Source: Oscillatoriales cyanobacterium
Lineage (GTDB): Bacteria; Cyanobacteriota; Cyanobacteriia; Cyanobacteriales; Microcoleaceae
Assembly: GCA_004293365.1 (NCBI GenBank)
Contig: RDYN01000006.1
Coordinates: 62,001-126,000 of the forward strand
Reading direction: 5' to 3'
Length of the DNA: 64,000 bases
Positions 1 through 64,000 of this stretch are shown piece by piece (position 1 is the stretch's first letter; every line of letters starts with the position of its first letter). Made by a program: the position numbers and the translations under genes. Below the pieces are notes generated by a model. The model saw only the letters and a list, made by a program, of their open reading frames with translations, did not search any database and had not been told where the DNA came from.

Positions 1-743
1 AGTAGCACTTGAGAAATTTGTTGGAAACTTACAAGGGAAGGAAATAGCTGATTTCCTGTTGTTAATTTTTGCCAAAAACCGTGCATCTCGCCTAAAACAG
101 CGCCCATTTCTCCAAACATATCAAAACCTTTAATTTCAATCTTGCCAAAGCCCGTATCGCGCATTACCGCAGACAGTTCCTCGGGGGTAATAAACTTTTC
201 CCAATCGTGGACGCCCCGCTTAATTTCCTGCAAGATATTTTCCATGAGTCGAATCATCACAATTTGCGAGGAAAAAGTTCGGTTTATTGTATCGAAAAAG
301 AACAGTCCCCCGGGCTTGAGAATTCTGTGAACCTCTGACACAACTTGTTTGTAATCGGCAACGTGTTCTAAAACATCTACGCAGATTACCACATCGAAGG
401 TATTGTCGGCGTAGGGCATATTTTCGGCAAAACCTTGTCTGTAGTCAATCTCAAAACCGCTGGTAACTGCGTGATTTTGAGCTGCTACAATGCACTTGTG
501 CGATCGATCTATTCCCGAAACCACAGCGCCCCTCTCGGCCATAAACTCGCAGGAAAAACCGCCGCCGCACCCGACATCTAAGGTTTTCAGCCCCCGCCAA
601 TTAATCGCGTGTCTGTCGAAAAACTCAAATCTGGGTTTGTTGAGATGGTAGAGAGCATAGATTTTAGCATTTTCGTCCCACCAATTATCAGCATTTTCGT
701 CGTAAAATTCTAGATCGTTTTTTACTTCTGTTTTCGTCGGCAC
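1..743 (-). CDS. Class I SAM-dependent methyltransferase, UbiG-like (3' end beyond window)
   Basis: About 247 codons are open from a GTG at 743 to the window edge, so the C-terminus is missing. The translation has motif I (LDVGCGGGFS), an acidic loop after it (VVSGIDRS), motif II-like DVVICVDVLEHV and motif III-like RILKPGGLFFF. This is the order seen in UbiG/Coq3 O-methyltransferases acting on quinone or phenolic precursors. The N-terminal NWWDENAKIYALYHLN also resembles UbiG relatives. The true substrate cannot be read from sequence, and cyanobacteria make plastoquinone rather than ubiquinone. GTG was chosen because no upstream ATG lies in frame close to the ORF. Confidence 0.8.
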   Translation of the reverse strand, partial: MPTKTEVKNDLEFYDENADNWWDENAKIYALYHLNKPRFEFFDRHAINWRGLKTLDVGCGGGFSCEFMAERGAVVSGIDRSHKCIVAAQNHAVTSGFEIDYRQGFAENMPYADNTFDVVICVDVLEHVADYKQVVSEVHRILKPGGLFFFDTINRTFSSQIVMIRLMENILQEIKRGVHDWEKFITPEELSAVMRDTGFGKIEIKGFDMFGEMGAVLGEMHGFWQKLTTGNQLFPSLVSFQQISQVL

Positions 744-1102
744 GATTTTTTTAGTCCTGATTAGTTAGTGGAATATCAGATAAGACAGCGGTTGAAACCG
801 CGTCTACAAAAAGCAAGTCTGCCTCCGCAGACTGGGGAAGATAACGTAATTTTAACCAGCCACTTTTCAACCCGCACTCCTCCGGTGAAAGTGTGTATAA
901 ACCTGGTTTCCACCGCCCGTTCTTCTTGATTTTATAGGACTAACGCCCAGAAACCCGGTTTCTGTGAAAAATCAGAGGTTCCGTGACGAGTTCCCAGCCA
1001 GAAACCGGGTTTCTGAATCAGCGCGCGCAAGTTCTATTTTGTCTCAAGTTGCGAATCGCCACAGTTTTTTATTATAATAGTTTTGGCATAAATTTCAACA
1101 AG
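744..1102. repeat. Intergenic repeats: GCGGTTGAAACCGC family and AGAAACCGGGTTTCT family
   Basis: Positions 788-930 carry a block with GCGGTTGAAACCGCGTCTAC, a GTCTGCCTCCGCAGAC hairpin and a later CCTGGTTTCCACCGCCC. The same block type recurs at about 46.35-46.62 kb and 52.99-53.13 kb. Positions 949-1014 hold two copies of CCAGAAACCGGGTTTCTG, each nearly palindromic, a family seen again near 13.85 and 30.2 kb. Because the repeat is open in frame with the next gene, a longer start at 983 is possible but is repeat-derived. No gene is apparent. Confidence 0.75.
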
Positions 1103-1834
1103 ATGGATCGCGTTTCTATTATCATCCCAGCCCTGAACGAAGCGACTTGTCTGGAACGCACCCTCCGCCAACTCAGCATTCTCAATCCTCCAGCTTGGGA
1201 GGTTTTGGTGGTAGACGGCGGCAGTCAAGACGAAACAGTGGCGATCGCCCTTGCTTCCACAACCCGTGTTATTTTTAGCAGTATGCCGGGACGTTCCGTG
1301 CAAATGAATTTGGGTGCCCAAACCGCCACAGGCGAAATTTTGTGCTTCCTCCACGCCGATACTCTAGTTCCCGACGACATCGTAGCAATCATCCAGAAAA
1401 CATTATCCGATGCCGAAATTGTCGGCGGCGGATTTATTTCTTTAATGACAGGTTCGCAGCAAACAAGATGGGGTTTTTCGCTGCACAATTACCTGAAAAC
1501 TTATTACGCGCCGCTGTTATTTCGACCTCATTTGTTTGTTAAAGGATTGCGATTGCTGTTTGGCGATCAAGTTATTTTTTGCCGCCGCACCGATTTTTGG
1601 GAATGCGCGGGTTTCGATGCGGCGCTACCAATTATGGAGGAGGCGGATTTGTGTTTGAAGTTAGCGCGATGCGGTAAAATTAAGTTAGTTCATCGTGTCG
1701 TTGAAAGTAGCGATCGCCGAGTGGCGCAATGGGGCGAAGTCAAAGCAACTGCTATCTATCTTGCGATCGGTTTATTGTGGGGGTTTGGCGTTCCAGCGAA
1801 GTATCTCAAGCAGTTTTATGAAGACATTCGCTGA
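1103..1834 (+). CDS. Family 2 glycosyltransferase, TIGR04283 (arsenosugar biosynthesis-type)
   Basis: The 243-residue product starts MDRVSIIIPALNEATCLERT, a GT-A fold start, followed by VVDGGSQDET, the GAQTATGEILCFLHADT segment with a DXD-like HAD, and a late FGDQVIFCRR. These match the short TIGR04283 glycosyltransferases often called arsenosugar biosynthesis glycosyltransferases. The reading frame is open 40 codons further upstream, but that part is built from the CCGGGTTTCTG repeat and looks non-genic, so ATG 1103 is preferred. The role in arsenosugar synthesis is family knowledge; the usual partner genes are not next to it. Confidence 0.8.
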   Translation: MDRVSIIIPALNEATCLERTLRQLSILNPPAWEVLVVDGGSQDETVAIALASTTRVIFSSMPGRSVQMNLGAQTATGEILCFLHADTLVPDDIVAIIQKTLSDAEIVGGGFISLMTGSQQTRWGFSLHNYLKTYYAPLLFRPHLFVKGLRLLFGDQVIFCRRTDFWECAGFDAALPIMEEADLCLKLARCGKIKLVHRVVESSDRRVAQWGEVKATAIYLAIGLLWGFGVPAKYLKQFYEDIR

Positions 1835-1848
1835 AACACAAAATCTGA

Positions 1849-2901
1849 TTAAATTCCCAGAATGTACTGGCTGTATTTTTTGGGCAAAACTTTCTGCAAC
1901 AGGTAAATAATCGCCAAACAACCGCACAAAGTGCCTGTCACTAAAAAGCTGAGCTTCAGCAGCGGATGTACGGGATCGATAAATTTATAAAACACTAACA
2001 ATACATATTGCACGACAGTTGAATCCAGCAGATATATCGGGAATGAATACGCAGCCAATAGTTTGATTAACCCCGAAACTCTGCTGGGAAGTGCGATATT
2101 TTTAGAAAATGCGAGGATCGACAAGACGAACAAAATTGCGTATCCTTGAGAATAGAGTTTAAAAAACGATCGCAAAAACCATCCGTCCGAATTAACTTTG
2201 CTCATCCAGTAATATTCCCAAATGCTGGCTAGATAAAAGAGGATTGTTGCTCCTAAAACTAGCATTTTTCTGCCTTCGAGAACTGGTTGAATTTTGTCAT
2301 AGGCTGCGCCCAAAAACAGACCTGTTGAAAATGGTAAAATCCAACTAAAAATCCATCGCTCCATCAAAGGTAAAGGTATTGATATGTATTTGAAAACGGT
2401 TAAGTAAAAGAAGATGGTAAAAATTGTTTGAATTGTTAAACCCAATGCCAAAACTTTGATGGGTTCTAAAAATCGCGATCTCACTAGCAGCCACCACCAG
2501 CCGTAGCATTGAATAATTACAACGATGAAGTAATAGGGAGGCATCACGGAGCCTGTCAGAATATTTCTGAGCAATGACAGTAAATCAAAGTTTGGGAGTT
2601 TTCCCAAATTATTTAAGATGTACAAAGTTACTGACCAAAACAGGTAGGGTGGTATGATTTTTGACAGTCTTTTTTTGACTACCTGTCCGGGATTATTTTG
2701 ATTTTCCAGTTTGTTGGTGAGAAAAAAACCGCTGAGGAGTAAAAAAGCTGGTACGCAGAAGAGTTGGAATGTATCGATAGAGACAAACAAAATTCGGCGA
2801 TCGCGAAATGAGGCAAACCCAGCATGAGTAATCACGACACTGACTATGGCTAAAGCTCGGATCAAGTCAAATTCCGCAAACCGATTAGAAGCTTTTTGCA
2901 T
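1849..2901 (-). CDS. Acyltransferase 3 family membrane protein
   Basis: The 350-residue protein begins with RFAEFDLIRALAIVSVVITH, the conserved first helix of the acyltransferase 3 (OafA/YrhL, PF01757) family with its catalytic-type histidine. About ten hydrophobic segments follow, e.g. LFCVPAFLLLSGFFL and YFIVVIIQCYGWWWLL. Such proteins O-acetylate or O-succinylate surface polysaccharides or lipids at the inner membrane. It converges on the upstream glycosyltransferase with a 14-nt gap, consistent with an envelope-sugar neighbourhood. The substrate is unknown. Confidence 0.85.
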   Translation of the reverse strand: MQKASNRFAEFDLIRALAIVSVVITHAGFASFRDRRILFVSIDTFQLFCVPAFLLLSGFFLTNKLENQNNPGQVVKKRLSKIIPPYLFWSVTLYILNNLGKLPNFDLLSLLRNILTGSVMPPYYFIVVIIQCYGWWWLLVRSRFLEPIKVLALGLTIQTIFTIFFYLTVFKYISIPLPLMERWIFSWILPFSTGLFLGAAYDKIQPVLEGRKMLVLGATILFYLASIWEYYWMSKVNSDGWFLRSFFKLYSQGYAILFVLSILAFSKNIALPSRVSGLIKLLAAYSFPIYLLDSTVVQYVLLVFYKFIDPVHPLLKLSFLVTGTLCGCLAIIYLLQKVLPKKYSQYILGI

Positions 2902-3241
2902 GGTAAAAAGTAGATTGCAAAAATTATGGTCAAATCAGAAATTTTGTGCCTGATGGATTTTCACCATAGCAGAAAATGTTATATTTGCCCCTATCTTCAC
3001 AAAAATTATCAATATTCAAAAAAGTATTGCTACAATTCTCAATCTGATAGCAATTATTAAAATTCTCACAGTCACAGAGTTCTGCATCAAACACTCCACC
3101 GTGCGGTTTCCCTGCTACTGAGCCCGATTTCGCGCCAAGTAGGCCGGACACGGGAATACCGTTTCCCTGCCACTCGATCGCCCCGGAGCCCGTAAATTCA
3201 CAAAATTACCGATAACTCACGCTTTGATTAAAAGCAGTTAA
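2902..3241. other. Intergenic region, no clear gene
   Basis: A minus-strand GTG frame of 73 codons (3151-2930) is open but matches nothing I recognise. Its codons include a Cys-rich tail, and it sits in AT-rich sequence, so I do not call it. The stretch 3090-3185 is locally GC-rich and repeats the phrase GTTTCCCTGC twice, which might mark a decayed element end. Confidence 0.4.
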
Positions 3242-3928
3242 TTAACCGTTGTTGTGATGGATGTGCGACGCAGAAACACTATCCAACTGATCGCGCCCGT
3301 TGCGGATCACGCGCAGCATATCGCTCAGCTTGTGCTCAATATTATCGAGCACTTGGTCGGCATAATCGTCGGCGCCGTTTTGAATTTCCTCGCATTCCGC
3401 CATCGCCCTGGCTCTCATTTCTTCCAGTTCCTCTTGAGCCTGGTAGCGAATTTGTTCGACTTCCGCCAGCGTCGCCTGCTGAATTGCTTCGCAGTCGAGC
3501 AAAACTTGCTGTCGCAACTGATCTGCTTCTATCTTCGCCTGCTGGAGCAGGCCCATATCATTTAAAAGTTCTGCCGCTCGCTGTTCTGCTGCTTCTATCA
3601 CTTCTTGAGCGTAGAGTTGAGCTTCTTGGAGCAGTTCGTCTTTGTGCCGGATGACCGTTTCGGCTTCCCCAAAGGCGATCGGCAAATTCAGCCTCACCAA
3701 GTCTAACTGATCGAGCAACTGTTCTTCATCCACCAGAGTACGTCTGGTCATGGGAATTCGCGGGCTGTCGAGAACAATTTCCTCAAGCCGGTTCAATTCC
3801 CGCTGGATGTCTACTCCTGCGGTTCTGGTTTCATCTCCGAAGGCGGCGGTGTTCTGAGGTGATTCGTTCTCAGTGCTGCGTCCGGTAGAGTCGGGTTCGA
3901 TGCGATTTGGTTCCTGCTGGCGTAACAT
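3242..3928 (-). CDS. Cyanobacterial coiled-coil protein (DivIVA/ATP-synthase-b-like)
   Basis: The 228-residue product is rich in Glu, Gln, Arg and Ala. From about residue 85 it is one long predicted coiled coil, with heptads such as [20 protein letters not shown] and [16 protein letters not shown]. No membrane segment or catalytic motif is visible. Similar proteins next to coaD in cyanobacteria are usually labelled hypothetical, DivIVA-like or ATPase-b-like; I cannot assign a function. It lies directly downstream of coaD and its ATG overlaps the coaD 3' end by 118 nt in another frame, so the two are probably co-transcribed. A later start is possible but no good in-frame ATG precedes residue 60. 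Confidence 0.7.
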
Positions 3929-4389
3929 TTGTAAATATCTAGGGCGACGTGTTTCGGAACAAGATGATCTACGGAGCCACCAAACTTGGCGATTTCTTTA
4001 ACTACACTACTACTTAAAAAGCTGTACTCGTTAGAAGTTGCCAAAAAAACTGTTTCAATTTCCCCCAGAAGGGTTTTATTGGTGTGGGCCATCTGGAGTT
4101 CCATTTCAAAATCTGTTAATACCCGGATTCCCCGCAGCAGCACTTTGGCTTGTCGAATCTTAGCATAGTTTACTGTCAAACCCTCAAAACTGTCTACTTC
4201 TACGTTTGGCAGGTGTTTGGTAGAGCGCAGGATCTGCTCGATCCTTTGTTCTACGGTGAACAGAGGAGTTTTGCTGGGGTTTTTGACTACGGTAACAATT
4301 ACGCGATCGAACAGTTTAGATCCCCGCTCGATAATATCTGCGTGACCGAAGGTAATGGGGTCAAAGCTGCCTGGATAGATTGCAATCAC
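3811..4389 (-). CDS. coaD: Phosphopantetheine adenylyltransferase (PPAT)
   Basis: CoaD transfers AMP from ATP to 4'-phosphopantetheine in coenzyme A synthesis. The start [20 protein letters not shown] has the nucleotidyltransferase TxGH motif; [21 protein letters not shown] and [13 protein letters not shown] are the other family blocks. GTG 4389 is preferred because the frame upstream (to 4506) is repeat-coded low complexity ([17 protein letters not shown]). That gives 192 residues, about 30 more than the usual ~160. The extra C-terminal tail ([20 protein letters not shown]) is the part overlapping the next gene and may be non-conserved. Confidence 0.93.
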
Positions 4390-4555
4390 TTGTTTTGCGC
4401 GAGAGGGGGAGAGGGGGGAGGGGGAGAGGGGGAGAGGGAGAGTGGGAGAGGGGGAGATGTGGAAAACCTTCCTTTTTCCTTTTTCCTTCTGACTCTCAAC
4501 TGTCACAGGTCAACTGTCCACTGTCACAGGTCAACTGTCCACTGTCAACTATCTT
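4390..4555. repeat. Low-complexity GAGAGGGG tract and TCAACTGTCCACTGTCA repeats
   Basis: Positions 4399-4456 are an almost pure purine run of GAGAGGGGGAG-type units. Positions 4493-4552 hold three or four copies of a GTCAACTGTCCACTGTCACAG unit, the same TTGACAG/TCAACTGTC family seen near 33.15 and 39.66 kb. The tract separates coaD from the carboxypeptidase gene. Confidence 0.8.
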
Positions 4556-5404
4556 CTACTTTTTCATGGAATGAGCTTTGTAGAAAGTTTCCAGGCTTTG
4601 CCGATCGCCCACAAACCGCCAGTGCCAAGGCTCGTAACTGACGCCTTGGCGGTTGTTTTTGGGGAATGACATTTCAAAGCTGAAGGAGGCGGAGTTGGCT
4701 TCTAGCCACTTGAATGCTTGGGTATTTTCAAAGCTGGGACTGAGGTTGGTATCCGGGGAGGAACCGTCGCCAAGGTCGATCGCGTAACCGGTATGGTGTT
4801 CGCTGTAACCTGGAGGAGCGCTGACTTCGGCTCGCTTGCTGGCGTTTTGCCTGCGTTCGGCTTTTACGTCAAAAAATACGTGCTGTTGGTCTTCTACGGA
4901 TCGAAAGCCGGATATGGGAGCAAAATAGATCCCTGATGCGGCGGCAGCGTTGGCCATTTCCTGATATTTTGCTGCTGCTGAAGTGCGGAGTTTGACGCTA
5001 CCGTCGGAGGTGACATTTACCAAGTCGGCGGCTGGTGCTTCTGGGTAAGGCAAGTGTCCCAGCAGGTTGTCTGGGGTGGCGGCTTTGGAATTGCTAGCTG
5101 GACTCGCGGCCGATCCCGACGGCGAACTCGCTGCTACTGGGTTTTTTTGAGTTGGCTGTGTCCGACTGGTGGCTGGGAAAAAGTTAAAGTTGAGGTGCAG
5201 CCAGATGCTGACCACAAAGGCGACTGCGCCCAATCCTAGCAGTTTCCAAATCAGTCCTTTTTTCTTGGACTGACTCGCTCCTGCTTCTAGGTATGGGTGG
5301 TCTCGTACTGCTTCTGGAATTTCGTCAGCGGCAAGCTCGGAGGCTTGCGGGGTTTTTCTCGACAGACTAGCGTTATCCAAGCCAGCTCCACTCCTGCACT
5401 TCAA
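4556..5404 (-). CDS. D-alanyl-D-alanine carboxypeptidase, peptidase M15B (VanY/DacB-like)
   Basis: This zinc peptidase would trim the terminal D-Ala of peptidoglycan stem peptides outside the inner membrane. The 282 residues show a cytoplasmic N-terminus and one transmembrane anchor around residues 50-72 (LLGLGAVAFVVSIWLHLNF). A Pro/Ser/Ala linker follows, then the catalytic domain with SGFRS, the zinc motif SEHHTGYAIDLGD and the C-terminal EPWHWRFVG. All expected zinc ligands (H, D, H) and the catalytic Glu are present. It lies on the same strand upstream of coaD but is separated by repeats. Confidence 0.92.
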   Translation of the reverse strand: MKCRSGAGLDNASLSRKTPQASELAADEIPEAVRDHPYLEAGASQSKKKGLIWKLLGLGAVAFVVSIWLHLNFNFFPATSRTQPTQKNPVAASSPSGSAASPASNSKAATPDNLLGHLPYPEAPAADLVNVTSDGSVKLRTSAAAKYQEMANAAAASGIYFAPISGFRSVEDQQHVFFDVKAERRQNASKRAEVSAPPGYSEHHTGYAIDLGDGSSPDTNLSPSFENTQAFKWLEANSASFSFEMSFPKNNRQGVSYEPWHWRFVGDRQSLETFYKAHSMKK

Positions 5405-5593
5405 TAAGGCTCAACGTTACAAATTGTATATCGATCGCGCGCGGGTAGCACAGCTACAATTGCCGCTGAGAATATATCATCTCTTCCTGACGGAGCCCCG
5501 TCCCATCCGCCAACTCTGGAATCTGTTATTTGGGCGATCGTCCGTTTTCGTCAAATTGGTTGGCGCTGATTAATTTTAAGTGTCATTTGCTAC

Positions 5594-5812
5594 TTATTCC
5601 ACAAAATCTAACAATTCTTCGATCGACACATCAAACGTCCGGGCCAATTTTAGCAAAATACCGATGTCAGCCATTGTCATACCGGGCGATCGGGCGTAGC
5701 TTTTGACGGTATTGTAGGATACGCCGGAGCGATCGGCTACTTCCTTTAGCGTCCAACCTTCTCTAGCAGCAAACTCTCGAATTCGCAATTTTATTAATTC
5801 GCCTCTTGACAT
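5594..5812 (-). CDS. Small XRE-family DNA-binding protein
   Basis: This 72-residue protein is a single helix-turn-helix domain: LRIREFAAREGWTLKEVADR then SGVSYNTVKSYARSPG and KLARTFDVSIEELL. It would bind DNA as a dimer; the target is unknown. It is paralogous to the next gene upstream (about 60% identical by eye), with the same ARSPG turn and the LARTFDV block. No partner toxin is beside it. Confidence 0.8.
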   Translation of the reverse strand: MSRGELIKLRIREFAAREGWTLKEVADRSGVSYNTVKSYARSPGMTMADIGILLKLARTFDVSIEELLDFVE

Positions 5813-5887
5813 AAGGGTGAAATCTCACCTATATTGTTTTATATTAATAAACGTTAGATATACTACTGAGGAGACGCTCGGAGCAAC

Positions 5888-6109
5888 CTACTCTTCTACG
5901 ACCTCAAACAAGTCTTCAATCAACACATCAAAAGTTCGAGCTAATTTTTGTAGATAAGTAACGTCAACCGTTGCTAATCCAGGCGATCGGGCGTAATTTT
6001 TCAGCGTACTGTAGTGGACTCCCGAGCGATCGGCAACCTCTGTCAAACTCCAGCCGTTTTCGGCAGCCAGCTCTCGAATCCGCAACCTCACCAATCCCAT
6101 GCTTGACAA
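5888..6109 (-). CDS. Small XRE-family DNA-binding protein, paralogue of the neighbour
   Basis: The 73-residue product carries the same Cro/C1-type domain as the gene 75 bp downstream: LRIRELAAENGWSLTEVADR, SGVHYSTLKNYARSPG and LARTFDVLIEDLFEV. The two probably arose by local duplication and may be co-transcribed. The helix 3 residues differ (HYSTLKN versus SYNTVKS), so their operators may differ. Confidence 0.8.
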   Translation of the reverse strand: MSSMGLVRLRIRELAAENGWSLTEVADRSGVHYSTLKNYARSPGLATVDVTYLQKLARTFDVLIEDLFEVVEE

Positions 6110-6230
6110 AGGGCAAGTATTTGCCTTAGAGTAAATAGATATTAAAGGGCGATCGCCCCCCGGCCTTGGAAACTAAAGGGCGATCGCTTTTTCAAACAAA
6201 CTCTCATCAAATGAGACACACCTAGTTAAA

Positions 6231-6329
6231 TCAGACGCACTTATTCAAGACGAACTCATTCAAGACGAACTCATTCAATCAGATGGACTCATTCAATCAG
6301 ATGGACTCATTCAATCAGATGCACCCACT
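6231..6329. repeat. 15-18 bp tandem repeats, in frame with the next gene
   Basis: The unit ACTCATTCAAGACGA occurs twice after a TTATTCAAGACGA, then ACTCATTCAATCAGATGG twice and one TCATTCAATCAGATGC. Read in the frame of the gene at 6330, these units encode repeats of LIQDE and LIQSDG with no stop. The frame upstream is open back to a TAA at 6174 but contains no ATG, GTG or TTG start, so the translated gene probably begins after the repeats. Confidence 0.8.
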
Positions 6330-6770
6330 ATGATAGCAACACAACACTCAGAAGCCAAGCAAATAAATCCACTTGCCCGATTTGTCACAAAAGAAGCAGT
6401 GGCCAAAGTCTTGAAAGTCAAGCCAGAACAGATTCGCGAGATTCGCCTGTGGCCCTATATCATCCACGTTGTGGGAGTTGGGCTTAGTAGGTTTGTGAGT
6501 TACGCAGATATGCCGCCAATTTTAGGAGTAGAACCGCCGACACTGCAAGACTGTATGCGGTGGTGGAACCGTTGGCGGAAAACTCAGCAGCAAGCACCGG
6601 CATTTTGGGTAGAGTTTTATGAGGGGAAATTTCGGCAGTGTCGCGGTGTGGAGGAACTTTTCAACTGGGGTAAATTGGTGGGTAAGATTAAGCACGGGTT
6701 GTCAGCATTGCAAGTGGAGTGGCTGCGAAAAAGTTATGTTGTTGTGAAAGACTGTATTCAGGCTTTTTGA
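6330..6770 (+). CDS. Conserved cyanobacterial protein of unknown function
   Basis: The 146 residues contain a VTKEAVAKVLKVKPEQIREI segment that looks like a helical, possibly DNA-binding region. A Trp-rich middle (MRWWNRWRKTQQQAPAFWVE) and basic C-terminus follow. No signal peptide, membrane segment or enzyme motif is visible. The gene converges on the pentapeptide-repeat gene. I do not recognise the family. Confidence 0.55.
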   Translation: MIATQHSEAKQINPLARFVTKEAVAKVLKVKPEQIREIRLWPYIIHVVGVGLSRFVSYADMPPILGVEPPTLQDCMRWWNRWRKTQQQAPAFWVEFYEGKFRQCRGVEELFNWGKLVGKIKHGLSALQVEWLRKSYVVVKDCIQAF

Positions 6771-6804
6771 TTGGACTTTAGTTTGGCAAAAGTCTTAACT
6801 AATT

Positions 6805-8925
6805 TTATTCGTGAGTAGATCCATCTGGCATAATTGCACCAGTGAGTTTAGCATTTTCCAAGTTAGCACCTCCTATTTTTGCAGCGGTTAAGTTAGCGCC
6901 AGATAAGTCTGCATAACTTAAATTTGCTGCGCGGAGGTCTGCTGAAATTAGGTCAGCACCACGCAGTTTTGCAGAGTTTAATTCAGCTTGACGCAAGTCA
7001 GCTTCAGTTAAGTCTGCTGTAGTTAGATCGGCACTAACTAATCTTGCATCGTTCAAGTTGACCTGCTTCAAATTAGCCCGACTCAAATTACAGCCGTCTA
7101 GCCTTGCTCCCTGAAGTTTGGCCCCACTCAAATTCGCATCTCTTAAATTGGAATTATTCAATTGTGCCGAAATCAAATTAGCATCTTGTAAATTGGCTCC
7201 CATCAAGTTAACACTGCTCAAGTCCCTACCAGTTAGATCGGCATTTTGCAGCGATACATAAGGAGCAATTAAGCAAGCGCCCGCTTTCACGGGATCGAAA
7301 TCAGTAGGAAATAAAGTTGCTTGATTGTAAATCGCTCCTTCAAGTTGAACTCCCTTGAGATTTGCTCGGTCGATGTTGGCTTCTAAAAGGTTAGAATTAC
7401 TCAGATTTGCATTTGTCAAATCAGCATTGTTTAGGTCGGTTTTCCTTAAGTATAGCCCGCTTAAGTTAGCTTGACTGAGGTTTGCAGTTGTGAATTTTGT
7501 TTGTTGAGTAAGTTTAGATCCGCTGAGGTTTGCACTATTCAAATCAGCCTCACTGAAACTTGCATATTGTAGTTGAGCAGCTCTTAAAATTGCCTTCCTT
7601 AATTTGGCTTGTTCTAATTTAGCTGATTGTAAATTAGCCTGAGAAAGGTTGGCATTTACCAAGTTTGCTTGATTCAGATTGGCACTGGATAAATTAGCCT
7701 GAGAAAGGTTGGCATTTACCAAGTTTGCTTGATTCAGATTGGCACTGGATAAACTAGCCTTATAAAGGTTGACACCGCATAAATTAGCCAGACTAAAATT
7801 TGTGCCATCAAAACGCGCCTCCCTCATATCTGCTCCCTTCAAAATTGCCCCACTAAGATTTACAGCCTGCCAAGTTACACCGTTCAAATTAGCTTTATTC
7901 AAATTAGCATTACTCAAGTTAACACCAGAAGCTAAGTTTTTACCCCTCAAATCAGCACCAGCTAAATTAATCCCTGTAAAATCCTTTTCTCCCTCACTGT
8001 AACGCCGCACAAACTCCTCAACACTAACCACAGGTTCCCGACATTCCTCAGACTCATCCTCCACATCTTCACAGCTATCCTCTAAAGCAATATCTTCAGA
8101 ATCCGCCGCTAATCCTTCCAAATAATCCGCTCGATTCAAGTAATCCGAAGTCGCTACAAACCGCCTCTCTATCTCCTCCTCATCTAATACTTCGCTGCTG
8201 TCAAATCGCTCAATCAATGCCTTGATAATTTGGCAGTCATCCGTGCGGATTCCTACTTCTTTTTCTGCACTTTGGTCGCTGTTAGTCAGAAAATTATGGC
8301 TACCCAACATAGCAAAAATGGAATCGCAGACTAAATAATTTTCGTGAGTTCCCAATAAAGTGAGACTAAATTGACCCGGATATTCGCTTGCTAATTCTTG
8401 CAAATCTGCTAAAGCATTGTAGCGCCATCCCTTGCCGATTTTCTGCCGATCGCCCAAATAACCCCAGCCAATATTTATCAAACATCCTCGGTTCAAGCAA
8501 TCCCTAAATTTTTGCAGCAATTCATCATTAATGCTGTTACAATTGAGCCAAGGGCAAACAATAATCAGCCGCTCTTGAGCTAGTGATAGGGCTTCCATCA
8601 ACACAGCGCGACTGTTGGGGCGATCGCATACTAACTGATACTGAAAGTCTGACTTTTGCTTTTCTGTCTCGGTGTCAAGCTCGATCTGTCGATCGGCAAT
8701 GACAGACATATGGCCATTTCCCAAATCACACGGCTGTTGCAGGGACGCAATTTCAGCCATCAAACTTTCTAGCATTTGCGGTTCAGGGCGATCGTTAAAT
8801 CGCTGTTCCTGTGCCTCTAACTGCCGCTTAAGTTTGGCTATATATTTTTTTAGAATAACTTGCTCTTCTTCAAGCTGCAATACTCTGGTGGCTATTGATA
8901 CTAAATCTAGTTCGGTTTCTGACAT
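6805..8925 (-). CDS. PLD-like domain fused to long pentapeptide-repeat domain
   Basis: The 706-residue protein has three parts. Residues 1-45 are a predicted coiled coil. Residues 95-245 resemble a phospholipase-D-type domain (LIIVCPWLN, then GTHENYLVCD and AMLGSHNFLT). The HxK of active PLDs reads HEN here, so catalysis is doubtful. An acidic linker (about 255-305) leads to over 70 A(D/N)LXX-type pentapeptides from about 310 to the end, broken once near FPTDFDPVKAG. Pentapeptides fold as a right-handed quadrilateral beta-helix; some mimic DNA. The combination is unusual. Cytoplasmic; no signal peptide. A perfect 60-bp duplication lies inside the repeats. Confidence 0.85.
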   Translation of the reverse strand: MSETELDLVSIATRVLQLEEEQVILKKYIAKLKRQLEAQEQRFNDRPEPQMLESLMAEIASLQQPCDLGNGHMSVIADRQIELDTETEKQKSDFQYQLVCDRPNSRAVLMEALSLAQERLIIVCPWLNCNSINDELLQKFRDCLNRGCLINIGWGYLGDRQKIGKGWRYNALADLQELASEYPGQFSLTLLGTHENYLVCDSIFAMLGSHNFLTNSDQSAEKEVGIRTDDCQIIKALIERFDSSEVLDEEEIERRFVATSDYLNRADYLEGLAADSEDIALEDSCEDVEDESEECREPVVSVEEFVRRYSEGEKDFTGINLAGADLRGKNLASGVNLSNANLNKANLNGVTWQAVNLSGAILKGADMREARFDGTNFSLANLCGVNLYKASLSSANLNQANLVNANLSQANLSSANLNQANLVNANLSQANLQSAKLEQAKLRKAILRAAQLQYASFSEADLNSANLSGSKLTQQTKFTTANLSQANLSGLYLRKTDLNNADLTNANLSNSNLLEANIDRANLKGVQLEGAIYNQATLFPTDFDPVKAGACLIAPYVSLQNADLTGRDLSSVNLMGANLQDANLISAQLNNSNLRDANLSGAKLQGARLDGCNLSRANLKQVNLNDARLVSADLTTADLTEADLRQAELNSAKLRGADLISADLRAANLSYADLSGANLTAAKIGGANLENAKLTGAIMPDGSTHE
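7631..7750. repeat. Perfect 60-bp tandem duplication inside the pentapeptide gene
   Basis: Positions 7631-7690 and 7691-7750 are identical over all 60 bases and keep the frame. Each copy adds four pentapeptides (LSSAN LNQAN LVNAN LSQAN). Complete identity suggests a very recent slippage or recombination event. Confidence 0.97.
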
Positions 8926-8984
8926 AGTGCTACCCTAAAATAAAAAAAGACTGTAAAAGCTATATCTGGGAAGTTGGCGCCTCA

Positions 8985-9335
8985 TCAAACATTACCAACT
9001 TCTGCCAACTCAGCAACATTAGCAGAAATTTCCTCATCCCCTGCATCAACCGCAACCGTTAACTTCAATCCCAAAGCCTTCAGCCAATGAGCCAAAGCAT
9101 AAATTGTCGCACTTCCTTCTGACGACAAAGCATCTAACTTTTCCAAATGCAATGAGGCCTCATCAGCCGACATATTTGGTTTTCCCAAACTCTCAAATAC
9201 ATTGCTAAGTGCGAGTTCAAGCAAACCTGGTTCAGGCTCTTCGTCTTCCAAATGCGCTGTTAGATAAGCCGCAGCGTGCATTTTATCCTTGAGGGCTTCA
9301 ATCAGATAATCCTGATAACTATCGCTCGTTGGCAT
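8985..9335 (-). CDS. HigA-like addiction-module antidote protein (intact copy)
   Basis: The 116-residue product from ATG 9335 begins MPTSDSYQDYLIEALKD and contains AAYLTAHLED, NMSADEASLHLEKL, TIYALAHWLKALGLKLTVA. This is the layout of the TIGR02684-type antidote, an HTH protein paired with Gp49/HigB-like toxins. It should neutralise the upstream toxin and repress the operon. The ATG lies 17 nt inside the toxin gene, so translation is probably coupled. A longer frame upstream to 9410 only re-reads toxin sequence. A diverged, frameshifted copy lies at 9717-10068. Confidence 0.85.
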   Translation of the reverse strand: MPTSDSYQDYLIEALKDKMHAAAYLTAHLEDEEPEPGLLELALSNVFESLGKPNMSADEASLHLEKLDALSSEGSATIYALAHWLKALGLKLTVAVDAGDEEISANVAELAEVGNV

Positions 9336-9666
9336 TTTCCCGTTCTTCATATTCTTTCCAATACTCATACGCTTTACGGATATCTTGTTGTTGAGTGCTT
9401 TTATCTCCACCGCACAGGATTAGCACTATTGTTGACCCAAATTGTCCGAAGTACACGCGATACCCAGGCCCAAAGTCAATTTTTAATTCGCAGACTCCTT
9501 CCCCGACAGACTTGGTGTTTCCTAAATTGCCTAAGCGAACTCGGTCAAGCCTTTGCTCAATTTTAACCACTGCATTCAAATCCCGCAGGGAACTAAGCCA
9601 CTCTGCAAAAGGATTTCTACCGTCTGGGGTAATATAACGCCGAATTTCCCTGGCTTGTACTTCCAT
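9319..9666 (-). CDS. RelE/HigB-like toxin (phage Gp49-like family, intact copy)
   Basis: The 115-residue protein shows MEVQAREIRRYITPDGRNPF, AEWLSSLRD, GVCELKIDFGPGYRVYFGQ and ILCGGDKSTQQQDI..A..YW, the hallmarks of the PF05973 phage-derived Gp49-like/HigB toxins. These are ribosome-dependent mRNA interferases. It precedes its antitoxin, the toxin-first order typical of higBA. All conserved blocks are uninterrupted. Confidence 0.9.
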   Translation of the reverse strand: MEVQAREIRRYITPDGRNPFAEWLSSLRDLNAVVKIEQRLDRVRLGNLGNTKSVGEGVCELKIDFGPGYRVYFGQFGSTIVLILCGGDKSTQQQDIRKAYEYWKEYEERENANER

Positions 9667-9716
9667 AAAGTCGATCGCACTTACTCATTCATCATCATAC
9701 GGGCGATCGGCCACCA

Positions 9717-10068
9717 TCAAACATTACCAACTTCCGCCAATTCAGCAACATTAGCAGAAATTTCCTCATCCCCTGCATCAATAGCAACCGTTAACTTCAA
9801 TCCCAAAGCCTTCAGCCAATGGGCCAAAGCATAAATTGTCGCAATTCCTTCTGACGACAACAAAGCATCTAACTTTTCCAAATGCAATGAGGCATCATCA
9901 GCGGACATATTTGGTTCGCCCAAAGCCTCTCATAGCTGAGAGCATAACTTTTAATTCCAAATCTCCCTCTTCCTCTTCTCCAAAGATCAGAGAAAGGTAA
10001 GCAGCAGAATAATTGGGATCTTTGAGATTGGAAATTTTAAAGGGATGATAGCTATCACTAGCCGGCAT
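9717..10068 (-). pseudogene. Frameshifted second HigA-like antitoxin
   Basis: The 5' part from ATG 10068 (MPASDSYHPFKISNLKD...AYLSLIFGEEEE) is in one frame. Near 9935 it shifts into the frame encoding LGEPNMSADDASLHLEKLDA to the stop at 9717. Compared with the intact copy, the sequence GAGAGGCTTTGGGC has two extra bases relative to GAGAGTTTGGGA. The shifted frame ends at CGCTGA just after. The 3' two thirds is nearly identical to the intact antitoxin, so this is a tandem duplicate that has decayed unless the shift is programmed. Confidence 0.85.
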
Positions 10069-10400
10069 TTTGGCGTCTTTCATAATCTCTCCAATATTTT
10101 TTAGCTTTGCTAATGTCTTCGTCTTTCCTTTCTTTTATCCCCACCGCACAGCAGAAGCACGATCGCAGATCCCACTTGTCCAAAGTAGACTCGGTAGCCC
10201 GGGCCATAGTCGATTTTAAGTTCGCAAACTCCTTCGCCAACTGAGCGACAGTCTCCCAAATTGCCACTGCTAACCCGCTCGAGCCTCTTATCAATCCTGA
10301 TTTTAGCGTTAACATCTCGCAGGGAGCCAAACCATTCGGCAAATGGAACTGTGCCATTTTGTTTAATATAACGCTTAATCTCTCTGGGTTGCGCTTCCAT
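10058..10400 (-). pseudogene. Frameshifted second HigB-like toxin
   Basis: From ATG 10400 the frame encodes MEAQPREIKRYIKQNGTVPF...GPGYRVYFGQ...LLCGGDKRKE, then meets a stop at 10110. The homologous tail (DEDISKAKKYWRDYERRQNAG) continues in another frame to 10058. The slip lies in the polypurine run AAAAGAAAGGAAAGAC around 10125-10140. With the antitoxin also frameshifted, both members of this pair appear broken. The catalytic core is upstream of the slip, so a truncated 96-residue toxin could still be made. Confidence 0.85.
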
Positions 10401-10521
10401 AATTTCAATTTTAGCGGGTCAGCGCTTTGATTATACAGTCGCGCCCGATCGCCCCTTGACTCCATGCGCTACAATTATTAAGAAATCTTTAGTTAAATCC
10501 GTTTAACGTCTCGGACGCATT

Positions 10522-12312
10522 ATGAGTCTTCCCATTCGCAACGTCGCTATCATTGCTCACGTCGATCACGGCAAAACCACCCTTGTGGACGCTCTCCTCA
10601 GACAGTCCGGGGTCTTCCGCGAAGGGGAAGAAGTCCCAGATTGCGTCATGGACTCCAACGACATCGAGCGCGAGCGCGGCATTACCATCCTTTCCAAAAA
10701 TACCGCTGTCCGATACAAAGAAACCCTGATCAACATCGTCGATACCCCCGGACACGCGGACTTCGGTGGTGAAGTCGAACGAGTTCTCGGCATGGTAGAC
10801 GGTTGTTTGCTGATCGTAGACGCCAACGAAGGCCCGATGCCGCAAACCCGCTTCGTGCTCAAAAAAGCCCTGGAAAAAGGCTTGCGCCCGATCGTATTTG
10901 TCAACAAGATCGATCGCGATCGAGCCGACCCGCACAAAGCAGTCGATAAAGTTTTAGACTTGTTCCTCGAACTCGGTGCTGACGACGATCAGTGCGAATT
11001 TCCCTATCTCTTCGGTTCCGGTTTAAGCGGTTACGCCAAAAAAACCCTCGAAGACGAAGGCGTAGATATGCAGCCTTTGTTTGAAGAAATCCTCGACCAC
11101 GTACCACCCCCAGTAGGCGACCCCAACAAGCCACTACAACTGCAAGTAACCACCTTAGATTACTCAGAATACGTCGGTCGTATCGTCATCGGCCGCATCC
11201 ACAACGGCACAATCAGAGTCGGTCAACAAGCAGTTTTGATCACCGAAAGTGGCGCGCTTGTCAAATCAAAAATCAGCAAATTGATGGGCTTTGAAGGCCT
11301 GAAGCGGATTGATATTGCAGAATCTTCTGCTGGTAATCTTGTCGCCGTTGCCGGTTTTGCTGATGCCTATATTGGCGAGACAATTACTTGTCCCAACGAC
11401 CCGCAAGCCCTACCTTTAATCAAGGTAGACGAACCAACTTTGCAGATGACTTTCTCCGTGAACGATTCGCCGTTCTGCGGTCAAGAAGGTAGTTTGGTAA
11501 CATCTCGCCAAATTCGCGATCGGCTAATGCGAGAACTCCAAACCAATGTCGCCTTGCGCGTCGAAGAAACCGAATCTCCCGACAAATTCCTCGTATCCGG
11601 CCGTGGCGAACTCCACCTCGGCATCCTGATCGAAAATATGCGTCGCGAAGGATACGAATTCCAAGTATCTCAGCCGCAAGTAATCTTCCGCGAAGTCGGC
11701 GGTCGTCCCTGCGAACCCTTTGAATGTTTGGTATTAGACGTACCCGAAGAAGCAGTCGGCGGCTGCATCGAACGCCTTGGTCAGCGCAAAGCAGAAATGC
11801 AAGATATGCACGTCAGCAGCACCGGCCGCACCCAAATCGAATTTTCAGTCCCCGCCCGTGGTTTGATTGGATTCCGAGGCGAATTCATGCGCTTGACTCG
11901 CGGCGCTGGAATTATGAACCACAGCTTCCTCGACTATCGGCCCCTCGGTGGAGAAATTGTCGCCCGTCGCAACGGAGTATTGATTTCCTTTGAAGAAGGA
12001 ACTGCAACTACTTATTCACTGAAAAATGCTGAAGACCGCGGCGTATTTTTCATTACCCCTGGAACCAAGGTTTACAGAGGGATGATTATCGGAGAAAACA
12101 ACCGAGATGACGACATGGAACTCAATATTTGCAAGTCAAAGCAGTTGACAAACCACCGCGCATCTGGCGGTGAAGAATTGGCGCAATTGCAAGCACCAGT
12201 CGATATGAGTTTGGAACGTGCTTTGGAGTACATCGGCCAGGATGAATTGGTGGAAGTAACACCGAAATCAATTCGCTTGCGGAAGGTTTCTAAGAAGTTA
12301 GTCAAACGCTAA
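10522..12312 (+). CDS. typA: Translational GTPase TypA/BipA
   Basis: TypA is a ribosome-binding GTPase needed for ribosome assembly and stress growth. The 596-residue product has G1 [15 protein letters not shown], the switch region [14 protein letters not shown]3 [14 protein letters not shown]4 NKIDR and the C-terminal TypA-specific block ([22 protein letters not shown]-like [28 protein letters not shown]). Length is standard. A TACAAT -10-like hexamer lies at 10470-10475, about 50 nt upstream. The gene is monocistronic, ending in a strong hairpin. Confidence 0.98.
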
Positions 12313-12320
12313 AACAAATT

Positions 12321-12346
12321 AAGGGCTGGCAAAATTGCCAGCCCTT
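12321..12346 (+). terminator. Hairpin terminator after typA
   Basis: AAGGGCTGGC and GCCAGCCCTT form a perfect 10-bp, GC-rich stem around an AAAATT core, nine bases after the typA stop. No long T-run follows, so it may act as a bidirectional or RNA-stabilising hairpin. Confidence 0.75.
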
Positions 12347-12417
12347 AGTGTCAACTTCAAACTACTGTATTTAAAGGCAATATTAATTTTTATCGCAATC
12401 AAAAATAGGTAAAAACG

Positions 12418-12729
12418 ATGTCAACAGTTTATCGTTTTAAAGCCAGGAAACTCGATCTTAATTTTTTAGAACAAATCAAAGCGACTTTTGGAAATAAAGA
12501 GATTGAAATAATTGTCTCAGAATGCGATGAAACCGAATATCTTTTGAAATCGGAAGTCAATAAAACCAAACTGTTGAAAGCTATTGAAAATCTTAAAGAC
12601 AGACAAAATTTAGTTGAAGTCGATAAAACTTTAATGAAAGTTATGGCAGAAATTTCCGATCGGGCCCAGCAGCGAGGCTTAACACCAGAAATTTTACAAG
12701 AGGTTTTAGCAGATAATAATAATGGGTAG
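12418..12729 (+). CDS. Antitoxin-like small protein
   Basis: The 103-residue protein begins MSTVYRFKARKLDLNFLEQI and continues IEIIVSECDETEYLLKSEVNKTKLLKAIENL, a pattern I associate with cyanobacterial antitoxins of RelE/Txe-type toxins. The C-terminal part (RAQQRGLTPEILQEVLADN) resembles the tail of another cyanobacterial antitoxin class, so it may be a composite. The next gene overlaps it by 8 nt. No recognisable RelE toxin follows, so the antitoxin role is tentative. Confidence 0.6.
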   Translation: MSTVYRFKARKLDLNFLEQIKATFGNKEIEIIVSECDETEYLLKSEVNKTKLLKAIENLKDRQNLVEVDKTLMKVMAEISDRAQQRGLTPEILQEVLADNNNG

Positions 12730-12919
12730 AAAACGCGATATTAAACAGGTTGATGCAATCGCTAGGGAGTTTAAGATGGGAGGTGAATTAAGGATTGCTT
12801 TTGGTTTATTCATTGAGGAAGAAAAGAAAAATGGTTATGGTGGAACTTTAAACCGTAGAGGCGATTTTACTTATGAACAACTCCGCCAGAAAGCAAAAGA
12901 ATTTTTAGAGGATATTTAA
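12722..12919 (+). CDS. Small protein of unknown function, coupled to the antitoxin-like gene
   Basis: The 65 residues (KRDIKQVDAIAREFKMGGEL, then GGTLNRRGDFTYEQLRQKAKEFLEDI) resemble from memory small proteins found near toxin loci, but I cannot name the family. The start codon overlaps the end of the previous gene by 8 nt and its stop abuts the next ATG, so all three genes form one operon. Confidence 0.6.
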   Translation: MGRKRDIKQVDAIAREFKMGGELRIAFGLFIEEEKKNGYGGTLNRRGDFTYEQLRQKAKEFLEDI

Positions 12920-13441
12920 ATGGCTATTCAAACATCCATTGCTAATCAGAAGCCAAATATCGAGCAAATTATTTCAGTCATTACTAAACCGATGATCGGA
13001 GAAATTTGTCATCAGGTTATATTTAGTTATGGGGATGAATTACGGCTAGATTTCGGTGAGATGTCTGCCTATACTCACCCAAAATTAGCACATCTATGCA
13101 AAGGTAGTTGGCAATTGGGCACAAGGGCAACACCTTGGGTTTTTAAGCAAGGCGATCGCATTTTAACTTCTTCCTTGCCAGTAGATATAGATGAGGTAGA
13201 AATAGATGCTGTCAAAAAAGTTTTGCAGCAATTGGAAAATAAAGAATTGATTGATTTTGCGATCGATGCTCATAATATTAGTCTCACTCTAGTTTTTGAG
13301 AGTGATTACCAACTAATTTTACAGCCAGATTTGCAAGATGATTCTGGACTTCCCTATTGGGAATTGTTCATGCCAACAGAACAAGTTTTGACGGTTGGGC
13401 CTGATTTCTTTTGGGAATGTAAATCAATTCACGAAGGTTAA
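12920..13441 (+). CDS. Unknown protein, possibly immunity-like
   Basis: The 173-residue protein starts directly after the previous stop (TAA-ATG). It has two halves: LRLDFGEMSAYTHPKLAHLCKGSWQLGT and LTLVFESDYQLILQPDLQDD followed by PYWELFMPTEQVLTVGPDFFW. The second phrase resembles DUF6188-like immunity or housekeeping domains, but this is recall only. No membrane segment. Its 3' end overlaps the convergent gene by 4 nt. Confidence 0.55.
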   Translation: MAIQTSIANQKPNIEQIISVITKPMIGEICHQVIFSYGDELRLDFGEMSAYTHPKLAHLCKGSWQLGTRATPWVFKQGDRILTSSLPVDIDEVEIDAVKKVLQQLENKELIDFAIDAHNISLTLVFESDYQLILQPDLQDDSGLPYWELFMPTEQVLTVGPDFFWECKSIHEG

Positions 13442-13761
13442 TGGTTGGTTTTTCTGGCATGAATTTCGCTTCTAACTGCTTCTACTTCTTGGGCGACGGT
13501 TTCCAAGGAAAGTTCATCGGTTCTAAAGGACTCCAAAAGAACTGCTAATTTACTGTGTTGTCTCTTCAAAAGTTTAAAGATTCGATCGCGACTGACTGTT
13601 TCAGTATTTTCGCCTTCTTTGATAGCATTTTCCATCCCTATATCTTCTAGGGCTTCTGTTACAATTTCCGAAAATACTTCTTTGTGTTCTTTTACTAACT
13701 CAAAAATAGCTGCTTTGAGCAATTCTTTAAGCTTAGTTTTGTCTAGAGTAATTTCAGACAT
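13438..13761 (-). CDS. Antitoxin-like helical protein (orphan)
   Basis: The 107-residue protein begins with a block of the form KLKELLKAAIFELVKEHKEV followed by VTEALEDIGMENAIKEGENT and ETVSRDRIFKLL. This pattern (EDI-x-AI-EGE-TETVSR-IF) is common in short cyanobacterial antitoxins paired with RelE/ParE toxins. Here the C-terminus is extended by about 40 residues and no toxin lies beside it. It overlaps the convergent upstream gene tail to tail by 4 nt. Confidence 0.55.
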   Translation of the reverse strand: MSEITLDKTKLKELLKAAIFELVKEHKEVFSEIVTEALEDIGMENAIKEGENTETVSRDRIFKLLKRQHSKLAVLLESFRTDELSLETVAQEVEAVRSEIHARKTNH

Positions 13762-13837
13762 AGCTTTTTTCTGTGCTATTTTTTTTAGGCCTTAATTATA
13801 TCACAAAACAGTGCAGATTTAGCCAAGTTTAGTTCAC

Positions 13838-14075
13838 GGGTGGCCAGAAACCGGGTTTTTTCGAGAATACTTCGCCACACCTCGTAAAAACTGCGAAAAA
13901 CCCGGTTTCTTAGATTTGCGGGGTGGCCAGAAACCGGGTTTTTTCAAGAATTATTCGCTGCGCCTCGTAAAAACTGCGAAAAACCCGGTTTCTTTGCTTC
14001 TCGCGGGGCTAGAAACCGGGTTTTTTCAAGAATTATTCGCTGCGCCTCATAGAAGTGGCCAAAAACCCGGTTTCT
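13838..14075. repeat. Three tandem ~80-bp copies of the GAAACCGGGTTTTTTC repeat
   Basis: Copies start near 13842, 13923 and 14009. Each has AGAAACCGGGTTTTTTC, then AAGAATTATTCGCTGCGCCTC and the inverse GAAAAACCCGGTTTCTT, so each can fold into a long hairpin. The last copy runs into the 3' end of the minus-strand pseudogene. The family also occurs near 950-1015 and 30175-30245. Confidence 0.9.
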
Positions 14076-14371
14076 TTAAGACTCTAAATGAACTCTTTTG
14101 AGCCAATTTACAACAGTTTGAACTAAATCGGAGTCATGGGGCGAGAAGGTTTGCAAGGGTGGGTGAGGCGTGTCGGTGATGAGACAGATTGTACCGTCGA
14201 AGCGGGTAAGGGCTTCGAGGAAAGTAGGGCTCAAACCTTGGGTGGCGGGGGATGTGGGGTCTTGGTAAAAGATGAGGATGGGTGTTTTTCCCAGTCTAGG
14301 AGTTGCCAGTAGATTTTGAGTTCTGTGAGAGTGCGGGGTGTGCCTTCTGTCTGTGGATTTGGGGCAATGAT
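14076..14371 (-). pseudogene. Remnant of an unknown gene, N-terminally truncated and frameshifted
   Basis: Reading the minus strand, one frame gives IIAPNPQTEGTPRTLTELKI then YWQLLDWEKHP; around 14275 it shifts to a frame giving IFYQDPTSPATQGLSPTFLE, ALTRFDGTICLITDTPHPP and WLKRVHLES ending at TAA 14076. A stop precedes the first segment, so the 5' part is missing. The family is not recognised. The stop codon lies within the last repeat copy, suggesting repeat-associated damage. Confidence 0.6.
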
Positions 14372-14397
14372 ATTTTTTTATTGGTTGCAGGTAAATG

Positions 14398-14427
14398 TTG
14401 ACAGTTGAGCAGTCGTTATGCTACAAT
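14398..14427 (+). promoter_or_regulatory. Sigma70-type promoter for the 14.5-kb gene row
   Basis: TTGACA at 14398-14403 and TACAAT at 14422-14427 are spaced by 18 bp, close to consensus for the cyanobacterial principal sigma factor. It lies about 90 bp before the ATG at 14518, after the pseudogene. Confidence 0.65.
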
Positions 14428-14517
14428 ATTTAAAATATTTTTTTTTAGTGTTAGGTTTTGTTCCTTTAACCTAACCTACTAGATCGGTAATCACACTCAA
14501 TTGTAGTAGAGGTTTCA

Positions 14518-14877
14518 ATGTCAAACTTTGGACTTGGTTCTATTAAAAATGCTTTAAGTCAAGCATTGGAATATCTACCAGACTGGAAAAAATTAAACCC
14601 ACTTGACAAAGGAAAAGTAATTGATAAATCTTTCAAAGCACTTTTGGAAGATTTGATGAAACAGTTCAACATGAAGCCAGGTGTTGATTATGTAGATAAT
14701 TTAAAAGATAATGAACCGATTACTGATTTTGTAGCATTATCAAAAAATGCAGATGATTTAATTCAAGGATTATTAACTGGTAAGGTTGTGGCTATTTCAG
14801 GACATAGTAAAGTCAGTAAACTAGGAAAGGAATTTACTGTTGACGCTCATTTTCGCGATCTGAGAAAGTCAGCCTAG
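14518..14877 (+). CDS. Unknown protein, first gene of AT-rich row
   Basis: The 119-residue protein has a helical N-terminal half (ALSQALEYLPDWKKLNPLDK, then VIDKSFKALLEDLMKQFNMK) and an ending GKVVAISGHSKVSKLGKEFT. No catalytic motif, signal or membrane segment is visible. It follows a good promoter and stands 71 bp before the next gene. Codon use is AT-rich compared with typA. I do not recognise it. Confidence 0.6.
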   Translation: MSNFGLGSIKNALSQALEYLPDWKKLNPLDKGKVIDKSFKALLEDLMKQFNMKPGVDYVDNLKDNEPITDFVALSKNADDLIQGLLTGKVVAISGHSKVSKLGKEFTVDAHFRDLRKSA

Positions 14878-14948
14878 AAATTTTCTCTATTTCCGAAACT
14901 TATCTTATAAACACTTAGTAAAGTTCAATAGTTTCTTAAATCAAGCTT

Positions 14949-15281
14949 ATGACATATTTTGTAGAGGGGAATTTTATTTACGAGTGTAAATCTTCCCCTG
15001 AACGAGCAGATGGGTCTGTCAATCAAGGAAGTCTTAAAAACTGGATATGTGACGTGAAAAAGTTATTAAAAAGGAAGCAGCCAACCGGGTTTCGTTATAT
15101 TTTTCCTGTTAATCGTCTAGATGATAACAATAAAAATATTTTAGGAAAGCTTAAGGAAGAATTTCCTAATGTAGACATACAATATTATGATTGTGATTCA
15201 GTTGATCGCCTTGTTAGGGCTTTGGAAAAAGTCAATAGCTTACCTGAGTTAGTGGAATACATTAAACAAGCTAGGAACTAA
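14949..15281 (+). CDS. Unknown protein with nuclease-like E-x-K segment
   Basis: The 110-residue product starts MTYFVEGNFIYECKSSPERA. An hydrophobic strand ending in YECK is reminiscent of the E-x-K half of PD-(D/E)XK nucleases, and DIQYYDCDSVDRLVRALEKV fits a later strand-helix. The expected upstream acidic residue would lie before the present start, where an in-frame TAA precedes, so it could be a truncated nuclease or a different fold. It ends 4 nt before the next gene. Confidence 0.55.
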   Translation: MTYFVEGNFIYECKSSPERADGSVNQGSLKNWICDVKKLLKRKQPTGFRYIFPVNRLDDNNKNILGKLKEEFPNVDIQYYDCDSVDRLVRALEKVNSLPELVEYIKQARN

Positions 15282-15285
15282 AAAT

Positions 15286-15696
15286 ATGTCTCAATCTATT
15301 CATTTTGCCAGAATTAAGTATTTTTCTGAAGAGTTCACGAAAGAGCGTAAGCATGATGAAATTTTGCAAGAATTAAAGAAGATTTTGAAAGAAGAAGAAA
15401 AGATTGATGAAACGCTGAACAAAAAGTTTATTGAAGATATAGAGACTCAATATCTGACATTAAGTGCTAACACTTCTGAGATAGAAAAATTTTTGACTAA
15501 CGGTTCAGACATTCAATTACATCCACAATCAAGGTATTACTTTGTCACTGAAAAATTGTGGCCGGTTTTGCAAGAAGAAATTTTTAAACAGTCTCAAGAT
15601 ATAAAAAAGGCGAAAGATTATTTTGATCTAGCCAAAGATTGCATCGAGATTGAGGGCTACTACAGCAAAAAAATGCTAGTCTTTGAAGCTTCTTGA
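15286..15696 (+). CDS. Unknown helical, charged protein
   Basis: The 136 residues are rich in Lys and Glu, with long predicted helices (HDEILQELKKILKEEEKIDE; KAKDYFDLAKDCIEIEGYYS). It starts 4 nt after the previous stop and so is probably co-translated. It has no recognisable motif, signal or membrane segment. It may partner the protein encoded just before it. Confidence 0.6.
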   Translation: MSQSIHFARIKYFSEEFTKERKHDEILQELKKILKEEEKIDETLNKKFIEDIETQYLTLSANTSEIEKFLTNGSDIQLHPQSRYYFVTEKLWPVLQEEIFKQSQDIKKAKDYFDLAKDCIEIEGYYSKKMLVFEAS

Positions 15697-15774
15697 GTCT
15701 GATTGTACATCTTTGGAGGGTGAAGTCGCCTCTGTTAAAATTTACTTAATTTGTAACGAGATTTTAAAAAATGT

Positions 15775-16461
15775 ATGGAATATAAGACTGAATTTGGTAT
15801 TCGTTTCGATAAGTTACAAGCCTCACCAGAAATGGAAATTTATCGGAACTTGCAAGCTTTAAGTGCAAGTTATCGGGTTTTTAATAAAAATTACGATGAG
15901 CTTGTATACCATCTGGATCATCTCAACAATCCAAGAGAATCTTTGTTTATGTACAGTTCTGAACAAAGAGAGAACCTTGAGAGTTTAATTGATGAAGCTT
16001 CAAGACTATTTCATAACTTTCTTGCATCTGCAAAATCGTTAGTTGATCACACAAGAAACATTGTTAAGAGGCTCTACTCTAATCAAGAGTTTATAAAGGA
16101 ATATGAGGCAAAACTTGCTGGAAATATTGCTAATAATTCAGTTCAAAAATTTGTGCAGAGGTTGCGAAACTACACACAGCATTACATCTTACCTATCCCA
16201 GCGTTGCAAATCGAATTTGCGGAAGAAAATATAGAGATGAGTGTGCGTCTTGATGTTGAGATTCTGAAGCAGTGGGATAGCTGGGGAAGCTCAATGTCTT
16301 ATTTAGAAAATTTAGGAGATAGTTTATGTCTAATTTCTTTATCAAATGAATACTTTGTTATAGTTCAAGAATTTTATCAGTGGCTTACAGAACGGCAAAC
16401 ACAACTTCATCGGTCTGACCTTGAGAATCTTCAGAAGATGAAGGATGAGCTTACAAGTTGA
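15775..16461 (+). CDS. Helical protein with candidate HEPN motif
   Basis: The 228-residue product is almost entirely helical. At residues 131-136 it carries R-N-Y-T-Q-H, which fits the R-(N/D/H)-x3-H signature of HEPN-domain RNases, flanked by hydrophobic helix (VQKFVQRL before, YILPIP after). HEPN proteins act in toxin-antitoxin, abortive infection and CRISPR systems. A single six-residue match is weak on its own. The fold should be tested. An 78-bp AT-rich gap separates it from the previous gene and 12 bp from the next. Confidence 0.6.
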   Translation: MEYKTEFGIRFDKLQASPEMEIYRNLQALSASYRVFNKNYDELVYHLDHLNNPRESLFMYSSEQRENLESLIDEASRLFHNFLASAKSLVDHTRNIVKRLYSNQEFIKEYEAKLAGNIANNSVQKFVQRLRNYTQHYILPIPALQIEFAEENIEMSVRLDVEILKQWDSWGSSMSYLENLGDSLCLISLSNEYFVIVQEFYQWLTERQTQLHRSDLENLQKMKDELTS

Positions 16462-16473
16462 AAACATTAACTG

Positions 16474-16920
16474 ATGGCAAAACTTTACTATCGTGGCATG
16501 GCGGAGCAAAATGGTAAGCCTAAAATAGGTCGCAGTGCTAGATTATTAGGGGTTAGGCCTGGTATTGACATAGATATTGAGCAAATGCCGACAGGTTATC
16601 TAAATGAGCAAGGCTATTTGTTAGCAGATTCAGAACGTGTGTTTCGAGGAGAGCTTGTTGTTGTTGCCGTCAGGAATACAAAAGGAATGTCTGTTTCCCT
16701 TTCAATTGAAAGTTTACCAGCTTTTCGCAGACCTGCAAAATTTGGTGGAACTGGAAAAGACTCCCTATGGCAAATTGATGACAGAAACATTATGGGAGAT
16801 TTGCAGGCAGTCCAAGATAGCTCGACCCACGTTAGTATCTTGCCAAGAGTTACAATGTCTCTGGAAAGGTATGAGGTAGCATTGGCAAACACCCAAAATG
16901 ATTGGGAAAGAGTTGATTAA
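16474..16920 (+). CDS. Unknown protein
   Basis: The 148-residue protein is beta-rich by composition: KIGRSARLLGVRPGIDIDIE, RGELVVVAVRNTKGMSVSLS, VSILPRVTMSLERYEVAL. It lies 12 bp after the HEPN-like gene and 27 bp before the next gene on the same strand, so it shares an operon with both. The family is not recognised; a partner or antitoxin function is only a contextual guess. Confidence 0.6.
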   Translation: MAKLYYRGMAEQNGKPKIGRSARLLGVRPGIDIDIEQMPTGYLNEQGYLLADSERVFRGELVVVAVRNTKGMSVSLSIESLPAFRRPAKFGGTGKDSLWQIDDRNIMGDLQAVQDSSTHVSILPRVTMSLERYEVALANTQNDWERVD

Positions 16921-16947
16921 CTTTATATATCATAGGAGTCTATAACA

Positions 16948-17475
16948 ATGGCGTGGATATTCAGTTTATCGGCAGAGTGTGGCTCTGATGAAGCCAAGGT
17001 TAATAAATTTGCTGAACACTTTGAGGGCATAGAATGGATGCTGTCAAATAATCGCCAATGTCTATGTCGAACAGATATTTTTCAAGATATGGATCGAAAC
17101 TGGTGGTGTCGGGTTTATCCCAATAATATTAGTGAAGTGGGAATAGATAGCCCTGAAAGTGCTTATGTGATGACAGAGTTAGGTATTTTATTTTATCTAA
17201 CTCTACGGTTTGCTCCTTGGTTTCGCTATGCTTTGGTTGGGGTTGAAGTTGATGAATTCAGAACCTATAGTGAACTTATGGAGGATTTATCTAATTTATC
17301 TATTCCTGGATTAGTTTTAGCAAAGGAACTTATTCATGGGCTAGAAATATCACCTGTTTTTCGACCATTTAGTCCTAGTTATATGTGGCAACCATACGAG
17401 GGGGAAGTCTATAATCCATTAATGGCATCCCCAGAGTTGAAAAATAAGCTGAATGAGCTTCTGGCTGTGAGTTGA
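16948..17475 (+). CDS. Unknown protein, last gene of AT-rich row
   Basis: The 175 residues include a Cys/Trp-rich stretch (NNRQCLCRTDIFQDMDRNWW) and a hydrophobic middle (MTELGILFYLTLRFAPWFRY) that may be a core helix rather than a membrane span. FRPFSPSYMWQPYEGEVYNP near the end is Pro/Tyr-rich. I do not recognise the family. The gene ends 12 bp before the first 84-bp direct repeat. Confidence 0.6.
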   Translation: MAWIFSLSAECGSDEAKVNKFAEHFEGIEWMLSNNRQCLCRTDIFQDMDRNWWCRVYPNNISEVGIDSPESAYVMTELGILFYLTLRFAPWFRYALVGVEVDEFRTYSELMEDLSNLSIPGLVLAKELIHGLEISPVFRPFSPSYMWQPYEGEVYNPLMASPELKNKLNELLAVS

Positions 17476-17486
17476 ATAGTGACAAT

Positions 17487-17570
17487 TTACTATTGATTAT
17501 AGTCTTTGTCAAAAAAAGGAAGCTATTTGAGCTTGACAAATTGCGATCGCCCTTCAATGAGACACAAAGG
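17487..17570. repeat. Left 84-bp direct repeat of two-gene cassette
   Basis: The block starting TTACTATTGATTATAGTC and running through GCGATCGCCCTTCAATGAGA recurs at 18131-18214 in the same orientation with only a few mismatches. The two copies bracket the two small minus-strand genes. Confidence 0.9.
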
Positions 17571-17602
17571 TCGATGCGATCGCCTTTTTCACAACTTACT
17601 CA

Positions 17603-17773
17603 TTAGAGTTGCTTCTGTTTTTCGGCTGGTTTAGCTTTAGCTTCAGACCATTTTTGGTATTTAGCGGTATTAGCCGAGATCATTTGACACATTTCTCTAG
17701 CTTTCTGTTCGCTGTCTCTTGTTAATTCCAAAATTTCTAGCAATTCCTTCTCATCGAGTTCTTTTTGTGTCAT
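17603..17773 (-). CDS. Small acidic/basic helical protein in repeat-flanked cassette
   Basis: The 56-residue protein begins MTQKELDEKELLEILELTRD and ends KWSEAKAKPAEKQKQL. It looks like one or two amphipathic helices with a disordered basic tail. Its ATG overlaps the stop of the upstream gene by 4 nt (ATGA), so the pair is translationally coupled. Too short for confident family assignment; the size and coupling fit an antitoxin or small partner. Confidence 0.6.
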   Translation of the reverse strand: MTQKELDEKELLEILELTRDSEQKAREMCQMISANTAKYQKWSEAKAKPAEKQKQL

Positions 17774-18120
17774 TGTAAATTCTCCAAACGGGCTTTAACA
17801 CTACTAACTCTTATTTTAGTTTCCAGCACTCGACCTAGCTCCATTGCCAAGTCTTCCCCCACCTCTTCTATTCTATCATTTGTCAGGACTTCAACTGCTG
17901 AGAGATATTCTATGCGTTCCTGAATTTGTGATTTCGAGGTGTTTGCGAAAAATATACAGGTGTTTAAGAATCCCGAAATCTGAATCACGGTAAAATTGTT
18001 TGGAAAGCTCCCTAGGATAGCTCTACAAATATTTAGTCCCTCACCTGCTTCCTGCTCAATTTGGGTTAGCTCCTGCTTTATACGCTCAACTAGAACGGTT
18101 ATTTCTGATGGAATTGACAT
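17770..18120 (-). CDS. Unknown helical protein in repeat-flanked cassette
   Basis: From ATG 18120 (MSIPSEITVLVERIKQELTQ) the product is 116 residues, helical, with AGEGLNICRAILGSFPNNFT and IEYLSAVEVLTNDRIEEVGE. The frame is open to 18156, but that part lies in the flanking direct repeat and was not chosen. It resembles cyanobacterial short proteins I cannot name. It is coupled to the 56-residue gene downstream. Confidence 0.6.
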   Translation of the reverse strand: MSIPSEITVLVERIKQELTQIEQEAGEGLNICRAILGSFPNNFTVIQISGFLNTCIFFANTSKSQIQERIEYLSAVEVLTNDRIEEVGEDLAMELGRVLETKIRVSSVKARLENLQ

Positions 18121-18130
18121 ATGATACGAC

Positions 18131-18214
18131 TTACTATTGATTATAGTCTTTGTCAAAAAAAAGAAGCTATTTCAGCTTGACAAATGGCGATCGCCCTTCA
18201 ATGAAACACAAAAG
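18131..18214. repeat. Right 84-bp direct repeat of two-gene cassette
   Basis: Same orientation and length as 17487-17570; the poly-A segment differs by one base. It carries a HIP1 site and CTTCAATGAAACACAAA. The spacing between copies is 644 bp. Confidence 0.9.
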
Positions 18215-18424
18215 CCGATCGCACTTCGAGGGCTGCGCTAACGCACTTCACGCAAAAAAGTGCGATCGCTTTTGGGTTTGTACATCCTGAGTCTAGTTCA
18301 ACCCCTGCCGCTTGTCAAGCGTTGCGGCAATTTATATTGCCGTAAAGGCAATATAAGAGATGATCAAGGTTGCAGAATGCTAACATCAGCTTGCAAAGTA
18401 ATGGCTAGCAGTTGAGCGTCAGCA

Positions 18425-18649
18425 GTGATCCGTTGGAAATTGGCAGTTGTGATGGCCGATCGCAATATCAGCAATAAAGAATTGGCTGTTTTAATTGGGA
18501 TGCACCCCACATCTGTGTCGAAAATCAAAACCCGCCGCCGACTCACCCGAATCGACGAAGCAACCCTTAGCGCTTTGTGCAGAGCACTGAACTGTCAGCC
18601 GGGGGATTTAATGGTATATGAAGAGGACAATCCCGATGGCTTAAAATGA
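18425..18649 (+). CDS. XRE/Cro-type transcriptional regulator
   Basis: The 74-residue protein starts at GTG and is one HTH domain: IRWKLAVVMADRNISNKELA, VLIGMHPTSVSKIKTRRRLT, LSALCRALNCQPGDLMVYEE. The last phrase (ALNCQPGDL) is typical of the YozG/HTH_26 subfamily. It stands about 300 bp upstream of the ParA-like gene and may regulate it. The flanking 18215-18424 region holds no other gene I can support. Confidence 0.85.
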   Translation: MIRWKLAVVMADRNISNKELAVLIGMHPTSVSKIKTRRRLTRIDEATLSALCRALNCQPGDLMVYEEDNPDGLK

Positions 18650-18946
18650 CATAGTTAAATTGACTGTATTTCTATCAAGATTTACTTTTTATTTAAGAGC
18701 TAATGTGTAAAAATTGCGGCTCGATCGCACTATTAGAGAGATTTTTCGGTTGGTAGTTCAGTTCAAGACTTCCAACGGTAAGAAGAAACGTTGATTTGAC
18801 ATCAGTTCATGTTCATTTTATTATTTGTTTCTCGATCGCACTTTCCTTTTGATGTCAATTGACATATCGGGCTGCGATCGCCCTCTCCGCTAACCACCAC
18901 AATATGTTTTAATTTATATTTGAGCAAAATCCAAACAAACCCAGCC

Positions 18947-19819
18947 ATGAGTCCAAAATCCATAGCCGTAATCAACTTCAAAGGCGGAGTCGGAAAGACC
19001 ACCGTCACCTGGAGTCTGGGAAATATTATATCCCAAAGCACAGACCTAGAAGTCCTTATGTTAGACTTAGACCCGCAAATGTCGCTCACAGAGGCGATCG
19101 GGCTTAACGAAAATACGGGTCATTTAGATGACAAATTTGGTAAGTGGTACGAAAAATCTCTCAAACACAGACTCACAATTTACGACGCCCTCGAAGTCTT
19201 TAAAAAAGCCGGACAAAACTTTAAATTTCCCGTTGGTTTCGACACCATTTATCAGATTGACGAACAGTTGCATTTTATCCCTTCAGTTGAAGAATTGTAT
19301 TGGTTAGACCTCGATGGATTTGAGGGGAAAAGTGTTAAAGACTTCATCCGTCAGTTTAGCGGCAAAATCGCTAACTCTCCCAATCTCCCTAAATACGATT
19401 TGATGCTGTTTGACTGTTCGCCTTCCTTCAGTCTCCTCACCTACAGCGTACTTTCTTGCTGCGACTTAATACTGATTCCTGTCAACCCAGATTATTTTGG
19501 TTCTCGGGGATTGAGTTTAGTTTTAAACTCGCTCCAAAAACGGATTGAACCTTACCCGTTTCCCAAGATTGCAGTGTTTATGAATAAAGCTAAAATCTAT
19601 GGAGGATTGCTGACAAATGAAGTTCAGTTTTACATGAGAGAAGTCAAGAGACTTTGTGCTGAAATCTCAAAAGACAATAACATAGAAGTGAGATTTTTAG
19701 AATCCACGATTCGGGAAAGCGTTGGGCTAAAGCGGGCGATTAATGAGGGAGAACTGCCGCGAGAATTGGTTAGAGAGTTTGAGCAACTTTGGCGCGAGTG
19801 TGAGGAGTATCTCAAATGA
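18947..19819 (+). CDS. ParA-family ATPase
   Basis: The 290-residue product has the deviant Walker A KGGVGKTT at residues 11-18, switch-like LMLDLDPQMSLTEAIG and YDLMLFDCSPSFSLLTYS. This is the ParA/Soj fold used for plasmid or chromosome segregation and positioning of cargo. ATG 18947 places the P-loop ten residues from the N-terminus, as is usual; a TTG at 18920 would add nine residues. The stop overlaps the next ATG by 4 nt, which suggests an operon with its partner. Confidence 0.92.
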   Translation: MSPKSIAVINFKGGVGKTTVTWSLGNIISQSTDLEVLMLDLDPQMSLTEAIGLNENTGHLDDKFGKWYEKSLKHRLTIYDALEVFKKAGQNFKFPVGFDTIYQIDEQLHFIPSVEELYWLDLDGFEGKSVKDFIRQFSGKIANSPNLPKYDLMLFDCSPSFSLLTYSVLSCCDLILIPVNPDYFGSRGLSLVLNSLQKRIEPYPFPKIAVFMNKAKIYGGLLTNEVQFYMREVKRLCAEISKDNNIEVRFLESTIRESVGLKRAINEGELPRELVREFEQLWRECEEYLK

Positions 19820-20268
19820 TTAAAAAAGAGATTTTGGCGGATGGCGAGCAAAAAAGCGGCGGGTTAGTTGATGAAATTGCCGAACTTAAGGAAATCTTGC
19901 GGGAGGTTTCCAAAAAATTAACCAGAATTGAGGCTCAAGTCAAGCGGGGAGGGCTTTCTGCTGGGTCAAAAACTTCTGAATTACAGGCTGTTGCTGTTGC
20001 TGATGTTGAGAAACCTGCTAATTTATCTACTGACAATGTTCTAGAAGTTTATGAAGAATTGCGTTTGCAAGCTAAGAAGGGTCATGAACTAGAGGTGAGG
20101 CAAAAATTGGCGGCTATGAGTGCAACTGATTTGAATTTGATGTGTTGCGAGTTAGGGATGCCGCCCAGCAGCAAGAATCCGTCCCGCAAAAAAATGTTTG
20201 AGCTAATTATTGGTAGAATTAAGCAGAGTTTGATGCTGTCGCGGCATATCGATCGCCAAACACTGTAA
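19816..20268 (+). CDS. Small ParA-partner protein (ParB-like role inferred)
   Basis: The 150-residue protein overlaps parA by 4 nt. Residues 15-45 are a coiled coil (LVDEIAELKEILREVSKKLT), followed by a linker and a C-terminal helical part (YEELRLQAKKGHELEVRQKL, then LCCELGMPPSSKNPSRKKMF). The last block resembles a helix-extended-loop-helix SAP-like or Rho-N motif that could bind nucleic acid. It has no ParB ICP-type motif. A DNA-adapter role is inferred from gene order only. Confidence 0.65.
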   Translation: MIKKEILADGEQKSGGLVDEIAELKEILREVSKKLTRIEAQVKRGGLSAGSKTSELQAVAVADVEKPANLSTDNVLEVYEELRLQAKKGHELEVRQKLAAMSATDLNLMCCELGMPPSSKNPSRKKMFELIIGRIKQSLMLSRHIDRQTL

Positions 20269-20321
20269 AAATTAGCCTCTGAATCGAGAAAATGGGTTTT
20301 AATTTGCCTTTCCCGCTGGGA

Positions 20322-20425
20322 TTTGTAACAGGCAAGATGCCTGTTCCACAAAAGAGTTTTCCAGAAAAGCCTGTTCCACAAGAGTTTAAGTTAAGTGTGG
20401 GGTGGGCATCTTGCCCGCCCCTGAA
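20322..20425. repeat. GGCAAGATGCCTGTTCCACAA inverted-repeat family
   Basis: CAGGCAAGATGCCTGTTCCAC is repeated as AAGCCTGTTCCACAAGAG, and GGTGGGCATCTTGCCCGCCCC follows as a separate hairpin. The block is in frame with the next gene, which lengthens that ORF artificially at its 5' end. Confidence 0.7.
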
Positions 20426-20432
20426 CAACTGG

Positions 20433-21719
20433 TTGCAAATTCTGCAACTTTTCAGGTTCAATCAATTAAGGCGGTTTTGGTCGATCGCCCTTATCGCCCT
20501 AACACTCTCGATCGCCCTGTTTTCAACCCTTCTGGGCTCTCCGACAACCGCAGCCCAAAAACCAAACATACTGGCGTTTACAGCTCTCCAACAGCGCGGC
20601 AGCGAGATCAAAAACAGTTTATTTACCGTCAACGCTACCAGTTTGGCCCGCCGCGAACTTGCACCCAATATAGATGTTAGCTATACGCTAGTTTGGTCGT
20701 CCAAGGGCGATCGGCTGGCTTTCGTGAGTGGCGATACCGACATCTATACAGTTAATAGTGACGGTTCCGGGTTAACTAAACAGTTTGCTGGGGAGTCTTG
20801 CAAAGCATCTAATTTTGAAATAGCTTGGTTTCCCAACAGCAAAAAACTTATTTTTGCCCGCTCCTGCGACGGTTTTACCTCGGATTCTCCCGGCAGTCAA
20901 TCACTTTATACGATCGATATTTTTGGTATTAAAGGAACTAAATTAGTTAGGAATTTGGAAGTAGGCGGACAACCAGCTAAAACAGAAATTTCCTCGCCAT
21001 TCTATCTTTCTCCTGATGGTGAACAGGTAGCATTTGTCAAGGATAAAAATATCTACAAAATGAATGCGGACGGTTCGGGCATGACTAAATTAACCAAAAG
21101 TTCCGGCGAGTATACATCTGGCGGTAGCGAACTTGTCTGGTCGCCCGATCGCGCAAAAATCGCTTTTTTGTCCGGCACCTATCCCCAACAGCAAGTTTAC
21201 ACGATTAATGCCGACGGCACCAACCTCAAAAATTTGACTAACAACCCGCAAAATCAAGTCTACAACGTCAAGCTGTTTTGGTCGCCCGATAGCAGCCGCA
21301 TTGCTTACTATCAGGGCAAAACGGGCGATTTGAGCGGGGACGAGCAGGATATTTGGGCGATCGACCTTAACAGCGGAACCGCCAAAAACCTCACCCAAAA
21401 ACCAGGAAACTACGATGCACTTTCCTGGTCGCCCGATGGCAAACTTATCGCCTGCGCCACCGGAGACTTCAACCAGCAAAAATTATACACAATAAATGCT
21501 AACGGTGACAAGCTAAATCAACTAGCTCCTCGCCTAGGAATGTCGGGAATTTCTGAATTAGCTTGGTCTTCTGACAGTCAGCAAATTGCTTTTGCTTTTA
21601 ATGAAATCACAGGCGATAAAAGCAATTTGTATGTAATTAATCGCAACGGTTTGGAATTTGCTAAATTGACAAACGACAAGGATTTAAATGCTGGCACTCC
21701 GGTTTGGCAACCGCAGTAA
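20433..21719 (+). CDS. TolB-like WD40/PD40 beta-propeller, exported
   Basis: The product is read here from TTG 20433 (428 residues). It has a signal anchor (RRFWSIALIALTLSIALFST) and then repeats of the TolB propeller unit: SSKGDRLAFVSGDTDIYTVN, SPDGEQVAFVKDKNIYKMNA, SPDRAKIAFLSGT, SPDSSRIAYYQG, SPDGKLIACATGD, SSDSQQIAFAFNE. The SPDG..IAF pattern is the PD40 hallmark. Function outside the membrane is unknown. An ATG at 20292 adds 47 residues that merely translate the hairpin repeat. Confidence 0.82.
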   Translation: MQILQLFRFNQLRRFWSIALIALTLSIALFSTLLGSPTTAAQKPNILAFTALQQRGSEIKNSLFTVNATSLARRELAPNIDVSYTLVWSSKGDRLAFVSGDTDIYTVNSDGSGLTKQFAGESCKASNFEIAWFPNSKKLIFARSCDGFTSDSPGSQSLYTIDIFGIKGTKLVRNLEVGGQPAKTEISSPFYLSPDGEQVAFVKDKNIYKMNADGSGMTKLTKSSGEYTSGGSELVWSPDRAKIAFLSGTYPQQQVYTINADGTNLKNLTNNPQNQVYNVKLFWSPDSSRIAYYQGKTGDLSGDEQDIWAIDLNSGTAKNLTQKPGNYDALSWSPDGKLIACATGDFNQQKLYTINANGDKLNQLAPRLGMSGISELAWSSDSQQIAFAFNEITGDKSNLYVINRNGLEFAKLTNDKDLNAGTPVWQPQ

Positions 21720-21768
21720 AATTACAATTTATCTCCTGTCCGATCGATTAACCGCAATCAGATTAGTT

Positions 21769-21955
21769 CGTTCGTAGTGCGGACTTAAGTCCGCAAAAAG
21801 CTGCGGACTTAAGTCCGCACTACAAACCGTTTTTGTTAGGCTAAGCGACCGGACATTATATTATACGCTCTCTGGTGAAACTACCACAATTCAATAGGTT
21901 TGTAGTGAGGACTTCAGTCCTCTCTCGTTTGAAGAGGACTGAAGTCCTCACTACC
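21769..21955. repeat. GTAGTGCGGACTTAAGTCCGC hairpin repeats
   Basis: Two hairpins follow the TolB-like gene: 21775-21822 (GTGCGGACTTAAGTCCGCA pair) and 21902-21955 (GTAGTGAGGACTTCAGTCCTC pair). The family recurs near 24.68, 35.46 and 50.40 kb. They lie between convergent genes and may terminate both. Confidence 0.85.
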
Positions 21956-21963
21956 AACTTTTG

Positions 21964-23628
21964 TCAAATTGGAGCCGATGCAATAATCTTTTTCTCCTTA
22001 AATTGGTTGTGAACTTCCAATTCATCTCCCTCAAGTTCCTGGTGTTTTTCCTCCTGCACCTGTTTGTCAATTTTGGGCAACTTTAAAATCGCCCCAGCCA
22101 AAACCCAGTAATAGACAGACACTGGATCTACATCCAGCGGATAATATTGAGGATTGATCGTAATAAATCCCACAAACACCCAAAAACTAGCTCCGTAACT
22201 CCGCAAACTTTTGTCCTTGACAGAACGGTAAGCTCGAAAACTTAAAAAAGCTAAGTGTAAAAGCATGATTTGAAAAGCAATCATTCCCGGATAACCGAGT
22301 TCGTAGATCAACTTAGGATGGAAAGTTTCAATGAGTTGCGTAGTACCAAATATCCGCGTTGAATTAGTCGCTCGTCCCACACCTCTACCGAGAGGTCTGT
22401 CAATGATAAAATTGTTGCTCTGCTCCAACTGATTCAAGAAAAACTGCTGAGGCGGTGCAGCATTCCAGCGGTTAACAAAACTCTCCCACCGCTGCTCGAT
22501 AATTCCTGGGTTAATTGCCGCACCCACAAATAGCAGAATCGCCAGTCCTGCACCGATGGGAATAAATCGTTTTAAATTAACTAATTGACCTGTAAGAATT
22601 AGCAGAATGCCCGTGGCAACTGGAACCAGAACTAAAGCAGCTCTTTGCCCGGAAATAACCGCATTGGCAAAGACTAATGCCATGCCTAATAAACCAATAA
22701 CTCTCCACCAGAATGAAGGGTCACAAAAGGCAGAGGCAAAGGTTAAAAAAGCATTAGAAATTAAAAACCACGCCCACTGCCAAGGTGCGACAAAAGTTCC
22801 CGGCAAGCGGATAAACTTGACTTCTGGACTGAATACCAAAGAACCGCCGACCAAACATCTAGCTTGCAGAGTTGCTTTATATAATTCTTCTCCAATCATG
22901 CCTCGGGTACCCGCGCATTTTCCGCTTTGCAGCAAGAGGTATTGAATCAAACCGAGAACGCAGCAAACGATCGCCAAAACTACGTGCATTCTACCAAAAA
23001 ACACCAAATCCTTCTTAGTGCGGAGCAGATAATAGGTACAAGCAATCAGCGGTATGTAACCTATCAATACTTTTAAGCCGAGAATTCCTTGTAGAATGGG
23101 TTTGTCGCCCTTCATCGGGTTGAGCTGCATCTCCCCGTTGACAAAAATTAAAGTCAGCATTGCCATCATCAACAGGATGCTGAAGGTAGAAAGCATTTGT
23201 TTGGGAATGAACAGAGGCAACTGTTTCTTTTTGCATCTTTGAATGAGGGCGATGAGGGCTGGTATGTAGAAAGCGTCTTTGGCAACTTGAAATGCAGCAT
23301 TCCCGCCGCCAATTGCGTAGGTAACTGTACCGCTTAAAGGCAGGTAAATAAAAAAAGCCCAGAAAGCTTGACGGGGGTATTTGTAGGAAAGCAGCAAAAT
23401 GGCTGCGGCGGCGCCTCCGGCAATAGCAATCTTAGCGCGAACCACGAACAACAGGCCGATGCTGACAGCAGCACTGATTAAGCAGCTTATGACGATCGCC
23501 TGCGCTAATTCATTGCGCTTTTGTGAAGTTTTGCGTTTTTGTGCAGCTACTTCTTTTTTGCTGGACGTTGTTGTTTTTTCGCTGTGCTTTTGTTTGGACT
23601 TCTTAGATTTGCGCTTGGTTTTAAACAT
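21964..23628 (-). CDS. O-antigen ligase/polymerase-like membrane protein
   Basis: The product from ATG 23628 is 554 residues, with a Lys/Ser-rich cytoplasmic N-terminus and about twelve membrane spans. A large periplasmic loop around residues 360-400 carries WESFVNRWNAAPPQQFFLNQ and PLGRGVGRATNSTR. That arrangement is typical of Wzy_C/O-antigen ligase proteins that join or polymerise exported polysaccharides. A frame up to 23727 begins with MPYALCPMPYALFPIP, which is just the GGGCATA repeat and is rejected. Confidence 0.82.
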   Translation of the reverse strand: MFKTKRKSKKSKQKHSEKTTTSSKKEVAAQKRKTSQKRNELAQAIVISCLISAAVSIGLLFVVRAKIAIAGGAAAAILLLSYKYPRQAFWAFFIYLPLSGTVTYAIGGGNAAFQVAKDAFYIPALIALIQRCKKKQLPLFIPKQMLSTFSILLMMAMLTLIFVNGEMQLNPMKGDKPILQGILGLKVLIGYIPLIACTYYLLRTKKDLVFFGRMHVVLAIVCCVLGLIQYLLLQSGKCAGTRGMIGEELYKATLQARCLVGGSLVFSPEVKFIRLPGTFVAPWQWAWFLISNAFLTFASAFCDPSFWWRVIGLLGMALVFANAVISGQRAALVLVPVATGILLILTGQLVNLKRFIPIGAGLAILLFVGAAINPGIIEQRWESFVNRWNAAPPQQFFLNQLEQSNNFIIDRPLGRGVGRATNSTRIFGTTQLIETFHPKLIYELGYPGMIAFQIMLLHLAFLSFRAYRSVKDKSLRSYGASFWVFVGFITINPQYYPLDVDPVSVYYWVLAGAILKLPKIDKQVQEEKHQELEGDELEVHNQFKEKKIIASAPI

Positions 23629-24077
23629 AACTTCTATAAGGCACTTATAGCTTTTCAAGCGAAAGATTCGCGGACGACTGGGAATAGGGAATAGGGCATA
23701 GGGCATAGGGCATAGGGCATAGGGCACTCGGAAGTAGAAGGCGATCTTATGTAGAATGTAGAAGGCAAAATGTATATAGCAGTTGACAGTTGACTGTTGG
23801 GAATCAAACCGTTTAGGGGACAGGGTTTCTGGTTCTATTCATGAGGTTATTTATGTCTGAAAAGCCAAGAATGTTGCTATATAAGAAAAAAATTATGTAG
23901 GTGTGGTTACTTATTCTTGAAGTCCAGAACGCGAAAAAATCTGGGTCAAGATGCTGGGTGCGAGGCGGGCAGAAATTACGCTCGCGACCTTGTAGAATAT
24001 AACTGCTGCATCTATAATGTACAAATCGCGAAAAAATAATTTTAATCGATCGCTCAAATCGATCGCAGAAACTCAAT
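23629..24077. other. Intergenic, with GGGCATA tandem repeat
   Basis: Positions 23682-23725 carry five copies of AGGGCAT(A)-type heptamers. A GTTGACAGTTGACTGTTG stretch lies at 23781-23800. A minus-strand frame (24286-23813) is open but is antisense to the next gene and has no recognisable content, so it is not called. Confidence 0.6.
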
Positions 24078-24650
24078 ATGAAGTTAACAAAATTGGTATC
24101 GATCGGCATTGCCCTATTTGTAGGAGCAAGCGCGAGCATATTATCTAGCAGCAGAGCCTTCGCTGCGGAAAAAGTTGTACTCACCTTTGGCCCGATCAGA
24201 CAAGCCGTCAATATCAGCGATTTAGAAGACTTTGCTAAAGACGGCACGACGACACCAACCCTCCAACAAATTATCGGGTTCTCCAAAATGGACCCAAAAA
24301 TATTGCAGGGGTTGATCGGTTTACAAATCGGTTTAAAGCCAGCTAATCTCGCCCGGATAGTTTACAGCACCCCAGGCGAAAAAATTACTGACGAAATCGG
24401 TCAAGCAATTCGGACTCAACGCCGCACAGAAGGTGGCAAAGCCCTGCGGGCGGCGGTGATTCTGGCAGCCGGCGACGACGGTAAGGTATCGCTGCTGGAA
24501 ATTTTGAAAAAGTATCCTCTGCCCGAGGTTTACGTAGATATTGCCAGCGTTGCTGCGACTGTTGGGAAAATTCAGAGTTTGGCTGGAAATATGGGCACCC
24601 TGCTACAAGATTCCAAGGGCGAGACAAGGGGTACAACTCAGACAAAATAG
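24078..24650 (+). CDS. Secreted DUF1400-domain protein, stand-alone
   Basis: The 190-residue protein has a signal peptide (MKLTKLVSIGIALFVGASAS, cleavage near AFA-AEK). The mature part matches the DUF1400 domain (AEKVVLTFGPIRQAVNISDL, LEDFAKDG) seen at the N-terminus of cyanobacterial secreted alpha/beta hydrolases. The hydrolase domain itself is missing; the protein ends after a second helical part (EILKKYPLPEVYVDIASVAA). It may be a truncated paralogue or a stand-alone regulator. Upstream lies the HIP1-rich 24.04-24.07 kb region. Confidence 0.75.
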   Translation: MKLTKLVSIGIALFVGASASILSSSRAFAAEKVVLTFGPIRQAVNISDLEDFAKDGTTTPTLQQIIGFSKMDPKILQGLIGLQIGLKPANLARIVYSTPGEKITDEIGQAIRTQRRTEGGKALRAAVILAAGDDGKVSLLEILKKYPLPEVYVDIASVAATVGKIQSLAGNMGTLLQDSKGETRGTTQTK

Positions 24651-24674
24651 TACCGAAAGTTCGACGGTATCAAC

Positions 24675-24818
24675 AGGTTTGTAGTGAGGACTAAAGTCCT
24701 CAGACTTTTTTGCGGACTTTAGTCCTCACTACAAACACTGACTTTTTTGCGGACAGGTTTGTAGTGAGGACTAAAGTCCTCAGACTTTTTTGCGGACTAA
24801 AGTCCTCACTACAAACCA
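24675..24818. repeat. GTTTGTAGTGAGGACTAAAGTCCTC repeat, two copies
   Basis: The motif GTTTGTAGTGAGGACTAAAG occurs at 24677 and 24751, with inverted partners CTTTAGTCCTCACTACAAAC. Each copy forms a long imperfect hairpin around TTTTTTGCGGAC. Same family as at 21.9 and 50.4 kb. Confidence 0.85.
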
Positions 24819-24826
24819 AGAAGCAA

Positions 24827-25723
24827 TTAATTTTTCTCGAGCAACTTTTTCAGCAACTTAGGAACCTCCGAAGGCCGAGCAGCTACGGGTATTTGGGCCT
24901 CTTCAAAGGCAGCCATTTTGTTCTCTACCTTGACACCAAAGGCTTTCTGGGCGGCAGCCCGAGAACTGATCAGGATGCCGGCATGGCCCAATGATGGGCC
25001 TTTGGGAGCGTAGCGGCCTGCCAAATAAGCAACCACCGGTTTGTCGATCGCCGAAGCGATGTAAGAAGCAGCAGCTTGTTCGCTCCAACCGCCAACTTCC
25101 CCGATCAAAACCATCGCCTCCGTACTGTCGTCTTCGTCCAAAAGTTGCAGCCACTGCATAAAAGAAGAACCAACAATCGCGTCGCAGCCAATACAAACCG
25201 CCATCGACTGTCCCAAACCCGCCTCAGTCAGTTCCAGAGCAACTTCGTAAGTCAAAGTGCTGCTGCGGCTGATTACTCCGATCGAGCCTGGAGTGTAGAA
25301 TTCCTTGGGGTGAGTTCCCAGCAGCAATTTATCGGGCACAATAATCCCCGGACTGTTGGGCCCGATCACTAAAGTTTCCGTAGCCTCTGCTTTTCGGACT
25401 AAGCGCACCATATCCAGAGGAGGCACTCCTGGAGTGACGATCGCGATTTGCCGAATTCCTGCCGCGATCGCTTCTAGGGCCGCATCCAGCACCAAGTAAG
25501 CATCAACCAAAATTACCGCAGTGTCAACGTGACCCACTGCCACCACAGCTTCTTCTACCAAATCAAAAATAGGAATTCCCTCCAACTCCTGCCCTCCCCT
25601 ACCGGGACTGACACCGGCGACTACATTAGTGCCGTATGCTTTCATCATCAGGGCGGCGCGGGTTGAGGCTGGAGATTCTGTAATGCCCTGTACTAGGACT
25701 TTGCTTTCTGGAGTTAAATTCAT
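24827..25723 (-). CDS. sucD: Succinyl-CoA synthetase (ADP-forming) alpha subunit
   Basis: SucD binds CoA and carries the phosphohistidine of the succinate-CoA ligase. The 298-residue protein has the CoA-binding start LTPESKVLVQGITESPASTR, GTNVVAGVSPGRGG, GPNSPGIIVPDKL and active-site LGHAGILISSRAA. Length matches the family. It lies downstream of sucC, the usual order, with an 84-bp gap. In cyanobacteria the ligase complements the 2-oxoglutarate decarboxylase route of the TCA cycle. Confidence 0.93.
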   Translation of the reverse strand: MNLTPESKVLVQGITESPASTRAALMMKAYGTNVVAGVSPGRGGQELEGIPIFDLVEEAVVAVGHVDTAVILVDAYLVLDAALEAIAAGIRQIAIVTPGVPPLDMVRLVRKAEATETLVIGPNSPGIIVPDKLLLGTHPKEFYTPGSIGVISRSSTLTYEVALELTEAGLGQSMAVCIGCDAIVGSSFMQWLQLLDEDDSTEAMVLIGEVGGWSEQAAASYIASAIDKPVVAYLAGRYAPKGPSLGHAGILISSRAAAQKAFGVKVENKMAAFEEAQIPVAARPSEVPKLLKKLLEKN

Positions 25724-25807
25724 TTTTTCCTAGTTAACACTCGATCTTTCAAAAGCAGAAGGCTTTCATATATTGTCCAGAGTTCTCGTTTTGCCGATCG
25801 ACTGTCG

Positions 25808-27037
25808 CTATTTGGCAGATGATACAGCTTGAGCCGCAGCTTCATCTAAAGTGCTAGCTAGCTGCACCGGCAACTGTCCGAAACGCTTTTTAACAGCATC
25901 AGCATCGATCTCTACCAGGCGCAGCACAACTTGAATGTGCCGGTTGGCGCGAGCTTTCCGTTCCAAATAGCCCGCTACGGCGGTGATGATTTCCTCGCTC
26001 TTGGAAGCGCTGCCCAAAATATTTACAAGTATTACCTTAACGCTTTTATCCTGAGCGACTAACTCCAGACCCAATTCCGTGCGATCGCGCAGGGCATTTA
26101 CTGCATCGTAACGATCTAAAGAACCCAGGTTCACAAAATTAGCCGGTTTTCCTCGTTGGTGAGCTACAGCATCCAGAGTTGCCATTGTCAGGCCCACTCC
26201 GTTGCACAAAATCCCGACATTCCCGTCTAGTTCCACTAATTCGAGAGATTCGGAATTCGAGCTCGGGGATTGAGGTTTGGAGTCAAACTGATCCGGCGAC
26301 TGCTGCGCCTTTGAGTTGGATTTGGGGCGATCGCCCCCATAGGGATTTCTCCTGCCCCCTCCCATCCCGCTGCTTTGCGTTTTACCCGAGAGTGCTGCCA
26401 AGTCTGGATGCCGCCCCAAGGCATCGTCGTTGGCGCTGACTTTACCGTCTAAAGCCATTAACTCTCCTGTTGGACTGATCCCGAGAGGATTGATTTCTAC
26501 TAAATCTAAATCCTTTTGGACAAACAACCGATACATTTTTTCGACAATGGTACTCACCGATTGAATCAAATCTCCCTGCAATCCCATTTTCAGCATGAGA
26601 CGCCTCGCGTAGAAAGGCGAAAATTCCTGATCTACGGCAACTTGCTGCATTTGTTCGATCGACCCTTCGACATCCATACCTCCTTCTCTGGATCCCAGAA
26701 GTACCGGGCGGCGGGCGATCGGGTCTAGGAGTACCGCCAAGTACAATTCTCGATCGGCGTTGTACTTTGCTTCTGCTAACAGGACTTGCGGATATTCATC
26801 TTCGATCGGCAAATTAAAAATTGTTTGAGCCGCAGCAACTGCATCGATCGTATTTTCCACAAATTTAATGCCGCCCGCCCGGCCCCGTCCCCCAGCCCGC
26901 ACTTGCGACTTAAGTACAACTGGGTAAGGAATTTTCAGCCCTTTGAGGTCGGCGGGATTGTCAATCCGCTGCGACGGCAAAATCGGAATTGCCATCTGGC
27001 GAAATAAAGATTTGGCTTGGTACTCTAACAAATCCAT
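25808..27037 (-). CDS. sucC: Succinyl-CoA synthetase beta subunit
   Basis: The product from ATG 27037 has the ATP-grasp start MDLLEYQAKSLFRQMAIPIL, VVLKSQVRAGGRGRAGGI and the phosphate-site GNVGILCNGVGLTMATLDAV. It is about 409 residues, slightly longer than usual because of a low-complexity insert (NPYGGDRPKSNSKAQQSPDQ onward) before the C-terminal lobe. The insert replaces part of the linker near KVSANDDALGRHPDLAAL. The frame to 27127 adds only repeat-like sequence. Confidence 0.92.
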   Translation of the reverse strand: MDLLEYQAKSLFRQMAIPILPSQRIDNPADLKGLKIPYPVVLKSQVRAGGRGRAGGIKFVENTIDAVAAAQTIFNLPIEDEYPQVLLAEAKYNADRELYLAVLLDPIARRPVLLGSREGGMDVEGSIEQMQQVAVDQEFSPFYARRLMLKMGLQGDLIQSVSTIVEKMYRLFVQKDLDLVEINPLGISPTGELMALDGKVSANDDALGRHPDLAALSGKTQSSGMGGGRRNPYGGDRPKSNSKAQQSPDQFDSKPQSPSSNSESLELVELDGNVGILCNGVGLTMATLDAVAHQRGKPANFVNLGSLDRYDAVNALRDRTELGLELVAQDKSVKVILVNILGSASKSEEIITAVAGYLERKARANRHIQVVLRLVEIDADAVKKRFGQLPVQLASTLDEAAAQAVSSAK

Positions 27038-27602
27038 TCTTAATAATTGGTGACGGGTAGTTGGCAACAAGCAATTCGTCGTTTTTTGCAATTCATAATT
27101 AATAAATAATAATTGGCTTTTTGTCAAGTTAAAACTTAAAAATTATGGCTTTTATCTTTTAATTCTCAACTTTTATATTCCTTCTGACTTATTCGATATT
27201 GCTGGCATATCACCTATTACCTAAGCTATTTTGTACTTTGTGTTTGGCGATATACAATTGCCAGACTTGACTGTTGGCTCGGGCTGGGACACAGTATGGA
27301 GATGGTTAGTAGTTTTTTTATCTTAGGAGTTTTGGCCATACTGTTTCCAGATATTTCTGGGAGCTAATTATCAATTGATTCCAGTAAATTAAGCATCAAA
27401 TACGACTTGCTTTTAAGCTGGTCATGTGTATTTTATCCCTTTTTCCTGATAACTCATGACTCCTTACTAATAACTCATGACTTTTTCCCAATAACTCATG
27501 GCTCCTTCCCAATAACTCATGACTTTTTTCCAATAACTAATGACTCCTTCCCAATAACTAATGACTGATGACTAATGACTAATGACTAATGACTAATGAC
27601 TT
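27038..27602. repeat. Intergenic with AATAACTCATGACT and AATGACT tandem repeats
   Basis: From 27448 to 27602 there are about ten copies of units such as CCCAATAACTCATGACTC and ACTAATGACTAATGAC. The same family lies at 39930-40024. The rest (27038-27447) is AT-rich with no gene I can support. Confidence 0.8.
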
Positions 27603-29108
27603 CTAATTAGCAGTGCCTTGATGGACAGTTTTAACCCATTTCAGCCGCTTGGGACGCACCGAAATCCGAGCCGTCACAATCCCTACCAGCAGCCAGTGCA
27701 ACATATACACAGTACCCCGCAGCGTTTGCAGCAAGGTGACAAAAACTCTTTTAATGTCAAATTTAGTCTCTTTGCGAGTGCGGCGCAAACCGACAAACAT
27801 TCCCACCACTGACAAGGTAAGAGTCATCACAGTTATGGGACTGGCGATCGGCATCCGGCGCAGCGCAATTGACATCAAAAAGTCCGGCAGCGCTACTGTC
27901 GGCAAGAAATATTGAGATACCCAAAATCCAAATAAATCCCAAGTTTTCCCAGTTCCCATCCGATTGCGTAAAATTAGCTGCCAGTAGTCAAGATAACGCT
28001 GATAGCCGCCTTCTGCCCACCGATTGCGCTGGTGCCACAGGGCCGTCGCGTTGGTAACTCCTTCTTCTGACACGGCTGGGAAAGCCAAAAATTCAATGTC
28101 CCACTGGTCTAGGTGCAGCCTCACGGTCAAATCCAAGTCGTCGGTAATGGTTTCCTCGTTCCAGCCGCCGCAGCTTTCTAAGGCGGTGCGCCGCATGAAT
28201 TGGCCGTTACCGCGCAATTCTCCAATGCCGCCGATCGCAATCCGCTGCTGTTGGAAAAAACTATCGAGAGCCATTTCTGCTTCTTGGCCGCGAGTCCACA
28301 CATTTACCGCTGCGTTAGCGATCGCTTTTCTGACTTGCACCGCCCCTACCTTTTCTCTCTCGAACACCGGCAGCACCCGGCGCAGCAAATCTGGCGTTAC
28401 CGTCGCGTCGGCGTCAAATATTCCCACAAATTCCCCGCGAGTCAGCGGCAAAACTTCATTCAGGGCTCCCGACTTGCCACCGCTGGCATTTACTCCTCTG
28501 CTAAATACTTTGAGCTGCGGGTACTGTTTGGTTAGGGCCTCCAATACTAGCGCCGTGCCGTCGCTGCTGCGATCGTCGATCGCCCAAACTTCGTAGCGGT
28601 CGATCGGGTAATCTACATTGCAGATGGATTGTACGAATCGGGCAATCACCGCTTCCTCATTTTTCGCCGCCACCAGCAGCGACACGTAGGGCCAATCCTC
28701 TCGATTTTCATCGGCAAGAGGCGGCCCTGCGGGCTTGGGAGTCGCAAACAACACTCGAAATGCTTGCATCCACAGCAGTCCCGTCAACCCCCACACTACC
28801 CACGCACCCCAAGAAATCAAGTGCAGGGCGATCGTGCCGCCCCAAATCGCAGTCAGCAGCGCGGCCGCTTTTCCCCGCCTTCCCCGGTACAGATTTTGAG
28901 GAAAAGAAGGAGATCCCGGCACAGACACCGCCACCGGGAGCTTTGATGAAGTTTCCGCGTCAAACACCCTGTCGCCAATGTCTGGTATGGCAAATATTTT
29001 GCCGAGCTTGGAGTTCGAGGTCAAACTCTTGAGCTCTTCTTGAGCTAGATCTGGGATGTCCAACTTAAGCTCGCTGCTGTCGTTTTCTGGCCAAGAACTC
29101 TCCTGCAT
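27603..29108 (-). CDS. mgdA: Beta-monoglucosyldiacylglycerol synthase (GT2)
   Basis: This enzyme adds glucose from UDP-glucose to diacylglycerol, the first step of cyanobacterial galactolipid synthesis. The 501-residue protein has N-terminal membrane spans (TAIWGGTIALHLISWGAWVV), WPYVSLLVAAKNEEAVIARF, EVWAIDDRSSDGTA, DXD FDADATVT, ITDDLDLTVRLH and QRNRW. The overall pattern matches the Sll1377-type family (~480 residues). C-terminal spans follow from about residue 380. It is divergent from the EbsA-like gene, with a 383-bp spacer. Confidence 0.85.
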   Translation of the reverse strand: MQESSWPENDSSELKLDIPDLAQEELKSLTSNSKLGKIFAIPDIGDRVFDAETSSKLPVAVSVPGSPSFPQNLYRGRRGKAAALLTAIWGGTIALHLISWGAWVVWGLTGLLWMQAFRVLFATPKPAGPPLADENREDWPYVSLLVAAKNEEAVIARFVQSICNVDYPIDRYEVWAIDDRSSDGTALVLEALTKQYPQLKVFSRGVNASGGKSGALNEVLPLTRGEFVGIFDADATVTPDLLRRVLPVFEREKVGAVQVRKAIANAAVNVWTRGQEAEMALDSFFQQQRIAIGGIGELRGNGQFMRRTALESCGGWNEETITDDLDLTVRLHLDQWDIEFLAFPAVSEEGVTNATALWHQRNRWAEGGYQRYLDYWQLILRNRMGTGKTWDLFGFWVSQYFLPTVALPDFLMSIALRRMPIASPITVMTLTLSVVGMFVGLRRTRKETKFDIKRVFVTLLQTLRGTVYMLHWLLVGIVTARISVRPKRLKWVKTVHQGTAN

Positions 29109-29491
29109 AGGTTACTTGATTCAACCACCAATAGTTTTTGATTTTTAGAGATAAGTATTTACTGTATCAGGTTCTGAGCTTTTCTCGAAAGCCGGTGGGA
29201 TCGCGCACCGCAGGAGGGATCTATGCTGGTACGGCAAAGGTAAACTGGCATTGTATAGAGTCTTTGGGATGACCCCCCAAAAAAAACGGATACCAGCCCG
29301 CGACTTAAGTCCTTCGCCACCCCAAATTTTAGACTTTTGTTCAAATTCGCCACTTCAGCAGATTCATCTGCCCTTGTAAATCTAAAATCTAAAATCCAAA
29401 ATCCAAAATAGAGTGAGTTTTGCTTGCGATCGACCAGGAATATCTGCTAGTTTTTGCAGATGATCTCAACCCACTGTCAGGATGCGGAAAT
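29109..29491. other. Divergent intergenic region
   Basis: The spacer between mgdA and the EbsA-like gene is AT-rich. Positions 29378-29410 carry three or four TAAAATC/CCAAAATC units. An ORF at 29159-29353 (minus) has no supporting features. A promoter for each divergent gene is expected here but I cannot place one reliably. Confidence 0.5.
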
Positions 29492-29866
29492 ATGTCTCTT
29501 CCTCAACTGAAACCAGCCGACGACAAAGAAGTGAAAGTCTACGCGCCTTTCTATCAAGAGCCCCGGCGCAAGTTTTTGCCGCACGCTATTGGTCTCTACA
29601 AGCTCAAAAGCTTGGAGGGGGCAAGAAAAATTGACGGAGGCGAAGACGTACCCTTTGTCGCTAGTTGGAATATCTCGTCGCTGCCGATGGATTTGACCCG
29701 CTGTCGGGTGTTGTTTGACGGTAATGCTGAACTCAGCTACGAAGTGACTCTGCAAAGCTCTGAGTTTGTCAGTTGCTTAATTGAGGTACTCCTGACTTTT
29801 CAGCGGACTCGTACCGTCGATTTTTCTAAAACGTTTTACCGCAAGCTGATGCGTATGGATGAGTAA
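29492..29866 (+). CDS. ebsA: EbsA-like type IV pilus biogenesis protein
   Basis: The 124-residue product from ATG 29492 (MSLPQLKPADDKEVKVYAPF) contains LPHAIGLYKLKSLEGARKID, GGEDVPFVASWNISSLPMDL and TRCRVLFDGNAELSYEVTLQ. I recall this pattern for EbsA, a cyanobacterial protein needed for type IV pilus assembly and biofilm suppression. The assignment rests on memory of the family, so the symbol is tentative. The open frame upstream to 29420 adds 24 residues (an alternative TTG/GTG start). It is monocistronic. Confidence 0.6.
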   Translation: MSLPQLKPADDKEVKVYAPFYQEPRRKFLPHAIGLYKLKSLEGARKIDGGEDVPFVASWNISSLPMDLTRCRVLFDGNAELSYEVTLQSSEFVSCLIEVLLTFQRTRTVDFSKTFYRKLMRMDE

Positions 29867-30798
29867 ATTTGACCGCACCCGCCATCTCAAAAGTTTGTAA
29901 TTGATTGCGGCCCAAAAATGCGCGCTAATAATGTAATGCCATCGAGAAGGCGAGATTATATTATTGGTGCGCTATTTCTATTTTGAGGAGTTACCAAAAA
30001 GAATTGGTTTAAAGCCCCAAGCCCGATCGCCCTTGAGAAATAAAAAGAAGATGATTTATTACTCCAATCCTCAGACTTTCAGGTAGAGTTGGCACTCCTT
30101 TCGTCAACTGTCAAGGGGTCAACTGTCAAATAAATTTTTCGTGATTGGTAATTTATTCCTGGACGTAGGGGTTGACAGAAACCGGGTTTTTTCACGAAAA
30201 TTCTAGCCAGAAAACCTCATATTTTGTGAAAAATCCAGTTTCTTGATGTTTGTGTTTAAGCCATATAATTAAGGAGCGCAAATTAAATAATTTACACAAG
30301 TATGTGGGATGGGCGTCTCGCCCGTCCAGAAAGGAGGGGCGAGACGCCCATCCCACAAGAAACATCAAATTGTAAGTTATTTAATTCTCATTTCTAAGGA
30401 ACCCGCGTGCCTCACGGAAATTGAGAACCGCTATAACTGAGTTGTTGCGTCATTAGAAAAGAGTGCAAAAATTGCTTTACTATATTGAAAGGCATCTGGA
30501 TCTAACTACGTTGCATAGGTCTTTAAAAAGCGGCATTTATATCAATTAAAGATTGATAAGATTATTCTTAAACAGTTGTTTGATAGTTAATAAAAACCTA
30601 AAGCCGCAAAAAAAATATGAAAATAAAGATGTCAAAAAAAAGCTAACTAAAGGGTGGCGAACAAATGAATAAAAGTTCCCCTTAAAAAATCGATCGGCGC
30701 AAAAGTGACAAAATCGAGTATAATCATATTGCGAAATTGACTCGCAATGCTGAAATACTGTTGAATAAACTAAATTTATTTAAATAGACAGGTCCAAA
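29867..30798. other. Long intergenic region with two repeat types
   Basis: No gene is supported over 930 bp. Positions 30172-30246 carry AGAAACCGGGTTTTTTCACG and a degenerate inverse copy, the family of 13.85 kb. Positions 30304-30356 are a near-perfect hairpin (see separate entry). The AT-rich part 30480-30790 may hold the promoter of the next gene. An apparent minus-strand ORF at 30724-30912 overlaps the next gene's start. Confidence 0.6.
30304..30356. repeat. Long hairpin GTGGGATGGGCGTCTCGCCC
   Basis: GTGGGATGGGCGTCTCGCCC pairs with GGGCGAGACGCCCATCCCAC around a short loop (GTCCAGAAAGGA). The stem is about 20 bp and nearly perfect. A related GTGGGATGGGCG repeat appears at 54240. Confidence 0.9.
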
Positions 30799-31896
30799 TT
30801 GAGGAGAGAAGGCGTACCCAAATTGACTAAATATTTGCTGATCGGTTCGACAAAAGCTTACAGCGGCAAGTCCGCGATCGCCCTGGGGATGGCGCTGGCA
30901 CTCCGGGAACAAGGAATGGCAATCGCCTACGGCAAACCGCTGGGAACCTGTTTCAGCTCGGAGGGAGCTGGAGTGGCGGAGGAAGATGTGCGGTTCGCGG
31001 TAGAGACGCTTAAACTCTCAGAAAGTCAGATGCCGTCAACACTGCTGTATTTGGACGAAGAGACGGTTCACAAGCGTTTGCGCCAAGAAGACAAGACAGA
31101 TTACCGCCAGTCTCTGGCGCAATATTTGCAAAATCCCAGCGGAGACTTGGTGCTGTTAGAAGGCCCTGCTAATTTGGAGGAAGGCAGTCTGTTTGACTTG
31201 TCTTTGTCTCAAATCGCTGATGCCATTGATGCCTCTGTGCTGCTGGTAGTGCGCCCGATCGATCTTTATATAGACGATTTGCTGTCAGCGAAGCGGCGCT
31301 TGGGCTCGCGCTTGATAGGCGTCGTGCTCAACGATGTTCCCTCCGACAAACTTGAATCCGTAACTGCGACTGTGCGCCCTTTTCTGGAAGCTAGCGGTAT
31401 TCCAGTTTTGGGAATGCTGCCGAGAAGCGCTTTGCTGCGGAGTGTCAGCGTCAAAGAATTAGTCCACCAATTGAAAGCTGATGTTCTCTGCCGTCGAGAC
31501 CGCTTGGATTTGATGGTGGAAACCTTGACAATTGGTGCGATGAATGTTAGCTCAGCTATGAAGTATTTCCGCAAAGCCAGAAATATGGCGGTAGTCACCG
31601 GGGGCGATCGCACGGACATTCAGCTCGCGGCTCTGGAAAGCTCGACTCAGTGCTTAATTCTCACAGGCCACTTGCCTCCTTCTCCCTTGGTAATCGGCAG
31701 AGCAGAAGAAATGGAAATTCCAGTTTTATCTGTTGATTTGGATACCTTAACCACGGTGGAAATTATCGACAGCACCTTTGGCAATGTCCGCCTGCACGAA
31801 CGCATCAAGGTGGAATGCGTTACTCAGCTAATGGCAGAACACTTTGACCTTAAGGCCATGATGGCATCATTGGGTTTGGGCGATCGAGTTCATTAA
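30799..31896 (+). CDS. Phosphotransacetylase N-domain-like protein (BioD-like P-loop + DRTGG)
   Basis: The 365-residue product has a P-loop-like YLLIGSTKAYSGKSAIALGM, followed by VLLEGPANLEEGS, VLLVVRPIDL and GVVLNDVPSDK. These resemble the N-terminal BioD/CobQ-like domain of phosphate acetyltransferases; the C-terminal TGGDRTDIQLAALESSTQCL is a DRTGG domain. The phosphotransacetylase catalytic domain is absent. Such stand-alone proteins are common in cyanobacteria and probably bind nucleotides to regulate metabolism. Both TTG 30799 and TTG 30823 are possible starts; the first was taken but the choice is uncertain. Confidence 0.8.
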   Translation: MRREGVPKLTKYLLIGSTKAYSGKSAIALGMALALREQGMAIAYGKPLGTCFSSEGAGVAEEDVRFAVETLKLSESQMPSTLLYLDEETVHKRLRQEDKTDYRQSLAQYLQNPSGDLVLLEGPANLEEGSLFDLSLSQIADAIDASVLLVVRPIDLYIDDLLSAKRRLGSRLIGVVLNDVPSDKLESVTATVRPFLEASGIPVLGMLPRSALLRSVSVKELVHQLKADVLCRRDRLDLMVETLTIGAMNVSSAMKYFRKARNMAVVTGGDRTDIQLAALESSTQCLILTGHLPPSPLVIGRAEEMEIPVLSVDLDTLTTVEIIDSTFGNVRLHERIKVECVTQLMAEHFDLKAMMASLGLGDRVH

Positions 31897-32210
31897 CAAG
31901 GCCACCGGATCTGAAGGTATTCGGCAGCGGGAACTGGGCGAACAACATATTCGGCAGAGGCAAGAAGGCAGAGAGGATTTTTGGTTTAAAAAATAAAAAC
32001 TCAAAATTCTTAAATCCTCAATTTTTATTGAATCGTACCTTCTGCTCTGGCTGCCGAATGCTTTTAGACATTCTGCCTTCTGGGTTCCTCAAATCTCCCG
32101 CTCCTCTAGTCAGATACCGTTAATCAGCAATTCTTAACTTCTTTTTGGTGGCAATTGCTAGTTAGTCTGCTAGAATCCACAACGTAGTTTTATTTAATTT
32201 AATAAATTCT
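31897..32210. other. Intergenic, no features seen
   Basis: An AT-rich spacer after the DRTGG gene. Repeats of TTCGGCAGAGGCAAGAAGGC style words are visible, but no hairpin, gene or regulatory element is clear. Confidence 0.4.
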
Positions 32211-32714
32211 TTGAGTCAATCAATTGAGCTACCCAGAGTTGATGATTTTTTACAAGAACTTGCGGCGATCCAGCAAACAAGCTCCAAGCGGGTTGCTCTT
32301 TTGGGTTCTCGCCACGTTCCTATTACCCACCAGCAGCTAATTGAGATGCTGAGCTACGCCTTAGTTCTGGGAGGCAACCAGCTCATCACATCGGGGGCTA
32401 CAGGCACCAATTCAGCCGCAATTCGGGGGGCAATGCGAGCAGATCCTAATCTGCTGACGGTGATTTTGCCGCAAAGCATGAGCCGCCAGCCTCGGGAGTC
32501 CCGCGAGCAGCTCGAACAAGTCATACATTTGGTAGAAAATCCCAAAAATGACAGCTTGTCTCTCCCGGAAGCCAGCGCCATGTGCAATCAGGAGATTATT
32601 TCTCGCTGTCAGCAACTGATCTGTTTTGCTTTTCACGAAAGCCACACTTTGCTGAAAACTTGCCAGGATGCGGAGGAACAGCGCAAAGTTGTTACTCTGT
32701 TCTATTTTGATTGA
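32211..32714 (+). CDS. DprA/LOG-like Rossmann protein (DNA recombination-mediator A type)
   Basis: The 167-residue protein starts at TTG. Its core, KRVALLGSRHVPITHQQLIE, then GGNQLITSGATGTNSAAIRG, LLTVILPQSMSRQPRESREQ and SRCQQLICFAFHESHTLLKT, is the Rossmann pattern of the SMF/DprA-LOG superfamily. DprA proteins load RecA onto incoming single-stranded DNA. This short form lacks the DprA SAM and winged-helix domains, so function may differ. Confidence 0.75.
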   Translation: MSQSIELPRVDDFLQELAAIQQTSSKRVALLGSRHVPITHQQLIEMLSYALVLGGNQLITSGATGTNSAAIRGAMRADPNLLTVILPQSMSRQPRESREQLEQVIHLVENPKNDSLSLPEASAMCNQEIISRCQQLICFAFHESHTLLKTCQDAEEQRKVVTLFYFD

Positions 32715-32729
32715 AATGCGAGGTGGATA

Positions 32730-33146
32730 ATGCTGTTGGGATTGCCTGTGTCGGTTATTCTGCTTGATTCTGTTGCTGCTGCTGCTGCGCTGGTTTACGC
32801 ACCGTTTTTGGTGGTTGCCCTTGCTCGGTTGCAGCTAGGCTATGACCAAGCAGCACCTCGCGCTATGTTTGATAGGTTGCCCGGTTACGCTCAGCGGGCA
32901 ACTTGGGCTCACCAAAATTCGTTTGAGACGTTTATGCTGTTTTCAGCGGCGGCTTTGATGGCTTTTGTGACAGGAATAGATTCGGAGGCGGCGGGCTGGG
33001 CTGGAATCGCTTTTCCTGTAGCCCGATTGTTGTTTTCGGTTTTCTATATTCTGAATGTGCCTCTGGGGCGATCGCTCATGTTTGCGATTAGTTCTACTTG
33101 CACTTTCTCTTTATTCTATTTCAGTTTGATGGCTGTTAATGGGTAA
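32730..33146 (+). CDS. MAPEG-family membrane protein
   Basis: The 138-residue protein has four predicted spans (LLGLPVSVILLDSVAAAAAL; FMLFSAAALMAFVTGI; AWAGIAFPVARLLFSVFY; LMFAISSTCTFSLFYFSLM). GYAQRATWAHQNSFETFMLF contains the family's conserved R..A.xNxxE-like segment. MAPEG proteins include glutathione transferases and related oxidative-stress enzymes. It starts 15 nt after the previous gene, so the two may be co-transcribed. Confidence 0.85.
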   Translation: MLLGLPVSVILLDSVAAAAALVYAPFLVVALARLQLGYDQAAPRAMFDRLPGYAQRATWAHQNSFETFMLFSAAALMAFVTGIDSEAAGWAGIAFPVARLLFSVFYILNVPLGRSLMFAISSTCTFSLFYFSLMAVNG

Positions 33147-33368
33147 TTGTCAGTTGTCAGTTGTCAGTTGTTAGTTGTTAGTTGTTAGTTGTTAGTTGTT
33201 AGTTGTCATTAGTTGAGAGACGCTTAATTAATGACTAATTACCAACTACGAACTACTAACTACCAACCACCCATTCCCCATTCCCCATTCCCCATTCCCC
33301 ATTCCCCAATGCCCTGCGCGGGCCAATGACCTGCGCGGGCCAATTACCAATTTACCAATTACTAATTT
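33147..33368. repeat. GTTGTTA/GTTGTCA and CATTCCCCATTCCC repeats
   Basis: 33150-33215 carries about nine TCAGTTG/TTAGTTG heptamer-like units. Positions 33268-33307 carry four CCCCATT repeats and 33308-33350 two AATGACCTGCGCGGGCCAAT copies. A short stretch before the YajQ ATG repeats ACCAATTTACTAATTTA. Confidence 0.85.
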
Positions 33369-33860
33369 ATGGCTGCTAATTATTCATTTGATATTGTCAG
33401 CGAGTTCGACAGGCAAGAATTAGTTAACGCCGTTGACCAAACAGTGCGGGAAATTCAAAGCCGCTACGACTTGAAAGATACCAAAACCACCGTGGAATTG
33501 GGCGCAGAATCGATTACTGTCAATACGGACAGCGAATTTACTCTCGATGCCATTCACACTGTTTTGCAAACAAAAGCCGCTAAGCGGAATTTATCTCTGA
33601 AAATTTTTGATTACGGCAAAATTGAAGCTGCTAGTGGTACTAGAGTACGCCAAGAAATCAAACTCAAAAAAGGGATTGATCAGGAAATTGCCAAAAAAAT
33701 CACTAAATTAATTCGAGATGAATTTAAAAAAATTCAAGGCTCGATTCAAGGTGATGCAGTCCGCGTTTCTGCCAAGGATAAGGATGATTTGCAGTTGGTA
33801 ATTCAACGCTTGAAGCAAGAAGATTATCCGATGGCTTTGCAGTTTACCAATTACAGGTAG
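33369..33860 (+). CDS. yajQ: YajQ-family nucleotide-binding protein
   Basis: The 163-residue protein shows the full family pattern: [60 protein letters not shown] and [20 protein letters not shown]. YajQ proteins bind cyclic di-GMP in some bacteria. Length is standard (~163). The next gene begins 4 nt after the stop. Confidence 0.93.
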
Positions 33861-33864
33861 GTTT

Positions 33865-34845
33865 GTGAAAGCTAGGTATTGGATGCCCGGTTGTGCGATC
33901 GCATCTTTGAGCGCGATCGAACTTGCGTTGCGCTTGCTGGGATTCGGAAATCCTGCTTTGCTGCAAGCTGATGCTGAGGTTGGGTATATATTTGCACCAA
34001 ATCAACTTGTATATCGTTTTGGCAATAGACTTCAGTACAATCAATTTTCTCAACGGTCTGAACAAATCGATTCAGCCAAGCCTGAAGGTACTATCAGAAT
34101 TTTGATGACAGGAGACTCGGTTCTCAATGGCAATAATAGCACGGATCAGGCAGAAACTATTACAGAATTGTTGGCAGCGCGTTTGTTGGGCATCAAAAAG
34201 CAGGTTCAGGTGCTAAATGCTTCTGCGGGATCTTGGGGAATTGGCAATCAATTGGGATATATTCGCAAGTTTGGCACTTTTGAAAGCGATGCTGTGATTT
34301 TGCAAATTGGTACTCACGATTTGCTGCAACCTTCAAGTACCAGCGCCGGGATCAAAAATAATCCCCTGATGCCGAATCGCAAACCGTTATTGGCAATGCA
34401 AGAAGTGTTTGATAGATACGTTGTGCCCCGATTTTCGAGTGTTTTTGTGCCGAATTCCCCTGGGGCGGGTGTGCCTGTGCCGGAAGCGCAACGGTTTAGG
34501 GAAAATATGCAGCGATTTGAGGAAATAGTGGCTTTGGTGCGAGCTCGCAATATTCCATTGTTTGTGTTGTATACTTGCGATCGCTCGGATTTACTGCCAG
34601 TACCGAATCAGCCGAGGTTTAAATCTGAGTTTGTCGATCGGCTAAAAGCTTTGAAAATTCCAGTCACAGACACTCATGCAGCCTGGTCAAAATTGCCGAA
34701 AACCACGGTAGAAAGTTATTTTCGGGATGGCGTACACCCCACAGCCCCAGCCTATGAATCTATCGCAGATTTATTGTTTCAGCAGTTGTGTACTGAGAAA
34801 AAATTAGCTGCTTGCTCATTAACCAATACCAATCCTGAAAAATAG
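33865..34845 (+). CDS. SGNH/GDSL-type hydrolase
   Basis: The 326-residue protein starts at GTG, 4 nt after yajQ. It has an N-terminal hydrophobic segment (CAIASLSAIELALRLLGFG), block I RILMTGDSVLNGNN with the nucleophile serine, an oxyanion-type ILQIGTHDLL and the final DGVHPTAPAYESIAD carrying the Asp-x-x-His dyad. Block IV GxND reads GTHD. It probably hydrolyses an acyl or acetyl ester of an envelope polymer; the target is unknown. Confidence 0.85.
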   Translation: MKARYWMPGCAIASLSAIELALRLLGFGNPALLQADAEVGYIFAPNQLVYRFGNRLQYNQFSQRSEQIDSAKPEGTIRILMTGDSVLNGNNSTDQAETITELLAARLLGIKKQVQVLNASAGSWGIGNQLGYIRKFGTFESDAVILQIGTHDLLQPSSTSAGIKNNPLMPNRKPLLAMQEVFDRYVVPRFSSVFVPNSPGAGVPVPEAQRFRENMQRFEEIVALVRARNIPLFVLYTCDRSDLLPVPNQPRFKSEFVDRLKALKIPVTDTHAAWSKLPKTTVESYFRDGVHPTAPAYESIADLLFQQLCTEKKLAACSLTNTNPEK

Positions 34846-34980
34846 TGCTACACATATATTTTATGCGATCGTCTGTAAACAAATGCGATTGCCCTGTCCC
34901 GAGATGGAACGGCGAATTTCAATAAGTGATAGACAATTTAATTGTGTAGCAAAATGCGATCGCAATTATTATTAAATATC

Positions 34981-35011
34981 TAAACTTGTGACTCTTTTTG
35001 TCACAAGTTTA
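34981..35011. terminator. Hairpin, possible terminator
   Basis: TAAACTTGTGAC and GTCACAAGTTTA form a 12-bp perfect stem with a TCTTTTT loop, 135 bp after the SGNH gene. There is no T-run after the stem, so it may not be a classic terminator. Confidence 0.5.
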
Positions 35012-35442
35012 GCGGGACTTGCTGCAAGTCTATCGCACTTAAAGAACGTAAATCCTGCGATGCTGACTGCCGGTGAAAAACCAGGTTTCTCCGTTCAACA
35101 GAACTTAAAGTAATACCAATTTGTCAAATTAATCCAAAGCCGTAGTTGTAAGGTGTGGAACCATCAGCAATCCCTAAAAAATATCGACAATTTAACAGAT
35201 CCGCACCCGCTCAACAGAGTCAGTGTAAACAAACACAACATTTATTGTGTAGCAATCTTTTATTAAAATGGTATTATATTGTAACTCTAATTGCGTACAA
35301 GGAGCAGAATTTATCCTGGAGATTCCCATTACCAATTAAATGTTAAGTAAGGACTTACAACTAATATCAGTTTGCCAAAGTGTTGCTACAATTCTCAATT
35401 TTATAATTTTTTTTATTAAAAAGAATTGTACTATGTCCGGTC

Positions 35443-35588
35443 GATTACAATGACAAAAACGGTTTGTAGTGCGGACTTCAGTCCGCTCTTTGGGTGAGGA
35501 TGCGGATTACAATGACAAAAACGGTTTGTAGTGCGGACTTCAGTCCGCTCTTTGGGTGAGGATGCGGACTGAAGTCCGCACTACAAAC
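35443..35588. repeat. 62-bp tandem repeat of the GTAGTGCGGACTTCAGTCCGC family
   Basis: GATTACAATGACAAAAACGG starts at 35443 and again at 35505, with identical 62-bp units. The second ends in the inverted arm GCGGACTGAAGTCCGCACTA, closing a large hairpin over both units. Confidence 0.9.
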
Positions 35589-35706
35589 GAATCTTAGTGT
35601 TGTCAATCGATCGCACACGATCTTATCCCAACTGATATTTAGCAATATTTTTCAGAATTGATATAAGCTGTAGCTGGCGCTACAGCTTGTATAGCGTAAA
35701 TTATAT

Positions 35707-37368
35707 TTAAATATCTAAACCAATGACTGTTAACTCGGGAGAATGTTCGACAACAAACTGGTAATATAACTCTTGCTTGGCTTGCGGTGGCAGAGATATT
35801 ATCCATTCTAGCAGTCCCATTTCACCTGCTACTATCTTTGGATTAGTCTGAGTTAAACGCACTTTTATTTGTTCTTTGCGAGGGACTGGCAGTTGCTCTT
35901 TTAGTGTCAACTTAGCAGGCACTTGCTGCAAGTTTGTCAAAATTAACCGATAGGCGTAAGTCGTGCGCCGCTGGTTGCCGATCAGTTTTTTATCGACTTG
36001 TCTTTCCACTAATTCCCGCTCTATTTTTAATCCTTCATCTATTCCTAAATTAAGTTGGAATTCTTCGCCTGGGGAAATATTGTCTAACTGTAAAGTACCG
36101 ACAAAAGTGTTGTCGCGAAAGATATTTGCTTTCCCGGGCAGCAGAGTTGCACCTGTCGTCGGATTGGTAATTATTGCTTGTAAATAGGCGAAACTGACTA
36201 AACGCGGAATGGCGATATATTCAGGTTTTGAGGGATAATTCTCACTGAAAATAGTGACTTTGTGCGGCGTGCCGTCGCTGGGAATATTGGTATTTCCTCC
36301 TACTTGAAATGAGACGGTGCTACCTTCTCTGGATACTGTTGCTGTGGCGGTTTGAGCTACTATGGGTTCGGGTTCGGGAGCAGCACTACGCATAGCTATG
36401 ATTGCAAATTGTGGCTCATTTTCCATCTCAAATCCCCCATATGTTTCCATTTCTGCTTTCGCAGTCTGTCGGTACTGTTTTCTCATAAGTTCTGCGGGTT
36501 GAGCAGATTGTGGGCGAACAATGTCGATAAACCAGGGTTGGAGTTTTGGCGGCAAAGTTCCCATTCCGGGTTTGGCTGTGGATAAAGTCAGCGCTACTCC
36601 CCTCCAATCTTCGCCGGTGTTTTGGTTGACTTCGGCTAGGTAATTGAGATTGATTTGATTGTTGGTTGTGTTGACTCGCAAGTCGTACAGGGGAGTCCAG
36701 CTAGCTCGCATTACTACATAGGAAATTTCTAGTTCAAAATTGCCGCTTCCGCTGGGTTCGATCGCCACAATGATGTTAAAAGTTTGCTGGGAATGGGGAG
36801 TTTGTACTTGGCGCAACTGCTGGCGCAATGCTTCTATTTGCTTGTTTAATTCGCGCTGCTGTCTTTCGTGTTGGGCGATCGCACTTATGTACTTTTTATA
36901 ATTACTGCCTAAAAAATTGAGCAATTCGCCGGCTTCATTCAAACCGATCTGCTGCTTGGAAATGCTGCTAGCAAAGGAACCTACGCTTTTTTCGCTCAAA
37001 TTCTCGACAAAGTTGAGTTGAATTCTTCGGGAGGCGATTTGCTCGTCAATTCCGCGTTTTTGGGTTTCTAACTCTTGGATTTGTTGGGTTAATTCGGCGG
37101 TGCGATCGCCCGCAGGTTCGCTGTGAAACACGGTTTCGGTGTGCACTCCCAGCAATCGCACGGCGACGGTACCCGCACCGGTAGCCCTGACTGACTCGGT
37201 TTCGAGGGTTGTGGGGAGAGAGGCTACAGTCAATTCGCGCTCGTTTCCCGTCAGGGCTACTGTGCCGCGGCGGGTGATCAGGGCGCGATCGGTGTACACA
37301 GTAACTTCTGAAATTCGGGATTCTACTATTTTGCTATTATTGCGATCGAGTAAATCTGAATCAGTCAT
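35707..37368 (-). CDS. MuiA-like mucoidy-inhibitor family protein (DUF4139)
   Basis: The 553-residue protein has an N-terminal DUF4140 region (VESRISEVTVYTDRALITRR), a coiled coil around residues 80-190 (LTQQIQELETQKRGIDEQIA) and a C-terminal DUF4139 beta domain (ASWTPLYDLRVNTTNNQINL, then NTGEDWRGVALTLSTAKPG). These are the two domains of the MuiA/YjdB-like family linked to mucoid phenotype in Azotobacter; the mechanism is unknown. It overlaps the upstream Uma2 gene by 8 nt on the same strand, so an operon is likely. Confidence 0.85.
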   Translation of the reverse strand: MTDSDLLDRNNSKIVESRISEVTVYTDRALITRRGTVALTGNERELTVASLPTTLETESVRATGAGTVAVRLLGVHTETVFHSEPAGDRTAELTQQIQELETQKRGIDEQIASRRIQLNFVENLSEKSVGSFASSISKQQIGLNEAGELLNFLGSNYKKYISAIAQHERQQRELNKQIEALRQQLRQVQTPHSQQTFNIIVAIEPSGSGNFELEISYVVMRASWTPLYDLRVNTTNNQINLNYLAEVNQNTGEDWRGVALTLSTAKPGMGTLPPKLQPWFIDIVRPQSAQPAELMRKQYRQTAKAEMETYGGFEMENEPQFAIIAMRSAAPEPEPIVAQTATATVSREGSTVSFQVGGNTNIPSDGTPHKVTIFSENYPSKPEYIAIPRLVSFAYLQAIITNPTTGATLLPGKANIFRDNTFVGTLQLDNISPGEEFQLNLGIDEGLKIERELVERQVDKKLIGNQRRTTYAYRLILTNLQQVPAKLTLKEQLPVPRKEQIKVRLTQTNPKIVAGEMGLLEWIISLPPQAKQELYYQFVVEHSPELTVIGLDI

Positions 37369-37957
37369 TGCTACTAATCCCTCTACGAAACTCTTGTAGT
37401 GCTGCCGGGGGCGAAGCCAACAAAATGCAGCGCTTCCACACAGATAAGTCTAACTCAGACAGCAATTCGCTGTTTGTAATTCGCTCATAACCCTGCTCTC
37501 GCAAATGGTAAAGCTCTAGCGTTCCGTCTTCCCAAAACCAAACTTCCGGCACACCCATCACCCGATATTTCTGAAGTTTAATCGGACTGCCGCTAGTAAT
37601 AACTACCTCAACGCACAAGTCAGGAACATCCTTATCTGTCCCGAAACAATAAGACAAATCTGCCTGATACTCGACTTGACCTTCACCAATCTGGCTGTAA
37701 GCACCGCTGGGGAAAAACTCAATTTCCGTAACTTCAAAGTAGATCGCAAGCAATACGCCAATTATCGATTTAAATGCTTCATGAGGTTTATTAATACCGA
37801 CAATCTCTAACACTCCTTGACAATAAAATAACCGCACTCCCGGCACATTCTCAAAGCTAGCTTGAATTGCTTTGAATTGATGCCATGTTAAGCCGCGCCA
37901 AGTGAAATGCTGCTCGGCGGCGGGAGAAACTGTGGGATTGTCTATAGTTTGAACCAT
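37361..37957 (-). CDS. Uma2-family putative endonuclease (DUF820)
   Basis: The 198-residue protein has the DUF820/Uma2 pattern: FTWRGLTWHQFKAIQASFEN, RLFYCQGVLEIVGINKPHE, KDVPDLCVEVVITSGS and YRVMGVPEVWFWEDGTLELY. The D-x(n)-E-x-V pattern fits a PD-(D/E)XK nuclease core, but no biochemical role is established. It is a close paralogue of the next gene upstream. Cyanobacteria carry many Uma2 genes, some in transposon neighbourhoods. Confidence 0.85.
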   Translation of the reverse strand: MVQTIDNPTVSPAAEQHFTWRGLTWHQFKAIQASFENVPGVRLFYCQGVLEIVGINKPHEAFKSIIGVLLAIYFEVTEIEFFPSGAYSQIGEGQVEYQADLSYCFGTDKDVPDLCVEVVITSGSPIKLQKYRVMGVPEVWFWEDGTLELYHLREQGYERITNSELLSELDLSVWKRCILLASPPAALQEFRRGISSND

Positions 37958-38037
37958 GACTGTCCTGTTTATTTCAATATGTTAGCAGTAATTCAATTTT
38001 AGCTCAGCGGCTCGATTCCCGCCAAATCCAAAATTTG

Positions 38038-38637
38038 TCAAGTTTCGCGATCGCCCATACCTCTTGAAAACTCGTCAAGCGCATCCAAAGGCGAAACAAA
38101 CAAAATGCAGCGTTTGAGCAAAGATAAGTCTAACTCAGGCAGCAATTCGCTGTTAGTAATTCGCTCGTAACCCTGTTCTCGCAAATGGTAAAGTTCTAGC
38201 GTGCCGTCTTCCCAAAACCAAACTTCCGGGACACCCATCACCCGATATTTCTGAAGTTTAATCGGACTACCGCTAGTAACAACCACCTCAATACACAGAT
38301 CGGGAACATCTTTTCTATTCCCGATACAATAAGATAAATCTGCCTGATACTCGACTTGACCCTCAACAATCTGGCTGTAAGCACCGCTGGGAAAAAATTG
38401 TATTCTTCTGAATTGAAAATAATTTATCAGTAGCGCTGCTATCAGACATCTTGTTTCCTCATGAGGTTGACTAATGCCCACAATTTCTAACACTCCATCA
38501 CAGTAAAATAAGCGTACATTCGGCACTTTCTCAAAGCTAGCTTGAATAACCTTGAATTGATGCCATGTTAAGCCGCGTACAATAAAATGCTGCTCGGCTG
38601 TGGGAGATGACGTTGGATTGTCTATAGCTTGAACCAT
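38038..38637 (-). CDS. Uma2-family putative endonuclease (DUF820), paralogue
   Basis: The 199-residue protein is about 75% identical by eye to the previous one, with VRGLTWHQFKVIQASFEKVP, DGVLEIVGISQPHEET and VPDLCIEVVVTSGSPIKLQK. The spacer between the genes also repeats the GAACCATGACTGTCCTGTTT sequence, so both gene and upstream region were duplicated. Function unknown beyond the family. Confidence 0.85.
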   Translation of the reverse strand: MVQAIDNPTSSPTAEQHFIVRGLTWHQFKVIQASFEKVPNVRLFYCDGVLEIVGISQPHEETRCLIAALLINYFQFRRIQFFPSGAYSQIVEGQVEYQADLSYCIGNRKDVPDLCIEVVVTSGSPIKLQKYRVMGVPEVWFWEDGTLELYHLREQGYERITNSELLPELDLSLLKRCILFVSPLDALDEFSRGMGDRET

Positions 38638-38764
38638 GACTGTCCTGTTTATTTCAAAATGCTAGCGGGGGAGGGCGGGTTTATTATCTTATTCATTTTA
38701 GACAGGGATGGTTGGTAAAACCCGCCCCTACGGTATATTGTTTTTTCCGCTTGCTTGCTCAATG

Positions 38765-39655
38765 TTAACTCAGCGGCTCGATGCCCGCCAAATCCAATAT
38801 TTGCGGAATCAAATCTTCTCGCTTGACAGCCATCATGTGAACTCCTTGACATAAATGTCGCGCTAGCTTGACTTGTTCGGCTGCAATTCTGATGCCTTCC
38901 TGCAAGGGTTCCGGAGATTTTGCCAAACGATCGATCGTTTCTTGCGGTATGTGAACTCCCGGTACGTATTTTTTAATAAATTCAGCATTTTTAGCTGATT
39001 TAAACAAAAAGATTCCTGCTAAAATTGGTTTGTTGCAGCCAGCAGCAATTTGCTGCATAAACTTATCTAAAACGTCAAAATCTGTAATTAATTGGCTCTG
39101 AAAAAACTGGGCTCCAGCTTCTAGTTTTTTCTCAAATCGGCTTTGTAAACCCGACCAACTGGGGCATTGCGGATCGACAGCGGCACCGACAAATAAATCG
39201 GTAACTCCGTCTGTTAAAGCTTTGTCGTTCCAGTCAAAGCCGCCGTTCATTTTTTGAATTACTTGCAGCAGGCGGACTGATTCTAAATCGAATACACTTT
39301 TGGCTTTGGGATGGTCGCCGGCTTTGACTGGATCGCCGGTGAGTGCCAAGATATTATGGATGCCTAAGGCGTGGGCTCCCATGAGATCGGCTTGCAGGCC
39401 TATTTGATTGCGATCGCGACAAGCAACTTGACAAATCGGCTCAATTCCCCGCTGCAATAGAATTGCGGAAACGGCTAGGGGACACATTCGCAGCACTGCG
39501 CGGCTTCCGTCTGTGATGTTGATGGCGTGAACTCTGTTTTTTAGAAGTTCAGCCATTGCGATTGTATGAGTCATGTCGCCGCCTTTTGGCGGGGCTACTT
39601 CTGCGGTAATTATAAATTCTCCGGGGGTGGTGCAGGCTGTACGAAAACGGTTCAT
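38765..39655 (-). CDS. MetF-type methylenetetrahydrofolate reductase family protein
   Basis: The product from ATG 39655 is 296 residues: EFIITAEVAPPKGGDMTHTI, HAINITDGSRAVLRMCPLAV, NILALTGDPVKAGDHPKAKS, FDLESVRLLQVIQKMNGGFD and GVHMMAVKREDLIPQILDLA. This matches the MetF flavin fold. In bacteria MetF makes 5-methyl-THF; some cyanobacterial proteins of this size may act on related folates. An alternative start 24 residues upstream reads repeat DNA and was rejected. Confidence 0.82.
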   Translation of the reverse strand: MNRFRTACTTPGEFIITAEVAPPKGGDMTHTIAMAELLKNRVHAINITDGSRAVLRMCPLAVSAILLQRGIEPICQVACRDRNQIGLQADLMGAHALGIHNILALTGDPVKAGDHPKAKSVFDLESVRLLQVIQKMNGGFDWNDKALTDGVTDLFVGAAVDPQCPSWSGLQSRFEKKLEAGAQFFQSQLITDFDVLDKFMQQIAAGCNKPILAGIFLFKSAKNAEFIKKYVPGVHIPQETIDRLAKSPEPLQEGIRIAAEQVKLARHLCQGVHMMAVKREDLIPQILDLAGIEPLS

Positions 39656-40020
39656 AGTTAGTTGACAGTTGACAGTTGACAGTTGACAGTTGACAGTTGT
39701 TATTTTTGAATATCTCGCAATAATCAATAACTAATAACTAATCAGGGCTGTTTCATTCTCCCGACAGTCCGCCAGGGACTAAAGTCCCTGTCTCAGAGCA
39801 GCAAGTCGTCTGAAGACGACTGAAAGAGTCATTTATAGTTCTATGCAAGAGGATTTTAGCTTGGAGACAGGGGTTTCAACCTCGCTTAGGACTGTCGGAC
39901 TGTCGCACTGGGGCTTTGAGAGAATGAATCAGCTCTGAATAACTAATGACTAATAGCGTTCGATTGCGGGGACAGCAAAACATGACTAATGACTAATGAC
40001 TGATGACTAATGACTGATGA
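39656..40020. repeat. Intergenic with TTGACAG, AAGTCCCTG and CTAATGA repeats
   Basis: 39659-39700 carries six GTTGACA units. 39768-39812 has AGGGACTAAAGTCCCTG and TCGTCTGAAGACGA palindromes. 39945-40024 carries about six ACTAATGACTGATG units up to the trpS stop. No gene is seen. Confidence 0.85.
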
Positions 40021-41031
40021 CTAATTAGGTAGAGAATAACCAAAAGCAGTTTTAACCTTATTCAAAGTTTGGTTGGCAATAGTTTCTGCTTGTTCTCTTC
40101 CTTCACGGAGTACAGATTCTAGATATCCCGGTTCGTCCATTATTTCTTTGTATTTATCCTGAATTGGTTTGAGGGCATTAATTGTCGTCTCTGTCAACAA
40201 TGGTTTGAAATCTCCCCAACCCATGTTTTCACATTCGGCTGCGACTTCTTCCTTGGATTTGCCGGAAAGCAGGAGGTAAAGTGTTAGCAAATTTCTCGCT
40301 TCGGGGCGATCGGGGTCGTCGAAAGTTAAGCCCCGCACGGCATCTGTTTTGCAGCGCTTGATTTTTTTGGCGATCGTATCTGGCGAATCTAATAAGTTAA
40401 TTCGACTTTGTTCGGAAGGGTCGGATTTTGACATTTTGCGCGTGCCGTCAGTCAAACTCATCACCCTCGCGCCGTCTGTGCGAATTAAGGGTTCGGGTAG
40501 TTTCAAAACTGGTTTTTCTGGTGTGCCAAATTGGTGATTTAATCTGATGACGATATCGCGGGTGAGTTCCAAATGCTGTTTTTGGTCTTCTCCTACTGGC
40601 ACTTTGTCGGCATCGTAAAGCAAGATGTCTGCTGCCATCAACACGGGATAGTTTAGCAAGCCTGCGTTGACATTTTCGCCTTGTTTAACTGCTTTTTCTT
40701 TAAATTGAATCATATCTTGGAGCCAGTTAATCGGCGTAATGCAGTTGAGCAGCCATGCTAGTTCTGTGTGCGCCGAGACGTGGGATTGGACGAAAATAGT
40801 AGAATATTCTAAATCGATGCCGCAAGCTAAATAGAGGGCGGCGATGGTGTAAGTGTCGGAGGCTAGGGTTGCTGGATTGTGCGGTGCGGTAATTGCGTGC
40901 AAATCTACTACGCAAAAGTAGTTTTCGTACTGGCTTTGACCTTCTACCCAGTTGCGAATGGCTCCGAGATAGTTACCGAGGTGTAGATTGCCTGTTGGCT
41001 GAACTCCTGAAAGAACGCGCTGTTTGCCCAT
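40021..41031 (-). CDS. trpS: Tryptophanyl-tRNA synthetase
   Basis: TrpRS charges tRNA-Trp. From ATG 41031 the 336 residues include the HIGH-type motif (PTGNLHLGNYLGA), HTELAWLLNCITP, GVDLHAIT-like VDLHAITAPHNPA, MAADILLYDADKVPVGEDQK and the KMSKS loop with RKMSKSDPSEQSR. All motifs are intact. An earlier ATG at 41058 adds nine residues. TrpRS is essential and this copy looks functional. Confidence 0.96.
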   Translation of the reverse strand: MGKQRVLSGVQPTGNLHLGNYLGAIRNWVEGQSQYENYFCVVDLHAITAPHNPATLASDTYTIAALYLACGIDLEYSTIFVQSHVSAHTELAWLLNCITPINWLQDMIQFKEKAVKQGENVNAGLLNYPVLMAADILLYDADKVPVGEDQKQHLELTRDIVIRLNHQFGTPEKPVLKLPEPLIRTDGARVMSLTDGTRKMSKSDPSEQSRINLLDSPDTIAKKIKRCKTDAVRGLTFDDPDRPEARNLLTLYLLLSGKSKEEVAAECENMGWGDFKPLLTETTINALKPIQDKYKEIMDEPGYLESVLREGREQAETIANQTLNKVKTAFGYSLPN

Positions 41032-41239
41032 GAGGAAAGAATAGAATTGAAGTCTCATTTCTATATTGACACGTTATTTAGATTTAAGATACTTTTGGTT
41101 AAAATTTACATTTTGCACCATTGTCAGCAACGCTGCTCAAAGCCCGTTCCACTTTTCAGACATCTTTCGGGAGACGGCATTGTTCGTTAGTGTCAATTTT
41201 AGGTCTTATGTATTACAGATCTACTGGCTGACGATTAAG

Positions 41240-41345
41240 GTTAGATCCCCCCTAGCCCCCCTTCTTAAGGGGGGGACAAGAAGCGATCGAAGTCAACCCC
41301 TACTCCCCTTTTTAAGGGGGATTTAGGGGGATCTGGCCTCGGGTG
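41240..41345. repeat. CCCCCTAGCCCCCCTTCTTAAGGGGG repeat block
   Basis: AGATCCCCCCTAGCCCCCCT then CTTCTTAAGGGGGGGACAAG, an ACCCCTACTCCCCTTTTTAA and GGGGGATTTAGGGGGATCT. The arms pair into a large imperfect hairpin. The family recurs at 48.87-49.14 kb and inside the hemY coding region near 62.8 kb. Confidence 0.9.
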
Positions 41346-41420
41346 AAAGCGAAATTTCTAAGGTTTAAGACTTAAGTTGACACGACGAAAGGCATTGGCG
41401 TGTCCTTAGCTTGAAAGCAA

Positions 41421-42536
41421 TTACCAATCTGTCAGCAACCTTGCTTTTCGCAACACAAATGTGAGGACGGTTTCTTGGCCGGTAATAATATCGGCTCTGC
41501 CCTCCATTCCCGCTTGAATTGAATACTGGCGGGGGACATTTGCCTGGGAGTTTCCTAAGAATTGACCGCTGGTGGAGTTGAGTTTTGTTAAATAGGTTTG
41601 TTGGGGTTTAATTGCTACTTCGTAATATGCTGTACCTAAATTGTTACCGGGATTTTGAGGGGCGATCGCATCTGGGGCGATCGCGCTGACTGTTCCTTTG
41701 AGTGTCCCGTAATCTGGGAAGGGTAAGGCGGAAATCCTGATCTGTACGGATTGGCCGATTTGGATGCGGGCGATGTCTTGGGAGGTGACTTTGGCTTTGA
41801 CTACTAAGGGTACGTCGCTGGGGACGATTTGGGCGATCGCAGTACCGGCTTGTACGGTTTGACCGGTGTTTTGTACTTCCAATCTGAGAATTGTACCATC
41901 AGCGGGGGCGCGGATAACGCTATTTTCGAGTTTTGACTCAATTTGATTGAGTTCTTTTTTAGCTTGAATTAATTGTTGTTGAATGGACGATCGCTTGACA
42001 AGCAAAACCCGCCGACTTCTGCCGAGTCTCTCGGCGACATCGGGCTGCGATGTGGCGATTTTGACAAGAGCGGACTCGACTACTTCCTGGGCGGCAGAAT
42101 TTTGTGTTTGGATGGTTTGAAATTGGCCGCTGGCTAAAATTTGATTTTCTAAGTCCCGCAGTTGTTGGTTGATTTGCCCTGCTGCTGTTTGAGACTGATT
42201 GATTATGTCTTGGAACTGCTTTTTTTGAGCGCCCAAACGCGAAGCGTCTACAACTGCGATCGCATCTCCGGCTTTTACTGTCTGATTTTCGGTGACAGCA
42301 ATGCTTTCGACGCTTCCTTCGGTTGCTGCTTGCACGACGCGCACTTCTCCTGCTGGACGGACGATCGCGTCTGCTTTGACTGTAGCACTGTATTTGGTGA
42401 CGCTGGCAAGGGCGATCGCCCCACCAAACGTGGCCACCATCAAAATTCCCCCCAAAGTCGTCCAGCGGCTGACAGGGGGCAAAAACTGGTCGTTATCAAA
42501 GGTTTCTGCGGGCATGGGTTCGGTAGTGCGAGGCAT
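41421..42536 (-). CDS. HlyD-family membrane fusion protein of the peptide exporter
   Basis: This periplasmic adaptor links an inner-membrane ABC exporter to an outer-membrane channel. The 371-residue protein has a short cytoplasmic start, one anchor at about residues 28-50 (LGGILMVATFGGAIALASVT), the biotinyl-lipoyl halves VVQAATEGSVESIAVTENQT and SVIRAPADGTILRLEVQNTG, a coiled coil between them and a C-terminal beta barrel. It is divergent from the precursor peptides and lies 6-7 kb before the exporter's end. An outer-membrane TolC partner is not in this window. Confidence 0.9.
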   Translation of the reverse strand: MPRTTEPMPAETFDNDQFLPPVSRWTTLGGILMVATFGGAIALASVTKYSATVKADAIVRPAGEVRVVQAATEGSVESIAVTENQTVKAGDAIAVVDASRLGAQKKQFQDIINQSQTAAGQINQQLRDLENQILASGQFQTIQTQNSAAQEVVESALVKIATSQPDVAERLGRSRRVLLVKRSSIQQQLIQAKKELNQIESKLENSVIRAPADGTILRLEVQNTGQTVQAGTAIAQIVPSDVPLVVKAKVTSQDIARIQIGQSVQIRISALPFPDYGTLKGTVSAIAPDAIAPQNPGNNLGTAYYEVAIKPQQTYLTKLNSTSGQFLGNSQANVPRQYSIQAGMEGRADIITGQETVLTFVLRKARLLTDW

Positions 42537-42988
42537 GGCGGCTGTTGGGGGTGAGGGGAATTGTTTTGAATTTTAAGTTTTGAATTCGGGGAAAGAGAAT
42601 CGTTGTGAGTTTTAATGCCAGTTCCAAAAAAGAATGCAACTCGCTGCCAACTCCAAAGCCTTATTAAATAAGTCATTCTCAAACCTCAAACGGTATGAGT
42701 TGGAAGAAGGAGAGATCGATCGCCTATTTCTTCGATCGCATTTATTTTCGAGCTTTCCGGACACCAAGCATAAGTTTAGAAGTCTCAATCAAAATTCACA
42801 GGGTTAAGGTCAAAATCCGCACAGCTTTGCCTTCGCCACCCGGAAATTTTCTCAAACATCAAGAATCGTGCAGCCAGCGGGCAACAGTCAGAAAAATAGA
42901 GCGTTTCCGCCATGATTTTTGGCGCTGTTACCCGGTTTTTCTGCGACGTGTACGTAAGTAACTATATATGTCTTAATAGGAGTTCCTT
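42537..42988 (+). promoter_or_regulatory. Divergent intergenic region of the peptide cluster
   Basis: 450 bp without a gene. It must hold divergent promoters for the HlyD gene and the first precursor. AGGAGTTCCTT just before ATG 42989 contains a good ribosome-binding site (AGGAG, seven to eight bases before ATG). An apparent ORF at 42695-42961 has no recognisable sequence. I could not place a -35/-10 pair with confidence. Confidence 0.5.
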
Positions 42989-43213
42989 ATGCCGGACAAT
43001 CAACAAAATTCACTTTTTAGCGAACTAACCGATCGAGAATCAGAAATGGTCAACGGTGGCAGCACTACCAGCGGTTTCAGCAGTGATAACAGTAACAGCG
43101 ATACCAAGAACAGCAGCAATGGCATCAATACGCTGTTTTTCGTGCCACAGCCGAGCCAGCTTTTCCTTTACGATCCGATTCGCGATCGCCCTTACAAAAC
43201 CCTTGTAGTCTAG
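42989..43213 (+). CDS. Double-glycine leader peptide precursor 1
   Basis: The 74-residue peptide has an N-terminal leader NSLFSELTDRESEMVNGG with the GG cleavage motif preceded by the E-L-x(7)-V-x-GG pattern read by C39 peptidases. The predicted core is Ser/Asn-rich (STTSGFSSDNSNSDTKNSSN), then a hydrophobic tail with LFFVPQPSQLFLYDPIRDRP. This core differs from the two cationic peptides downstream. A strong AGGAG site precedes the ATG. It is probably the first gene of the row exported by the 44.1-kb transporter. Confidence 0.8.
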   Translation: MPDNQQNSLFSELTDRESEMVNGGSTTSGFSSDNSNSDTKNSSNGINTLFFVPQPSQLFLYDPIRDRPYKTLVV

Positions 43214-43385
43214 ATAGCTAAGTCAAGTAGTGCGATCGGATAAATCTTAAAAGTTTCTCAGTAATATTCCGGGCGATCGCAGAGGCATGGAGAAGTATTA
43301 GTTAGTAATCATACGAGGCTATCGAAATTATATAAAGTTTCTAGTTTTCGTTCAATATCATCAACTTAAATGGAGTCAAATCATC

Positions 43386-43571
43386 ATGCAAGAAACAAAG
43401 GAAAATTCACTATTTGCTGAACTCACCCCTGAAGAATCAGCTAGCGTTAACGGCGGTTGCTACTCTTATTCCGAGCGTGGCGACAACTATCGCCGCCGGC
43501 GCCGTTGGGTCGTGTATCGCCGCAATTGCGACGGTTCCTTCAGAAGAGTCGTTCGCTACGGCTACTGGTAA
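43386..43571 (+). CDS. Double-glycine leader peptide precursor 2 (cationic)
   Basis: The 61-residue peptide has leader NSLFAELTPEESASVNGG and a predicted 37-residue core starting CYSYSERGD. The core is very basic and aromatic (RRRRRWVVYRRNCDGSFRRV, ending RYGYW), with 12 Arg and two Cys. Such a composition suits an antimicrobial or membrane-active peptide or a signal. A GGAG site lies in AAATGGAGTCAAATCATC before ATG. It is copy 1 of the 410-bp duplication. Confidence 0.85.
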   Translation: MQETKENSLFAELTPEESASVNGGCYSYSERGDNYRRRRRWVVYRRNCDGSFRRVVRYGYW

Positions 43572-43798
43572 AGTTTAGTGCTGTGAATGCCGCGATCGCC
43601 CTGATTACAAAACCCTAATAGTCTAGATAGGTGAGTCAGGTAGTGCGATCGGGTGAATTCTCAAAACTTCTCAGTGGTATTCCGGATGAACTCAGAGGCA
43701 TTGAGAAGTATTAGTCAGTAATTACACGAGGCTATCGAAATTAGATAAAATTTCTAGTTTTCGTTCAATCTCATCAATTTAAATGGAGTCAAATCATC

Positions 43799-43990
43799 AT
43801 GCAAGAAACAAAAGATAACTCATTGTTTGCTGAACTCACCCCTGAAGAATCAGCTAGCGTCAACGGCGGTTACTACTATGCCGATCGCTATTATGGTGGC
43901 GACAACTGTCGCCGTCGGCGCCGTTGGGTCGTGTACCGCCGCAATTGCGACGGTTCATACAGAAGAGTAGTTCGCTACGGCTACTGGTAA
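43799..43990 (+). CDS. Double-glycine leader peptide precursor 3 (cationic, duplicate)
   Basis: The 63-residue peptide shares the leader (QETKDNSLFAELTPEESASV then NGG) and the basic core end (RRRRRWVVYRRNCDGSYRRV, RYGYW). Only the first part of the core differs: YYYADRYYGGDNC versus CYSYSERGDNY, so the first Cys has moved. The upstream region is also duplicated, so the two genes likely share promoter elements. It ends just before the terminator at 44033. Confidence 0.85.
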   Translation: MQETKDNSLFAELTPEESASVNGGYYYADRYYGGDNCRRRRRWVVYRRNCDGSYRRVVRYGYW

Positions 43991-44032
43991 AGTTTAGTGC
44001 TGTCAATTCAGCTCTATAACTGTGGAATCGAG

Positions 44033-44062
44033 AAAGCACCCATAACTTTATGGGTGCTTTTT
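44033..44062 (+). terminator. Rho-independent terminator after precursor 3
   Basis: AAAGCACCCATA and TATGGGTGCTTTT form a 12-bp stem with an ACTT loop, followed by more T residues. It separates the precursors from the exporter ATG 36 bp later, so the exporter may depend on read-through or a separate promoter. Confidence 0.9.
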
Positions 44063-44097
44063 GCTGATTGGGTAGTCGGTGATGAGTAATCTTCTGT

Positions 44098-46335
44098 ATG
44101 CTCTACCATTATTCATTTTGCAAAATGTTAAAGAACATCCCTTTTATCGGCAAAATGCCCTTATTCGGACAAGTCAACAGGTTTAAGAAATATCAGGTTG
44201 TACTCCAGCAGAGCGAGGAAGACTGCGGGGCGGCTTGTTTGGCTTCGATCGCGAAATTTTACGGACAAAATTTTACTATTAGCCGTTTGCGAGAGTCTGC
44301 GGGTACAGGTCAAAAAGGGACGACTCTGCTGGGCTTGAAACAAGGTGCTGAGGCGGTGGGCTTTAACGCTCGATCCGTGCGAGCAGCGGCTGCTATTTTA
44401 GACAAAATTGATGAAGCACCTTTACCCGCAATTATTCACTGGAGCGGGTACCACTGGGTGGTTTTGTACGGAAAGCAGGGCGACAAATATGCGATCGGCG
44501 ATCCGGCTGTCGGTATGCGCTATATTTCCAAAGAAGAATTAGCAGCAGGTTGGACAGATTGGCTGTGCTTGCTAGTAGACCCAGATCCCGATCGATTTTT
44601 TGCAGAAGCAGACGGCCAACCGCCCGCCAATTCCTTGCAAAAATGGATGCGCCGGGTTTGGATTTACCGCCAGCTTTTAATGGAAGCACTGTTGATGAAT
44701 GTGGTGTTGGGTTTGCTGTCGATTGCTTCACCTTTTCTCGTACAACTGCTCACCGATGACATTTTGGTGCGGGGCGACACGCAACTTTTGGCAAGTGTGG
44801 CGATCGCAGTTATAGTTATGAACCTATTTAGCAGCAGTTTAGGATTGGTACAGTCCAACTTAATTGCTCAATTTTCCCAGCGTTTAGAGTTGGGATTGGT
44901 CATGGAATTCGGGCGCAAATTCCTGCGATTGCCTTTAAGCTTTTACGAAACCAGACGCAGCGGCGAAATCGTCAGTAGATTACAAGACATCCAAGAAATC
45001 AATAAATTAGTTTCTCAATTTGCGATCAGCTTACCAAGTCAATTTTTTATAGCTGTAGTTTCTTTTATTTTCATGTTATTTTACAGCAAAGAACTGACGC
45101 TGGCAGCTACAGTCATCGCTGTGTTCATGACTGCCTCTACAATAGTTTTTCTGCCCGTATTGCAGCAAAAAACGCGGAATTTATTTGTACTGGAAGCAGA
45201 AACTCAAGGCGTTTTAGTAGAAACCTTTAAAGGCGCGCTGACAGTCAAAACGACTAGCAGCGCCCAGCAACTTTGGGAAGAATTTCAAGGTCGCTTCGGT
45301 CGCTTAGCGAGTCTGACTTTTCGCACTACACAAATCGGCATTCTCAACAACATTTTTTCTGGCTTTGTTGCTTCAGCGGGTAGCATTACCCTGTTGTGGT
45401 TGGGCAGCACTTTGGTAATTGACAAGGCATTGAGTATCGGTCAGTTGCTAGCATTTATTAGCATGAATCAAAACGTTACTACTTGGGTTACTTCCTTAGT
45501 CGAATGTACTGATGAAATGGCTCGCGTTCAGACAGCAACTCAACGGCTTTCCGAAGTCATAGATGCTGAGCCAGAAAGTAAAAGCGATATTAATAAACCT
45601 GTGGTAACGCTTCAAGACCGCGACGAAATTGTTTGCAAGAGTGTGAATTTTCACTACCCAGGCAGACTTGACTTGCTGGAAAATTTTTCTGTGACGTTTC
45701 CGGGCGGTCACGCAATTGCTTTAATCGGTTATTCTGGTTGCGGCAAAAGTACGCTAGCTAAGATAATTGCTGGTTTGTATCCGCTGCAATCTGGTAATGT
45801 GAGAATTGGCGGTTACAATTTGCAGGATTTGTCTCTCGATTGTCTCAGACAGCAGGTGGTTCTTGTTCCCCAAGAAGCTCATTTCTGGAGCCGTTCGATT
45901 CTCGATAATTTTCAATTGGGGAGTCCCGATGTTACTTTTGAACAGATTGTGAAAGCTTGCAAAATTGCCGGGGCGGATGAATTTATCAGCCAATTACCTG
46001 ATAAGTATCAAACTGTTTTAGGAGAGTTTGGGGCGAATATTTCTGGGGGACAAAGACAGAGATTGGCGATCGCCCGCGCCATTCTCAACAACCCGCCCGT
46101 ATTGATTTTAGACGAATCTACCGCAGGGCTAGACCCCGCCAGCGAAGCAGAAGTGTTGGAGAATTTGTTGATGTACCGGCAGGGGAAAACTACGATTTTT
46201 ATCAGTCACAGGCCGCGAGTGATCGATCGCGCCGATTGGATTATCATGTTAGAACGTGGTCGGTTGAAACTGCAAGGATCTGCTGCAAAATTGCGATCGA
46301 TTCCCGGAGATCACTTAGAGTTTTTGGAACCTTAA
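44098..46335 (+). CDS. C39-peptidase ABC exporter (PCAT) for double-glycine peptides
   Basis: PCATs cleave leaders after Gly-Gly and export the core. The 745-residue protein has an N-terminal C39 domain with C43 in QQSEEDCGAACLA, H119 in SGYHWVVLYG and D135 in IGDPAVG. A six-helix transmembrane domain spans residues ~190-480. The ATPase has Walker A GYSGCGKST (about 543-551), signature SGGQRQRLAIARA (~650) and Walker B LILDESTAGLD (~673), then H-loop SHRPRV. All catalytic residues are intact. ATG 44125 is an alternative start nine codons inside. It lies downstream of the three GG precursors. Confidence 0.95.
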   Translation: MLYHYSFCKMLKNIPFIGKMPLFGQVNRFKKYQVVLQQSEEDCGAACLASIAKFYGQNFTISRLRESAGTGQKGTTLLGLKQGAEAVGFNARSVRAAAAILDKIDEAPLPAIIHWSGYHWVVLYGKQGDKYAIGDPAVGMRYISKEELAAGWTDWLCLLVDPDPDRFFAEADGQPPANSLQKWMRRVWIYRQLLMEALLMNVVLGLLSIASPFLVQLLTDDILVRGDTQLLASVAIAVIVMNLFSSSLGLVQSNLIAQFSQRLELGLVMEFGRKFLRLPLSFYETRRSGEIVSRLQDIQEINKLVSQFAISLPSQFFIAVVSFIFMLFYSKELTLAATVIAVFMTASTIVFLPVLQQKTRNLFVLEAETQGVLVETFKGALTVKTTSSAQQLWEEFQGRFGRLASLTFRTTQIGILNNIFSGFVASAGSITLLWLGSTLVIDKALSIGQLLAFISMNQNVTTWVTSLVECTDEMARVQTATQRLSEVIDAEPESKSDINKPVVTLQDRDEIVCKSVNFHYPGRLDLLENFSVTFPGGHAIALIGYSGCGKSTLAKIIAGLYPLQSGNVRIGGYNLQDLSLDCLRQQVVLVPQEAHFWSRSILDNFQLGSPDVTFEQIVKACKIAGADEFISQLPDKYQTVLGEFGANISGGQRQRLAIARAILNNPPVLILDESTAGLDPASEAEVLENLLMYRQGKTTIFISHRPRVIDRADWIIMLERGRLKLQGSAAKLRSIPGDHLEFLEP

Positions 46336-46344
46336 AAACTTGTA

Positions 46345-46625
46345 GATAAGATAAGACGGCGGTTAGAAACCGCGCCGACACAAACGAAGTTGAATAAGAT
46401 AAGACGGCGGTTAGAAACCGCGCCGACACAAACGAAGTCCGCCTCCGCGGACTGAAGAGAATAAGGTAATTTTAACCGCAGACTCTTCATCTTCAACCCG
46501 CGCACCATCCGGGTTTTGTTTGTATCGACGCGGTTTCCAACCGCCCGGTATTTTTATCTTCAACCCGCGCACCATCCGGGTTTTGTTTGTATCGACGCGG
46601 TTTCCAACCGCCGGGTATTTTATCT
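46345..46625. repeat. Two nested tandem repeats of the GCGGTTAGAAACCGC family
   Basis: AAGATAAGACGGCGGTTAGA..GAAGT occurs twice from 46346 and 46395 (49-bp period). TCTTCAACCCGCGCACCATC..CCG recurs twice from 46490 and 46557 (67-bp period). GTCCGCCTCCGCGGAC lies between. The family also occurs near 0.8 kb and 53.0 kb. Confidence 0.9.
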
Positions 46626-46643
46626 CACCGCCCGTCTTCTCAA

Positions 46644-48257
46644 TTAATGAACCCGACAAACAAGCGGAATCGCCTCCTGATTTTCCAGCACCAAACCGTA
46701 CTCCAAACCCTCAACAACAGCCTGACAAGAAGCATCCAAAATATTACCAGAAACCCCAACCGTCGTCCAACGATCGTGGCCGTTACTAAACTCAACCAAC
46801 ACGCGAGTTTTAGCAGAAGTACCCGCACCAGAATCCAGAATTCGCACCTTGTAATCTGTTAAGTAAAAATGCGCTATCGCCGGATAAAAATTCACCAAAG
46901 CTTTCCGCAAAGCCGCATCCAAAGCCGAAACCGGGCCGTTTCCTTCCGCGCATTCCAGAATAATTGTACCGTTGACTGACAATTTCACAGTTGCCAAAGC
47001 CGTACAATCTTCGCCAACCTTATCGCAGTGGACTTGAAATCCCGTAATTTCAAACCAGCGCTGTCGCTGCGACAAAGCCTCCCGCATCAACAATTCAAAA
47101 GACGCCTCAGCGCCCTCAAATTGATATCCCTGACTTTCCAAATCTTTCAATTTTTGCAGAATTTGGCGGCAAGCAGGATTTTTGCGATCGAGTTCAATAC
47201 CAAAAGTCTTAGCCTTCGCCAAAACATTACTCAAACCCGATTGATCCGAAATCACAATTCGCCGGATATTGCCGATTTTTTGCGGTTCCAAATGTTCGTA
47301 AGTTAACGGATTTTTCTCAACCGCCGATACATGAATTCCGCCCTTATGAGCAAAAGCCGAAAGACCGACAAAAGGAGCGTGATCGTCGGGAGCAAGGTTA
47401 ACAATTTCGCTGACAGATCTACTGACTTGAGTTAATTTCGCTAATTGCTCATCTTGAATGCAATCATAACCCAACTTGAGCTGAAAATTAGGAATCAAGG
47501 AACACAAATTAGCATTACCGCAGCGTTCGCCATAACCGTTAATAGTTCCCTGTACCATCGTCACGCCTTCCCGCACACCAGCCAAAGCATTAGCAACGGC
47601 AACTCCAGAGTCGTTGTGAGTGTGAATTCCTAACTGTAAGGATTGGGCGCGCTCTGTTCCCAAAGCTGCTAAAACATCGCGAACAACTTGACTGACTTCG
47701 TGAGGCAAAGTGCCGCCGTTAGTATCGCAAAGTACCAGCCATTCTGCACCGGCATCCGCCGCCGCTGCTAAAGTTTTAATTGCATAATCGGGATTGTGCT
47801 TGTAGCCATCAAACCAGTGTTCCGCATCGTAAATAACGCGCCTTCCCTGACTCCGCAAATATTCAATTGTATCTCGAATCATCGCCAGATTTTCTTCTAG
47901 CGTCGTCTTCAAACTTTCAATTACGTGCAAATCCCACGACTTGCCAAACAGCGTTACCCAGCGAGTCCCCGCAGACAAGATAGGCTGCAACATTTCATCA
48001 TTAGCTGCCGTTTTTCCCGGTCGTCTGGTCGAACAAAAAGCGACAACTTCTGCTTGAATTAATGGCTGTTCTTTGAGCCGCCAAAAAAATTGTACGTCTT
48101 TAGGATTTGCTCCCGGCCAGCCACCTTCAATAAACGGAATTCCTAAACTGTCTAACTGTCGAGCAATTCGCACTTTGTCTTCGAGAGATAAGCAGAGTCC
48201 CTCGCACTGAGCGCCGTCTCGCAGCGTGGTATCGTAGATCCAGAGCCGATTTGTCAT
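46644..48257 (-). CDS. cimA: (R)-citramalate synthase
   Basis: CimA condenses acetyl-CoA and pyruvate to citramalate, giving a threonine-independent route to isoleucine. From ATG 48257 the 537 residues include the DRE-TIM pattern IYDTTLRDGAQCEGLCLSLE, WPGANPKD, GIHTHNDSGVAVANALAGVR, NGYGERCGNANLCSLIPN and the LeuA regulatory tail (AGTSAKTRVLVEFSNGHDRW). Length and motifs fit the long cyanobacterial CimA. The 14 extra codons up to 48299 are not conserved-looking. Confidence 0.92.
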   Translation of the reverse strand: MTNRLWIYDTTLRDGAQCEGLCLSLEDKVRIARQLDSLGIPFIEGGWPGANPKDVQFFWRLKEQPLIQAEVVAFCSTRRPGKTAANDEMLQPILSAGTRWVTLFGKSWDLHVIESLKTTLEENLAMIRDTIEYLRSQGRRVIYDAEHWFDGYKHNPDYAIKTLAAAADAGAEWLVLCDTNGGTLPHEVSQVVRDVLAALGTERAQSLQLGIHTHNDSGVAVANALAGVREGVTMVQGTINGYGERCGNANLCSLIPNFQLKLGYDCIQDEQLAKLTQVSRSVSEIVNLAPDDHAPFVGLSAFAHKGGIHVSAVEKNPLTYEHLEPQKIGNIRRIVISDQSGLSNVLAKAKTFGIELDRKNPACRQILQKLKDLESQGYQFEGAEASFELLMREALSQRQRWFEITGFQVHCDKVGEDCTALATVKLSVNGTIILECAEGNGPVSALDAALRKALVNFYPAIAHFYLTDYKVRILDSGAGTSAKTRVLVEFSNGHDRWTTVGVSGNILDASCQAVVEGLEYGLVLENQEAIPLVCRVH

Positions 48258-48374
48258 GGGATTTTGCGATCGAGAAATTGGTAATATATGACTTACCATG
48301 TTAGAGGAATTTATGGGAAATTAATGCGATAATATATAGGAAAATTAACATAAATCTAATCGGGGTAATTTACT

Positions 48375-48707
48375 GTGGTTAAGGTACAAGCGCAAGGAAA
48401 AACATTTGAGTGCGATCGCGGATCGAATCTCCGTGAAGTCTTGCTCAAAAACGGCATCGATCTCTACAACGGCAACGCCCAAGTAATCAACTGTCACGGT
48501 TTGGGGACTTGCGGCACCTGCGCCGTCACCGTCGAGGGCGAAGTTTCCGAGTCCGAGTGGCGTGAAAAAGCGCGACTTTCGATTCCTCCCCATTCTCCCG
48601 CATCAAACCGCCGTTTGTCCTGCCAGACTAAGGTTTTGGGCGATATTAAGGTGACAAAATATGACGGTTTTTGGGGCCAGGGCTCGGAGACTGTCTGGAA
48701 ACCATAG
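48375..48707 (+). CDS. 2Fe-2S ferredoxin
   Basis: The 110-residue protein starts at GTG and has the ferredoxin fold VKVQAQGKTFECDRGSNLRE with cluster cysteines in NCHGLGTCGTCAVTVEG and a fourth Cys in RLSCQTKVLGD. The C-x5-C-x2-C spacing resembles adrenodoxin-type or plant-like variants. It would act as a soluble electron carrier. It is divergent from cimA. Confidence 0.88.
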   Translation: MVKVQAQGKTFECDRGSNLREVLLKNGIDLYNGNAQVINCHGLGTCGTCAVTVEGEVSESEWREKARLSIPPHSPASNRRLSCQTKVLGDIKVTKYDGFWGQGSETVWKP

Positions 48708-48859
48708 GCGGAGATTTTTTGTGCAGGAAGATCGATCGCACGATCGCCTTGCAAGATAATATGTAAGACTTGCCCAAAAATTCTCAATATAAGGTGCGAA
48801 CACCAGCCGTTAGTGTTAACAAATACGTCAAATGTAGCATGAGTCTGTTGTCTGACGAT

Positions 48860-49150
48860 TAGGCCTTCGATCCCCCCTTAGCTTGCCCCCTACTCGACCC
48901 CTACTCCCCTTAAGAAGGGGGGGACAAGAGTATCTTGAGTTCCCCGTATCGTTGCATAGTATGAGTCTGCTGGCTGACGATTAAGCTTTCGATCCCCCCT
49001 AGCCCCCCTTCTTAAGGGGGGGACAAGAGTATCAAAGTCCCTCTTAATCAAGGGGGAACAAGAGTATCAAAGTCCCTCTTAATCAAGGGGGAACCAGAAG
49101 CACTCAAAGTCCCCCTTCTTAAGGGGGATTTAGGGGGATCGGGCCTCGGT
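48860..49150. repeat. Large block of CCCCCTTCTTAAGGGGG repeats
   Basis: GATCCCCCCTAGCCCCCCTT..CTTAAGGGGGGGACAAGAGT occurs near 48990; partial copies lie near 48870-48930, and AAAGTCCCTCTTAATCAAGG with GGGGGAACAAGAGTATC repeats twice from 49038. The end GGGGGATTTAGGGGGATCGG matches 41.3 kb. Nothing gene-like remains. Confidence 0.9.
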
Positions 49151-49264
49151 TATAAACGAGAGATAAAAAGGATTTTAAGCGATTGTTGAAACCAATCCAT
49201 ACCAGCACCTTACCCTCAAGAAGGCTTTGAGGTAAAACGAGCCAGACAGTCCATAGAAAAGTCA

Positions 49265-50383
49265 ATGAATTCATCTCAAGATATTCTGATTATTGGTGGC
49301 GGAATTATCGGCCTTTCCCTAGCAGTTGAACTGAAGTTGCGAGGGGCTTCTGTCGCCGTTCTGAGTGCCGATTCTCAACAACCGACGGCCCGGGCCGCGG
49401 CCGGAATGCTCGCGCCCCAAGCCGAACGAATTCCCCCGAGTCCGATGCTGGATTTGTGCTTGCAAAGTCGCTCAATGTATGCTTCCTGGGTGGAACGGCT
49501 GGAAGAGATTGCGGGGTTGAAAACGGGATATTGGCGATCGGGAATTCTCGCACCTGTTTGTCAAAATGAGCCTCAACAACAGCCGCTTTTGTCAAACCTT
49601 AATTGTCAATGGTTGGACAGAGATGCTGTTCGCCAGCAGCAGTTTGGATTGGGTGAAGAAGTAATCGGCGGTTGGTGGTATCCAGACGACGCTCAAGTTG
49701 ACAACCGCGCTTTATTTCGGACGCTTCAAGCCGCAACTAAAGAATTGCAGATTGAGATTGTTCAAGACACAGCCAAGGAAATTATTCGGCAGGGAAACCG
49801 AGTTTTTGGGGTTGAAACAACGGCAGGAAAATTGCAAGCAGATTGTTATGTTTTGGCTGCCGGGCCTTGGTGTGAGAAGTTATTGAATATTCCAGTGTTT
49901 CCCAGAAAGGGGCAAATGCTCTCAGTCTGCGTACCAGAAGATTGTGCAGTTAGGCAGCCGCTGCAAACAGTTTTATTCGGAACTGGCATTTATATTGTGC
50001 CGCGTCAAGATGGTAGAATTATTATTGGCGCAACTAGCGAAAATGTGGATTTTACCCCAGGAAATACGCCTGCGGGAATGCAAAGTTTGCTAGCAGGAGC
50101 GATTAAGTTATATCCTGAATTGCAGAATTATCCGATTCTAGAGTTTTGGTGGGGATTTCGGCCTGCTACTCCTGACGAATTGCCGATTTTAGGCGCTTCT
50201 GCTTGGGATAATTTGACATTGGCAACTGGGCATTATCGCAATGGCATTTTGTTGGCTCCGGTGACTGCTAAGTTGTTGGCTGATTTGATATTGGAGCAAA
50301 AATTAGATCCGTTATTGTCTGCTTTTAATTATTCGAGGTTTGCACCTTCTGTTGGGGACGCAAAATCTCTATCTTTAGGGTGA
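49265..50383 (+). CDS. thiO: Glycine oxidase ThiO
   Basis: ThiO makes the iminoglycine used for the thiamine thiazole ring. The 372-residue flavoprotein has the GxGxxG FAD site ILIIGGGIIGLSLAVELKLR, AARAAAGMLAPQAE-like ARAAAGMLAPQAERIP, and the C-terminal GFRPATPDELPILG and ATGHYRNGILLAPVTAKLLA. Length matches the family. In many cyanobacteria ThiO is fused to ThiG; here thiG lies about 5.2 kb downstream in the same orientation and separate. Confidence 0.9.
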   Translation: MNSSQDILIIGGGIIGLSLAVELKLRGASVAVLSADSQQPTARAAAGMLAPQAERIPPSPMLDLCLQSRSMYASWVERLEEIAGLKTGYWRSGILAPVCQNEPQQQPLLSNLNCQWLDRDAVRQQQFGLGEEVIGGWWYPDDAQVDNRALFRTLQAATKELQIEIVQDTAKEIIRQGNRVFGVETTAGKLQADCYVLAAGPWCEKLLNIPVFPRKGQMLSVCVPEDCAVRQPLQTVLFGTGIYIVPRQDGRIIIGATSENVDFTPGNTPAGMQSLLAGAIKLYPELQNYPILEFWWGFRPATPDELPILGASAWDNLTLATGHYRNGILLAPVTAKLLADLILEQKLDPLLSAFNYSRFAPSVGDAKSLSLG

Positions 50384-51057
50384 TTTCCGGTCGCCTGTTT
50401 GTAGTGAGGACTTTAGTCCTCTCTTTGTGAATGAAGAAGGACTAAAGTCCTTACTACGAACTTAAAAATTGCTAGAATATAAAAATATTGGGTTTGTTTA
50501 TAAGCTGCCCAGTTTATCAGGTGCATCGCTATGAAATTGTCCTTGATATTTGTGCGAGTCCCCTCCAAAATATCCTCGCACAAACAGTGATTGTAAGGAT
50601 TCAGGTAACATAACTCCTTGCTGGGCAAAGACTTTAGATTTGGATCTCGATCGTAAATCAATCTCTATTCTCCATAAACCACCAAAAAATGTCATTCTTC
50701 GTCGTTTATTGACAATCGATCTCGAAATACAAAAACCCTTATTTTACCCTAAAACCCTTGCTAGACAAGCGTTGGAACCGCAAGTTTTTAGACCTGAATC
50801 CTTAGGTGATTCAGCGGTGGCAAGGAGGCTTCATAGTTGATTTTGGCAAGGAAAGGGATGTCTAAAGTCTTTGCCTTGCGAGTTTTTAGTGTCGTTTACA
50901 TCAGGATCTCCTTGATAAAGTAAGGTGCGTGGCGATCGACAATTTCCTGCATTCAATTGTCGCTTGCTGCGTCGCTATGAGATTGTCGCTCTTTGTTCGG
51001 GCTTTTTGAGGGCGATGCACCCTAGCAATAATGTTGCAAGAGTTTTAAAAATTGGTA
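50384..51057. other. Decayed intergenic region with one hairpin repeat
   Basis: 50398-50460 is a GTAGTGAGGACTTTAGTCCTC hairpin. Further on, a minus-strand frame (50695-50498) reads FVRGYFGGDSHKYQGQFHSD, which looks like a gene fragment but has no start or full length. CTAAAGTCTTTGCC words occur on both strands near 50630 and 50866. I interpret 50.5-51.0 kb as eroded coding DNA with low confidence. Confidence 0.45.
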
Positions 51058-51525
51058 TCAGTTTGCATTCTTTTTTTTAGGTTGGTTCAATTCCTTGCAT
51101 TTAGCTAAAGCCAAATCGTAAGCATTTTGGTAATCGCTCCCGCCTAACATCAAATCGCCGTAATATTCATAAGGTTGCTTCCCATAAACCGGCAGCGGAT
51201 CGTCTTCTGGATAATCTTCTTTTGACTCATCTAAAATTGCTTTAAGTTTCTTCACGTTCAAGCGCTGGGCGGGGAAGTAATGAATGTCACCTGCACTTTG
51301 ACCGAGATGGGGAAAAGTTGGGTCAACAATTCGATCGCCTAATTCAATCCAGCTATACTCAATGGGTTTATAGGGCGCTCCCGGTGCAGCTAAAAATCCT
51401 TGGACGTAGATTGCGCCCTCGGTTGCTAATGCTGCTTTACAAGCATTATCAAAGCAGTTTTTAGAGTTGCTTTTGAGGCGAGTTGCGATTTCAATAGAAA
51501 GTGTCTCATCTAAGAGTTCGGTCAT
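51058..51525 (-). CDS. Unknown protein of a C-H-D-like fold with the His replaced
   Basis: The 155 residues include KNCFDNACKAALATEGAIYV, then PIEYSWIELGDRIVDPTFPH. Papain-like bacterial proteins often read Cys...(H)AW...G..(D)P; here the H-A-W position reads Y-S-W. If the recognised pattern is right, the protein lacks the catalytic histidine. The C-terminus (LMLGGSDYQNAYDLALAKCK) is helical. I do not recognise the family. Confidence 0.55.
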   Translation of the reverse strand: MTELLDETLSIEIATRLKSNSKNCFDNACKAALATEGAIYVQGFLAAPGAPYKPIEYSWIELGDRIVDPTFPHLGQSAGDIHYFPAQRLNVKKLKAILDESKEDYPEDDPLPVYGKQPYEYYGDLMLGGSDYQNAYDLALAKCKELNQPKKKNAN

Positions 51526-51881
51526 AATTGCTTGGAGTCGCGTGTGTGATTAGATTGTAGCAAGTCACAGCTCCGAACACAAAGAACGATCGTTCTTTGT
51601 GTTCCCCTACGAATAGAGCCCATACCCCCTCACCCATAAACAATTTGATTCCCGCGCGCAGATGGTGGCACAACTTTTTGCTACAAAATACTATTTGCCA
51701 AGTATACAATAGTCTGGATCGGATTTGGTGCTGAACGCCGATCGATAAAATTTTGCTTGCGCCCTCACCGATCGACCAGCCGTATAGGAGTATGGTATGG
51801 TATGATTTGATGTGCCGTCAATCAACTGCAATCTAAACTATATTCTCAGCTAAGCACTTATCCACACTACAGACATACTGA
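51526..51881. other. Intergenic, possible promoter region
   Basis: AT-rich spacer between divergent genes. A GAACGATCGTTC palindrome lies near 51585-51596 and several TATGGTATGG words near 51793. No gene is supported. Confidence 0.4.
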
Positions 51882-53006
51882 ATGAAAAGCGCGATTAAAA
51901 AGTCGGATTTTGTGCTATCTCCTTACATGAAGAGCAACAATTCCAAAGCTACTTACCAACTACTCAATACAGTCATACCCTACATATTTTTATGGTTTTT
52001 AGCATTTAAAGCTGCGGCTATTTCTGTATGGCTTATGCCGCCGATATTGGTGTTAATGACACTCTTTTCAGGACGTTGTTTTTCATTGATGCACGATGGC
52101 GGACACTATTCTCTCTTTAGTTCCAAAAAAGTCAATCGTACCGTAGGCTTTCTGCTGGGTATCATCAATGCGATTCCTCAGTACCCCTGGTCTAGGGGAC
52201 ACGCTTACCATCACAAAAACAATGGTAATTGGGATATGTACCGAGGGCCTTCGGCGTTAATTTCGACCGAAAAATTTGCGGCGCTAAGTCCATTTAATCA
52301 AAAAATCTATCAGTTGCTCAGACACCCGCTGATGCTGTTTCCTGGGGGTTTTTTCTACCTGATTATCAAACCCAGACTCGCGCTAATGTTGGGAAGTGCT
52401 GGTTTTGTCAGACATACTTTTGAGTGTCTGAATCAAGATTTGGGCATGGGTTTATCTAGAATAATTGCTTCTTATAAATCCAAACATTGGTATACGACGG
52501 CTGAGTTTTGGGATTTACTGTTCAACAATATTTGTGTTGTTGGTAGCTGGCTTTATTTGGGTAACTTACTTGGGTTTGGGTTTTTCTGGACTGTTTACTC
52601 AATTGTGATGACTTGTTCGGCGGCGATCTTTATCTGTATTTTCTTTGTGCAGCACAACTTTGAGGGTTCCTACGCTCACAAAACAGAGGGCTGGGACTAT
52701 CTGCTTGGGGCGATCGAAGGCAGCAGTTATCTCAAATTACCAAGAATTCTCAATTGGTTTTCGGCTGATATTGCTTACCACAATATTCATCATCTTTCTG
52801 AACGCATCCCTAATTACAATCTTCGGGCGTGTCACAATGCTAATCTGCATCTGCTTGGTAATTCAAAAATTCTGACAATTAGGGAAATCCCTGATTGTTT
52901 CAAGTTGATTCTTTGGGATGCTGATTCTGATAGCTTGCAATCGATCGCCTTATTTAGACAACAAGCACAAAGAAAATTCGTTAATGTAGAAGAATCGGCG
53001 GTTTAA
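51882..53006 (+). CDS. Membrane fatty acid desaturase
   Basis: The 374-residue integral membrane protein carries the three histidine boxes: HDGGH (71-75), HAYHH (107-111) and HNIHH (300-304), which bind the di-iron centre. Several spans flank them (FLWFLAFKAAAISVWLMPPI; GFFWTVYSIVMTCSAAIFI). It belongs to the fatty acid desaturase/beta-carotene hydroxylase superfamily, probably introducing a double bond into membrane acyl lipids; the exact position is not known. It is the first gene after a palindrome-rich spacer. Confidence 0.88.
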   Translation: MKSAIKKSDFVLSPYMKSNNSKATYQLLNTVIPYIFLWFLAFKAAAISVWLMPPILVLMTLFSGRCFSLMHDGGHYSLFSSKKVNRTVGFLLGIINAIPQYPWSRGHAYHHKNNGNWDMYRGPSALISTEKFAALSPFNQKIYQLLRHPLMLFPGGFFYLIIKPRLALMLGSAGFVRHTFECLNQDLGMGLSRIIASYKSKHWYTTAEFWDLLFNNICVVGSWLYLGNLLGFGFFWTVYSIVMTCSAAIFICIFFVQHNFEGSYAHKTEGWDYLLGAIEGSSYLKLPRILNWFSADIAYHNIHHLSERIPNYNLRACHNANLHLLGNSKILTIREIPDCFKLILWDADSDSLQSIALFRQQAQRKFVNVEESAV

Positions 53007-53130
53007 ACCGCGTCTACCCATAGGAAACCCGGATGGTGCGCGGGTTGAAGAACCAGTTCTTGAAATTGTGTTGTTTTATTCAGTATGTGGAGGTGGAGAT
53101 AGTTGGGTGGAGGCGGTTGAAACCGCAGTA
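52993..53130. repeat. GCGGTTTAAACCGCGTCTACC repeat block
   Basis: GGCGGTTTAAACCGCGTCTA overlaps the desaturase 3' end, then GGATGGTGCGCGGGTTGAAG and GGCGGTTGAAACCGC follow. This is the inverse orientation of the block at 46.35-46.62 kb. Confidence 0.8.
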
Positions 53131-53207
53131 TTATCTTATAATTGTTCAATCGCCCCATTTTTTTTGGCAATTTCAGCCTATATTCTGCTCTGGAGAAAAG
53201 GTAAAAA

Positions 53208-54200
53208 ATGAATTTATTTGTTGTTGTACTTGGAGTTTTGTTTGTACTGCTGGCGATCGCCCTTCTGGTCTATTTAATCACGGCTCGCCCCTATCAATCA
53301 TCCGACTCCGTGGCGAATTCCTACGACGAATGGACGGAAGACGGGATTTTGGAGTTTTACTGGGGCGAACACATCCACTTAGGGCATTACGGTGCGCCGC
53401 CACAACGGAAAGACTTCCTCGCGGCTAAATCCGATTTTGTGCATGAAATGGTGCGCTGGGGCGGCTTGGATCGATTACCTGCTGGTACTACCGTCTTAGA
53501 TGTTGGCTGTGGAATTGGCGGTAGCAGTCGCATTCTCGCGCAGGATTATAAGTTTGCTGTCACTGGAATTACCATCAGCCCGCAGCAAGTTAAACGCGCT
53601 CAAGAATTAACTTCCCCAGAGCTCGATTTGCAGTTTCGGGTGGATGATGCTATGGCGCTGTCGTTTCCCGATGCGAGTTTTGATGTGGTTTGGTCGATCG
53701 AAGCTGGGCCCCATATGCCCGACAAAGCCGTTTTTGCCAAGGAGTTAATGAGAGTCGTAAAGCCCGGTGGCGTGCTGGTTGTGGCCGACTGGAATCAAAG
53801 GGACGATCGCACAATCCCGCTCAATTTCTGGGAAAAACCGGTAATGCAGCAACTCCTCGATCAATGGTCGCATCCGGCTTTTTCAAGCATTGAGGGCTTT
53901 TCAGAACTTTTAGAAGCAACGGGGTTTGTGGAGGGCGCTGTAACCACCGCAGATTGGACGAAAGAAACCCTTCCTTCCTGGATAGATTCTATCTGGCAAG
54001 GTATAGCTAGACCGGCCGGATTAGTGCGTTTTGGTGTATCGGGTTTCATCAAGTCTCTGCGAGAAGTACCGACTCTTTTACTAATGCGGTTAGCCTTTGG
54101 TGCGGGGCTTTGTCGCTTTGGAATGTTCCGCGCCATTCGAGCAAATTCGGCGGCAGAATTAATAGCAGCAAGTTCCAGTAAAACCATGACGGGTGTTTAG
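53208..54200 (+). CDS. 2-methyl-6-phytylbenzoquinone (MPBQ/MSBQ) methyltransferase
   Basis: This membrane-anchored SAM enzyme methylates MPBQ or MSBQ in tocopherol and plastoquinone synthesis. The 330-residue protein has an N-terminal span (VVVLGVLFVLLAIALLVYLI), then VLDVGCGIGGSSRILAQDY, ITISPQQVKRAQEL, FDVVWSIEAGPHMPDKA and VVADWNQRDDR. The pattern matches the Sll0418 family closely from memory. Signal anchor and length fit. It lies after the desaturase in the same direction. Confidence 0.9.
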   Translation: MNLFVVVLGVLFVLLAIALLVYLITARPYQSSDSVANSYDEWTEDGILEFYWGEHIHLGHYGAPPQRKDFLAAKSDFVHEMVRWGGLDRLPAGTTVLDVGCGIGGSSRILAQDYKFAVTGITISPQQVKRAQELTSPELDLQFRVDDAMALSFPDASFDVVWSIEAGPHMPDKAVFAKELMRVVKPGGVLVVADWNQRDDRTIPLNFWEKPVMQQLLDQWSHPAFSSIEGFSELLEATGFVEGAVTTADWTKETLPSWIDSIWQGIARPAGLVRFGVSGFIKSLREVPTLLLMRLAFGAGLCRFGMFRAIRANSAAELIAASSSKTMTGV

Positions 54201-54283
54201 AAATGAGAATTCAATAAATTGTAATTTTCATAGTTATTGTGGGATGGGCGGGAGAGCCGGTCCCACACCCTTTTGCAGATATT

Positions 54284-54351
54284 GTAGGGTGCGTCATCCT
54301 CTTGAAATCTTGCGGATAACTGCAAGAATCTAGGAGGCTGACGCACCCTAC
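54284..54351. repeat. Inverted repeat GTAGGGTGCGTCATCCTC
   Basis: GTAGGGTGCGTCA and TGACGCACCCTAC pair around CTTGAAATCTTGCGGATAAC. Related to the AAGGTGCGCACTGCGCACC repeats at 61.95 kb. It may terminate the two convergent genes. Confidence 0.8.
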
Positions 54352-54384
54352 GATAATATAACTAAAGTCCGAACGATTAAACCT

Positions 54385-55086
54385 TTAATTTATTTCATCT
54401 CTCGATGCGAGATTCTCCAATTTATCCCAATCCAACACAATAATTTTTCCGCCTCGACTGTAGGATACAATCGGCTTGATTTTTTTAAACAACCGCACGC
54501 ATTCCTCATAGGTAATGCCAATACTCCGAGCAATTTGATAGTAAGGAAAACGTTTTTCTAAACATACACGATTCTCCACAATCTTGGTGTTTTGTTCCAC
54601 ACAAAAGTAATGAATGAATCGGGCCAGCCGGACGATCGCCCTTTCCGACACCAAACCGTGTACAGTCTCGTGCAGTTGCTGCAACCGCTGGTTAAAAACC
54701 GCCAATATTCGCAAAGCAATCTCAGGATTTTGCCGAATTGCTGCTAGCAAAAATTCCCGTTCTGTGGTAAGAACTTGCACGTCAGTTTCTGCCGTCACCG
54801 TTGCCGGCGCAACTCCGTTACCGAGTAAAGCAGGTGCGGCAAACATATCTCCCTGAAATAAGGTGCGGAGAATTGTTTCTTTGCCCGCCGCCGCTGTTTT
54901 TGCTACCCGCAGCGAACCGCTCAAAAGCGTGTATAATTTTTCGGGGATGCGATCGCCCTCATACATCACAACTTCTCCCTGTCGGTAAGTCCGAATTGCT
55001 GTATGTTCTTGCAATTGCTCTAATTCAGCTTGGTTTAAGCTGGCAAATATCCCAATTTGGGCCAGTTGCTCGACAGTTGCTTTCAT
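54385..55086 (-). CDS. Crp/Fnr-family transcriptional regulator
   Basis: The 233-residue protein has the cyclic-nucleotide-binding beta roll (LEQLQEHTAIRTYRQGEVVM, GDRIPEKLYTLLSGSLRVAK) and a C-terminal Crp-type HTH (RSIGITYEECVRLFKKIKPI). Its effector and operon are unknown; the Arg that contacts cAMP (R-x-x-A-type) does not appear, so cAMP binding is not certain. It is divergent from the nuclease gene. Confidence 0.85.
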   Translation of the reverse strand: MKATVEQLAQIGIFASLNQAELEQLQEHTAIRTYRQGEVVMYEGDRIPEKLYTLLSGSLRVAKTAAAGKETILRTLFQGDMFAAPALLGNGVAPATVTAETDVQVLTTEREFLLAAIRQNPEIALRILAVFNQRLQQLHETVHGLVSERAIVRLARFIHYFCVEQNTKIVENRVCLEKRFPYYQIARSIGITYEECVRLFKKIKPIVSYSRGGKIIVLDWDKLENLASRDEIN

Positions 55087-55127
55087 ACATTTAACTTGAG
55101 CCGGAGTCCATTGAGAGTATCATAGCG

Positions 55128-55637
55128 GTGAATTCAGAATATATCGAGGCTAGCAGAGCCATCTACGAAAATGCAGAACCGGAATATCAGCGATATTATT
55201 TTGATCGGATAGCTGGCGGATTTGTACTCATCCACCAACAACACAATCTTAATAATTCGGAAATCTTTGTTGCTGAAGTTTTGGCTAAAATAGGGATGAG
55301 AGTTAGAATGTTGAGCGAGCAAGCAGCAGAAGGTACGAGAACGCCAGATGCTGAGATAGACGGTCGGATTTGTGAATTTAAGGAGCTAACAGAATCTACT
55401 AGAAATATCAGGTATCGAGTTCAAGAAGGAATCAGCCGGGCAAAACGTCAAGGTGCAACAGTCGTAATTATTCATATCAATCGAAAGACTTACGAGTTTT
55501 GGAAGATAAACGACGGCATCAGAAAAGCTTTTTATTGGGACGAAGCTCAACTGATTCAAGCAATTATATTAGTATTCAACAGCGAAGAAGTTCAAAATAT
55601 TGCTAGGGAGGAATGGGAAAATGGAAGACGTTTTTAA
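55128..55637 (+). CDS. CdiA C-terminal-like PD-(D/E)XK nuclease, stand-alone
   Basis: The 169-residue protein (GTG start) resembles the CdiA_C tRNA-nuclease domain: [37 protein letters not shown] and [20 protein letters not shown]. The D-x(7)-E-x-K pattern of PD-(D/E)XK enzymes is present ([13 protein letters not shown]). In CDI systems this domain is a delivered toxin; here it is encoded alone. The next ORF starts 17 nt inside it, in the place an immunity gene would take. Confidence 0.78.
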
Positions 55638-56652
55638 TGAGTTTGAAGAAGTTATACAAGTTGGCTTAAAAAATAATATGCCGCGAGATGCCAAATTGAT
55701 CACAGTTGGGCAAATTATTTATGCAGTTACCCGCGATGAACTGACAAATAAAGAAGGTTGGCAGCTAGAAGCAATGCTGGGCGGCAGACAACAGTGGGAA
55801 GAGGCACTTGAATACAGCATTTTTGGCTATCCAGTAGATACAGCAATGCCATCTTTTGATAAACCTTTGGTGATTGCTGGCAAAACTTTTCATTCTCGCT
55901 TGATGACGGGGACGGGAAAATATCGCAGCATTGCCGAAATGCAGCAAAGTGTCAATGCTAGCAGGTGCGAAATTGTGACTGTGGCTGTGCGTCGAGTGCA
56001 AACAAATGCTCCCGGTCATGAAGGATTGGCGGAGGCTCTTGATTGGACTAAAATTTGGATGCTGCCCAATACTGCTGGCTGTCAAACTGCGGATGAAGCC
56101 ATTAGAGTAGCTCGTTTGGGCCGGGAAATGGCGAAGCTTTTAGGGCAGGAAGATAATAATTTTGTCAAGTTAGAAGTGATTCCTGATGCTAAGTATTTAC
56201 TGCCAGATCCGATCGGCACTTTGGAAGCTGCAGAACAATTAGTCAAAGAAGGTTTTGCCGTTTTGCCTTACATCAATGCCGATCCGCTGCTGGCAAAACG
56301 CCTAGAAGAAGTCGGTTGTGTGACTGTCATGCCTTTAGGTTCGCCCATCGGTTCCGGGCAAGGGATCAACAATGCTGCCAACATTCAAATCATTATTGAC
56401 ACGGTGAATATTCCTGTGGTGGTGGATGCTGGAATCGGAACTCCCAGCGAAGCGGCCCAAGCAATGGAAATGGGCGCCGATGCACTGTTGATTAATTCGG
56501 CGATCGCCAATGCTCAAAATTCTCCGGCAATGGCAAAAGCAATGGGAATGGCCGCAGAAGCCGGCCGTTTAGCGTACTTAGCAGGAAGAATGCCGGTTAA
56601 AGATTACGCGATCGCCTCTTCCCCCCAAACAGGCACTGTCAACTCCAAATAA
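55621..56652 (+). CDS. thiG: Thiazole synthase ThiG with N-terminal extension
   Basis: ThiG forms the thiamine thiazole phosphate. From residue ~76 (ATG 55846) the protein is a full Thi[55 protein letters not shown] (Schiff-base Lys) and [20 protein letters not shown]. The first 75 residues ([20 protein letters not shown] to GYPVDTA) are in the same frame with no stop, and match no ThiG. Translation from 55621 overlaps the nuclease by 17 nt. The extension may be an immunity-like domain fused to ThiG, or ThiG may really start at 55846. Confidence 0.88.
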
Positions 56653-56733
56653 ATTCCTGAATTTGAAGGGCGGCGCTTTGATGGCATTTTTTGATACAGT
56701 GATGGCAATCAAAAATATAGAGGATTACTGCCC

Positions 56734-56901
56734 ATGCCTTATACTACCGAAGAAGACGGACGCTTGAACAACTTTGCCAAAGAGCCGAAAATGTACGACG
56801 CCGTACCTCCCAACAAGATCCAGCAGCGGAACTATATCATCATGGGTATTGCAGCAGCCATGTTGGTGGCCGGTTTGGTGTTTGTGGCTGCTTCAGTCTA
56901 A
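56734..56901 (+). CDS. psb34: Photosystem II assembly protein Psb34
   Basis: Psb34 is a one-helix protein that binds PSII assembly intermediates. The 55-residue product MPYTTEEDGRLNNFAKEPKM has the family's HliA-like N-terminus and one transmembrane helix (YIIMGIAAAMLVAGLVFVAA). Length is typical. It is monocistronic, 81 bp after thiG, and cyanobacterium-specific. Confidence 0.85.
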   Translation: MPYTTEEDGRLNNFAKEPKMYDAVPPNKIQQRNYIIMGIAAAMLVAGLVFVAASV

Positions 56902-56961
56902 AAGCTGAGCTGACACTCAAGGCTGCTTCAAATCACAATTTTAACAAGACAGATGGGAATT

Positions 56962-57068
56962 CCCCCACTATAGCGTACCCGCTTAGTGGGGGATGAAAGG
57001 CCAGCGAGTTGAAGATTGCCCCGCCAAATAATCTGACTCTTCGTACCTAGACGGCATGAGGCGGGGCA
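56962..57068 (+). repeat. Left-end hairpins of the TnpB element
   Basis: CCCCCACTA..TAGTGGGGG (56962-56992) and TGCCCCGCC..GGCGGGGCA (57017-57068) lie between psb34 and tnpB. IS200/IS605 elements carry hairpins at their ends; the exact left end and target-adjacent motif cannot be fixed here. Confidence 0.6.
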
Positions 57069-57144
57069 TGAGAAAACGATCAAATTCCTTGCCATTGTCC
57101 AATCATCGTGTTATGAGATTTATCACTAACCTAAGTTCCTGGTA

Positions 57145-58356
57145 ATGTACCAAGCTTATAAACTCCGAATCTATCCAACGACCGAACAGCAGATATATTT
57201 GGCTGGTGCTTTTGGTTGCTGTAGATGGTTCTGGAATTATAGCTTGAATCTGTGCCAAGAAACCTATAAAACTACTGGAAAGGGCTTGACAAGAGGTGCT
57301 ATTCAAGGTTTACTTCCTCATCTTAAAAAGGAATATCCTTGGCTAAAGTCAGCCTATTCTCAGTGCCTACAAGTGGTGGCTCTAAACCTGTCAACTGCCT
57401 ACAAAAACTTCTTTGACAAACGGGCGGGCTATCCTAGTTTCAAATCAAAGCATGGTAGGCAATCGATTAGTTATCCTCAGAATGTCAAGCTCGGTGATAA
57501 TATAATCAAACTTCCCATAATTGGTGAACTCCATTGTCGAATTTATAGGAAAATCGAAGGTACTATCAAAACAGTTACCATCTCCAAAAATACCGATGGC
57601 AAATACTATGCTTCTGTCTTAGTTGATGATGGGCAAGAAACACCTGAAGCGAGTGCGGATGGTAAAGCTATTGGCTTGGATGTTGGGCTGAGAGATTTTT
57701 GTGTGACCAGCGATGGTAGTAAATATGCCAATCCCAGACATCTTAAGAAGCATAGCCGCAATCTGAAGCGGAAACAGCAGAAACTCAGCCGCAAACAAAA
57801 AGGTAGTAATCGGAGAAATAAAGCTAGAAAATTAGTGGCTAAAGTTCACTCTAAAGTTAAAAGAGTGCGCGAAGATTTCCTGCACAAGCTATCCCGCAAG
57901 ATAGTCAACAAAAACCAAGTTATTGCAGTAGAAAATCTCAAGGTAAAGGGCCTGATACGAAATCACTGCCTAGCAAAAGCAATTAGCGATGCTGGATGGG
58001 GGATGTTTGGGACAATGCTCAAGTATAAAGCTGAGAAAGTCGGGAAACTCTATATCGAGATCGACAGATTCTTTCCTAGTTCTAAAACTTGCAATAATTG
58101 TCTCCATAAAGTATCGTCCATGCCTTTAGATGTTCGCCATTGGAATTGCCCTAAATGTGGTAGCTGCAACGATAGAGACATCAATGCAGCAAAAAACATC
58201 AGGGATGAAGCCTTGCGGATTTGGGCATTGGGAACCAGTGCTTCTGCCAATAGAGGGGATGTAAGTCGTGGTGGCAAGCCTTCGGTTTTGTCGGGCGCAA
58301 TCCCCCGTGAAGTTGGAAGCCCCCAGCCTATCGGTACTCCGATTGCTGGTGGGTAG
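57145..58356 (+). CDS. tnpB: IS200/IS605-family TnpB RNA-guided nuclease (solo)
   Basis: TnpB cuts DNA guided by an omegaRNA made from the element's right end. The 403-residue protein has the RuvC triad D179 (KAIGLDVGL), E263 (IAVENLKVKG) and D345 (NDRDINAAKN). A zinc finger lies between (C316, C319, C335, C338). All are intact. No TnpA transposase lies nearby, so the element is probably non-autonomous. The 3' coding part (GDVSRGGKPS... to the end) doubles as omegaRNA sequence. ATG 57145 follows an AGTTCCTGGT stretch. Confidence 0.93.
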   Translation: MYQAYKLRIYPTTEQQIYLAGAFGCCRWFWNYSLNLCQETYKTTGKGLTRGAIQGLLPHLKKEYPWLKSAYSQCLQVVALNLSTAYKNFFDKRAGYPSFKSKHGRQSISYPQNVKLGDNIIKLPIIGELHCRIYRKIEGTIKTVTISKNTDGKYYASVLVDDGQETPEASADGKAIGLDVGLRDFCVTSDGSKYANPRHLKKHSRNLKRKQQKLSRKQKGSNRRNKARKLVAKVHSKVKRVREDFLHKLSRKIVNKNQVIAVENLKVKGLIRNHCLAKAISDAGWGMFGTMLKYKAEKVGKLYIEIDRFFPSSKTCNNCLHKVSSMPLDVRHWNCPKCGSCNDRDINAAKNIRDEALRIWALGTSASANRGDVSRGGKPSVLSGAIPREVGSPQPIGTPIAGG

Positions 58357-58361
58357 TTCAC
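58240..58361 (+). ncRNA. Putative omegaRNA (reRNA) scaffold of tnpB
   Basis: By analogy with ISDra2, the omegaRNA spans the tnpB 3' end and right-end flank. Here GGTGGCAAGCCTTCGG, then GAAGTTGGAAGCCCCAGCCT and TTGCTGGTGGGTAGTTCAC look like its folded part, ending near 58361. The guide would be the next ~16-20 bases (ATAATAATTCCACAAACCAT). Boundaries are inferred. Confidence 0.55.
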
Positions 58362-58743
58362 ATAATAATTCCACAAACCATGTTTCCCTTCCAAGGTCAA
58401 CATGGTTTTTGTGTTTCAATAAAAAGCAGGTAGTTGCAACAGTCCTGAAGCGTGCCGAGCGAGCAGGAAGACTAAACAAGGCAAGCAGAAATAGGGTTTT
58501 TTCCGATCGGCGTTCAGGTTCAGGGGCGATCGTTGCAATTAATCAGACGGAATCGTCACAAATTAAAAATTGCTAATTGAAAATCTACAATCATGCAGGT
58601 CATCATCGGTGCGATCGACTGCCGAACTCGCCAGCGTTGCGAGTTAGGAGCGATTTCAACTCTCAACTCTACAATCTACAATCTACAATCTACAATCCAA
58701 AATCTAAAATCTAAAATCTAAAATCTAAAATCGCCAGACCGTG
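58362..58743. repeat. Spacer with AAATCTACAATCT / AAATCTAAAATCT tandem repeats
   Basis: From 58660 to 58731 there are about ten 10-bp units (CTACAATCTA, AAAATCTAAA). 58500-58650 is HIP1-rich with no gene. Similar TAAAATC repeats occur near 29.38 kb. Confidence 0.8.
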
Positions 58744-61044
58744 ATGTCTATTCCTTCCCAAAAAGTTTCTAGCTCGAACAAGCAGATCTACCAACGCTTG
58801 AAACAGGCGATCGACCTCAACTTACGCCGTCAAATTTTTATTGCCGCCTGCGACGACTTGTGTTTGCGGGACTGTCTGGCATCCCGCTTGCAGGCAGAAT
58901 TAGCCGCCGAGGGCGCTGACTCGATTTCTCGTCCCTACCCGATCGACTATCCCCGATTTGTCAGTTTGGAACTCGACGTGAGCGATCCCAATCCTTGGGA
59001 CTCGATCGCCGCGTGGCTGACCCAACACCCACCGCCACGAAACGGGGGCAGCTACAGCCGTTTGCCGGGATTTCAAATTCTCGGGGCCGAACACCTGACC
59101 AGGCACTCACCGGCCGTACAGTGGTCGTTCCTGAGTCATTTGAGAGACATCGAAGCAAACCTGCAAATGTGCGAGTCTACTCTGTTGCTGTGGGTGTCGC
59201 GCCCTTGGCTGAGTTCGATCGAGCAATCGGCCCCGGAATTTTGGCAGTGGCGCACCGGAGTATTTGAGTTTGAAGGCGAGCCAACTCCAGCAAAGGGCGA
59301 CTTCGGGCACTCGGAAGACTTTGGACACTCGTCCGACTTCGGAAACTTGCGGGACAACGGAGACAGCGGAGACTATGGCGACAAACTTTTAAAATATTTA
59401 AAGTCTTCTGAAGAATCATCAATTCCCGATTCCCCATCCCCCATTCCCGATTCCCCATCCCCCATTCCCGATTCCCCATCCCCCATTCCCGATTCCCCAT
59501 CCCCCATTCCCGATTCCCCATCCCCCATTCCCGATTCTGAACCCGCCACAACAGATTCTAAATCCGTCGAACTGGCAGATTTGGTGCTAGCAGCGGCTTC
59601 CCAGGAGTTGGAAGCAGAAGATAATTCCGCATCGGAAGACAATTTTCTGCCGCTGCAAACCCTGCAATACATTGCATTGCTGCAAGAACATGAGTGCTGT
59701 TCGGAATCTTTGGCTTTGGCTTATCACAGTTTGGGAAATTACTACCGCGATCGCATTTTGAGCGGAGATGCTTCCGTGCAAAACCTGACAATTGCCATTC
59801 GCGCGATCGAGCAAGTGATTGCATACCTCGAACTCGACGACAACTCCCAGGAAAATCGACCGCTAACCGAGGAATGCGCGCGGCTAATTTCCCAATTGAC
59901 ACAAAATTTAACTCAGTACGCCGAGGAGTCCCACAGCCTACCGCCAATTTCCGATCTGATCAACGATCTCGGTACTTTCTACTGGATGCTGTCGCGCGAT
60001 CGCACGCAGCATAACGCAGCCGATCCGGTATCCTGTCTCGAACGCAGCATCGCCCTCTACCTTGAAGGTTTGAACCGCACAGATGCCGACAGCGCACCAG
60101 AAACCCGCGTGAGATTAAACAAAAATTTGGGCATCGCTTCGGCAGATTTAGCGCGCTATCAAGACAAGACAGAGAACTTGCAGCAAGCAGTGGCTGCTTA
60201 CCAACAAGCACTGCTGGATCTAGACCCGGCGGCGGAGCCCCAGCAGTACGCTGCTGCTCAGAATAATTTGGCGACAGCATACTGGAATTTAGCTCAAGAT
60301 GGTCAGCCGATCGTCTATCTCAAAAGCGCGATCGCCGCTTACACCCAAGCCCTCTGCTGTTACAGTCCCGATCGAGAACCGCTCAACTATGCCGGAGTCC
60401 AAAACAACCTCGGTACCGCTTGCTGGAACCTCGCCCAGCACGAACCCTCAGAACTCTTGTTAGTTAGAGCGATTGATGCCTACCGCGAAGCCTTGAAATA
60501 CCGCACCCGAGAATTGGTACCCGCCGCCGCCGCCGCCACCTACAACAATCTCGGTACCGCTTATTGGCATTTGGCGAACCAGTTCCAGCAGAAACAAACC
60601 CGCACGGAATCATTGCAGCAGGCGATTACCGCCTACGAAGCCGCGCTGGATATCGCTGGAAAGCTCGATCGATCCCAACTCACCTTTGACACTCTTGCCG
60701 CCCGCAACAATCTCGGACTAGCCCACTATCAAATAGCCACAGACCGAGATTTTGCCGCCAACAAAGCCGCCCAAACCAGCCATCTAGAAGCAGCACTGCA
60801 CCACCAGTTGCAAGTATGTGCCGAATGGGGACAACATCTCAACGACAAAGGGTTAACATATGGAGATAAACTTAACCTGCAAGCCCCGCCAAACTCCCAA
60901 GTTGCCGATTCCCGGCAAACAGCATTGAGCTATATTGTTAAAACGATTAGAGCTTTCTATAGTGAATGCGGGCTGCAAGGCCAAAATTTAGCCTTATCCA
61001 AAGTTCCCGGAGATTTATTGCCCGAAATCTTGCGTAGGTTATAA
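58744..61044 (+). CDS. Large TPR protein with degenerate AAA-like N-terminus and IPDSPSP minisatellite
   Basis: The 766-residue product (ATG 58744) has an AAA-like N-terminal part (LRRQIFIAACDDLCLRDCLA, then GFQILGAEHLTRHSPAVQWS) with no Walker A. Then comes an acidic linker holding five IPDSPSP repeats (residues ~227-265). From about residue 300 onward come eight or so TPR-like helical pairs, e.g. QYAAAQNNLATAYWNLAQDG and TYNNLGTAYWHLANQ. TPRs scaffold protein complexes. Partners are unknown; a response regulator follows 117 bp later. Confidence 0.82.
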   Translation: MSIPSQKVSSSNKQIYQRLKQAIDLNLRRQIFIAACDDLCLRDCLASRLQAELAAEGADSISRPYPIDYPRFVSLELDVSDPNPWDSIAAWLTQHPPPRNGGSYSRLPGFQILGAEHLTRHSPAVQWSFLSHLRDIEANLQMCESTLLLWVSRPWLSSIEQSAPEFWQWRTGVFEFEGEPTPAKGDFGHSEDFGHSSDFGNLRDNGDSGDYGDKLLKYLKSSEESSIPDSPSPIPDSPSPIPDSPSPIPDSPSPIPDSPSPIPDSEPATTDSKSVELADLVLAAASQELEAEDNSASEDNFLPLQTLQYIALLQEHECCSESLALAYHSLGNYYRDRILSGDASVQNLTIAIRAIEQVIAYLELDDNSQENRPLTEECARLISQLTQNLTQYAEESHSLPPISDLINDLGTFYWMLSRDRTQHNAADPVSCLERSIALYLEGLNRTDADSAPETRVRLNKNLGIASADLARYQDKTENLQQAVAAYQQALLDLDPAAEPQQYAAAQNNLATAYWNLAQDGQPIVYLKSAIAAYTQALCCYSPDREPLNYAGVQNNLGTACWNLAQHEPSELLLVRAIDAYREALKYRTRELVPAAAAATYNNLGTAYWHLANQFQQKQTRTESLQQAITAYEAALDIAGKLDRSQLTFDTLAARNNLGLAHYQIATDRDFAANKAAQTSHLEAALHHQLQVCAEWGQHLNDKGLTYGDKLNLQAPPNSQVADSRQTALSYIVKTIRAFYSECGLQGQNLALSKVPGDLLPEILRRL
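59422..59538. repeat. In-frame 21-bp minisatellite in the TPR gene
   Basis: ATTCCCGATTCCCCATCCCCC is repeated five times in perfect register from 59422, then a sixth partial copy (ATTCCCGATTCTGAA). It encodes IPDSPSP repeats. The same words as STRR repeats elsewhere (GGGAATC/GGGGATGGG) suggest an STRR captured by the gene. Confidence 0.95.
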
Positions 61045-61161
61045 ATATGGCTATAAATATGGCTATAACTATTAAAAGCTCAATTTTTTCAAGATTTGTA
61101 TCCAGTTTTCTATTATTATGGCTGAATATTCTTGCCTAATTCTTCAAACAAAGTTGTGGTC

Positions 61162-61854
61162 ATGGCCCCTGTAAAAATCCTTGTGGTTGATGACGACCCG
61201 GCAATCCGAAATTTAATTCACCGTTTTTTGAGCCAGCAAGGTTATCAAGTTGAGTCGGCAGCAGACGGTCAGACTGGTCTGGAATTATTCGATCAACTCA
61301 ATCCTGACTTAGTAGTTCTAGATGTAAATTTACCCGATACTACTGGCTACAAACTCTGTCAAGAGATGCAAAAACGGACGGGCGTGTTTGTGTTGATGCT
61401 GACCAGCCGAACCGATGAAGCTGACAAAATGAAAGGGTTTGCCGAAGGTGCTGACGATTACATTACTAAACCTTTTAGTCTTGTAGAAATTGGAGCTCGC
61501 GTTGCAGCAATTTTGAAGCGCAAACGCCTTGTTACTCCCACTCAACAACAAAGTCTTACCTTTGGACAGCTACTAATAGATCCTGTCCGGCGCGAGGTAA
61601 TTCTCGACAGTCACATAGTTGCTTTGACGGCTTTAGAATTCGACCTGCTGTACTGTTTGGCAAGCAAACCGGGTCGCGTGTGGCGGCGATCGGAATTGCT
61701 GCAAGAAGTCTGGGACTACGAGTATGTGGGAGCCGATCGCGTGGTGGATGTCCATATCGGTCAAATTCGCCGCAAAATTGAACCAGATACGAATCAAATC
61801 TCAATGATTCAAACCGTCCGGGGAGTGGGTTACAAGTTTGAGCCAAAAACCTAG
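61162..61854 (+). CDS. OmpR-family response regulator
   Basis: The 230-residue product (ATG 61162) has a receiver domain with acidic pocket VDDDPAIR, phospho-acceptor LVVLDVNLPD, conserved T/S in LMLTSRTD and K in ITKPFSLVEIG. A winged-helix C-terminus follows (LTALEFDLLYCLASKPGRVW, VDVHIGQIRRKIEPD). It resembles the RpaB/Rre family. A TTG at 61132 would add ten residues. The partner kinase is not here. Confidence 0.9.
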   Translation: MAPVKILVVDDDPAIRNLIHRFLSQQGYQVESAADGQTGLELFDQLNPDLVVLDVNLPDTTGYKLCQEMQKRTGVFVLMLTSRTDEADKMKGFAEGADDYITKPFSLVEIGARVAAILKRKRLVTPTQQQSLTFGQLLIDPVRREVILDSHIVALTALEFDLLYCLASKPGRVWRRSELLQEVWDYEYVGADRVVDVHIGQIRRKIEPDTNQISMIQTVRGVGYKFEPKT

Positions 61855-61948
61855 TAGCATTTGGCATTCGGCTGGGCCAAGAGGTTTCAAAAATATTTTT
61901 GATCCTCATGTACTCGATATCTGTAAACCAGCCCTCCCTAAATCCTAT

Positions 61949-62020
61949 GTAAGGTGCGCACTGCGCACCCTACATAACTACATAACGACTCAGTAAGGTG
62001 CGCACTGCGCACCCTACATA
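61949..62020. repeat. Two GTAAGGTGCGCACTGCGCACCCTAC palindromes
   Basis: GTAAGGTGCGCACTGCGCAC is present at 61949 and 61994, each perfect as a hairpin. The spacer ATAACTACATAACGACTCA lies between. The block sits between convergent genes, so it may serve as a bidirectional terminator. Confidence 0.85.
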
Positions 62021-62025
62021 ACTAC

Positions 62026-63501
62026 TCAAAACTCAAAACTATCGTTCAAATACTCGCCCACTTCTTGCGCTCGCTCAAAGCCCCTGCGCACGCAATCTCC
62101 CAAAGCCACCCCGCCTAAGTAGTTGCTGCACAAATACAGCCCGGGCAAAGATTTTAAACCCCGATCGATCTGTTGCAGGCGATCGAAATAACCCAAATTG
62201 TACTGAGGAATCGCCCGCTTCCAAAGTTTCACAGTCAAAACTTTCGGCTGCGCCGCCTCCGGCTTCAGCAAAATCCTAGACAAATCTCGGTGCACCTCCC
62301 CAACAATTTGTTCGGCGTCAAGATTGCCAATTCCCGAATCAGTTGCTCCGCCAATATAACTGGTGAGAGTTTGCCAGCCCGCAGGCGCGCGATCGGGAAA
62401 TAAACTCGATGTCCAAATCGTCCCCAGAGTGCGAATTCCCTGCCCTCTCGGAATTAAATTTCCAAATCCCACTAATTTGCCCTTGACATCCGACATCGGA
62501 TATGCTAATACAACCGATGCAACCGTAGGATAAGTAAAAGCTTGTAAAGCGCTGCTAACGGACGGTTGCAGAGGCTGCAACAACTCCGCTGTCACGTAAG
62601 CCGGGGTCGTCAAAACCACCGTGCGCGCCTCAATTTCCTGCTGTCCGTCGGGTGTTGAAAATACAGCAATGTAAGTTTCCCGTTCAGTGCGATCGAGCCT
62701 AGTCAAATGCCAGTTGAGTTTCACTCGATCGCCCAAAGAAGCAGCGATCGCCTCTGGCAGAGCCTTCAACCCCCCTTTAAACGAACCCAACTCCCCCCGC
62801 TTAGTCTTCGGAATATTCGGGTCTGCAAGAGCATTTAGCCCCCCTTTACCAAGGGGGGGTTGGGGTTTTTTTTTCCTAGCAGAAAGCAGCGCCCCCGCCA
62901 CCAGAGAGCCCCCCGCATCAGCCATCTTTGTTACCCGGCCAAAAGCCGCCGCCGCGCTAAGTTGTTGGGGATCCCCCGCATACACCCCAGACACAAAAGG
63001 TTCCACCAAGCGCTGCATCACTTCCTTCCCCAGATGACGGCGGAAAAATTGAGAAACAGTTTCCTCATCACCCTGCTGCGAAAGTTGAGAACCCATTGCA
63101 GGCGCCACAAACCCCAAAGCCCCGAACAGCGCCCGCAGTTTCCCCGGAAAACTCAGCAACCCAGACTGAATCATCGCCCCAGGAGTCATCGGCACCGGTT
63201 GCAGCTTCTTATCCCAATAAACATAACGCGGCAACTTGCGATCGGCAAAAATCAACTCCTGCTTCAAACCCACATCCACAGCCAACTTCAGCAACTCCGG
63301 CGTCGGCGAAAAACTATTCGGGCCCTCCTCCCAGAGAAACCCCTCCCCTGTCGCAGTCGTAATATTCCCGCCCACACGTCCCTGACTCTCAGCGACCAAA
63401 ATCGCCCGTGGCGATGCGATCCTGGCTTCCTTTTGAAGTGCGTGTGCCAAACTCAAACCGCTAATCCCCGCACCCACAATCAAGGTATCTAAAACTTCCA
63501 T
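62026..63501 (-). CDS. hemY: Protoporphyrinogen oxidase, HemY/PPOX type
   Basis: HemY oxidises protoporphyrinogen IX to protoporphyrin IX in haem and chlorophyll synthesis. The product (ATG 63501, 491 residues) has the FAD start [20 protein letters not shown], a [12 protein letters not shown] block, [20 protein letters not shown] and the C-terminal [23 protein letters not shown]-rich insert around residues 233-262 ([20 protein letters not shown]) contains part of the CCCCCTT..AAGGGGG repeat family in frame. The rest looks intact. Confidence 0.92.
62778..62875. repeat. CCCCCCTT..AAGGGGGG repeat embedded in the hemY coding region
   Basis: CAACCCCCCTTTAAACGAAC and AGCCCCCCTTTACCAAGGGG (GGGTTGGGG) resemble the blocks at 41.3 and 49.0 kb. 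The insert keeps the hemY frame and encodes GKGGL-like residues. Confidence 0.75.
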
Positions 63502-63600
63502 CTTACATATATAAAAATATCGCAATCTTTATGTTACATGGGTTTGCGCGACTTGGGCTCTTTGCTGGGCATAACGCAAAACCGATTCCCAATTACCGAA

Positions 63601-63836
63601 TCGGGAATCGGGAATCGGGAATCGGGAATCGGGAATTGGGAATTGGGAATTGGGAATTGGGAATCGGGAATTGGGAATCGGGAATTGGGAATCGGGAATC
63701 GGTAATTGGGAATCGGGAATTGGGAATCGGGAATCGGGAATTGGTAATCGGTAATTGGGAATTGGGAATCGGGAATTGGTAATCTCCCCATCTCCCCATC
63801 TCCCCCTCTCCCCCTCTCCCCCTCTCCCCCTCTCCT
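63601..63836. repeat. Long GGGAATC/GGGAATT tandem heptamer tract and CTCCCC tract
   Basis: 63601-63782 is about 26 copies of GGGAATC or GGGAATT, with small variations such as GGTAATC. 63783-63834 is seven CTCCCC(A/C)T units. All three frames on each strand are open for stretches, which explains several apparent ORFs here. These are not genes. Confidence 0.95.
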
Positions 63837-64000
63837 TCAAGAGGACGGAGTTACATTGCTGTGCAAGTCTTGAGGCGATTGAAACAGAGTTTCGAGATAA
63901 ACTCTGGCAGCTTGGCGGTAGCTGCGGGAAGCTTCCGGCGTACCGCTATCGGCATTCTGCAACAAAAACAGCGACAGGGATGCCGAAAATACTCGATCGA
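63837..64000 (-). CDS. Unknown protein, C-terminal 54 residues only
   Basis: Reading the minus strand, a frame enters at 64000 (DRVFSASLSLFLLQNADSG), continues TPEASRSYRQAARVYLETLF and ends SNVTPSS at TGA 63837-63839. Its 5' part lies beyond the window. The visible part has no motif to name; a helical R-x(n)-YLETLF segment is clear. Not in the listed reading frames because it has no start here. Confidence 0.55.
   Translation of the reverse strand, partial: DRVFSASLSLFLLQNADSGTPEASRSYRQAARVYLETLFQSPQDLHSNVTPSS

What the first reader, a model, noticed from the sequence alone, without database searches (positions are those of the whole stretch)
42989..46335. Three double-glycine peptides with duplicated, Arg/Trp/Tyr-rich cores beside a C39 exporter
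Precursors 2 and 3 have near-identical leaders (ELTPEESASVNGG) and cores with RRRRRWVVYRRNCDG and a YGYW end. Precursor 1 has a related leader (ELTDRESEMVNGG) but a very different Ser/Asn-rich core. The exporter has an intact C39 triad (C43, H119, D135). No LanM, YcaO or radical-SAM enzyme is nearby. Compared with known families, this could be an unmodified cationic microcin-like or biofilm-signal set (cf. EbfG/PteB in Synechococcus elongatus); the specific core is not one I know.
Basis: partly seen in the sequence, partly recalled or inferred. Interest (0 to 1): 0.85.

Follow-up and report, generated by a model that had tools for sequence, protein, structure and literature searches.

The report
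Secreted tyrosine/arginine-rich cyanobacterial peptides
Cyanobacteria of the Microcoleus group carry a conserved set of small peptides, most of them rich in tyrosine and arginine and nearly free of lysine, beside a pump predicted to trim and export them; they may be an extracellular glue, a coat or an antimicrobial, and no function has been tested.

Summary
In detail: three 24-residue double-glycine leaders with 50-, 37- and 39-residue cores lie upstream of a C39 exporter with triad C43/H119/D135. P2 and P3 are copies of a ~413-bp tandem block that starts inside the 3' end of P1. P1, P2-type genes and the exporter are each matched in 28 of 29 same-genus genomes (one P2 broken, some contigs cut). 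No convincing conserved immunity gene lies between them. The P2/P3 core is a variable Tyr-rich head plus a conserved tail predicted, at modest confidence, as a beta-hairpin. New here: related cores change in sequence but keep their chemistry. In 74 cores of two families I counted 672 Arg and 12 Lys (10 of the 12 in one subtype), Tyr about 20-37% by group, while P2-type leaders use Lys and no Arg. Exporter, adaptor and leader fit the known group III cyanobacterial 'bacteriocin' layout; the Tyr/Arg, Lys-poor core class was not found described in the searches made. I favour a self-associating extracellular matrix or adhesion peptide over a bacteriocin or signal, with moderate confidence.

The parts
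41421..42536 (-). HlyD-family periplasmic adaptor (371 aa), divergent from the peptides; predicted part of the export path
   Evidence: Pfam HlyD_3 1.8e-20; TIGR01843 5.5e-45, below its cut-off; beside P1 in 23 of 27 same-genus loci, the other 4 ending at contig ends
42989..43213 (+). Precursor P1: 24-aa double-glycine leader, 50-aa Ser/Asn-rich core ending LFFVPQPSQLFLYDPIRDRPYKTLVV
   Evidence: matched in 28 of 29 same-genus genomes; tail also in genus g10 (hhalign 95%)
43192..43593 (+). First copy of the duplicated block (P1 3' end, spacer, P2)
   Evidence: repeat families D1, D2; alignment
43386..43571 (+). Precursor P2: leader + 37-aa core, net +8
   Evidence: GGAG upstream
43605..44012 (+). 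Second copy of the block: remnant of the P1 3' end, spacer, P3
43799..43990 (+). Precursor P3: leader + 39-aa core, net +8; predicted beta-hairpin at core residues 17-24/30-37
44026..44069 (+). Terminator-like hairpin with T run between P3 and the exporter
   Evidence: -22.2 kcal/mol, z -6.3; the simple consensus scan listed no terminator here
44098..46335 (+). Peptidase-containing ABC exporter (PCAT), C39 triad C43/H119/D135
   Evidence: ortholog in 28 of 29 same-genus genomes, partial at contig or stretch ends in two

Best explanation
A PCAT + HlyD type I export cassette whose substrates are P1 and the P2/P3 family. Shown: genes, leaders, triad, conservation, duplication history, core composition. 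Inferred from PCAT biology: the C39 domain cuts after GG and the cores leave through PCAT, HlyD and an outer-membrane channel. Inferred function: the mature P2/P3-type cores are extracellular structural 'sticker' peptides. Tyr and Arg side chains associate with each other and with acidic sheath polysaccharide; a hairpin tail (this genus) or low-complexity Y/R stretches (related genera) favour self-assembly, so that filaments are glued into sheath or mat. P1, the neutral partner, is encoded with them throughout the genus and would act alongside.
For: Composition is kept while sequence is not: Y/R-rich cores in g1, g7/8/9 and g10 and family f32. Hand-collected set of 66 cores: 628 Arg, 5 Lys; P2-type leaders 48 Lys, 0 Arg. 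Fuller recount: 74 cores, 672 Arg, 12 Lys, after taking out one P1 relative the filter let through. Of 578 small ORFs in 38 loci, 55 reach 15% Y and 15% R and all 55 are precursors by inspection. In the 90-row exporter tree all 11 rows of one clade and all 5 of another have Y/R cores nearby, against 1 of the other 74. pN/pS 0.37 (hairpin) and 0.39 (P1 tail); no convincing conserved immunity ORF. Precedents: EbfG1-4 secretion depends on a C39 exporter and is needed for biofilm (PMC4997328), EbfG1-3 form amyloid (PMC9981879); in Lge1 1-80 R>K raises the saturation concentration about 10-fold and Y>A strongly impairs phase separation (PMC10406433).
Against: No experiment, expression or localisation data. 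Arg with aromatics also suits membrane-active antimicrobial peptides. The hairpin is conserved in sequence within the genus, more than pure composition needs. AF2 confidence is modest (mean pLDDT 62). P1 is not Y/R-rich and got no confident fold (mean pLDDT 58): unexplained. One core subtype of related genera (YNE/YND...) holds 10 of the 12 Lys. The genome has three more C39 proteins, so this exporter's role is inferred from proximity. The wider neighbourhood is only partly conserved: trpS in 11 and cimA-like in 18 of 27 loci. EbfG sequences were not compared.
Confidence: 0.43

Rival explanations
1. Unmodified class II-like bacteriocin/microcin: the cationic hairpin P2/P3 (perhaps with P1 as a two-peptide partner) permeabilises competitors.
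For: Double-glycine leader, C39 exporter, net +8, Arg/aromatic composition, predicted beta-hairpin; P1 resembles NCBI 'CTB family bacteriocin' below cut-off.
Against: No convincing conserved immunity ORF; present in nearly every genome of the genus and under purifying selection; Tyr rather than Trp/Phe dominates (680 Y, 40 F, 44 W in the 66-core set).
Confidence: 0.31
2. Secreted signalling peptides sensed by the filaments, P1 or P2/P3 being the signal.
For: The P1 tail is conserved in this genus and recognisable in g10; PCATs export quorum-sensing peptides in Gram-positive bacteria (PMC10986499, start of abstract).
Against: No receptor, kinase or regulator domain in the 10 neighbours scanned; low-complexity Y/R cores of changing sequence in related genera suit composition-based function better than a receptor ligand.
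Confidence: 0.15
3. Post-translationally modified peptide: Tyr or Cys residues altered by an enzyme encoded elsewhere, or oxidised outside (dityrosine, DOPA, disulphide).
For: Tyr up to 44% of single cores; a head Cys and a turn Cys in many members.
Against: No maturase in the 10 neighbours scanned, no LanC-like gene in the genome; the turn Cys is F or R in several members.
Confidence: 0.1

Closest known systems
Cyanobacterial 'bacteriocin' gene cluster group III (Wang, Fewer and Sivonen 2011, PMC3140520; abstract, outline and Results section seen)
   Same: Short C39 ABC exporter plus HlyD plus several double-glycine precursors; no LanM among the neighbours
   Different: The main text does not mention Tyr/Arg-rich cores (words tyrosine, Tyr and arginine: 0 hits); its supplementary precursor table was not available
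EbfG1-4 / PteB of Synechococcus elongatus (PMC4997328 Results section; PMC9981879 abstract and one Results section)
   Same: Several small GG precursors beside a C39 exporter; a detected EbfG1 peptide just after GG is Tyr-rich; matrix role is the working model
   Different: Mature EbfG 6-7 kDa and reported there without homologues in other cyanobacteria; P2-type cores here are 28-49 aa, Arg-rich and Lys-poor
CTB family bacteriocin (NCBIfam NF038167)
   Same: Weak match of P1 (21.3 bits, cut-off 32, residues 6-42) and of 1 of 21 P2-type members (E 0.089)
   Different: Below cut-off; matches centre on the leader
Mussel foot protein-3 type adhesive peptides (composition only; PMC9845597 passages; natural mfp-3 composition recalled)
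   Same: Small, secreted, Tyr-rich, coacervating
   Different: No homology; the designed mfp-3S peptide quoted there is Gly/Asn-rich with one Arg; no DOPA-making enzyme known here

Membership tests
Group III cyanobacterial C39/HlyD precursor cluster | Short-type C39 ABC transporter (no N-terminal CAP_ED domain) | tested here: met
   745 aa, C39 at 31-162, no cyclic-nucleotide domain listed by Pfam
Group III cyanobacterial C39/HlyD precursor cluster | HlyD adaptor in the cluster | tested here: met
   41421-42536
Group III cyanobacterial C39/HlyD precursor cluster | No LanM and no second ABC transporter without peptidase nearby | tested here: met
   none in 10 neighbouring proteins; no LanC-like gene in the genome
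Group III cyanobacterial C39/HlyD precursor cluster | Transporter falls in clade III of the published tree | not tested
   reference transporters of that paper were not fetched
EbfG family | Sequence homology to EbfG1-4 cores | not tested
   EbfG sequences not fetched; PMC4997328 reports no homologues in other cyanobacteria
EbfG family | C39-dependent secretion and role in biofilm | not testable with these tools
   needs mutants and mass spectrometry
CTB family bacteriocin NF038167 | Score above curated cut-off (32 bits) | tested here: not met
   P1 21.3 bits; P2 and P3 no match at E <= 1
Microcin / class II bacteriocin | Cognate immunity gene beside the precursor | tested here: inconclusive
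   only the precursors stay open widely with a credible product; a 31-aa minus-strand frame over the terminator is open in 20 of 21 hit loci, judged non-coding; immunity could lie elsewhere
NHLP / Nif11 precursors | Nif11 or NHLP leader domain | tested here: not met
   no such family among Pfam, NCBIfam or PHROGs matches at E <= 1

The most novel reading that the evidence does not exclude
A class of secreted bacterial peptides selected for Tyr/Arg 'sticker' chemistry with Lys nearly excluded: they form extracellular condensates with acidic sheath polysaccharide and act as a mussel-foot-like glue in mat-forming cyanobacteria, delivered by what has been filed as bacteriocin export machinery.
Probability: 0.27. 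Interest if true: 0.85.

Novelty: new variant of a known kind. Interest (0 to 1): 0.57.

Why it matters
Cyanobacterial double-glycine peptides are commonly filed as bacteriocins without a test of function. Here a genus-wide set whose cores keep composition rather than sequence, and nearly exclude Lys while the leaders use it, gives a directly testable alternative: extracellular phase-separating or adhesive peptides that help build sheaths and mats. It would extend the EbfG/PteB matrix theme to filamentous mat formers.

Tried and rejected
Shared C-terminal hairpin of P1 and P2: P1's tail matches the g10 cores (hhalign 95%, E 3.5e-8), but P2 against g10 (E 0.019) and P2 against P1 (E 0.66) do not, and AF2 gave no hairpin for P1; dropped. 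PDB fold search with the P3 core: 77 matches with E <= 10, none with E <= 0.001. PRK08183/NDUFA12 hits (7 of 21 members, best E 0.0066) are far below cut-off (15 of 135 bits): compositional. Pirellulales hit L102 (1 of the 24 loci; DNA): taken as chance. Disulphide-held hairpin: turn Cys replaced by F or R in several members. Sigma-70 scan: 2 sites, shuffles 2.7. Rfam: none in 41000-47000.

Results against or limiting the reading. G002 (74% complete) has no P1 or P2 match and no exporter ortholog. G020's P2 frame holds two stops. P2 is cut in G007 and G015. In G011 a cyanobactin-type cassette lies between peptides and exporter. In three g7 genomes (L068-L070) precursors with HlyD and the exporter lie on different contigs. 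Many of the 46 of 148 genomes matched outside the genus match mainly through the leader; in the phylum sample only 16 of 291 genomes match at E <= 0.001, several by leader alone. On a second look the neighbourhood proved less fixed than I first wrote: trpS is seen in 11 and the cimA-like gene in 18 of 27 same-genus loci; trpS is missing despite at least 3 kb of flank in 9, the cimA-like gene despite at least 5 kb beyond the exporter in 3. I therefore moved the odds slightly (best 0.45 to 0.43, bacteriocin 0.30 to 0.31, novel case 0.28 to 0.27).

Rows chosen or dropped. The 13 g7/8/9 cores were picked by hand and missed cores (for example in L066, L071 and L213) that includes; the fuller count has more Lys (12, not 5). 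One P1 relative that passed the filter was taken out by hand (75 to 74 cores). In pN/pS, P2-type genes without a readable hairpin were left out (37 used). In the tree, exporters under 690 aligned columns and most same-genus rows were left out (90 of 109 rows used), and Y/R labels were set by hand. In the 80 exporter loci, Y/R-rich ORFs were found in 8; two of these (L175, L177) have no leader and were not counted as Y/R; L196 was added. 'None found' there means none within the fetched stretch by these patterns. Some rows of A2 were cut by a residue at one end. The binomial P treats related cores as independent and is not to be taken literally.
Full report
What is there. The window is part of a 7.3 Mb, 218-contig genome. 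Named records carrying the same peptides are Microcoleus, Tychonema, a Lyngbya and other Oscillatoriales or cyanobacterial MAGs (23 of 24 loci; the other, a Pirellulales, is taken as chance), so the genus is inferred to belong to the Microcoleus group. A divergent HlyD gene at 41421-42536 completes an export set. The best solved relatives of the exporter are 'ABC-type bacteriocin transporter' chains (E 5e-109); ComA and HlyB also appear. Each precursor has a GGAG-type sequence upstream, and a strong hairpin with a T run separates P3 from the exporter (-22.2 kcal/mol, z -6.3).

How the three peptides arose. The segment 43192-43593 is repeated at 43605-44012. The block begins inside P1: the P2-P3 spacer holds a copy of the last 22-33 bases of P1 with its stop region, starting at a GCGATCGC site. 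So the P2/P3 pair arose by tandem copying of a P1-tail, spacer, P2 unit. Where readable, other genomes of the genus show one to three P2-type copies, two with identical protein in L042; none is intact in G020.

Conservation. Among 148 relatives (own included), P2 is matched in 46 genomes, 28 of 29 in the genus; P1 in 31, again 28 of 29 in the genus; the exporter ortholog in 28 of 29. In 27 same-genus loci, HlyD stands divergently beside P1 in 23 (the other four end at contig ends), and the exporter is found in 25. The wider surroundings are partly conserved: a cimA-like gene beyond the exporter in 18 of 27, trpS beyond HlyD in 11 of 27, with clear absences in several loci. In G011 a cyanobactin-type cassette (ThcOx, PatG, S8 domains) lies in the about 15.6 kb between peptides and exporter. 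Pooled pN/pS is 0.23 for leaders and 0.37 for the 18-codon hairpin of 37 P2-type genes, and 0.39 for the P1 tail of 22 genes (uncorrected, pairs not independent). Of the small frames around the peptides, P1 (27 of 27 hit loci) and P2/P3 (25 of 26) stay open; a 31-aa frame over the terminator is open in 20 of 21 hit loci and is judged non-coding. No convincing immunity gene emerges.

The core. P2-type cores have a variable Tyr-rich head and a conserved tail, consensus WVVYRRNCDGSFRRVVRY. AF2 on the P3 core with 28 other rows gives strands 17-24 and 30-37 about the NCDG turn; mean pLDDT 62, 80 in residues 21-30; no convincing PDB match. The turn Gly is invariant in A2, the turn Cys is not. P1 has a conserved tail, LFFxPqPsQLYLYDPxRxRPYKTLVV; a Y/R-rich version occurs in genus g10. 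AF2 gives P1 no confident fold.

Composition is the constant. In a hand-collected set, 40 unique P2-type cores of the genus average Y 20%, R 25%, K 0.1%; 13 cores of g7/8/9 Y 30%, R 20%; 5 of g10 Y 21%, R 23%; 8 of family f32 hold 156 Y, 90 R and no K in 421 residues. Together 628 Arg and 5 Lys; P2-type leaders hold 48 Lys and no Arg; twelve window proteins hold 321 Arg and 242 Lys. A fuller automatic recount gives 74 cores with 672 Arg and 12 Lys, 10 of the 12 in a YNE/YND... subtype of related genera (one P1 relative removed by hand). Of 578 small ATG frames in 38 loci, 55 reach 15% Y and 15% R over the last 40 residues, all precursors by inspection. In 80 exporter loci, 14 of 1293 frames reached a similar threshold, in 8 loci, 12 of them with leaders. 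On a 90-row exporter tree the Y/R label falls on all 11 rows of the clade holding this genus (6 of them this genus), all 5 rows of an f32 clade and one further row (L196), and on none of the other 73. The exporter family is common (85 of 195 sampled genomes of the order at E <= 1e-150), and related exporters elsewhere have quite different cores behind a similar leader.

What it most likely does. Export and cutting after GG are inferred from PCAT biology and from PteB/EbfG, where the C39 Cys and the GG motifs matter for secretion and biofilm (PMC4997328, Results section) and EbfG1-3 form amyloid (PMC9981879, abstract and one Results section). Selection for Arg over Lys together with Tyr is what Tyr/Arg sticker chemistry would ask for: in Lge1 1-80, R>K raises the saturation concentration about tenfold and Y>A strongly impairs condensates (PMC10406433, passages). 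A Tyr-rich mussel-foot-derived peptide coacervates and adheres (PMC9845597, passages). I therefore favour extracellular self-association with the sheath (0.43), then antimicrobial (0.31), then signal (0.15); modification is possible under any of them.

Novelty. Exporter, adaptor and leader follow the known group III layout (PMC3140520); that EbfG/PteB belongs to the same group is likely but not stated in what I read. No Pfam, NCBIfam or PHROGs model credibly covers the cores. Paper searches listed no paper whose title or abstract start describes Tyr/Arg-rich C39 substrates in cyanobacteria; supplementary tables, including that of PMC3140520, were not available.

Noticed in passing
L041:224-8464: Cyanobactin-type cassette (ThcOx/PatG/S8 protease ORF, two DUF5838 ORFs, one with a methyltransferase domain) between the precursors and the exporter ortholog of G011, which lies about 15.6 kb away; part of that gap was not read.
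   Followed up: partly
window 46346-46438 and 46489-46625: Two short tandem arrays (48-bp and 67-bp units) between exporter and the cimA-like gene.
   Followed up: no
L049:7452-7652, L051:6898-7095, L052:7208-7414, L057:6086-6292, L059:2909-3127: A second core type in some genomes of the genus (...YSYxPYFDGR...), similar leader, also Tyr-rich with an FDG turn.
   Followed up: partly
L058:6804-6971: P2-type frame with two stop codons while P1 and the exporter are intact.
   Followed up: no
L068, L069, L070: In genus g7 the Tyr/Arg precursors and HlyD lie on another contig than the exporter, which has further leader matches beside it.
   Followed up: partly
L109, L196: Tyr/Gly-rich cores ending in a TTxVNVxxxD-like tail behind a similar leader in families f9 and f28.
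   Followed up: no
G000: C49, C21, C140: Three further C39-domain proteins in the same genome, two of them in open frames of about 1000-1070 aa.
   Followed up: no
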